31,306 bases of DNA from positions 1 to 31,306 of IMG/VR virus record IMGVR_UViG_3300017764_000054; one strand, written 5' to 3'. A program made the translations under genes and the position numbers. This document shows, in pieces, positions 1 through 31,306 of the stretch (the first letter of the stretch is position 1; every line of letters starts with the position of its first letter). This stretch comes from a virus. The notes below the pieces were generated by a model, which searched no databases, was not told where the DNA came from, and saw only the letters and a list, made by a program, of their open reading frames with translations.

Positions 1-57
1 ATGCGAACAGGAGCTAGTACTTATGTATGGATTAATATAGTAGAAAATAACTGGTAA
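1..57 (+). CDS. C-terminal end of a tail-fibre protein (partial, truncated by window start)
   Basis: The frame is open from base 1 to a TAA at 55-57 and gives 18 residues ending in NIVENNW. The same ending closes the large fibre at 2605-7329 (NIVQNNW), with 13 of 18 residues identical. The ATG at position 1 is therefore most likely an internal methionine, and the gene extends upstream of the window. I infer a second long fibre paralogous to the 1574-aa one, or at least sharing its C-terminal cap. Function beyond virion adhesion cannot be judged from 18 residues. Confidence 0.7.
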   Translation: MRTGASTYVWINIVENNW

Positions 58-61
58 TACA

Positions 62-976
62 ATGGGAAAAAAATATACAGCAGATACCTTTGAGGGAGCG
101 GTAACAGGAACAGCATCTGGCAACGTAGCTAAGTCTGGCGATACAATGACTGGCACATTGACTAATACAAATGGTAACACAACTACAAGAATAAATAATT
201 TATCTGGGTCAAGTGGAGCTGGTATGCTTTCGTTTCAAGCCCAATCTAATAGTATTAATGATAAAATTGTTTTAAGCAGAAGTGGTAGCGGTGGACAGCA
301 AGCAGCCATTAAGTTTGAAGAGGGTAGTGGTTCGTATGCTGATAACTTTATAAAATTTGAGCTTAACGAACCTAATTCTTATAGCGCAACAGAATATCTT
401 ACTTTGCAGCATAGTAGTGCAACTTCAAGTAACAGATATATTAAAGCGTCACAGCCAGTAATTGCTGCAGATGGTATTTATTTAGGTACCACCTATAAAT
501 CTTCAGCAAATCACTTAGACGACTACGAAGAGGGGGTTTGGACTCCGTCTCTTTACAATACTAGCGGAATTGGTGTGAACTATAACTCACAATCGGCAGA
601 ATATATAAAAGTCGGTAGAATAGTACATATTAAGGGTTATATTAGTATTCAAACTATGGGCTATAATTCTAGTAGTGGCACTTTTGGTATGAATGTCCCG
701 TTTGCTGTAGATACTAGTAATGGCACAGCTTATGGTATTTTTCAACCTACAACTAATAAATTTAATACTAATGGCTCAACTAGTAATTTTAAAGACACAT
801 ACAATGTTAAATTAAAATTTGAAGGAGCACAAGCGTCTCTGCAGTGTAAGTTTGAGATACCGTCGTCTTCTTACGGTGGCAGCACAACAGACGCAAATGG
901 TAATTTTTTACTCAGTGGAAGCGGGTCAAATGGAGGGACATTTGCGTTTTCAGCAGTATATACATCACAATCATAA
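62..976 (+). CDS. Tail-fibre / receptor-binding-type structural protein (304 aa)
   Basis: The protein is rich in Ser, Gly, Thr and Asn with no cysteine-rich or enzymatic motif. Residues 25-33 read SGDTMTGTL, a short motif widespread in phage tail fibres. Residues 152-164 (LDDYEEGVWTPSL) followed by YIKVGRIVHIKGYISI at 181-196 match, from memory, a recurring C-terminal fibre module of marine and Bacteroidota phages that precedes a beta-sandwich head. It starts four bases after the preceding fibre gene ends, so it belongs to the same transcription unit. A role as a distal fibre or spike subunit is inferred from composition and neighbours. The exact receptor is unknown. Confidence 0.75.
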   Translation: MGKKYTADTFEGAVTGTASGNVAKSGDTMTGTLTNTNGNTTTRINNLSGSSGAGMLSFQAQSNSINDKIVLSRSGSGGQQAAIKFEEGSGSYADNFIKFELNEPNSYSATEYLTLQHSSATSSNRYIKASQPVIAADGIYLGTTYKSSANHLDDYEEGVWTPSLYNTSGIGVNYNSQSAEYIKVGRIVHIKGYISIQTMGYNSSSGTFGMNVPFAVDTSNGTAYGIFQPTTNKFNTNGSTSNFKDTYNVKLKFEGAQASLQCKFEIPSSSYGGSTTDANGNFLLSGSGSNGGTFAFSAVYTSQS

Positions 977-988
977 TAAATAAAAAAA

Positions 989-1291
989 ATGAGTTTAAGT
1001 AAAATAAAAGTTTTAGACAAAGTAGAGTTTGTAGGCGACTACAGATTTTTGCAAGTGAGAGAACGCACCGACATTATAGAGACTATTAACGGTGTAGATA
1101 AAGTAGTTTCTAGCAGCTTTCATAGAAGTAGCTACAATCCAGACCAGTTAAACCCTAGACTTTTAGGTACAGACGAAGACGGTAACGAGTATAGAGTAGA
1201 CTCTTTGCCGGAAAATTTAGTACCTTACGTAACCGGCGTCTGGACAGATAGTCTTGTAGCGAGCTATATTTCTTCTTTACCTACTGAATAA
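989..1291 (+). CDS. Small fibre-associated protein of unknown function (100 aa)
   Basis: A soluble, mildly acidic 100-aa protein without signal peptide or membrane segment. The central part (VVSSSFHRSSYNPDQLNP, around residues 39-56) and the C-terminal stretch PYVTGVWTDSLVASY resemble, from memory, small conserved proteins that follow tail-fibre genes in marine phages (pattern: hydrophobic N-terminus, SFHR, then a short C-terminal helix). It is preceded by an A-rich leader with no Shine-Dalgarno sequence. Sitting between two fibre genes, it may be a fibre accessory or assembly factor, but no function is established. Confidence 0.65.
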   Translation: MSLSKIKVLDKVEFVGDYRFLQVRERTDIIETINGVDKVVSSSFHRSSYNPDQLNPRLLGTDEDGNEYRVDSLPENLVPYVTGVWTDSLVASYISSLPTE

Positions 1292-1301
1292 AATACAATA
1301 T

Positions 1302-2165
1302 ATGGCAAAGCTAGGTGATTACCCTTCTGGTACTGTTGGAACAGGAGATTATTTTATTGGCGCTACCCAAAAAGGTACGACCAAAAAAATAACTATGTCT
1401 AGCGTTGTTATGCTTACTAAAGATGCAATCAATACTCTAGATAACTTTGCTGTTAATAATATTGACAATGGATATACACTTGGTTGGAGCAACAATACTC
1501 TTACAATCGACGGCCCTAGTATTGAAGATGCAATATTAAGTGTATCTGGATCAGGCCCTGTTAAAAGCGTTGTTACAGATAGAAACGCAGTGCTTAGTTT
1601 AAAATACGAAGGTGCCCATAATATTGTAGACGCTGCTAAAGAATATAAGTCAAGTGTTAATGATGTACAATTTTTAGTACAAAATAAGATTAGTGGTACA
1701 GCTAATAAGCTTGATATTGCTAAATTACCATACACAAGCAATGAAGGCACTGTAACAAGTGTAAGTATTGCAGATGATTTAGGAACAGCTTCTGCTATTA
1801 CCACAGAGGGCACAATAAATATTAAAGGTGGTAATGGTATTACAACCAAAATGGTTGGATCCGACTTAACAGTTGAGTATCTTGGAAAAGTCGGTGGGAC
1901 TGTTAATAAAGTAATATCGCTTGATGAAACAGCAATACTTACTAGTATATCACAAGACGGTAGCGAAGTATCTATTCGCCCTGCAAAAGTACCATTTTTA
2001 AAAGCAGGTAGATATGATTTTGCAAGTGTAACTGTCGATCAGCTAGGTAGAGTTACAAATATTGAAGACCAAAAAAATAAAATCGACGCGCTTACAGCGC
2101 GTATAGAACAATTAGAATCAAAAATACAAACACAAGATGAGTCAAGCACTGATACAAGCGACTGA
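1302..2165 (+). CDS. Tail-fibre protein with C-terminal coiled coil (287 aa)
   Basis: The N-terminus (GDYFIGATQKGTTKKITMSS, about residues 15-34) resembles the virion-anchoring start of the large fibre at 2605. The middle is beta-rich, with the fibre motif EGTVTSVSIADD. Near residues 236-255 the run YDFASVTVDQLGRVTNIED matches a short motif common near fibre C-termini. It ends in a predicted trimeric coiled coil (KIDALTARIEQLESKIQ). The last 29 bases overlap the next gene, implying coupled translation. A trimeric fibre or fibre-connector role is inferred. There is no enzymatic depolymerase motif. Confidence 0.75.
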   Translation: MAKLGDYPSGTVGTGDYFIGATQKGTTKKITMSSVVMLTKDAINTLDNFAVNNIDNGYTLGWSNNTLTIDGPSIEDAILSVSGSGPVKSVVTDRNAVLSLKYEGAHNIVDAAKEYKSSVNDVQFLVQNKISGTANKLDIAKLPYTSNEGTVTSVSIADDLGTASAITTEGTINIKGGNGITTKMVGSDLTVEYLGKVGGTVNKVISLDETAILTSISQDGSEVSIRPAKVPFLKAGRYDFASVTVDQLGRVTNIEDQKNKIDALTARIEQLESKIQTQDESSTDTSD

Positions 2166-2391
2166 TGCTGTAGCTGTAACTCCAAACGATAGTTCAGACC
2201 TTCCTAACGTGAGTGTGCTGTATGTAGGAGTTGGGGGTCACGTTAAGGTAACAACTAGAGCAGGAACGGACATTACATTTTACAATTTAAATAACGGGCA
2301 ATTTGTACCGGTGCAAGTAAGAAGGGTTTTTGCTACAGGCACAACAGCTACAAACTTAGTGGCTATGCCGGTTAAAGGATATTTAAGATAG
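2137..2391 (+). CDS. Small conserved virion-associated protein (84 aa)
   Basis: Starts inside the preceding fibre gene (29-base overlap) in another frame. The protein reads as a compact beta-sandwich: residues 16-30 TPNDSSDLPNVSVLY, then GGHVKVTTRAGTDITF, and a conserved-looking end VRRVFATGTTATNLVA. From memory this pattern (SSDLP, LYVG, VKVTT, RRVFATGTTA) is a very common small protein in phage structural regions, usually annotated as hypothetical or as a spike or decoration-type protein. Its exact place in the virion is not known to me. The family resemblance is good, the function is not. Confidence 0.75.
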   Translation: MSQALIQATDAVAVTPNDSSDLPNVSVLYVGVGGHVKVTTRAGTDITFYNLNNGQFVPVQVRRVFATGTTATNLVAMPVKGYLR

Positions 2392-2392
2392 T

Positions 2393-2605
2393 ATGGCTAT
2401 TCACAATCAAATGGGCTTAATTATTGACCAAGATCTTTATGATCATGGTAGTATAAACTCCCTTGAAATGATTACCGAAATTGGCACAGCAGATCCGCCA
2501 ATTGAGATTATAGCAGAAGAGGGGTCGTGGCCTCCGGGCGACCGCTATCCAACAATGATAACAGAAGGGTACAATGATTACCTGCATTATACAAATAGAC
2601 AATAA
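2393..2605 (+). CDS. Small unknown protein in the fibre module (70 aa)
   Basis: A 70-aa acidic protein, unrecognised. It has a proline-rich centre (DPPIEI and EGSWPPGDRYP) and several aromatic residues towards its C-terminus (YNDYLHYTNRQ). Its stop TAA shares a base with the ATG of the large fibre gene (TAATG), so translation of the two is probably coupled. That position suggests a fibre accessory or chaperone-type role, but this is inference from location only. Confidence 0.6.
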   Translation: MAIHNQMGLIIDQDLYDHGSINSLEMITEIGTADPPIEIIAEEGSWPPGDRYPTMITEGYNDYLHYTNRQ

Positions 2606-5600
2606 TGGCAATAAAGTTTTCACAGTTTAACGAAAGAACCGACCACACGTCAGGCATGTATTTAGTTGGGTACGACGGTAACCAAAACATACATATTACA
2701 GTTGATAACCTATTTGATGACTTTATAAACGGTACAGAGAATACCATCACAATGTTTGGCACAGGCGGTGCTGTGCTAGCTGATTCTATATTATCACAAA
2801 ACGCCGAAGCTACAATATTAACAGTAGCAGGCCAATTAAATGTAGATGCAGCGGCAACTTTTGATACAAGTATTACGGTTACGGGGGCTAGTACGTTAAA
2901 CGGGAATGTTACATTAGGTAATGCAAGCACTGACTTAATAACGCAAACAGGTACATTATATTTAAACGGACCTGTAAAAGATACAACTGATACGTTAGGC
3001 GTAGTTGACCAAGTGCTATTATCTAATGCAGTCGGGGAACTTACGTTTACAGATTTAGCTGATCTGCATGTTGGTGGGGCTGAAGTTGTAGAGTTACCTG
3101 TTAAAAACGTACAAGGTTCAGCACTTGTAAAAGGGGATCCTGTATATATATCAGGTTCAGTAGGTGCTTCAGGTAAGCTAGAAGTGCAATTAGCCGACGC
3201 ATCTAATACACTTAAAATGCCAGCTGTTGGGCTATTGAAACAAGACCTAGCTAACAACGCAGAAGGTTTTGCTGTAGTCACAGGCAAACTTAGGAATCTT
3301 ATTACAGATCCAATTGATGGTGTAAACCCCACGGAAAACGATATTATATATGTAAAGCCAAGCGGTACGTCTGGTGCTGCTCTTACCACAACAAAACCTG
3401 TGTATAGCAACTTTATACAGAACATAGGTAAGGCTGGTAGAGTTAGTACATCTAACGACGGAAACTTAGTCGTATCGTCTATACTTAGAACAAACGATAT
3501 ACCTAACCTAACACCTGGAAGATTATGGGTTGGGTCTGCGGGTAATACAATTGAATCACAAACATTATTTGTAGACGAAGCAAACTCACGGCTGGGTGTG
3601 GGGACAACTTCGCCAAGTAGACCTTTAACTATTGAAAGTGCTGCAACTTCAATAATTACCGAATTTAAATATACTGCTGCCGGATATAGTTCTATTGACT
3701 TAGCAAACACTAGCGGTTCAGCAAGAATATCATCTATAAATAATGATTTAGCACTATCACCTTCTGGCGCAGAAAAAGTGCGCATCACATCTACTGGCAA
3801 CGTCGGAATTGGAACAACTACACCGGCAAGAAATTTACATATTCATCAAAATGATAGTACTTTAAGTTATTTGCAAATAACCAATTCCACAACTGGTGCA
3901 AGCGGAAGCGACGGTGTTTCGTTTGGTATTACAAGTGATGAGGTTGCTGTTTGGAATAATAGAGAAAATACAGCTACAACAATAAGTACCAATAATACTG
4001 AAAGAATTCGCGTCTCAAGCGCTGGCAACGTCGGTATAGGAACAACTTCACCGGGGTATAAACTTGACGTGCAAAACACAGGAAGTGGTGATTTGGCTAA
4101 TTTTGAAACTAGTGGCACATCAGGAATAAGGATTGCAAATTCAAACACATCTTTTGCTACCCGCATTATTAGCCTTAGCACTGAAACAAGTTTAAAATCA
4201 GACGGCAACATAGCCTTTTTTACTGATGGGTCCGCAAGTGGTAGCGGAATACAAAGGATGATTATTGAAAATTCTTCGGGGGATGTAGGTATTGGAACAG
4301 ACCCTAGTTTTAGGCTCCATGTAAAAGACGATGTAAATCAAATTGCACAATTTGAAAGCACTGGCGAAAAATCTCAAATTGGTTTCAAAACTAGTGCAGC
4401 TAGTAATAACCAAGCGTATTTAGCAATTTCTACACCTGCATCAACACCTGGAAAAAGAAGAGTAACCTTAGGGCCTAGTAATAATACGAATAGTAGGGAT
4501 GTGCTAAAAATTGAAAATCAGCTTACTCGCACGTACTCAGATAACCACATGAACTTTGGTGGAACAGGCGTTGCAAGCAGTGCTAAATTTACTGTAAATT
4601 CAAGATGGGACACCGCAGATAATGATAACTACAATACTTTTACAGTAGATGCTGATTTAGCTGGTGCAACTGCTCTTACAGGAGATAGGACTGTAACAGG
4701 TGTAAATGTTGATATGGATTCTACCGCCACAGGAGGTAACCAATCACAAGAGCTTACATTAAAAGGTATCAACGTTGATGTTGCAAATAAAACAAGCGGT
4801 GACGCGAACCATATATATGGCGTTTTTTCCTACGCTAGAAATACAAGAACAGGAACAGGTGACAATCAAGTTAGTATAACAGGCGGTTATTTTCAAGCGT
4901 ATAACTCAGCACAGACTGGGCTAGTCAGTAATATGTATGGACTTGAGGCGATTACTTATATCGAAGACGCCACTCATACGGTTAATAACGCTTATGGTGT
5001 ATATGGTAGGACAACTATTGACAATGCGTTTGGAGGTTCAATAGCCGCAAGAGCGGTAGGGGGTTATTTTGTAACTCAAGTTGAAACTAGCAATGATGGA
5101 TTAGTAACATCTTCTGTTGGTTTATATGCAGAAAACGAAATATCCTCAAATGTAGCAACTATTAGAGGTGTTCAGGTAATTAATGATATTAACGCTAATG
5201 TTACAGCAGATACAGCTTATTTGTTTCAGGGTGATGTGCAAAAAGCTAGTGGTGTAAGTATTACACACAACTGGGGTATTCACGTAACAAATTCTGATAA
5301 AAACAAATTAGACGGTACACTGCAATTACCTACATATGGGCAAGGCAATGTAACCGGGACTGCAACTAAAAACTTAGCAGTTGATTCTAATGGTAATGTA
5401 ATCGAAACAGACGGAGGAGTGGTCGACGGATCCGGTACTGCTAATTATGTATCAAAGTGGTCTGATCCAAATACATTAACAGACTCTGTTATATATGATA
5501 ATGGAACTAACGTCGGTATTGGAACGACTTCGCCAAGTGCAAAATTGCATGCTGAAGGGGACGGAAGCATTATCAGGTTACAAAACAACAATTCTGACGC

Positions 5601-7329
5601 AAACGGCACTTTCATTGATTTTAGAGATTCAAATGGTACGAGGACTGGTTATGTTGGGACAACGGGAACGAGTGACGACATGTTTCTTTATACACAAGGA
5701 GCAAAACCTATTCGTTTTCATACAAATGCAACAGAAAGAATGCACATTGATTCTTCAGGCGACGTTGGTATTGGCACGACTACGCCAGGAGAAAAACTTC
5801 ACGTCGACGGTAACATAAGAGTCCAGGACAGTACAGATACAATATATTCAAACAGATTCAGAGGGATAAACAATGCTGACGTTGAACTTCGGGCAAATAA
5901 TGGTTACGATTTAATTTTAAACGGTAGCAGCGGTGACAACGTTGGTATCGGCACGGCTTCACCTTTATTTAAACTTGACGTAGATGGCGATGTACGTGTG
6001 TCTCAGCCGTCGAAATTTACATTTGCGAATGGTCAATACCTAAAAGATGATGGTAGTGCGGGATTAGATATAGCTTCAATTTCTGGGACTGGAAGTATTA
6101 ATTTTATCACTAACTCTACTGACAAAATGATTATTACGTCAGCAGGCAGTGTCGGCATCGGAACGACTTCGCCAAGTTCACCTTTGACAGTTAAGTCAAA
6201 TTCAACAAGTTCTGGAAATTCAGGATTACGAATTGAAGCAAATGGCAGTACAGATGCTATTGTATTAATAGGCGAAAAAAGTGGCAATAAAGCAAGATTC
6301 CACATGTACAATGCCGGTGTCGAAAAAATTGCATTTTATACCGACGGAACTGACAATCATATTTCAGAGGGCAACGTTGGTATTGGAACGACTTCGCCAA
6401 GAACTAAATTAGACGTAGTAAATGGTTCAAGTGGTCAGAGTTATTCAAACGTTTCTGGAGTTTTAATTGATGTAAATGGAACTAGCAACAGTTATTACGG
6501 TTTAAGGGTTGGAAGTAATACTGGGAACAATCACCTATGCGTAACAAACGCGGGCAAAGTCGGTATCGGAACGGCTTCGCCGGGTGAAAAATTGACTATT
6601 AGCTCTGACAATCCAATTGTAAAAATACATGATTCAAATAGTACAACAAGATACGCCGCTGTAAATTTTGCAACTGCTGGAGGCAGCTGGTTTCTTTCAA
6701 GCGGAGATAACGCAACAAGTGGAACGTCTTCAAATTTATTTATTACAAGAGGAAATGACGGAACTTCAAATAGATTTATATTCCACAGGGATGGCTATTA
6801 TTTTGGAGTGTATGACAACACGAACACAATTAAAACTGTCATTCGAGCAAACGGTGATTCTTATTTTAACGGTGGTGACCTTGGCGTCGGAACAACTTCG
6901 CCGGGGTATAAACTTGACGTTAACGGTGACGGAAGAATTAATGGAGTAACGTTTGTTGCTTCAGGTGCGACAAGAAAAATAAGTACTCATTCGAATTCTG
7001 GTCAATTACAGCTAAATGGCGGAACCGATTCTTCGGGTGGTGCTTACATTAACGTAAACGGGTCAGGATTTTCTTTAGGAAGAATGACTTTGTATTCACC
7101 TGAATCAATATACTTAAATTCTAACGTCGGAATCGGAACGGCTTTGCCGGTAAGTAAATTAGACGTTAATGGCGGTATTAGAATGGCTGACGATAGCAGC
7201 ACTGCCTCTGCCTCAAATGTTGGAACATTAAAATATTATACGTCTGGAAACAATAGCTATGTAGATATGTGCATGCAAACCGGTGCAACTACCTATGCTT
7301 GGGTTAATATAGTACAAAATAATTGGTAA
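2605..7329 (+). CDS. Giant repetitive tail fibre (1574 aa) with twelve VGIGTTSP-type repeats
   Basis: The N-terminus (FNERTDHTSGMYLVGYDG, residues about 8-25) looks like the virion-anchoring start of Bacteroidota phage fibres. Around residues 155-300 there is a domain typical of marine phage fibres (LPVKNVQGSALVKGDPVYIS onward). From residue 330 to the C-terminus lie twelve copies of a module whose signature is VGIGTTSPxxKLDV, each followed by a variable segment of 35-110 residues. The array is interrupted at about 690-870 by a different repeated beta segment (finding below). The C-terminus NIVQNNW matches that of the truncated fibre at 1-57. No S74 intramolecular-chaperone protease domain is visible although these repeats often accompany one in other phages. 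It probably forms the main host-recognition fibre as a trimer. Confidence 0.85.
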   Translation: MAIKFSQFNERTDHTSGMYLVGYDGNQNIHITVDNLFDDFINGTENTITMFGTGGAVLADSILSQNAEATILTVAGQLNVDAAATFDTSITVTGASTLNGNVTLGNASTDLITQTGTLYLNGPVKDTTDTLGVVDQVLLSNAVGELTFTDLADLHVGGAEVVELPVKNVQGSALVKGDPVYISGSVGASGKLEVQLADASNTLKMPAVGLLKQDLANNAEGFAVVTGKLRNLITDPIDGVNPTENDIIYVKPSGTSGAALTTTKPVYSNFIQNIGKAGRVSTSNDGNLVVSSILRTNDIPNLTPGRLWVGSAGNTIESQTLFVDEANSRLGVGTTSPSRPLTIESAATSIITEFKYTAAGYSSIDLANTSGSARISSINNDLALSPSGAEKVRITSTGNVGIGTTTPARNLHIHQNDSTLSYLQITNSTTGASGSDGVSFGITSDEVAVWNNRENTATTISTNNTERIRVSSAGNVGIGTTSPGYKLDVQNTGSGDLANFETSGTSGIRIANSNTSFATRIISLSTETSLKSDGNIAFFTDGSASGSGIQRMIIENSSGDVGIGTDPSFRLHVKDDVNQIAQFESTGEKSQIGFKTSAASNNQAYLAISTPASTPGKRRVTLGPSNNTNSRDVLKIENQLTRTYSDNHMNFGGTGVASSAKFTVNSRWDTADNDNYNTFTVDADLAGATALTGDRTVTGVNVDMDSTATGGNQSQELTLKGINVDVANKTSGDANHIYGVFSYARNTRTGTGDNQVSITGGYFQAYNSAQTGLVSNMYGLEAITYIEDATHTVNNAYGVYGRTTIDNAFGGSIAARAVGGYFVTQVETSNDGLVTSSVGLYAENEISSNVATIRGVQVINDINANVTADTAYLFQGDVQKASGVSITHNWGIHVTNSDKNKLDGTLQLPTYGQGNVTGTATKNLAVDSNGNVIETDGGVVDGSGTANYVSKWSDPNTLTDSVIYDNGTNVGIGTTSPSAKLHAEGDGSIIRLQNNNSDANGTFIDFRDSNGTRTGYVGTTGTSDDMFLYTQGAKPIRFHTNATERMHIDSSGDVGIGTTTPGEKLHVDGNIRVQDSTDTIYSNRFRGINNADVELRANNGYDLILNGSSGDNVGIGTASPLFKLDVDGDVRVSQPSKFTFANGQYLKDDGSAGLDIASISGTGSINFITNSTDKMIITSAGSVGIGTTSPSSPLTVKSNSTSSGNSGLRIEANGSTDAIVLIGEKSGNKARFHMYNAGVEKIAFYTDGTDNHISEGNVGIGTTSPRTKLDVVNGSSGQSYSNVSGVLIDVNGTSNSYYGLRVGSNTGNNHLCVTNAGKVGIGTASPGEKLTISSDNPIVKIHDSNSTTRYAAVNFATAGGSWFLSSGDNATSGTSSNLFITRGNDGTSNRFIFHRDGYYFGVYDNTNTIKTVIRANGDSYFNGGDLGVGTTSPGYKLDVNGDGRINGVTFVASGATRKISTHSNSGQLQLNGGTDSSGGAYINVNGSGFSLGRMTLYSPESIYLNSNVGIGTALPVSKLDVNGGIRMADDSSTASASNVGTLKYYTSGNNSYVDMCMQTGATTYAWVNIVQNNW
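4039..4070 (+). repeat. Direct repeat, copy 1 (32 bp; partner at 6889-6920)
   Basis: These 32 bases match 6889-6920 at 31 positions and encode GTTSPGYKLDV in both places. Conservation includes silent positions and far exceeds that of the other repeat cores, so the two modules share a recent duplication or recombination event. Confidence 0.85.
6889..6920 (+). repeat. Direct repeat, copy 2 (32 bp; partner at 4039-4070)
   Basis: Second copy of the 32-base direct repeat, with one A to G difference (TTCACC against TTCGCC). Recombination between the two copies would remove exactly 2850 bp (950 codons) and leave the reading frame intact. Confidence 0.85.
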
Positions 7330-7346
7330 TAAATAATAATAAAAAA

Positions 7347-7685
7347 ATGGCAAATACATACACTTGGACAATAAATAAACTTGATGTACATCCGGCTGAA
7401 GAAAGTCTTTCTAATGTGGTTTATAATGTGCATTGGAGTTATACCGCTACTTCAGATCAAACAGATCCAGAAGGCGAGGCATATTCAGCAACATCAATCG
7501 GCACTCAGGTTGTTAGTGCACCAGATCCTAATAGCTATATTGCTTTTGATAGCCTCACGCAGTCAGATGTTGTGGGTTGGTTAGAAGCCAGTGATTTAGA
7601 TATTAATGCATTGAAGGCTAATTTAGACGCACAGATCGTAGAGCTTATTACTCCTACATCAGTCGCTAAGGACGTACCTTGGTAA
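7347..7685 (+). CDS. Small conserved phage protein downstream of the tail fibre (112 aa)
   Basis: The protein begins MANTYTWTINKLDV and continues with VVYNVHWSYTATSDQTDPEG. This resembles, from memory, a small protein common in marine phages (start M-A-x-T-Y-T-W, then an H-W-S/T segment), of unknown function and often placed near tail genes. I chose the ATG at 7347 because it follows an A-rich leader (AATAATAATAAAAAAATG) of the kind seen at other starts here. A TTG at 7323 would extend it eight residues into the end of the fibre gene with no family support. A tail-associated role is an inference from position. Confidence 0.7.
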   Translation: MANTYTWTINKLDVHPAEESLSNVVYNVHWSYTATSDQTDPEGEAYSATSIGTQVVSAPDPNSYIAFDSLTQSDVVGWLEASDLDINALKANLDAQIVELITPTSVAKDVPW

Positions 7686-7764
7686 AAATCAGTAAAAACC
7701 AGTAATATATAACATATACCCTACTCGGGAAGAGTAAACCAATAATTAATTAAAACCAAAACCT

Positions 7765-8058
7765 ATGACACTGTATTATAGAACCTATTCTTGGGGAACA
7801 TCATCTCCAAAAATAACCGAAGAAGAAGTTCAATTTTTAAATCATTTAGTTGATAAAAAGAATTGGCGAATTGTACAACTACCAAATGGATATTTTCAAA
7901 CCGAATACCTTAATCCAAATAAAGATAACGATTGGGTCGACGTAACGCGAAGAGAAACTATTGGTGGTGCAGAAGCGGCGATTGACGCTTCAGTAGAGCA
8001 CTATACAAAAAGACTCGATTTTGCAAAAGGGCCTGTAGTTGTAAAAACTTTCGAATAA
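7765..8058 (+). CDS. Unknown protein ahead of the chaperonin genes (97 aa)
   Basis: Unrecognised. It is a soluble 97-aa protein with a mixed charged and aromatic composition: TEEEVQFLNHLVDKKNWRIV at residues 18-37 reads as a helix followed by a strand, then NGYFQTEYLN as a second strand. A helical segment follows (GGAEAAIDASVEHYTKRLDF). The overall alpha/beta pattern is compatible with a small compact domain. It lies between the fibre module and groEL with 79 bases upstream and 34 bases downstream, so it may be the first gene of the chaperonin transcription unit. No function is claimed. Confidence 0.6.
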   Translation: MTLYYRTYSWGTSSPKITEEEVQFLNHLVDKKNWRIVQLPNGYFQTEYLNPNKDNDWVDVTRRETIGGAEAAIDASVEHYTKRLDFAKGPVVVKTFE

Positions 8059-8092
8059 GACATTTGTCTAATCTAATTTAATTTAATTTAAT
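8058..8092 (+). promoter_or_regulatory. groEL leader: short inverted repeat and TAATT tandem repeat
   Basis: AGACA at 8058-8062 and TGTCT at 8065-8069 form a perfect five-base inverted repeat with a two-base gap, overlapping the preceding stop codon. It is followed by a period-5 tandem (TAATC, then three TAATT and a partial copy) at 8069-8092, directly abutting the groEL ATG. There is no Shine-Dalgarno sequence. The A/T tandem may keep the start unstructured or raise initiation in a Bacteroidota host. The inverted repeat is short enough to be chance. This is not the CIRCE operator. Confidence 0.35.
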
Positions 8093-9643
8093 ATGTCTGA
8101 CGCAATAGTTAAGAACTTAAACTTTGGAAGCGATGCTCGCTCTAAGGTTTACGAAGGTATTGAAAAGCTAACAAAAGCCGTTAGCTCCACACTAGGGGCT
8201 AGCGGTCTTAGCGTAATACTTGAAAACGATAAAGGTAGACCGGTAATCACAAAAGACGGTGTAACAGTGGCAAACAATATATTTTTGCGTGATCCTGTTG
8301 AAAATATGGGCGCAACGCTTTTAAAAGATGCTGCTCGAAAAACCGTACAAGAAGCCGGTGATGGAACAACAACCGCAACTGTACTTGCACATGCAATTCT
8401 TAAAAATGCATACAAAGCATTAGAGCAAGATAGCTCAAGAACACTAAAAGAAGGAATTGCGAGTGGTGTTGAAAAAGTAATTGCATACTTAGAAAAGATT
8501 GCAATACCAGTTGACGGTGATATGATTGACCAAGTAGCAACTATATCTGCAAACAACGATAAAGAACTTGGTAAGCTTATAAGTGATGCTTTTAAGTATG
8601 TAGGTAATACAGGTGTGGTTATCATGCAAACCACAGACGAACCTGAAACAACAATAGAAGTTGTAGATGGCGTGCAATATGATCAGCCTCTTAAATCTAA
8701 TCACTTTATAACAAACGAAAATATAAATGCTGCAGAGCTTGACAACCCTTATATATTAATATCGGAATCACCAATTCCAAATATACGTAGGATTCAATCA
8801 GTTTTGGAGCATGTTATAAAAAAGAATAAATCATTATTAGTAATTGCAGACGTTGAGCCTCAAGTGCTGAACACTCTTGCGATGAATAAAATGAAAGGCA
8901 ACATAAAGGTCAACGTAATTGATTTACCGACTTACGGTATAACGCGTAAGGAAGTAATGCAGGACCTTTGTATGCTTACAGGAGCCAAGGTTATTAATGA
9001 AGATCTTGGAGACGATATGGACCTCATAGATATCGAAATGCTAGGCGCCTGCGTTAAAGCAGTTACTAATACAGAAGAAACTGTTTTGCAAATTAAAAGC
9101 AAGTCAGAAGAGGTTGAAGAAAAAATTAAAGCAATACAAAAAGATCTTGAAAAGCCAATGATGCCAGCTGCAAAGGTTAGGTATGAAAAAAGGCTAGCAA
9201 GACTATCTGCAAAAGTTGCCGTTGTAAAAGTCGGTGCTAATTCAGAAGTTGAGTTAAAAGAAAAGCGTGATAGAGTTGAAGACGCTATATGTGCTACAAA
9301 AGCCGCGATTAAAGAAGGTATAGTACCAGGTGGTGGAATAGCCCTTTTAAATGCTGCACAGAAAATAAAAGCTGTCAGCAAAGGCGAAGAACTATTTTAT
9401 AAATCAATTAAAGCGCCTTTCTATACGATACTTAGCAATGCAGGTATTGAAGAATTTGAAGAGCCTACTATTAAAGGCAAAGGGTTAAATGTTGTTACAG
9501 GGGGTATGGTGAATATGATTAAATCTGGAATTATCGACCCGCTACTTGTTACTAAAAGCGCTCTTCGGAACGCGGCTTCAGTGGCCACAACAATTATATC
9601 AACCGATTGTGTAATTAATAACGTTAGAGTAGAACAGTTATGA
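8093..9643 (+). CDS. groEL: Phage-encoded group I chaperonin GroEL (516 aa)
   Basis: Homologous over its full length to the 60-kDa chaperonin that folds proteins in a double heptameric ring by ATP hydrolysis. Visible residues: TLG at 33-35, D55 in ITKDGVTVA (E. coli D52), the nucleotide-binding GDGTTTATV with D90 (E. coli D87), and D397 in RVEDAI (E. coli D398, the catalytic Asp), followed by PGGGIALL. The catalytic machinery is therefore intact. Two things differ from E. coli. The apical site written GYLSPYF there reads PLKSNHF here, and the protein stops after VINNVRVEQL without the GGM-rich tail. The loop TLGPKG is TLGASG. It overlaps groES by ATGA; the order is groEL-groES, opposite to most bacterial operons. 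It probably folds abundant virion proteins. Confidence 0.97.
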   Translation: MSDAIVKNLNFGSDARSKVYEGIEKLTKAVSSTLGASGLSVILENDKGRPVITKDGVTVANNIFLRDPVENMGATLLKDAARKTVQEAGDGTTTATVLAHAILKNAYKALEQDSSRTLKEGIASGVEKVIAYLEKIAIPVDGDMIDQVATISANNDKELGKLISDAFKYVGNTGVVIMQTTDEPETTIEVVDGVQYDQPLKSNHFITNENINAAELDNPYILISESPIPNIRRIQSVLEHVIKKNKSLLVIADVEPQVLNTLAMNKMKGNIKVNVIDLPTYGITRKEVMQDLCMLTGAKVINEDLGDDMDLIDIEMLGACVKAVTNTEETVLQIKSKSEEVEEKIKAIQKDLEKPMMPAAKVRYEKRLARLSAKVAVVKVGANSEVELKEKRDRVEDAICATKAAIKEGIVPGGGIALLNAAQKIKAVSKGEELFYKSIKAPFYTILSNAGIEEFEEPTIKGKGLNVVTGGMVNMIKSGIIDPLLVTKSALRNAASVATTIISTDCVINNVRVEQL

Positions 9644-9900
9644 AAGCAATCGGGTATTACTTAATAGTAGAAAAAGAAAAACAAGGTTCACAAAAAACAG
9701 AAGGCGGTCTGCTAATTGCAGAAAATGCCCGTGAAGATATAAGATACGCAAAAGCAAGCGTAATATCAGCGGGCGCCGATATAGTTGGAATAAAGGCTGG
9801 CGATGCTATTTATTATGATAGGCACGCCGGCCATTCCATTGAACTTGAAAATAAAGTATACAATGTAATTAAAGCGCAAGATGTAGTCGTTATATTATGA
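9640..9900 (+). CDS. groES: Phage-encoded co-chaperonin GroES (86 aa), apparently roofless
   Basis: Cpn10-family protein that would cap the GroEL ring. The N-terminal strand YYLIVEKEK is followed by a mobile loop at about residues 14-33 whose contact tripeptide lies in GGLLI (22-26; E. coli GGIVL). VISAGAD and KAGDAIYY match the E. coli strands LAVGNG and KVGDIVIF, and the end VIKAQDVVVIL matches SESDILAIV. Between VISAG and KAGD only six residues (ADIVGI) remain, about nine fewer than E. coli, so the roof hairpin is missing. This explains the 86-aa length (E. coli 97). Its start ATGA overlaps the groEL stop and its own stop overlaps the next gene the same way, so all three are probably translationally coupled. 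Confidence 0.93.
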   Translation: MKAIGYYLIVEKEKQGSQKTEGGLLIAENAREDIRYAKASVISAGADIVGIKAGDAIYYDRHAGHSIELENKVYNVIKAQDVVVIL

Positions 9901-10340
9901 AAACAATAAAGGCTTCGGATTTGCGCGACTCAAACGTATTAAAGCATTACCGTATAGTTAGAAGATGGGCATGCAGAAATTACGGTATAAAAGATGCAGA
10001 TCTGGAGCTTCTTTTATTTTTAGACTGTCAAGGATTTTTTAGCAAAACAGATTTTAAACTTAATACATATGCATACAGCTGGGATAACAATAGGTTCTCA
10101 CGACTTCTAAAAGAAGGCTGGATAGTATTATGGCGAAGAGGTAACAAATCAGATAGCAAAGGCAGTCTATATAAAGTATCTTTAAAAACAACACAGCTAT
10201 TAGCTCGTGTTTATAGAATACTTACAGGTGAAGAAGATATTCCGAGTAGCGCGACACAAAGCGTAATTAAAAGCAAAGCGTATACAGACAGGATGCTTCA
10301 GGTTGCAATCAAAAGAATAAATAACGACAAAGAAAGATAG
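9897..10340 (+). CDS. Winged-helix-like putative DNA-binding protein (147 aa)
   Basis: Residues 34-107 read as a MarR-type winged helix: helix DADLELLLFLDCQG, then FSKTDFKLNTYAYSWDNNRF, the recognition-like segment RFSRLLKEGWIVLWRRG, the wing GNKSDSKGSLYKVS and a final helix TQLLARVYRILTGEE. The N-terminus (KHYRIVRRWACRNYGI) is basic and helical. A similar small protein appears, from memory, in structural regions of related Bacteroidota phages. It overlaps groES by ATGA, so it is made with the chaperonins. A late regulator or DNA-packaging-associated role is possible; neither is shown. Confidence 0.65.
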   Translation: MKTIKASDLRDSNVLKHYRIVRRWACRNYGIKDADLELLLFLDCQGFFSKTDFKLNTYAYSWDNNRFSRLLKEGWIVLWRRGNKSDSKGSLYKVSLKTTQLLARVYRILTGEEDIPSSATQSVIKSKAYTDRMLQVAIKRINNDKER

Positions 10341-10342
10341 CT

Positions 10343-10663
10343 ATGGCTTATACAAAAAATCCAATAATGCGTTTGGGTAATCCTCAAATAGATCCTATGA
10401 CAGGTCAGCCAATGCAAACAACAATGGTACCACCTCAAATGGCACCAATGGGAGGCGGCTTTACACCTCAAGTTCAGCAAAATATACAAGGTATGACAGG
10501 ATCACCTGAAATGCGGCAATACGCGGCAGGCGGTATGAATGCGCCTTTATTTATGAAAGACTCACCTTTAAATGGCAATGCCTTTACAGCAGCATTGCAA
10601 TCAGCCAAGGCATCGGGTGCTAGTACATTTGAAGTTAGTGGAAAAACTTATAACGTAAAATAA
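10343..10663 (+). CDS. Small Met/Pro/Gln-rich protein with C-terminal AF-x-A-GxxTF motif (106 aa)
   Basis: The first 70 residues are low-complexity and rich in Met, Pro, Gln and Gly (PMTGQPMQTTMVPPQM), probably disordered. After MNAPLFMKDSPLNG comes a compact C-terminal segment, AFTAALQSAKASGASTF then GKTYNVK. The same pattern (AF, A, two residues, A, GA-x-TF, GK-x-Y) closes the protein at 13291-13683. From memory it also ends many small Bacteroidota phage proteins. It begins two bases after the winged-helix gene and is the first gene of the small-protein cassette. Function unknown; a minor virion component is a reasonable guess. Confidence 0.65.
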   Translation: MAYTKNPIMRLGNPQIDPMTGQPMQTTMVPPQMAPMGGGFTPQVQQNIQGMTGSPEMRQYAAGGMNAPLFMKDSPLNGNAFTAALQSAKASGASTFEVSGKTYNVK

Positions 10664-10668
10664 TAATT

Positions 10669-10854
10669 ATGAAAAAACAACCATTAAAAGGCGGAATAGT
10701 AGGAGAGTCTCACGTGTGGGATGGGCCTATTGATACATCAGGGTTTCCTATGGGAAAAGGTAGCAGCTCAGGGGCGAACGGTATGCAAATTAAAAAATAC
10801 CCTTGCAAGTCTTATGACTTAAACCCGCCTATTACACAACGAGCAAAACAATAA
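10669..10854 (+). CDS. Unknown small protein (61 aa)
   Basis: Unrecognised. The sequence starts MKKQPLKGGIVGESHVWDGP and is Gly/Ser rich in the middle (PMGKGSSSGANGMQ), ending in a basic stretch with one cysteine (KKYPCKSYDLNPPIT). There is no signal peptide or membrane segment. It is retained because it sits in a run of same-strand genes with gaps of only a few bases on either side (five before, two after), starts with ATG and shares the short QP/SP-type N-terminus of its neighbours. Confidence 0.5.
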   Translation: MKKQPLKGGIVGESHVWDGPIDTSGFPMGKGSSSGANGMQIKKYPCKSYDLNPPITQRAKQ

Positions 10855-10856
10855 TT

Positions 10857-11171
10857 ATGTACGTTCAGCATAGCTCACCGTTCACTAAAAAAGGCGATGC
10901 TCCATCTAGGAAGAAATCAAAAGGCTATTATGCTAAAGTAAAAAAAGGTAGTGGCACTGGTAGTAAAGCCGGCGGGGGTATGACAGAAAAAGGCGTAAAG
11001 AAATATCGCAAAGATAATCCAGGTAGTAAACTATCAACTGCTGTGACTACACCGCCATCAAAGCTTAAAAAAGGAAGTAAAGCGTATAAACGTAGAAAAT
11101 CATTTTGTGCACGATCTAAAAGCTGGACCTCAGAAAGAGGTAGAGCCGCACGAAGAAAATGGAATTGCTAA
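10857..11171 (+). CDS. Very basic conserved phage protein, DUF6321-like (104 aa)
   Basis: Strongly basic protein that starts MYVQHSSPFTKKG. A conserved core follows: GGGMTEKGVKKYRKDNPGSK at 39-58, then KAYKRRKSFCARS at 75-87 and a final RRKWNC. Cysteines are at 84 and 104. From memory this GG-MTxKG, NPGSxL, RRKSFCAR, RWxC pattern is a small domain seen in many marine phages and matches what I recall of DUF6321; the family name is not certain. The charge suggests nucleic-acid binding, perhaps packaged with the genome, but that is inference. Confidence 0.75.
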   Translation: MYVQHSSPFTKKGDAPSRKKSKGYYAKVKKGSGTGSKAGGGMTEKGVKKYRKDNPGSKLSTAVTTPPSKLKKGSKAYKRRKSFCARSKSWTSERGRAARRKWNC

Positions 11172-11172
11172 T

Positions 11173-11742
11173 ATGAAATATAAACCGTTTACATCAAAAC
11201 ACTGTACACCTTCAAGGTTTACAAGTCCATTAATGCAAACTGATGCGGTTGAAAAGAAAACGCAAATGGATCAAATAAATGCCATTGTTAAAGCGAATCA
11301 ACAAAGAACAGGATATACTCCGCCTACAAACCGCGCACAGCCTACTATATCGCAAGGAACTGAAGATAGCCTTTTTACAAAGCTTAAAACAATTGTATCA
11401 AATCCATTTGATGCTTTAAAAGTTGCATTAGTCCCAGAAGAAGGCGCCTATGAAAGTTTACAAGCTTTAAGAGAAACAAAGCAAGCAGCAAATGCGGGTG
11501 TAAAAGAAGCAAAAAACCAATTAGATTCAACTAAAGCATTTAATACATTGTCACAATTTGTACCTGCCGTCGCTACAGCAGATGCTATTGCCTCCGCGAT
11601 TGAAGGAGATCCAACTGCTATTGTAACAAAAAAGTTAAATAAAATAAAACCTGTGTCTAAAGCTTTAAAAAATATAAATTTAGACCCTAATAAAGCTTCC
11701 AAAGTTTTAAGCACAGGGCTTAAGGTTGCTAAAAAAATATGA
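11173..11742 (+). CDS. Unknown helical protein of the small-protein cassette (189 aa)
   Basis: The ATG at 11173 is chosen because it begins one base after the preceding stop and gives an N-terminus (MKYKPFTSKHCTPSRFTSPLM) like its neighbours. A start at 11107 would add 22 residues that merely mirror the end of the previous gene in another frame. The remainder is predicted helical and basic, with a hydrophobic Ala/Val-rich segment at about 121-140 (LSQFVPAVATADAIASAIEG) that is weak for a membrane span. The C-terminus is Lys-rich. Its stop overlaps the next gene (ATGATG). No function is recognised; a structural or internal virion protein is possible. Confidence 0.6.
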   Translation: MKYKPFTSKHCTPSRFTSPLMQTDAVEKKTQMDQINAIVKANQQRTGYTPPTNRAQPTISQGTEDSLFTKLKTIVSNPFDALKVALVPEEGAYESLQALRETKQAANAGVKEAKNQLDSTKAFNTLSQFVPAVATADAIASAIEGDPTAIVTKKLNKIKPVSKALKNINLDPNKASKVLSTGLKVAKKI

Positions 11743-11906
11743 TGAAAGATAGAGGGCTTGGTGATACTATAGCGCGTGCTACTAAAGCTACAGGCATAGA
11801 TAAGTTTGCAGAGCAAGTTGCTAATGGTTTAAATATACCAGGCGGCTGTGGCTGTAAAGAGCGTCAAGCATATCTTAATAAAGTTGTACCATACGGTAAA
11901 AAATAA
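11739..11906 (+). CDS. 55-aa CGC-motif protein (small conserved phage protein)
   Basis: Short gene starting at an ATG that overlaps the previous stop. The N-terminal part, GDTIARATKATGIDKFAEQV, is an amphipathic helix. It is followed by GGCGCKERQAYLNKVVPYG. From memory the same layout (LGD-hydrophobic helix with TKATGI, then CGCxxR, LN, PY) is a recurring small protein in flavobacterial phages and prophages, of unknown function. The two cysteines separated by one residue could bind metal in a dimer or be redox active. An ATG one codon later is an alternative start. The gene fills an otherwise empty 167-base gap. Confidence 0.75.
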   Translation: MMKDRGLGDTIARATKATGIDKFAEQVANGLNIPGGCGCKERQAYLNKVVPYGKK

Positions 11907-11909
11907 ATT

Positions 11910-12221
11910 ATGGCTTTTAAAATGAAACCAGCTCCATTTAAAATGGATGAAACTCCGGTATACTATGTAGACATGGAAGAAGGTGTTTTAGGTAAAGCTA
12001 ATAATAACGGCACAATAATAGTAGATGAAAATTTATCACCGCTAGAAGCTAAAAGTGTTATTAAGCACGAGCAAGTGCATATAGATCAAATGCGCAGAGG
12101 TGACCTTGATTACGACGATAAAAATGTATACTGGAAAGGCCGTATAATTCCTAGATCTAGTATCAAAGAAGGTGATGAGAATTTACCTTGGGAAAAAGAA
12201 GCTTATAATAAATGTAAATGA
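11910..12221 (+). CDS. Minimal putative zinc metallopeptidase with HEQVH motif (103 aa)
   Basis: Residues 52-61 read KHEQVHIDQM, a HExxH zinc-binding helix with His53, Glu54 and His57. It is preceded by the strand GTIIVDENLSPLEAKSV and followed by GDLDYDD and LPWEKEAYNK, in which Glu95 or Glu97 could be the third zinc ligand, as in Glu-zincins. The layout is that of small phage metallopeptidase-like proteins. At 103 aa it is only a catalytic core, with no signal peptide. The N-terminus MAFKMKPAPFKMDETP carries the motif shared in this cassette. Possible jobs are processing of a virion protein or peptide cleavage in the host; a wall-degrading role is unsupported. Its stop overlaps the next start (ATGA). 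Confidence 0.7.
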   Translation: MAFKMKPAPFKMDETPVYYVDMEEGVLGKANNNGTIIVDENLSPLEAKSVIKHEQVHIDQMRRGDLDYDDKNVYWKGRIIPRSSIKEGDENLPWEKEAYNKCK

Positions 12222-12430
12222 AAACTTCTAAAAAAGGATATTTAAAAAATAGCCCTGATGTTAATAAGCCTTATAATGTTATTGAAGGCAACAAAATAAC
12301 AATGAAAGGAGTTGAATTTAAAGTGCTAGGTATTGACAATAATGGCTCAGCTAAAATAATGTACCCTGGTTACGATTATGTATTTCCAGGTGCTAAATAT
12401 GTAACAGAATATCCGTTAAATAAAAAATAA
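12218..12430 (+). CDS. Small conserved phage protein with NSPDVNxPYN motif (70 aa)
   Basis: The protein starts with a basic stretch, then YLKNSPDVNKPYNVIEGNKI, followed by TMKGVEFKVLGIDNNGSAK and an ending with MYPGYDYVFPGAKYVTEYPL. From memory this series (NSPDVN-x-PYN, ITM-x-G-V, LG-x-DN-x-G, PG-x-Y-x-FPG) is a well-conserved small protein of Bacteroidota phages, including crAss-like relatives, with no known function. It appears to be a small beta-rich domain. It overlaps the metallopeptidase gene by four bases, so the two are coupled and may work together. Confidence 0.75.
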   Translation: MKTSKKGYLKNSPDVNKPYNVIEGNKITMKGVEFKVLGIDNNGSAKIMYPGYDYVFPGAKYVTEYPLNKK

Positions 12431-12436
12431 ATAATT

Positions 12437-12859
12437 ATGCCATATCAACAAAAATATAAAGCAGTAGCTAGAATGAATAGCCCTTACGCTAAGCTAGGGC
12501 ACAGTAATTCTGTAGCTATGCAGCAAAAAAGATACGTATTAGAATCAGATATAGAAGCGGCTACCGAAGGCAATCAATTAGTTCCTGAGCTAGGGGGTAA
12601 TTTAAACGAAGTTGTAGTAACTGCAAACCCAAAAACTGGTAATACAACAAACTCAACGTCTACATCAGATACAAACGTTAAAACAGGAAAGAAAAAAAGA
12701 AAGCCTAAGGCACCATACAGTTTAGCTGGAGTTGCTATTCAAGCATTAAGAGTGCCATTTACACGAAGAGCATATGGAGCACGTGAAGGCGCAAAAAGAG
12801 AAACAGAAAGAAAAGCTGGGTTAGCCACAAGCAATCGTTATAGAACAAGATTATTTTAA
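12437..12859 (+). CDS. Basic small protein containing a TonB-box-like LNEVVVTA motif (140 aa)
   Basis: The N-terminus MPYQQKYKAVARMNSPYAKL carries the cassette's SP motif. Residues 18-29 (AKLGHSNSVAMQ) match residues 20-31 of the protein at 13291 in the pattern A-x-L-x-H-x-x-S-V-A-x-Q. Residues 56-64 read LNEVVVTAN, the sequence typical of the TonB-box region of Bacteroidota TonB-dependent transporters. It is followed by a Thr/Ser/Asn-rich linker and a basic C-terminal half (GKKKRKPKAPY and an Arg-rich end). There is no signal peptide or barrel, so it is not itself a transporter. Its last gene neighbour is separated by an inverted repeat, so the unit may end here. Function unknown. Confidence 0.65.
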   Translation: MPYQQKYKAVARMNSPYAKLGHSNSVAMQQKRYVLESDIEAATEGNQLVPELGGNLNEVVVTANPKTGNTTNSTSTSDTNVKTGKKKRKPKAPYSLAGVAIQALRVPFTRRAYGAREGAKRETERKAGLATSNRYRTRLF

Positions 12860-12874
12860 AAGTAATTTAATATA

Positions 12875-12904
12875 TAATTATGTAATATTTATATTGCATA
12901 ATTA
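12875..12904 (+). promoter_or_regulatory. Near-perfect 14-bp inverted repeat before the secreted-protein gene
   Basis: TAATTATGTAATAT at 12875-12888 and ATATTGCATAATTA at 12891-12904 are inverted copies that match at 13 of 14 positions around a two-base centre. It lies in the 61-base gap, one of the longer non-coding gaps in the window, 16 bases before the ATG. It could be an operator dyad, a weak AT-rich terminator for the upstream cassette, or both. The lack of G+C and the tiny loop make an intrinsic terminator less likely, so I favour a protein-binding site. Confidence 0.5.
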
Positions 12905-12920
12905 ACTTAAATTAAATATA

Positions 12921-13286
12921 ATGAAAAAAATACTTTTATTAACAATTTTATTTTCAGCTTTTACATTTGCACAAGGTAAATTTCAAGGGTGGTGGCATAA
13001 CCCCGAGCAAGAAGATTATATAACAATAATTGAAGAAACTGATTTTGGCGTAATAAGCGTTGTTAATTTTGATCCGTTTGAAGATCATTATATACAAGAA
13101 CAAATAGTTGAAAGAAGTAAAAACACTTTTACAACACACATACACAGGCCTGAAAACGGATGGACTGTTACAATTGAATATAAATTAAAAAGTAAAAATC
13201 GTTTAATATGTAAATTTACAGGCGATTACAATGAAACTTTAATATACAAAAGGTATAAATTTCCAAAACAAAAATTAAAAACTTAA
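12921..13286 (+). CDS. Secreted or periplasmic protein with signal peptide (121 aa)
   Basis: MKKILLLTILFSAFTFAQ is a clear Sec signal peptide: two lysines, a hydrophobic core and a TFA-Q end, with likely cleavage after Ala17, the style common in Flavobacteriia. The mature part of about 104 residues is beta-rich (YITIIEETDFGVISVV, FTTHIHR, WTVTIEYKL, RLICKFTG, TLIYKRYKF) with one cysteine. It resembles a small lipocalin-like or beta-sandwich domain but no family is recognised. There is no lipobox. It has its own leader with an inverted repeat, unlike its neighbours. Such genes in phages often change the host surface, for instance by superinfection exclusion, but that is inference; it could also be an acquired host gene. 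Confidence 0.75.
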   Translation: MKKILLLTILFSAFTFAQGKFQGWWHNPEQEDYITIIEETDFGVISVVNFDPFEDHYIQEQIVERSKNTFTTHIHRPENGWTVTIEYKLKSKNRLICKFTGDYNETLIYKRYKFPKQKLKT

Positions 13287-13290
13287 AACA

Positions 13291-13683
13291 ATGGCATATA
13301 CGCAATCGCCCGCAAATGTATTAAAAGGGCAAATGAAAAACAAAGCGGCAGGATTAATGCATGGCGACTCTGTGGCTCATCAAAACGTTAAAAAAGGAAA
13401 CGATTCAGAACTATTGAATTATAGCACTAACCAATATAGTTACACAAATAACCCTAATGACCGATTAGCGAATAATAGAGTTCAAGATGGGCATTTAACA
13501 GGGGCTAGATTTCATTATTCAGATAAAGAAGACGGCCCAAGTGTAAGAGAAGCATTTAACCAAGCGTTTAAAAGAGCTGGCAAACTAGGTGCTAAAACTT
13601 TTAATTTTCATCACAGTGGTACAAAAGACAAAGATGGTAAATATACTTTTAAAGGCGGTAAGTATACTACTGAAAAATCATAA
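13291..13683 (+). CDS. Small-protein cassette member with AxLxHxxSVAxQ and GAKTF motifs (130 aa)
   Basis: Starts MAYTQSPANVLKGQM, then AGLMHGDSVAHQ at 20-31, which matches the protein at 12437 (A-x-L-x-H-x-x-S-V-A-x-Q). The centre is Asn/Asp-rich. The C-terminal part, REAFNQAFKRAGKLGAKTF, is followed by a hairpin and GGKYTTEKS. It shares the end pattern AF-x-x-A, GA-x-TF, GK-x-Y with the protein at 10343, so this gene links two other cassette members. It starts four bases after the secreted protein and ends immediately before the holin gene. Role unknown; a virion-associated or DNA-contact protein is possible. Confidence 0.65.
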   Translation: MAYTQSPANVLKGQMKNKAAGLMHGDSVAHQNVKKGNDSELLNYSTNQYSYTNNPNDRLANNRVQDGHLTGARFHYSDKEDGPSVREAFNQAFKRAGKLGAKTFNFHHSGTKDKDGKYTFKGGKYTTEKS

Positions 13684-14082
13684 ATGAAAAAGCTTTTAAG
13701 TCTTTTATCAGGCGGTATAATTAAAGACGTAGGTAATGTAATCGATAAGCTTACAACTACAGATGAAGAAAGATTAGCTGCTAAACAAAAGATTCAAGAG
13801 TTATTGGAAAAAGCAGATCAAGACGCACAGACACAGGTGACTGAAAGATGGAAAATGGATATGCAATCAGATTCATTTTTATCTAAAAACATTCGGCCAC
13901 TTGTGCTGGTGTATCTTACATCTATATTTACTATTTTAGCTTTTGCTGATGGTAATGTAGGCGGATTTGTAGTAGCAGAAGATTATATTCCAATTTTTCA
14001 ATCATTATTAATAACAGTCTACGGTGCGTATTTTGTTGGACGCACGTGGGAAAAATCAAAAAAATCCAACAATAACAATTAA
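13684..14082 (+). CDS. Holin, 3TM-holin family type (132 aa)
   Basis: The N-terminal half is a charged helix (KLTTTDEERLAAKQKIQELL and ADQDAQTQVTERWKMDMQSD). Then come FLSKNIRPLVLVYLTSIF, membrane helix one at about 71-89, and YIPIFQSLLITVYGAYFVGR, helix two at about 101-120, with a basic, Asn-rich tail. The order ERWKxDMxSD, L-SKNIRPLVL, then a membrane pair ending GRTxEK is typical of the Holin_3TM family (PF11351, first noted in gene transfer agent release). A short N-terminal segment (LLSLLSGGI) may act as the third membrane contact. It would permeabilise the inner membrane at lysis. No endolysin gene lies beside it. Confidence 0.85.
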   Translation: MKKLLSLLSGGIIKDVGNVIDKLTTTDEERLAAKQKIQELLEKADQDAQTQVTERWKMDMQSDSFLSKNIRPLVLVYLTSIFTILAFADGNVGGFVVAEDYIPIFQSLLITVYGAYFVGRTWEKSKKSNNNN

Positions 14083-14092
14083 ATTAAATCAA

Positions 14093-14341
14093 ATGTCAAA
14101 AATTACAGATGAGCAGTTAGAAAAGTTACATAAACAGCAAACTGCATTAAATTCATTACTAAGCAAGATTGGTATCGCAGAGTCTCAGAAACACGCGCTG
14201 CTACACGAAATTGCAGGTGTAAATCAAGAGATTGAAGAGTTCAAAACTGAACTTGAAAAAGAATACGGTTCTGTTAATATTAATTTAGAAACAGGCGAAT
14301 ATTCTAAGATCGAACAAGATGAAGTTAATAAGGAAGATTAG
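14093..14341 (+). CDS. Small coiled-coil conserved phage protein (82 aa)
   Basis: Start chosen at the ATG at 14093; the longer open frame to 14024 only overlaps the holin gene and lacks family support. Almost the whole protein is one helix (DEQLEKLHKQQTALNSLLSK and AGVNQEIEEFKTELEKEYG). It closes with VNINLETGEYSKI. The ending EKEYG-x-(V/I)-NI-(N/D)L-x-(T/D)G-x-Y is, from memory, a frequent signature of small helical proteins in marine myo- and podovirus genomes, of unknown function. Its position just after the holin would suit a holin partner or spanin-like helper, but nothing in the sequence proves this. Confidence 0.75.
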   Translation: MSKITDEQLEKLHKQQTALNSLLSKIGIAESQKHALLHEIAGVNQEIEEFKTELEKEYGSVNINLETGEYSKIEQDEVNKED

Positions 14342-14543
14342 TATTGGGTCAGACTATAAGAATGACGCAATGCATTATTCAGTAGGTCAGCAAGTATATG
14401 GCGGTCACGAAATATCGGCTATACTGTTTGAAGACGAAGATACTTCGTACAATATCTACATTAAGAAAAACTCAGAGGTTTTGCCATGGAAGAAATTTAA
14501 CTCTAACATGGCAATTTCCGTTGAGTACGATCTTGAATACTAA
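14319..14543 (+). CDS. Small conserved Bacteroidota-phage protein (74 aa)
   Basis: Begins inside the coiled-coil gene (23-base overlap in another frame). The N-terminus RKISIGSDYKNDAMHYSVGQ is, from memory, the signature of a small protein found in crAss-like and other Bacteroidota phages near the terminase. The rest is beta-rich and ends in YNIYIKKNSEVLPWKKF and an acidic tail. A role in packaging or morphogenesis is suggested only by location. Its stop TAATG shares a base with the next start, so translation is coupled. Confidence 0.75.
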   Translation: MKLIRKISIGSDYKNDAMHYSVGQQVYGGHEISAILFEDEDTSYNIYIKKNSEVLPWKKFNSNMAISVEYDLEY

Positions 14544-15148
14544 TGAAATCATTATACCAATTTATAGTAAAACCTAAAGGCGAACGATATAATAATACTA
14601 AAAAAGTAGGTGACAGTAGCCTGCTACTAAATACAAGTATAGAAAGCTTTCGTCACATAAACAAAGAAGCTATAGTAGTTTCTACTCCAGCTGCTTTTAA
14701 TACCAACATAAATATAGGAGATACTGTTTTAATACATCACAATATATTTAGAAGATGGTATGATATGAAAGGGGCTGAAAAAAACGGAAGTATGTATTTT
14801 AAAGATAATATGTATTTCGTTAACGTAGATCAAGTTTATGGGTATAAAAAAAATAACAATTGGGTTATGGTTAACAATAGATGCTTTATAAAGCCTATTA
14901 AAGAAACAAGCTCATATTCAAACGAAAAAGAGCAAAAGCATATTGGTATACTAAAGTATGGTAATAATGCGTTAGAAGCGCTCCAGATTAGCCCAGGAAG
15001 CTTAGTAGGCTTTACGCCTAGTAGTGAATGGGAATTTATTATAGACGATGAGCGTCTTTATTGTATGAAATCAAATGATATAGCTATTAAGTATGAACGT
15101 AAAGGACACGAAGAAGAATATAATCCGAGCTGGGCAAAAAGCGGTTAA
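14543..15148 (+). CDS. Possible tandem GroES-like (Cpn10-fold) protein (201 aa)
   Basis: Two similar halves can be read. Half one (about 1-103) has FIVKPKGERYN, a loop with SSLLLN, EAIVVSTP, INIGDTVLIHHN and VNVDQVYGYK. Half two (about 111-188) has CFIKPIKETS, a charged loop, HIGILKYG, ISPGSLVGFTP and YCMKSNDIAIKY. Both follow the co-chaperonin order: strand ending in KP, mobile loop, G-V strand, GD/GS-x-V strand, then a closing V-x-x-x-D/N strand. From memory this protein is conserved in Bacteroidota phages, with the ending GHEEEYNPSWAKSG also conserved. It overlaps both neighbours. Whether it binds GroEL is unknown; a virion or packaging role is the alternative. Confidence 0.6.
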   Translation: MKSLYQFIVKPKGERYNNTKKVGDSSLLLNTSIESFRHINKEAIVVSTPAAFNTNINIGDTVLIHHNIFRRWYDMKGAEKNGSMYFKDNMYFVNVDQVYGYKKNNNWVMVNNRCFIKPIKETSSYSNEKEQKHIGILKYGNNALEALQISPGSLVGFTPSSEWEFIIDDERLYCMKSNDIAIKYERKGHEEEYNPSWAKSG

Positions 15149-15368
15149 TGAATTAATTCGCGTTGCTGAAGAGCAGATTATAACAGATACTGAAGACGAC
15201 CTTTCAGCTGACAGACTTAAGAATGCCGCAGCCACTAAAAAGTTAGCGATCTTTGATGCGTTTGAAATACTAACACGCATAGACGAAGAAAGATCATTAT
15301 TAGAGGGTGAGAATCAAGCGGCTAAAGCTAAATCATTTAAAGGCTTTGCAGAAGGTAGATCGAAATGA
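15093..15368 (+). CDS. Candidate small terminase subunit (91 aa)
   Basis: Starts inside the previous gene with a 56-base overlap and ends overlapping terL by ATGA, so it is coupled to both. The protein is helical: KKNIIRAGQKAVNELIRVAE and ADRLKNAAATKKLAIFDAFE, then ILTRIDEERSLLEG and a basic end. Immediate position before the large terminase, small size and helical oligomerisation-type sequence suggest TerS, the DNA-recognition ring. However, 91 aa is short and no clear helix-turn-helix is seen in the N-terminus, so the identification rests mainly on location. Confidence 0.6.
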   Translation: MNVKDTKKNIIRAGQKAVNELIRVAEEQIITDTEDDLSADRLKNAAATKKLAIFDAFEILTRIDEERSLLEGENQAAKAKSFKGFAEGRSK

Positions 15369-16828
15369 ATTACACACAAACACTGTTTGAAATTCTGCCT
15401 GATTATATAAGCAAGAAAGTTCTTAATAAAAAGAATAGGTATAAGCAATGGAAGTATGGCTATGACAAAGAAAACGATGTTGTAGTTATAAGTAAGACCG
15501 GAGAGATTGGAGATGTGTATAGCATACAAAATCTTAAAATAGCTTTACCAAAAACATCTGATCCGTATAAATTTAAAAAAAATACGTGGAATCAAATAGA
15601 TTATCCTAAAGAACTTGAAAAAATAAAAAGTGTATTTGAGTGGAACCAAATGCCCGAATACTTTAAAGAAAAATATTATGACTATATTGACGAAGAGTTT
15701 AAACGCCGAGATCAGGGGTTTTCGTTCGTTAACAAAGGCAATTCTACTTATATTACTGGCACTCATTACATGTACTTGCAGTGGAGTAAAATTGACGTTG
15801 GGGCCCCTGAATTTAGAGAAGCAAACAGATTATTCTTTATATTTTGGGAAGCGTGTAAAGCTGATACACGATGTTATGGGATGTGCTATCTTAAGAACAG
15901 ACGATCGGGATTTTCATTCATGGCATCGGGAGAAACTGTTAACATGGCAACAATATCATCTGATTCACGGTTTGGCATACTATCCAAATCCGGAGCTGAC
16001 GCTAAAAAAATGTTTACTGACAAAGTTGTGCCAATATCCGTTAATTACCCATTCTTCTTCAAGCCAATACAAGACGGTATGGATCGACCAAAAACCGAAC
16101 TGGCGTATAGGGTACCCGCATCGAAGCTTACCAGAAGAAAACTTGATCAAGGCGAAAAACCGGAGGAGCTCGAAGGGCTCGATACAACAATCGACTGGAA
16201 AAACACAGGAGACAACTCGTATGACGGTGAAAAACTCAAACTTCTTGTACACGACGAATCGGGAAAATGGGAGAGGCCGGACAACATTTTAAATAACTGG
16301 CGAGTCACAAAAACAACACTTAGGTTAGGATCTAGAATTGTAGGTAAGTGTATGATGGGCTCAACTTCAAACGCATTAGACAAAGGTGGAGCAAATTTTA
16401 AAAAGTTATACGAAAATTCAAACGTTACTGAACGAAACCGCAATGGACAGACTAGCTCGGGACTATATTCTTTGTTTATACCTATGGAGTGGAACTACGA
16501 AGGATTCATTGATACTTATGGAAACCCTGTCTTCGATACACCAAAAGAACCAGCTGAGGGGCCATATGGAGAGCTTATTGACCAAGGAGTAATTGAACAT
16601 TGGCAAAATGAAGTTGATGGTCTTAAAAATGATCAGGACAGCTTAAACGAATATTACAGACAATTTCCAAGAACTGAGCAGCACGCTTTTAGAGATGAAG
16701 CAAAAGAGTCTTTATTTAATCTAACTAAGATTTACGAACAGATAGATTATAATGAAGAAGTTCAAAACGGAATGCAAGTTACACAAGGTAGTTTTCAATG
16801 GGAAGGGGGGAGCAAGATAGCAATGTAA
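15365..16828 (+). CDS. terL: Large terminase, ATPase half (487 aa; continues in another frame)
   Basis: The packaging motor's ATPase domain. It carries a variant Walker A at 177-184 (KNRRSGFS), Walker B LLVHDE at 293-298 with catalytic Glu298 and a coupling motif MGSTSNA at 331-337. The frame ends at 16828, soon after GSFQWEGG, where a full-length terminase would continue into the nuclease domain. That continuation (EQDSNVIFAPNMNGRF) is present in the -1 frame directly after a G6 run at 16805-16810. Reading across it would give a 737-aa protein, a normal TerL length. Either the site is a genuine frameshift or the run has lost a base in the assembly. The protein is not a pseudogene in any other respect. 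Confidence 0.93.
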   Translation: MNYTQTLFEILPDYISKKVLNKKNRYKQWKYGYDKENDVVVISKTGEIGDVYSIQNLKIALPKTSDPYKFKKNTWNQIDYPKELEKIKSVFEWNQMPEYFKEKYYDYIDEEFKRRDQGFSFVNKGNSTYITGTHYMYLQWSKIDVGAPEFREANRLFFIFWEACKADTRCYGMCYLKNRRSGFSFMASGETVNMATISSDSRFGILSKSGADAKKMFTDKVVPISVNYPFFFKPIQDGMDRPKTELAYRVPASKLTRRKLDQGEKPEELEGLDTTIDWKNTGDNSYDGEKLKLLVHDESGKWERPDNILNNWRVTKTTLRLGSRIVGKCMMGSTSNALDKGGANFKKLYENSNVTERNRNGQTSSGLYSLFIPMEWNYEGFIDTYGNPVFDTPKEPAEGPYGELIDQGVIEHWQNEVDGLKNDQDSLNEYYRQFPRTEQHAFRDEAKESLFNLTKIYEQIDYNEEVQNGMQVTQGSFQWEGGSKIAM

Positions 16829-17577
16829 TATTTGCGCCAAATATGAATGGAAGATTTAGAGTATCTTGGGTGCCTCCTAAAAATTTACAAAACCGCGTAA
16901 TAGTAAAAAATGGTGTGAAATACCCAGGTAATGAACACATTGGTGCTTTTGGTTGTGACTCGTATGATATATCAGGAACAGTTGATAAGAGAGGATCAAA
17001 AGGTTCTTTGCATGGATTAACTAAGTTCAGCATGGAAGATGCGCCGCCTAATATGTTTTTTTTAGAATATATTGCACGGCCTCAAACAGCTGAAATATTT
17101 TTTGAAGATGTACTTATGGCACTGGTATTCTACGGGATGCCGTTATTGTGCGAAAATAATAAACCTCGATTATTATACTATTTAAAAAGAAGAGGTTATA
17201 GAGGGTTTTCAATGAACCGACCGGATAAGCTTTGGAATAAGCTTTCTGTTACAGAAAAAGATATAGGCGGTATACCAAACTCGTCTGAAGACATTAAGCA
17301 AGCGCACGCTGCAGCAATAGAAAGTTATATAGAAAATTATGTTGGCCAAGTTACTGAAGGTGTATATGGTGATACGTATTTTCAAAAAACGCTAGAAGAC
17401 TGGGCTGGATTTAATATAAACAATAGAACAAAATTTGATGCAACAATTAGTTCGGGGTTAGCTATTATGGCTTGTAATAAAAACAGGTATAGACCGTCTG
17501 CTGAAAAAGTAATTAGGTCTGTACCGCTAAGCTTTAAAAAATATAACAATAAAGGATATAGTTCAAAAATAATATAA
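16798..17577 (+). CDS. terL: Large terminase, nuclease half (up to 259 aa)
   Basis: RNase H-like headful nuclease domain that cuts the concatemer. Catalytic acids are seen at Asp54 in GAFGCDSYDISG, probably Glu119 in PLLCENN, and Asp214 in TKFDATISSGLAI. The middle (MFFLEYIARPQTAEIFFEDV and RLLYYLKRRGYRGF) is typical of TerL C-terminal domains. If read on its own it could start at the ATG at 16798, 28 bases before the stop of the upstream frame, as a coupled re-start. The first residues MGRG would then be extra. If fused it starts at GAG (16810). Both halves look fully functional. Confidence 0.9.
   Translation: MGRGEQDSNVIFAPNMNGRFRVSWVPPKNLQNRVIVKNGVKYPGNEHIGAFGCDSYDISGTVDKRGSKGSLHGLTKFSMEDAPPNMFFLEYIARPQTAEIFFEDVLMALVFYGMPLLCENNKPRLLYYLKRRGYRGFSMNRPDKLWNKLSVTEKDIGGIPNSSEDIKQAHAAAIESYIENYVGQVTEGVYGDTYFQKTLEDWAGFNINNRTKFDATISSGLAIMACNKNRYRPSAEKVIRSVPLSFKKYNNKGYSSKII
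16805..16810 (+). other. G6 run: -1 frameshift site or homopolymer indel within terL
   Basis: Codons GAA GGG GGG AGC in the ATPase frame. A tRNA-Gly on the second GGG can slip back one base and still pair with GGG, moving decoding to GAG CAA GAT AGC in the nuclease frame. A seventh G in the DNA would do the same, as would a polymerase slip adding G in the mRNA. No strong downstream hairpin is evident by eye. Confidence 0.75.
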
Positions 17578-17580
17578 TAA

Positions 17581-19986
17581 ATGGTTAATACTAATTACAA
17601 CAGCTCGTTTCCCGATCAGGTGGTACCTAATGAGGAAAAGCAGTCATTAGATTATGGTTTGCAAGTAGCAAGAGCTATTGAAAACGAGTGGTTTAGAAAT
17701 AACCGTGGCGGGGATCGTTTTACTTCTAATTTTCAGGAGTACCATAGGAGAAGGTTATACGCTAGAGGCGAGCAATCTATTCAGAAGTATAAAGATGAAT
17801 TATCTATTAATGGTGATTTATCTTATTTAAATTTAGATTGGAAACCTATACCTATTATTCCTAAATTTGTCGATATTGTAGTTAATGGCATGTCGCAGCG
17901 TAATTATGAAATAAAAGCAAGCGCTCAAGACCCTGTTGCTCAAAAGAAAAAAACTGATTACGCCAGAGGCATAATGTTAGATATGAAAAAATATCAGCAG
18001 CTTATGGCATTAACGGAGCAAACAGGCAGAAATTTCTTTTCTACAGACAATCCGCAATCATTGCCAAAAAACAAAGAAGAGTTTGAACTGCATATGCAGA
18101 TGGACTATAAAGAGTCTGTTGAATTAGCAACTGAGCAACTTATAAATAACTGTTTAGATAAAAATAAATACGACGAAATTCGTAAAAGAATTATACAAGA
18201 CTTGGTTATATGTGGTATAGGAGGAGCCAAAACAGAATACAATAAATCAAATGGGTTGCAAGTAAAATATGTTGACCCCGCGAACCTAGTCTATTCTTAT
18301 ACTGAAGACCCTAACTTTGACGATTTATATTATATAGGCGAAGTAAAACAAATTTCATTAAGCGAAATTGCAAAGTTATTTCCGTATCTTTCGCCGCAGG
18401 ATATTCAAGAAATACAAAAGTACCCAGGCAATAATGATTATATAAGAAATTATTATGGGCAAAACGATAACAATACAATAAGTGTTATGTTTTTTGAATA
18501 CAAAACTTTTGAAAAGCAGGTATTCAAAATTAAAAGAACAGAGTTTGGCTTAGAAAAAGCATTAGAAAAAACCGACGTATTTTCGCCGCCCCCTAGCGAT
18601 AATTTCGAAAGAGTAGAAAGAGTTATTGAAGTGTTATATACGGGGGCTAAAGTGCTCGGTCATGAAAAGATGCTTTCGTGGAAGTTAGCTGAAAACATGA
18701 CAAGGCCATACGCTGATTCTCCTAAAGTTGAAATGAATTATAGTATAGTAGCGCCTAGAATGTATAAGGGCAAGATTGAATCATTAGTAAGCCGCATAAC
18801 TGGGTTTGCAGATATGATCCAGCTTACTCATTTAAAATTGCAGCAAGTTTTATCTCGTATGGTACCAGATGGTGTCTACGTTGATGTTGACGGCTTAGCT
18901 GAAGTAGATTTGGGTAACGGCACAAACTATAATCCGGCGGAGGCATTGAACATGTATTTCCAAACTGGTAGCATAGTGGGGCGCTCGTTTACACAAGATG
19001 GCGATATGAACCCCGGCAAGGTGCCTATTCAAGAGTTACAAACATCATCTGGACAAGGGAAAATTGCTTCGCTTATTAGTACGTATCAATATTATTTACA
19101 GATGATAAGAGACGTAACGGGATTAAATGAAGCGCGCGACGGGAGCACGCCGGATAAGAATGCGCTGGTAGGGCTACAAAAGCTTGCAGCGGCAAATAGC
19201 AACACAGCTACAAGACATATATTACAATCAGCTTCTTTTATTACGCTTAGATTGTGTGAAAACATTTCTTTAAAAGCTAAAGACATATTTGAATTTGCTT
19301 TAACAGAAGAAACACTGTTAGAAAGTATAAATCAATTTAATGTTGAAACGCTAAAAGAAGTTTCGGATTTACATTTGCATGATTTTGGTATATATTTAGA
19401 ACTTGAACCTGACGAAGAAGAAAAAGCTCGTCTTCAACAAAATATACAGGCTTCATTACAAGCCGGTTCAATATACTTAGATGACGTTATAGAAATACAA
19501 AACATTAAAAATATTGATTTAGCTAATAAGTATTTAAGACTTAAAAGGCGTCAAAAGCAAGAGCAAGATCAACAAGCAAGTCAAGCTAATATACAAGCAC
19601 AAGCGCAAGCAAATGCTGAAACAGCAGAAAAGGCGGCCTTAGCGGAATTGCAGAAACAGCAGGCTCTTACGGAGAGCAAGCTGCAGTTAGAGCAGGGTAA
19701 GTCGCAATTTGAAATACAAAGGCTAGAGCGGGAAGCAGAAATTAAAATGCGTTTAATGGAATTAGAATTTAATTTTAATAAACAATTAGCGCAAGCGCAA
19801 GCGGAAGCCGCGAAAGGCAAGGAATCTTACAAAGAAGATAGGAAAGACGAGCGCACTAAAATACAAGCTTCGCAGCAATCAGAATTGATTGATCAACGAA
19901 AAAACGACACACTGCCAAAAAACTTTGAATCCGCTGGATTTGATGTGCTAGGTGGGTTTGACTTGGGTCAATTTGATCCTAAGTAA
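17581..19986 (+). CDS. Portal protein (801 aa)
   Basis: Dodecameric head vertex protein through which DNA is packaged. Immediately after terL, which is the standard order. Diagnostic N-terminal region, from memory shared with crAss-like and Cellulophaga-phage portals: YHRRRLYARGEQSIQKYKDE, then LNLDWKPIPIIPKFVDIVVN. The middle includes helix and wing elements such as VYADV-type strands and GLNEARDGSTPDKNALVGLQ, the portal stem and crown transition. The last 170 residues are a Gln/Ala-rich coiled coil (QASQANIQAQAQANAE, then LQLEQGKSQFEIQRLE) like the barrel extension of P22-type portals, which may contact packaged DNA. The length fits that type. Confidence 0.88.
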   Translation: MVNTNYNSSFPDQVVPNEEKQSLDYGLQVARAIENEWFRNNRGGDRFTSNFQEYHRRRLYARGEQSIQKYKDELSINGDLSYLNLDWKPIPIIPKFVDIVVNGMSQRNYEIKASAQDPVAQKKKTDYARGIMLDMKKYQQLMALTEQTGRNFFSTDNPQSLPKNKEEFELHMQMDYKESVELATEQLINNCLDKNKYDEIRKRIIQDLVICGIGGAKTEYNKSNGLQVKYVDPANLVYSYTEDPNFDDLYYIGEVKQISLSEIAKLFPYLSPQDIQEIQKYPGNNDYIRNYYGQNDNNTISVMFFEYKTFEKQVFKIKRTEFGLEKALEKTDVFSPPPSDNFERVERVIEVLYTGAKVLGHEKMLSWKLAENMTRPYADSPKVEMNYSIVAPRMYKGKIESLVSRITGFADMIQLTHLKLQQVLSRMVPDGVYVDVDGLAEVDLGNGTNYNPAEALNMYFQTGSIVGRSFTQDGDMNPGKVPIQELQTSSGQGKIASLISTYQYYLQMIRDVTGLNEARDGSTPDKNALVGLQKLAAANSNTATRHILQSASFITLRLCENISLKAKDIFEFALTEETLLESINQFNVETLKEVSDLHLHDFGIYLELEPDEEEKARLQQNIQASLQAGSIYLDDVIEIQNIKNIDLANKYLRLKRRQKQEQDQQASQANIQAQAQANAETAEKAALAELQKQQALTESKLQLEQGKSQFEIQRLEREAEIKMRLMELEFNFNKQLAQAQAEAAKGKESYKEDRKDERTKIQASQQSELIDQRKNDTLPKNFESAGFDVLGGFDLGQFDPK

Positions 19987-20013
19987 TTTTTATTAATTTT
20001 ATAATATTTTATC

Positions 20014-21207
20014 ATGACAGAAACAGTCAAGCAAGAGGGAGAATTTAAAGTTAAACCTCGAAAAATGAAAAAGCTTTCTGATACACCTAAAACTATCAAA
20101 GTAGATTTATCAGAAAAACCGGAAAAAACACAGGAAACAGGTGATACCATTAAGGTAGATCTTACTGAAAAAAAAGAAGACGATGCCGTTCAAGTCAACC
20201 CAACAGATGAGAGCAATGCTCCTGTCGAAGAATCCAAAGACTCGCCAAGTAGCGAAGAAGTGGTTGAAGAAGTACGGGTCACCGAAGAAGAACCTGTAAT
20301 ACAAGAAATAACAGAAGAAGAGGTTCAAGAGCAAAAAGAAACTCTGCAAGAGCAGGTTGAAGAAGCTGTGCAGGAGTCACAAGAAACTGCTGAACCACTA
20401 CCGGAAAATATTCAAAAAGTTGTAGACTTTATGAGTGAAACCGGAGGCACATTAGAAGATTATGTAAGATTAAATGCAGATTATTCTGATGTAGATAACA
20501 ATACACTTTTGCGAGAATACTATCGCCAAAGCAAACCTCATCTTGATTCGGAGGATGTAAATATACTTTTAGAAGACTTTACATGGGATGAAGACATAGA
20601 TGATCAGAAAGATATACGTAAGAAAAAAATTGCGTATAAAGAAGAAGTTGCGAAAGCTAAAGGTTTTTTAGAAGGGCTGAAAGATAAATATTACGACGAA
20701 ATCAAGTTGAGACCCGGCGTAACTCAGCAACAAAAAGAAGCAGTTGACTTTTTCAATCGATACAATGAAGAACAGCAAACTATAGAGCAGCGAACTAACG
20801 ATTTTCAAGGACGTACAAAAAATTATTTTAACGACGATTTCAAAGGTTTTGATTTTAAACTCGGTGAAAAACAATTTAGGTACGGACTAAAAGATAATTC
20901 TTCAGTCGCAAATCAACAATCAGATATAAGTAACTTTATCAAGAAGTTCTTGAATGACAAAGGTGAAGTGTCAGATTTAAGTGGATATCATAAAGCTTTA
21001 TACGTAGCTAACAATCCTGACCGTATTATAAACCATTTTTATGAACAGGGTCGTGCTGACGCAGTTCGTGATTTAACAGCTAAATCAAAAAATATTAGCA
21101 ATGAACCACGATCAACGCAAAGCGGCGATGTGTTTGTTAATGGCTATAGGGTCAAATCTGTTAGCGGTGCGGATTCTTCAAGACTTAAAATTAAAACAAA
21201 ACGTTAA
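20014..21207 (+). CDS. Scaffolding-type protein (397 aa)
   Basis: Lies between portal and capsid genes, the usual place for scaffold. The first 130 residues are acidic and low in hydrophobics, with two copies of an 18-residue unit centred on TIKVDLSEK (27-35) and TIKVDLTEK (45-53), then Glu/Gln-rich coiled coil. The middle is helical (KAKGFLEGLKDKYYDEI, FFNRYNEEQQTIEQRT). The C-terminal end is short and basic (SSRLKIKTKR), which matches the capsid-binding tail of many scaffolds. No protease motif is visible. The identification rests on composition and position. A head-assembly protein carrying the delta domain of the capsid is the alternative. Confidence 0.75.
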   Translation: MTETVKQEGEFKVKPRKMKKLSDTPKTIKVDLSEKPEKTQETGDTIKVDLTEKKEDDAVQVNPTDESNAPVEESKDSPSSEEVVEEVRVTEEEPVIQEITEEEVQEQKETLQEQVEEAVQESQETAEPLPENIQKVVDFMSETGGTLEDYVRLNADYSDVDNNTLLREYYRQSKPHLDSEDVNILLEDFTWDEDIDDQKDIRKKKIAYKEEVAKAKGFLEGLKDKYYDEIKLRPGVTQQQKEAVDFFNRYNEEQQTIEQRTNDFQGRTKNYFNDDFKGFDFKLGEKQFRYGLKDNSSVANQQSDISNFIKKFLNDKGEVSDLSGYHKALYVANNPDRIINHFYEQGRADAVRDLTAKSKNISNEPRSTQSGDVFVNGYRVKSVSGADSSRLKIKTKR

Positions 21208-21226
21208 AACTTAAAATTTATAAAAA

Positions 21227-22681
21227 ATGGCATTATCACCTTTGTACGGCTCGTTGATCCCAACGGCCGCAAAACAAACCGGCACTTCAAACTATCTTGA
21301 TTTTACAAGTGGTGCTGGTAATGACTTTTCTCAACAATATCTACCTGAAATTTATGAAGCTGAAGTAGAGCGATACGGAAACCGTACGCTTTCTGGATTC
21401 CTTCAGATGGTAGGAGCTGAGATGCCGATGAGTTCTGATCAAGTAATTTGGTCTGAGCAAAATCGTTTACATATTTCGTATAACGCATGTACAATTGCAG
21501 CCGCTGATAGCGCTACTGTAATTATTGGAGACAACACTACTGGAGGATCTAGTATTGTTGGAGGCACTGGAAAACATCATGCGATTCGTAAGAATGCATT
21601 GATTGTTGTTCTTGATCCTGACACAGGCACTGAGCAAAAAGCTTTTGTAAGCGCGATTACAGGGACTACCGTTGAAGCTCACCCATTTGGGTCAGCAACA
21701 TGGTCAGCTGCTCTCGTATCTGCAGATGCTTTAAAAGTATTTGTATTTGGTTCTGAATTTGGAAAAGGAACTTCCGGAATGGAAGGTTCAGTAGAGCCTG
21801 AGTTTACTCAGTTTAGTAACTCGCCTATTATCATTAAAGATCATTATGGTATTAATGGTTCTGACACTGCTCAGATTGGATGGGTTGAAGTTGCTACTGA
21901 AGATGGAACTTCTGGATATCTATGGTATCTAAAAGCTGAATCAGAAACAAGACTACGTTATCAAGATTACTTAGAGATGACAATGGTTGAGGCTGAAAAA
22001 TCTGATTCAGCAACTGATACTACAGGTTCTATTTCTGCTTACAAACAAAATGTAAAAGGTACGCAGGGTCTTTTTGCAGCGCTTAACAAGCGTGGGAATG
22101 TATATTCAGCTTTTCCTGCTACATTAGATTCTTTTGACGAAATCCTTAAAAACCTAGACGGACAAGGTGCAATTGAAGAAAATATGCTTTTCTTAGATCG
22201 TACTACCAATCTAGCTTTTGACGATATGCTTGCAGGGTTAAACGGTGGAAATACTGGATCTGGATCTGCTTATGGTATATTTGAAAACTCTGAAGAAATG
22301 GCTTTGAATCTTGGATTCACTGGCTTCCGCAGAGGTTCTTATGATTTCTATAAGACTGACTGGAAATACTTAAATGATGCATCAACACGTGGATTTGACA
22401 GCAGCTATAATACTGCGGGCGAGGATTCAATTGATGGTGTTCTTATTCCAGCTGGTACTTCTACTGTATATGACCAAATACTTGGTACTAACATTCGACG
22501 ACCATTCCTTCACGTACGTTATCGTGCATCTGAAGCTGATGATCGAAGACTTAAAACTTGGATTACAGGTTCAGTAGGTGGAGCATTCACTTCAAGCGAG
22601 GATGCAATGAATGTACACTTCTTGTCAGAAAGATGTTTGTGTGTTCAAGGTGCTAACAACTTCGTATTGTTGAAGAAATAA
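21227..22681 (+). CDS. Major capsid protein, HK97 fold type (484 aa)
   Basis: Starts MALSPLYGSLIPTAAKQTGT and continues YLPEIYEAEVERYGNRTLSG, then MSSDQVIWSEQNRLH, a start I recall from crAss-like and related Bacteroidota-phage major capsid proteins. The long middle and C-terminus (SERCLCVQGANNFVLLKK) fit the same family. Placement after a scaffold and before an intrinsic terminator agrees. Fourteen of its eighteen arginines use CGN codons, whereas the tail gene at 29179 uses mainly AGA, which suits the most highly translated late gene. The leader is A-rich (ATTTATAAAAAATGG) with no Shine-Dalgarno. No extra Ig-like domain is obvious. Confidence 0.9.
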   Translation: MALSPLYGSLIPTAAKQTGTSNYLDFTSGAGNDFSQQYLPEIYEAEVERYGNRTLSGFLQMVGAEMPMSSDQVIWSEQNRLHISYNACTIAAADSATVIIGDNTTGGSSIVGGTGKHHAIRKNALIVVLDPDTGTEQKAFVSAITGTTVEAHPFGSATWSAALVSADALKVFVFGSEFGKGTSGMEGSVEPEFTQFSNSPIIIKDHYGINGSDTAQIGWVEVATEDGTSGYLWYLKAESETRLRYQDYLEMTMVEAEKSDSATDTTGSISAYKQNVKGTQGLFAALNKRGNVYSAFPATLDSFDEILKNLDGQGAIEENMLFLDRTTNLAFDDMLAGLNGGNTGSGSAYGIFENSEEMALNLGFTGFRRGSYDFYKTDWKYLNDASTRGFDSSYNTAGEDSIDGVLIPAGTSTVYDQILGTNIRRPFLHVRYRASEADDRRLKTWITGSVGGAFTSSEDAMNVHFLSERCLCVQGANNFVLLKK

Positions 22682-22704
22682 GCATTATCCTTTTAAAAAA
22701 AAAT

Positions 22705-22740
22705 TACCCTCGTTTAACCGCGGGGGTAGTTTTTATTTTT
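22705..22740 (+). terminator. Rho-independent terminator after the major capsid gene
   Basis: TACCCTCG at 22705-22712 pairs with CGGGGGTA at 22721-22728 (seven Watson-Crick pairs plus one T.G), with an eight-base loop, followed by GTTTTTATTTTT. An A-tract just upstream (22695-22703) mirrors the T-tract, as in bidirectional terminators. It lies 24 bases beyond the capsid stop and would restrict read-through into the neck genes, setting a high capsid dosage. Confidence 0.85.
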
Positions 22741-22765
22741 ATTAAAACTTTTATTATATTATATC

Positions 22766-23590
22766 ATGGCAAAAAAAGCTGTAGCAGAAGAAACAATTGA
22801 GGTTGCACCTCAGGAAATAGTTAAGGCTAAAACTGTAAAAAAAGAGCCAAAAGGACCACAATGGGAAATTAAAGATAGACACTACTATTTAGTAGGTTCG
22901 TCTCCATTAACTTACACTGTACCAGCCAGACATTCTAGGCATAGATCATTGCTTTGGTTTGATTCAGAAAAAAATGAACAAAGAGAGCTTAGATATGCAA
23001 CTAATCAAAATTCTCCATTTGTTGATGAACAAAATGGTGAAGCTACATTAGGGCATATTATGTTTAAGAATGGCCACTTATTCGTAAGCAAAGAAAAGCA
23101 AGCATTACAAAAGCTGCTTTCTTTATATCACCCATTTTTAAATAAAAGATATACAGAGCATGATTCTATTGTCGAAGCAAAAGATCAGCTTGAAGATATT
23201 GAAATAGAACTGGAAGCTCTTAATGCCGCAATGGTAATGGATGTTGACATGGCTGAAGCTATTGTTCGAGTTGAGCTTGGCAGCTCAGTTTCAAAAATGA
23301 GTTCTAAAGAATTGAAAAGAGATTTACTTTTGTTTGCTAAAAGAAATCCTGGGCTATTTTTAGAGCTTGCGAACGACGATAATGTTCAACTTCGTAATTT
23401 TGCAATTAAAGCAAAAGAAGCAAATATTATTAAACTTTCACAGGACCAGAGAATCTTTTCTTGGGCGTCAAATGATAAAAAGCTAATGACTGTACCATTT
23501 GATGAAAACCCATATTCAGCTTTTGCTGCATTCTTGCAAACAGATGAAGGCGTAGAAGTTTATAAATCAATTGAGAAAAAGTTTGCATAA
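22766..23590 (+). CDS. Head or neck-region protein of unknown function (274 aa)
   Basis: The N-terminus is Lys/Glu/Val rich and disordered (VAEETIEVAPQEIVKAKTVK). A compact part follows: RHYYLVGSSPLTYTVPARHS, HRSLLWFDSEKNEQRELRYA, then helices with EAKDQLEDIEIELEALNAAM and SKELKRDLLLFAKRNPGLF. From memory this protein occurs between the capsid and neck genes in related phages, without a known function. It is framed by two terminators (22705 and 23607), so it may be transcribed separately, from a start in the AT-rich stretch at 22740-22765, or by read-through. A capsid-associated or completion role is plausible. Confidence 0.65.
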   Translation: MAKKAVAEETIEVAPQEIVKAKTVKKEPKGPQWEIKDRHYYLVGSSPLTYTVPARHSRHRSLLWFDSEKNEQRELRYATNQNSPFVDEQNGEATLGHIMFKNGHLFVSKEKQALQKLLSLYHPFLNKRYTEHDSIVEAKDQLEDIEIELEALNAAMVMDVDMAEAIVRVELGSSVSKMSSKELKRDLLLFAKRNPGLFLELANDDNVQLRNFAIKAKEANIIKLSQDQRIFSWASNDKKLMTVPFDENPYSAFAAFLQTDEGVEVYKSIEKKFA

Positions 23591-23606
23591 CGCGTAATAC
23601 TAATAT

Positions 23607-23640
23607 AGAGCGGTAGCGTTATGTTGCCGCTCTTTATTAA
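23607..23640 (+). terminator. Probable intrinsic terminator after the 274-aa gene
   Basis: AGAGCGGTAGC at 23607-23617 pairs with GTTGCCGCTCT at 23623-23633 (nine Watson-Crick and two G.T pairs) around a GTTAT loop. The following T-run is short (TTATT), so termination may be partial, allowing read-through to the neck genes. Distance to the upstream stop is 16 bases. Confidence 0.75.
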
Positions 23641-23649
23641 AATAAAAAT

Positions 23650-24621
23650 ATGGCTATAAATGTAAATACCGTATATCAAACGGTTTTATCTATTTTAAAT
23701 AAAGAACAGCGGGGCTATATGACCCCAGATGAATTCAACAAAGTAGCTACTCAGGTGCAATTGGAAATTTTTGAAAGTTATTTTAATGACTTAAACCAAC
23801 AGCTTAGAGTGCCGCAAACAAATGTTGAATATGCTGACAGACAAAAAAATATAGATGAATGCTTAGCTATATTTAAACAATTTGGAAATACATTTATAAC
23901 TCCCGCGGGAAGAGTTTTAACGGTAACTGTTACTAATGGAGGAACCGGACATAGTAATGGCACAAATGTCGCTACTAGTGGTGGAGACGGCTCAGGGCTC
24001 ACTGTAAACACTACAACCAGTGGAGGAGTAATACAGTCAGTTACTATAGCTAATGGTGCATCAGGATATTCAGCCACAAACACAATAATAATAACAGGTG
24101 GCACTACAGACGCTGTTTTAACAATAGACTCTGTTAATCCTGATTTGTATTTTTCTGTGCCAAATGACTTATATAAACTAGGCACGGTTATTTACAATAA
24201 TGCCGTAGAGCTTCAAAAAGTTAATAGAAACGAATATCTTTACTTAAACGCGTCTCTTTTAACAAAGCCCACAACAGATTTTCCTGTATATATATACGAA
24301 AGAGCTACTCAAGGGACAACAGGTAATAATACAGGTAGCCCTCATTTATATATATACCCTTCAAGCATTGCAAGTGCCAACGATATAAAAGTATCTTATA
24401 TAAGAAAACCGTCTGATATTGTTTGGGGTTTTTCTATTGGTAGTTTAGGTCAATATTTATATTCATCTAATGTTTCAACTCAGTTTGAACTAATAGAGTC
24501 AGAACAAACAAATATTATATTAAGAATATTAGCATATGCAGGCATTATAATAAAAGACCCTCAAATTGTGCAGGTAGCAGCACAAGCTGTTCAGTCTGAG
24601 CAAATAAATTCTAAAAGTTAA
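23650..24621 (+). CDS. Neck/ring (head-tail connector) protein with inserted beta domain (323 aa)
   Basis: Residues 1-87 are helical and typical of a connector N-terminus (GYMTPDEFNKVATQVQLEIF, FKQFGNTFITPAG). Residues 88-161 are a Gly/Thr-rich beta insertion: TVTNGGTGHSNGTN, then GVIQSVTIANGASGYS, a GG-x-G and NGASGYS pattern I recall from repeat domains of other phage surface proteins. From 163 the connector fold resumes (PDLYFSVPNDLYKLGTVIYN, then FELIESEQTNIILRILAYAG). The base protein is probably a ring component at the head-tail junction. The insertion would be displayed outside the virion. Confidence 0.7.
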   Translation: MAINVNTVYQTVLSILNKEQRGYMTPDEFNKVATQVQLEIFESYFNDLNQQLRVPQTNVEYADRQKNIDECLAIFKQFGNTFITPAGRVLTVTVTNGGTGHSNGTNVATSGGDGSGLTVNTTTSGGVIQSVTIANGASGYSATNTIIITGGTTDAVLTIDSVNPDLYFSVPNDLYKLGTVIYNNAVELQKVNRNEYLYLNASLLTKPTTDFPVYIYERATQGTTGNNTGSPHLYIYPSSIASANDIKVSYIRKPSDIVWGFSIGSLGQYLYSSNVSTQFELIESEQTNIILRILAYAGIIIKDPQIVQVAAQAVQSEQINSKS

Positions 24622-24624
24622 TAT

Positions 24625-25539
24625 ATGGCAGCACCTGATGGCGGATTAATAACGCAAACTAATGAGCAATATTACACCGGTGATGATTACGGTAGCTACA
24701 GATATATATCTATAACAGAGCTTATCAATAACTTTTTAATGATACATGTTGGTGATGGCAAACTTATCTCCTCTGTTAATAGAAATGAAATAATATTTCA
24801 TGCCAAGCGAGCAATGCAAGAGTTTAGCTATGATACTTTAAAAAGCATTAAATCACAAGAACTAACAATTCCAAATAATCTTACTGTGGCAATTCCACAA
24901 GACTATGTTAATTATGTTAAAGCATCGTGGACGGACGCCTTAGGCGTCAAGCACGTAATATACCCTACTCGTCTTACAGGTAGTCCAACCGAAGTGCCTG
25001 TGCAAGATGGACAAGGCATACCTACGCAGGATATTAGCGGTGATAACTTAGAAGGAACATCTATTACAGAAGAAAAATGGAAGGCAGCAGATATGAAAAA
25101 AATAACTGGAGGTTATGATGAAAACTTTTCAGATGCGGCTATAAATGATTTTTCTAAACATAGATTAGGGGTTGGTCAAAGGTTCGGTTTAAACCCAGAA
25201 ACAACGCAAATAAATGGTTTTTTTACAATAAACGAAAGAGAAGGTAAATTTGCTTTTTCAAGTGATTTAGTTGATAAAGTAATAATTCTAGAATATATAT
25301 CTGATGGGTTGGCTTATACTACAGATATGAAAGTGCCTAAGTTGGCAGAAGAAGCTTTTTATGCATATATAATTTATGCTGTTATTTCTGGACGAGCTAA
25401 TCAACCCGAGTATATTGTGCAAAGAATTAAAAAAGAAAAAAGAGCTAAGCTTAGAAACACTAAGTTAAGAATATCAAATATTAAACTTGAGGAAATTTCA
25501 CAAGTATTTAGAAATAAATCTAAAATAATTAAACACTAA
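24625..25539 (+). CDS. P22 gp4-like neck / tail adaptor protein (304 aa)
   Basis: The N-terminal part has ITELINNFLMIHVGDGKLIS and HAKRAMQEFSYDTLKSIK, a helical bundle with the typical aromatic. The strand pair ELTIPNNLTVAIPQDYVNYV follows. A mid segment (AADMKKITGGYDENFSD) and the C-terminal VPKLAEEAFYAYIIYAVIS, with a very basic end KKEKRAKLRNTKLRISNI, agree from memory with the P22 gp4-like tail accessory proteins of Bacteroidota phages that close the portal. Lengths agree. Its stop and the next start share a base (TAATG), so it is coupled to the stabilization protein with which it would assemble. Confidence 0.75.
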   Translation: MAAPDGGLITQTNEQYYTGDDYGSYRYISITELINNFLMIHVGDGKLISSVNRNEIIFHAKRAMQEFSYDTLKSIKSQELTIPNNLTVAIPQDYVNYVKASWTDALGVKHVIYPTRLTGSPTEVPVQDGQGIPTQDISGDNLEGTSITEEKWKAADMKKITGGYDENFSDAAINDFSKHRLGVGQRFGLNPETTQINGFFTINEREGKFAFSSDLVDKVIILEYISDGLAYTTDMKVPKLAEEAFYAYIIYAVISGRANQPEYIVQRIKKEKRAKLRNTKLRISNIKLEEISQVFRNKSKIIKH

Positions 25540-28500
25540 TGCCTGAAGTTAAAAACGCCTTCATAAAATCGAAGATGAACAAGGACCTAGATGCGCGCTT
25601 GTTGCCATCTGGAGAATATAGAAATGCTTTAAATATTCAAATCAGCAAATCAGAAGGTTCTGACGTGGGTGCTTTAGAAAATGTATTAGGAAATAAATGG
25701 CTTACAAATTTTTCACCTCAAATTCTTAATTTATATTGCATTGGGCATTTTGTAGATGAGGCTAATGAGATAATATATTTATTTTTTACAAATAATACAA
25801 ATATACCTTATGACTCATCTAGTAAGAATTATATATTTAGTTATAACCCTTCTACTGATACAAGAACGCTTCTTGCTGAGGGCGCTTTTTTGAATTTTTC
25901 AACGCACAACCCTATTTACGGAATTAATTTATTAGAAGATTTATTATTTTTTACTGACAATAGAAATCAACCTAGAAAAATAAATATTGATGATGCTGCT
26001 GGCGGTACATATTATACTACAGAAGATCAAATTTCCGTAGCTAAAGTAGCGCCTGCATATTCTATGCTAGTTTACAAAGAAAACAGCAATTCCTCTGCTA
26101 CAGTACCATATGAAACTACAATGAAAGATGCAGTTTCTTTATTTTTACCGCATGGCGGTACCGCAGATGTAAATGCATCTGTAACTAGTTCTAATACTTT
26201 TAATATAGACAACTTAAATATAAGTAAATATCCTAATGAGCCAAGACCTGGCGCTACAATTGCAAAGGTAAATACAAGTGGTACAATAACAGATTTAGAC
26301 GTGACTGTTTTAAGCTATAGCTCAAATACTGTTACTCTTCAAGTTGGCGAAACTGTAAGTTTAGATGATGACACTCAGGTTGTATTTAATTTTAATCCAT
26401 ATTTTGACAATAGTTACGCTGGGAATTCTAAATTTCTTGAAAATAAATTTGTAAAATTTAGCTATAGGTTTAAATATGATGATGGTGAATATTCGCCATT
26501 AGCACCATTTACGCAATCATGTTTTATACCTAAGCAAGACGGTTATTTTTTGAATACAGCAATTAATGAAAGTGATCAAATTGAAACTTTTGAGTCTACT
26601 ATTGTTTCTTTTATGGAAAATAAAGTAAATTCAATTGATTTTATAATTCCTTTACTAGCCGCTGCAGATCAAATAGAATCTAAATTTTTAATTAAGCAGA
26701 TAGATATAATTTATAAAGAATCTGATGGTGTGGCATTATATGCCGTAGAATCTATACCTGTAACTACAATTGCTCAGTCTGGTTCTGATGAATATTACAC
26801 GTACACATATATAAATAAAAAACCATATAAAACTTTACCAGAGGCGGATTTAATAAGAGTTTACGATAAAACGCCAGTAAAAGCTTTTTCGCAAGAAGTT
26901 TCTGGTAATAGGGTTATTTATGGTAATTTTCAAGATAAACACACGCCTCCAGATTTTATAGATTATAATGTTGGAATTGCTTCAAAATTTAATTTTGACG
27001 CGATTGGAACAAACTTTGATGTGGAGGATAAAACCAGCATTGTAGAATATCCTAATAGTACGCTAAAAACAAATAGAACATATCAAGTAGGTATTATTTT
27101 AGCGGATAAATTTGGAAGACAATCATCTGTTATACTCTCAAATTCAACTACAAAAGTAACATTTGCAGGCAATACATTTGAAGGAGAAACTATTTATTCG
27201 CCATATATAGATGAGCAAATAGATCAGAGTGAATGGCCAGGTAATTCAATTAGATTATTAATAAATAGTTTGCCTGCGTCAGGAGCGGATAGTGCTACTA
27301 TGTACCCTGGTATTTATAATGGCGATATTAATGATACCGCCTATAACCCTCTTGGTTGGTATAGTTATAAAATAGTTGTTAAACAAACAGAGCAGGAATA
27401 TTATAATATTTATACAGCAGGCGCTTTAAAAGGCAATGCAGAAATTAATGCTAATTTAATAGACGGAGAAGAATCACATATATCCTTAATAAATGATAAT
27501 ATAAATAAATTGCCTAGAGATTTATCTGAAGTTGGACCTCAGGATAAAACATTTAGAAGTTCTATTAGAGTACATGGACGCGTTAACAATGAGGACACAG
27601 ATACCGCAACATATCCAAATGGAGGCTATTCATATTCAAACACTGGTAATACACAATTTTATCCAGGAACATCTTCATTTGTTGCTAAAAATATACAAGA
27701 TATTTTTGATGTTTATAATTTTAACACTAGTACAAGCGGGAGTATACCTAATACCGAAAAAATAAATTTATTTTATGAGGCCACAAGAAATCCGTTGGTT
27801 GCGGCTATTTCTACAAGTCAAACTTCTAGTCTACAATTCGGTCAACAAAGCCCCGTTTCAGGAACAACTTTTACAACAATTAAAAATTTAGCTGTATTTG
27901 AAACAGAGCCAGTAGTTTCTTTATTGGATATATATTGGGAAACATCAACATCTGGACTTTTATCTGACTTACAAACAGCTATTGATAATTCAGGTGGAAA
28001 TGCAACCGCTACATTTAGTTCGTTTAATGATAGTGTTTTTAATGAAACTCTTAATAATGGTGACAATATATTGGCAGGCGATTTTTCAATAAATGACTCA
28101 TTTGGGTCAATAATTCCTAATTCAAATATAACGTCTTTTACACTTGCGTCTGTGTATACAAATGAACTTACGCCTCAAGATGTAACTGCTAGATTTCTAT
28201 TATATCAATCAACACCTAATGATTATTCAACAAATAATGTTAGAACACAAGGTGCTTTTGAGCAAAACAATTACTATGGATCTAGCGTGCAAAAACGAAC
28301 ATTTAGTTTTCAATTTTTTGTAACCACAGATGATGGTACAGGAAACCCTCCGGTTACAACTACAATAAATAAAACAGCTAATTTATTAAATGTTGCGCCG
28401 GTAATATATCAAAATGATGGAACAACTTTGCAGCCTCCTACTGAAAACTTAGGCTCACTCGAAAGAGCAGCTACAACTTTAAAACAATTAAAAGGTAAAA

Positions 28501-29144
28501 ATGGCGCAACATCAAACAGCAATTATGAAGGCAAAAATTTAGCGTGGTCGGTATCTGCTGTTAACAGTAGTGGGGGTAATGCCTCTGCCCATTTTAATGT
28601 AAATACCACGGCTGGGCAGGATATATCCTCTTGTACGCTTGTTAATACCTCACCAGGAACTATTCCTGGGGGTACATACACAATTACAGTAACTTTAACT
28701 GATGCCGGCTCCTCTACCGACTCCACTGTGTTTACAGCGTTTTTTGGCGCTGTTCCAGCATCAATTGTAGAAGCAACATATAGATATGTTTATTCAGGAG
28801 GTGGCGGCGGTGGTTATAATGATCAAACAGGTGTTTTAATTGAAATAACCGGTAGAACTAATACTTCTGAAAATGGCTTTTATTATATACCTGGAGGTTG
28901 GTCATATTTACAAACCCAAGCCGATTCTTCAAATAATATAGAAATTGATAGAACAAACGCTAAATTTTATGGCCTAAATGGGTGCGCTGGTGGCCCATGG
29001 TATTTTGCCACTAGCAAATCAAGTAGTACCAATGGCATTCCCTATATATTAAGGAATTGCGCAGGCGTAACACCTAATAGCGTATCGGGCCCTATTTCTG
29101 AAACACCAGTTACTACAACAGGGTATACATTTTCAATAGTATAA
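25539..29144 (+). CDS. Tail stabilization-type protein, N-terminal part (1201 aa)
   Basis: The start KNAFIKSKMNKDLDARLLPS with GSDVGALENVLGN is, from memory, the hallmark of the stabilization (P22 gp10-like) proteins of crAss-like and related phages. Residues to about 700 form a beta-rich barrel/propeller with repeated GIN, YF and NR segments (DLLFFTDNRNQPRKINIDD). From about 940 the sequence becomes Ig-like, in the motif order VAPVIY, NLAWSVSAVN, GTYTITVTLTDAGSSTDSTV. A Gly6 linker at 1087-1092 and a Cys-containing end with NGCAGGPWY follow. The remaining part of the usual protein appears in the next gene. It should form the tail ring below the portal. Confidence 0.78.
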   Translation: MPEVKNAFIKSKMNKDLDARLLPSGEYRNALNIQISKSEGSDVGALENVLGNKWLTNFSPQILNLYCIGHFVDEANEIIYLFFTNNTNIPYDSSSKNYIFSYNPSTDTRTLLAEGAFLNFSTHNPIYGINLLEDLLFFTDNRNQPRKINIDDAAGGTYYTTEDQISVAKVAPAYSMLVYKENSNSSATVPYETTMKDAVSLFLPHGGTADVNASVTSSNTFNIDNLNISKYPNEPRPGATIAKVNTSGTITDLDVTVLSYSSNTVTLQVGETVSLDDDTQVVFNFNPYFDNSYAGNSKFLENKFVKFSYRFKYDDGEYSPLAPFTQSCFIPKQDGYFLNTAINESDQIETFESTIVSFMENKVNSIDFIIPLLAAADQIESKFLIKQIDIIYKESDGVALYAVESIPVTTIAQSGSDEYYTYTYINKKPYKTLPEADLIRVYDKTPVKAFSQEVSGNRVIYGNFQDKHTPPDFIDYNVGIASKFNFDAIGTNFDVEDKTSIVEYPNSTLKTNRTYQVGIILADKFGRQSSVILSNSTTKVTFAGNTFEGETIYSPYIDEQIDQSEWPGNSIRLLINSLPASGADSATMYPGIYNGDINDTAYNPLGWYSYKIVVKQTEQEYYNIYTAGALKGNAEINANLIDGEESHISLINDNINKLPRDLSEVGPQDKTFRSSIRVHGRVNNEDTDTATYPNGGYSYSNTGNTQFYPGTSSFVAKNIQDIFDVYNFNTSTSGSIPNTEKINLFYEATRNPLVAAISTSQTSSLQFGQQSPVSGTTFTTIKNLAVFETEPVVSLLDIYWETSTSGLLSDLQTAIDNSGGNATATFSSFNDSVFNETLNNGDNILAGDFSINDSFGSIIPNSNITSFTLASVYTNELTPQDVTARFLLYQSTPNDYSTNNVRTQGAFEQNNYYGSSVQKRTFSFQFFVTTDDGTGNPPVTTTINKTANLLNVAPVIYQNDGTTLQPPTENLGSLERAATTLKQLKGKNGATSNSNYEGKNLAWSVSAVNSSGGNASAHFNVNTTAGQDISSCTLVNTSPGTIPGGTYTITVTLTDAGSSTDSTVFTAFFGAVPASIVEATYRYVYSGGGGGGYNDQTGVLIEITGRTNTSENGFYYIPGGWSYLQTQADSSNNIEIDRTNAKFYGLNGCAGGPWYFATSKSSSTNGIPYILRNCAGVTPNSVSGPISETPVTTTGYTFSIV

Positions 29145-29178
29145 AATTGTAATAAAATAGTAAAACAAGTAATTATAT

Positions 29179-30738
29179 ATGGGAGCAATATTAGAGGTTA
29201 AATATTTTAACAGCTTTCTTTTAAAAAAGATAAACACTACCAGTAATGGGCCTGATAGACCAGATTATAATGGGTCTAGAGGCATCCCATCAGATATTGG
29301 TGGATATCCTGTTTTTACTAGCTTAGGAACAAGTAAATGGGCTATAGAAGAGTCTAGAATCCGCGGGGGGTACAATAATACTAGCGAAGGATATGGTGTA
29401 AAAGCATATATAGTTGAAGAAGAAACTAATGGCATTATAAGATTCAATTCTCTTATATATTCAGGCATATTTAATTCAAGAACGGGTATTAATAAAACAA
29501 ATGTATTTTCTGTTGGAGAAGATATAACAAAAAGCTTAGACCCTTCAAAAGGAAGTATACAAAAACTATATGCTGAAGACACAAACTTAATTATATTTCA
29601 AGAAAATAAAGTTAATAGAGCTCTTATTGACAAGGACGCAATATATTCAGCTGAAGGCGGCGGCACTATAACATCAAGTAATTTAGTTATTGGTCAAATT
29701 GTGCCCTATGCTGGTGAATATGGAATAAGCACTAGTCCAGAAAGCTTTGCTGTTTATGGATATAGAAAATATTTTGCAGATAAACGAAGAAACGCTATAT
29801 TAAGGTTATCAAGAGATGGGATAGAAGAAATATCCCGCTATGGCATGCGAGATTATTTTAGAGATGAATTTGTTAGAATTGATGAATTATCACAAGGAAA
29901 AATTTACGGCGCTTTTGATATACACACTAAACAATATGTAGTTTCTACGCAAGCGGATCTGTCCTTGCCAAACGAACCATATAATACTCTTGCATTTGAT
30001 GAAGATGTAAAAGGCTGGACTAGTTTTTTTAGTTATAAGCCACAGCAGATGTTTAGTTTAAGAAAATCATTTTATTCAATATCACAACTTTTTTCACCAA
30101 GCAATGGTGTTTTAGTTGGAGATACAAAAGCTAATATATTTCAACATTATCAAACTTTAGATAGAGACCAAGTTGATATTAATAGAGCTAATTTTTACGG
30201 TAAAGATCACCAATCTAGCATAACTTTTGTTTTTAATCCTAAAGTAAGCATGTCAAAAAACTTTCAGACAATTAATTATGAAGGTAGTAATGGTTGGAAA
30301 ATATCATTAATTCAATCTGACGAAACTGGTTCAGATGAAATAAACCAAAGTTATTCTTTGTTTTATGACACCGGAGAAGAAATAAAAAGTTATTATAATG
30401 GTGAATATGTAATAAATTCATCTAACGGAAATCCCGTATCAAGGCAAGATTATTATAGTACATTTTATACATACGAACCTCCTCTTCCAAGATTTTATGC
30501 AGGCTTTAATAGAAAAGAAAATAAATATGCTGCGCCAATAATAAGTAATAGTTTAGCTAGGCCAGGAGAAATATTAAGCGGAAGAAGTGTGTCCGGTATT
30601 AAAGGCTATTTTGCAACAATAAAAATATCAACTGACGCTACAATAACTTCTGATGGTAGAGCAACTGCAGGAACTGATATAGGTGGTTTTAAAGAGCTAT
30701 TTGCGGTATCATCTAATTATGTAGAATCATCATATTAA
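29179..30738 (+). CDS. Tail stabilization-type protein, C-terminal part (519 aa)
   Basis: The start MGAILEVKYFNSFLLKKINT leads into WAIEESRIRGGYNNTSEGYG, FNSLIYSGIFNSRTGINKTN, IQKLYAEDTNLIIFQENKVN and YGYRKYFADKRRNAILRLSR. From memory these segments are the conserved C-terminal body of the same stabilization protein that starts at 25539 in relatives, so the two genes look like one split gene. The frame is complete with its own ATG after a 34-base AT-rich leader. This part has a beta-propeller-like series of blades. It presumably assembles with the N-terminal part in the tail hub. Confidence 0.75.
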   Translation: MGAILEVKYFNSFLLKKINTTSNGPDRPDYNGSRGIPSDIGGYPVFTSLGTSKWAIEESRIRGGYNNTSEGYGVKAYIVEEETNGIIRFNSLIYSGIFNSRTGINKTNVFSVGEDITKSLDPSKGSIQKLYAEDTNLIIFQENKVNRALIDKDAIYSAEGGGTITSSNLVIGQIVPYAGEYGISTSPESFAVYGYRKYFADKRRNAILRLSRDGIEEISRYGMRDYFRDEFVRIDELSQGKIYGAFDIHTKQYVVSTQADLSLPNEPYNTLAFDEDVKGWTSFFSYKPQQMFSLRKSFYSISQLFSPSNGVLVGDTKANIFQHYQTLDRDQVDINRANFYGKDHQSSITFVFNPKVSMSKNFQTINYEGSNGWKISLIQSDETGSDEINQSYSLFYDTGEEIKSYYNGEYVINSSNGNPVSRQDYYSTFYTYEPPLPRFYAGFNRKENKYAAPIISNSLARPGEILSGRSVSGIKGYFATIKISTDATITSDGRATAGTDIGGFKELFAVSSNYVESSY

Positions 30739-30742
30739 AATT

Positions 30743-31306
30743 ATGGAACAAATATTAGAACTTTTTTTCGGTAATCCAGACTATAATTTAACATACGGAA
30801 TTGCGCCTCTTGCGGGATTAGCCGTTAGTGCTGGCGTTAGTTTATTAGGCGGTATATTTGGATCTTCCAGAGCTAAAAAACAGGAACAAGCAGCAAGAAA
30901 AAAAAGACTTAAATTAGAGGGTGAGCTTAAAAGAGCTGAAAATAATAGACAGGCAATTGTAAATCCTTATGAAGGTGTTAAAGAAATACCTGTTTCCATG
31001 AGTAATCCATTTGAAAATATTGGTGTTGCTACAAATGCTGCTACTATGCAAGCTGAAGAAGCTGATATTGCTCTCGCTAATACATTGGACACAATACGAT
31101 CAACTGGTGCGAGTGCCGGCGGGGCTACTGCGCTTGCCCAAGCGGCGCTTAGAAGTAAAAAGGGTATTGCGGCAAGCATTGAGCAACAAGAAGCTAAAAA
31201 CGAGCAATTAAAAGCTGAAGGTGAATTTAAGAAAGAACAGTTTGAGCAACAAGCAATGCTTTCTGACAAACAAAGAGTGCAACAAGCTGAAGCTGCTGGT
31301 AAAGAA
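30743..31306 (+). CDS. Internal virion / injection-type protein (188 aa visible, 3' truncated)
   Basis: Open frame from an ATG four bases after the previous stop to the end of the window, no stop reached. The N-terminus has a hydrophobic stretch at about 20-40 (GIAPLAGLAVSAGVSLLGGI and FG), resembling a membrane-inserting segment, followed by a basic helix. Then come IVNPYEGVKEIPVSMSNPFE, TMQAEEADIALANTLDTI and GASAGGATALAQAALRSKKG and a Gln/Glu-rich coiled coil. From memory the NPY-NPF, ALANTLD, AGGATALAQAA series marks internal virion proteins of marine and Bacteroidota phages, ejected with the DNA. The true length is unknown. Confidence 0.75.
   Translation, partial: MEQILELFFGNPDYNLTYGIAPLAGLAVSAGVSLLGGIFGSSRAKKQEQAARKKRLKLEGELKRAENNRQAIVNPYEGVKEIPVSMSNPFENIGVATNAATMQAEEADIALANTLDTIRSTGASAGGATALAQAALRSKKGIAASIEQQEAKNEQLKAEGEFKKEQFEQQAMLSDKQRVQQAEAAGKE

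Follow-up and report, generated by a model that had tools for sequence, protein, structure and literature searches.

An N-terminal SP-type tag shared by unrelated small proteins in one lineage of marine phages

Unrelated small proteins of a clade of uncultured marine viruses of bacteria carry a short N-terminal peptide with an SP-type core. The peptide is non-random, is kept at the protein level and is exchanged between unrelated bodies, and it is very probably a functional, portable tag. It probably serves as an address that brings these proteins together at a single site of the infected cell, most likely the virus particle under assembly. Its occurrence was nearly confined to one portal/capsid lineage. 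To our knowledge, such a portable tag has not been described before, and the titles and abstracts of the literature searched yielded nothing relevant to a shared tag of this kind.

The tag was analyzed in an IMG/VR virus record of 31,306 bases, the whole of which is called the window. Portal and terminase group the window with phages of Flavobacterium (elemo) and Cellulophaga (phi19:3, phi38:1, Calle); further relatives by the same two proteins are phages of Maribacter (Panino) and Tenacibaculum (Gundel) and the environmental record MW202828. All eight open reading frames cited in the preliminary description were found where it had placed them, together with the peptides quoted for them. The features are as follows; GroES at 9640 and the capsid protein were named from sequence and position.

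8093-9643: GroEL
9640-9900: GroES
10343-13683: cassette of small proteins, between GroEL/GroES and the holin
10343..10663, plus strand: open reading frame for a small Pro/Met/Gln-rich protein, 106 aa; tag MAYTKNPIMRLG, motif 10358-10378 (NPIMRLG)
10669..10854, plus strand: GESHVWDGP protein, 61 aa; no true tag, QPLKGG being part of the body
10857..11171, plus strand: basic DUF6321 protein (PF19846 match), 104 aa; tag MYVQHSSPFTKKG, motif 10872-10895 (SSPFTKKG)
11173..11742, plus strand: 189-aa protein; tag MKYKPFTSKHCTPSRFTSPL, 11173-11232 (TSPLMQT), from the tag pattern scan
11739..11906, plus strand: RGLGD...CGCK protein, 55 aa; cassette member without tag, homologue also in MW202828
11910..12221, plus strand: putative HExxH metallopeptidase (HEQVH, alignment), 103 aa; start MAFKMKPAPFK, motif 11931-11942, a variant tag
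12218..12430, plus strand: NSPDVN-domain protein, 70 aa; no tag, resembles the N-terminus of the phi17:2 gp041 structural protein
12437..12859, plus strand: 140-aa protein; tag MPYQQKYKAVARMNSPYAKLGHS, motif 12476-12499 (NSPYAKLG)
12921..13286, plus strand: 121-aa protein, untagged, with a signal-peptide-like start in its sequence
13291..13683, plus strand: 130-aa protein; tag MAYTQSPANVLKGQMKNKAAGL, motif 13303-13329 (QSPANVLKG, a looser form)
13684: holin
14543-15148: second GroES-like protein (phrog_13932), just upstream of the terminase
15365: terminase
17581: portal
21227-22681: capsid protein

The preliminary description had assigned a common tag to eight proteins. Six of these carry one (10343, 10857, 11173, 11910, 12437, and 13291), whereas the motifs of 10669 and 12218 proved to be parts of folded bodies. 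The stretch in 10669 aligns to the body sequence P-x-L-x-G-x-VGES, and homologues vary at the supposed motif; NSPDVN of 12218 sits within a domain that is also found in a structural protein of phi17:2/phi4:1. The six tags of the window are [N/S]-[S/N/T/A]-P-[F/L/I/Y/M/A]-x-[K/R]-like, and the consensus of the tag is an N-terminal [N/S/D/G]-[S/N/T]-P-[F/L/I/Y/M]-x-[K/R], looser in single cases such as QSPANVLKG.

A scan of IMG/VR with a DNA pattern for the tag alone, MAFK[IM][KN][ST]P[LF], matched 88 stretches, which encode 60 unique proteins. Their bodies fall into 17 clusters without matches to each other; the number of clusters may be slightly too high because some were single short or truncated proteins. 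Among the bodies were a metallopeptidase, a PSAYASG module, a CLPxxK module, a GKDYDH protein, and a CWKGY module. A second pattern, KPFT.KHCTP, covering the KPFT.KHCT tags, was likewise found on several bodies. The portal family of the window was present in 46 of the 49 tag-scan contigs tested, matching at about 54-63% identity across most of the portal sequence, and the three contigs without it were fragments of 15-22 kb. Thus, the tag tracks the phage lineage and not the body.

Conversely, one body may carry many tags. The DUF6321 protein of the window (1.7e-10 and 41.8 bits for the PF19846 profile against a Pfam cut-off of 28.5) has homologues in which the body is preceded by NSPFxKKG, ESPLLRVRK, MKPFTxKxxTCTC..DSPLDRKK, Cys-rich GSPLxRK, NNPFKKL, or NNPLKMR, and the body also occurs without any tag (MPSKNAPSRKKSKGYY). 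The tag of 10857 is thus present, swapped for other SP tags, or absent among these homologues. In some DUF6321 proteins, a Cys-rich N-terminus (CGC..CGC) lies ahead of the SP tag (L188:4587-4973, L196:1938-2324).

The other tagged genes of the cassette behaved similarly. Homologues in the 10343 slot kept MAYTKNPIM or had SNNPIMR, NNPIMR, KSPAQ, or KSPNK instead. The variant APFKMDE of 11910 is replaced by PPF or PPY in close homologues and by MAFKMKSPF in distant ones. His53, Glu54, and His57 of the HExxH motif were invariant in the alignment of this protein; it scored below the Pfam cut-off for the DUF6782 metallopeptidase profile (12.8 bits against 27, E 0.07), and a fold search gave no match at E ≤ 0.001, PprI and minigluzincins being the best matches. 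For slots 11173, 12437, and 13291, the members in close relatives were picked by their tag, so that only the body identity is informative. The body of 11173 was swapped in close relatives (median body identity 0.26). The tag of 12437 was retained in three relatives (median 0.23), and that of 13291 was retained, in forms such as QSPVKVIKG and QNPLNVLKG, on bodies unrelated among the relatives (median 0.24).

Enrichment of the motif over chance was evaluated in two ways. Small genes upstream of terL in related IMG/VR contigs were grouped into 71 families by single linkage, which is conservative. SP[FLMY] at residues 3-27 occurred in 8.1 of the 71 families, as compared with 0.87 ± 0.72 after shuffling (maximum 3.2 in 200 shuffles); the values for other small genes of the same contigs were 2.0 and 1.0. 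An N-terminal motif in excess of a shuffled background, which the preliminary description had proposed to look for in related phages, was found. Furthermore, distinct N-terminal extensions that were 8 residues or longer and preceded DUF6321, PSAYASG, or CLPK bodies were collected from loci that had not been selected by tag. [STN]P[FLMYI] was present in 52 of the 55 extensions and in 3.7 ± 1.8 after each had been shuffled (maximum 10 in 2000), a margin that is overstated because the extensions are related by descent and not independent. The PSAYASG extensions had almost nothing in common beyond the core. Chance or composition as the source of the motif was rejected by both shuffle tests. Strong support for the earlier proposal that unrelated bodies share a signal comes from the 17 body clusters and from the 52 tagged extensions. 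The KLSP start of the GKDYDH family was rejected as a tag because untagged members have KLSR or KLSK at the same place.

Codon usage pointed to the peptide as the object of selection. In contig G070, MAFKMKSP[FL] opens three adjacent genes with four synonymous differences in every pair. Forty instances of the tag comprised 35 different 27-mers, with serine encoded by both TCN and AGY codons. Because synonymous codons differ between the tags of neighboring genes, it is the amino acids and not the DNA that are kept; together with the diversity of the 27-mers, this shows that recent DNA copying does not explain the shared tag.

According to AlphaFold2 models, the tag is a disordered peptide in front of a better-ordered body. 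Values of pLDDT below 50 were obtained for residues 1-4 and 9-20 of the DUF6321 protein and for residues 1-4 and 10-12 of the 11910 peptidase; the bodies of both were better ordered.

Tags tend to be present or absent together. Among distinct DUF6321/PSAYASG pairs in the same contig, 13 had both members tagged, 4 had neither, and 1 was discordant (Fisher p 0.0016, uncorrected for kinship); the count left out a divergent PSAYASG-like subfamily starting with MGKIS, which is untagged in the otherwise tagged genomes G009 and G010. In both the portal tree and the GroEL tree, untagged contigs were scattered at several places among tagged ones. Tagless relatives have the same bodies, and the tag is therefore not needed for having them. 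The tag was not found in the cultured relatives checked. Across 11 tagged and 3 tagless genomes, no gene family tracked the tag, apart from a weak association of the GESHVWDGP protein of 10669, which was present in 6 of the 11 tagged and in none of the 3 tagless genomes; core proteins showed no tag-linked insertion of note. We propose no partner by name, since neither a gene nor an insertion followed the tag cleanly. Mimicry of the capsid protein N-terminus was considered and rejected; many members have [ST]P in this region, but in different surroundings. Many capsid proteins of the clade start with MALSPL[FY]G or have [ST]P close to the N-terminus, a likeness to the tag that may be due to chance.

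The tag may well be a disordered peptide that can be moved between proteins and serves the docking or targeting of separately encoded small late proteins, with loading into the virion, by analogy to the capsid targeting sequence (CTS) of phage T4, as the mechanism. Virion loading is the best of the explanations, on the indirect basis of structural annotations of homologues elsewhere. In the GKDYDH family (phrog_6437), phi38:1 gp080 and its Calle_1 homologue are annotated as structural, a label given by annotators that does not transfer directly to the tagged proteins because most family members are untagged. The domain of the untagged 12218 protein also occurs in a phi17:2 protein annotated as structural. 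A marine family resembling internal proteins has a homologue in G058 that opens with MVNKKESPMK. Gp060 of Synechococcus phage S-P4 (L283:5029-6618), likewise annotated as structural, holds PSAYASG (74% identity) and DUF6321 (39%) modules in one protein. It thereby joins modules that are separate genes in tagged phages. A third module in this protein (CLPxxK) reached a BLAST E of only 0.02 and is not claimed. The main text of a 2010 cyanophage paper called T4-GC119 hypothetical. The structural annotations of homologues of some bodies, the fused S-P4 modules, and the lineage specificity fit the earlier proposal of prohead or virion loading; that a metallopeptidase would be an unexpected component of a nucleoid speaks against it.

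The T4 CTS is a short peptide at the N-terminus of internal proteins that are small and basic and whose mature regions diverge; it is cleaved off by gp21 and has been regarded by reviewers as a possible route for various proteins into capsids (PMC9026906). As in T4, a short N-terminal peptide is here common to proteins with divergent bodies. Like the CTS of IPI, IPII, and IPIII, the marine tag is a portable N-terminal peptide on small basic late proteins whose bodies are free to vary. It differs in belonging to another phage lineage and in occurring on far more body types, and the likeness is one of anatomy and not of sequence alignment. A short peptide on cargo proteins is also characteristic of encapsulin targeting (cargo-loading) peptides, which load cargo into an HK97-fold shell and whose partner is known; unlike the marine tag, they serve cellular nanocompartments and not virions. 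PhiCrAss001 is, like the tagged phages, a phage of Bacteroidota, and its protein cargo is stored in capsid and tail; it differs in having few large cargo proteins, and the available part of the source reports no shared N-terminal tag (PMC10172136). The cyanophage T4-GC0119-type protein, S-P4 gp060, shares the PSAYASG and DUF6321 modules with tagged phages but has them fused in one protein of 529 aa without an SP tag.

A rather unlikely alternative is that the tag docks to a partner inside the cell that is not part of the virion, for example the phage GroEL/GroES, a complex for replication or lysis, or a protein of the host. The cassette sits between GroEL/GroES and the holin, and GroEL and GroES belonged to the core proteins richest in columns that distinguish tagged from tagless genomes (6 of 520 for GroEL and 4 of 86 for GroES, more than terminase or portal), a comparison that rests on three tagless genomes and includes the effect of kinship. 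The chaperonin alternative is weakened by the presence of GroEL and GroES in tagged and tagless genomes alike, and several changes of tag state are required on the GroEL tree as well. The near-restriction of the tag to one portal lineage argues against a general host partner.

It is improbable that the tag is a nucleic acid-binding [ST]P-x-[KR] element like histone SPKK that condenses DNA together with basic bodies. Many bodies are indeed small and basic, and the proline is often followed by lysine or arginine. However, a hydrophobic residue directly after the proline is the commonest feature, unlike in SPKK: instead of [ST]P followed by two basic residues, position +1 was hydrophobic in half of the families and basic in 13%. 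The tag also occurs on a peptidase and on non-basic bodies, typically in one copy at the very N-terminus.

Still less probable is a processing or turnover signal, that is, a prohead-protease site or degron. Capsid targeting sequences of T4 are also cleaved (PMC9026906), and disorder of the tag in the AlphaFold2 models would agree with such a role. Yet no prohead protease was identified in this analysis, an acidic cleavage-type consensus is absent from the tags, and Met-initiated tags differ greatly in length.

Origin of the tag as a by-product of duplicating or recombining genes, with the 5' end traveling with the gene or aiding translation start without a protein-level role, agrees with the swapping of bodies within one slot among close relatives but is very improbable, and recombination was rejected as the source of the tag: tags of neighboring genes differ at synonymous sites while the amino acids stay the same, which counts strongly against it, only the SP core is common to different tag classes, and other small genes of the same phages showed no enrichment.

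If the tag serves virion loading, it would bind one phage-encoded assembly component of the lineage, such as the scaffold, the inner face of the major capsid protein, or the portal vertex. Through this binding, the small and often basic tagged proteins would be loaded into the prohead, packed with the genome, and perhaps ejected with it. A more tentative possibility, which we regard as somewhat doubtful, is a lineage-wide address code, in which interchangeable tag classes (MAFK..SP, KPFT.KHCT..SP, M[AP]Y.Q..SP) would build a modular virion-borne set; any gene gaining a tag would become cargo, and other phages would fuse the modules into one long protein. With the sequence rule, dozens of small proteins that lack annotation in a widespread group of marine phages would be assigned to one destination, and the short peptide would be a directly testable cargo-loading tag.
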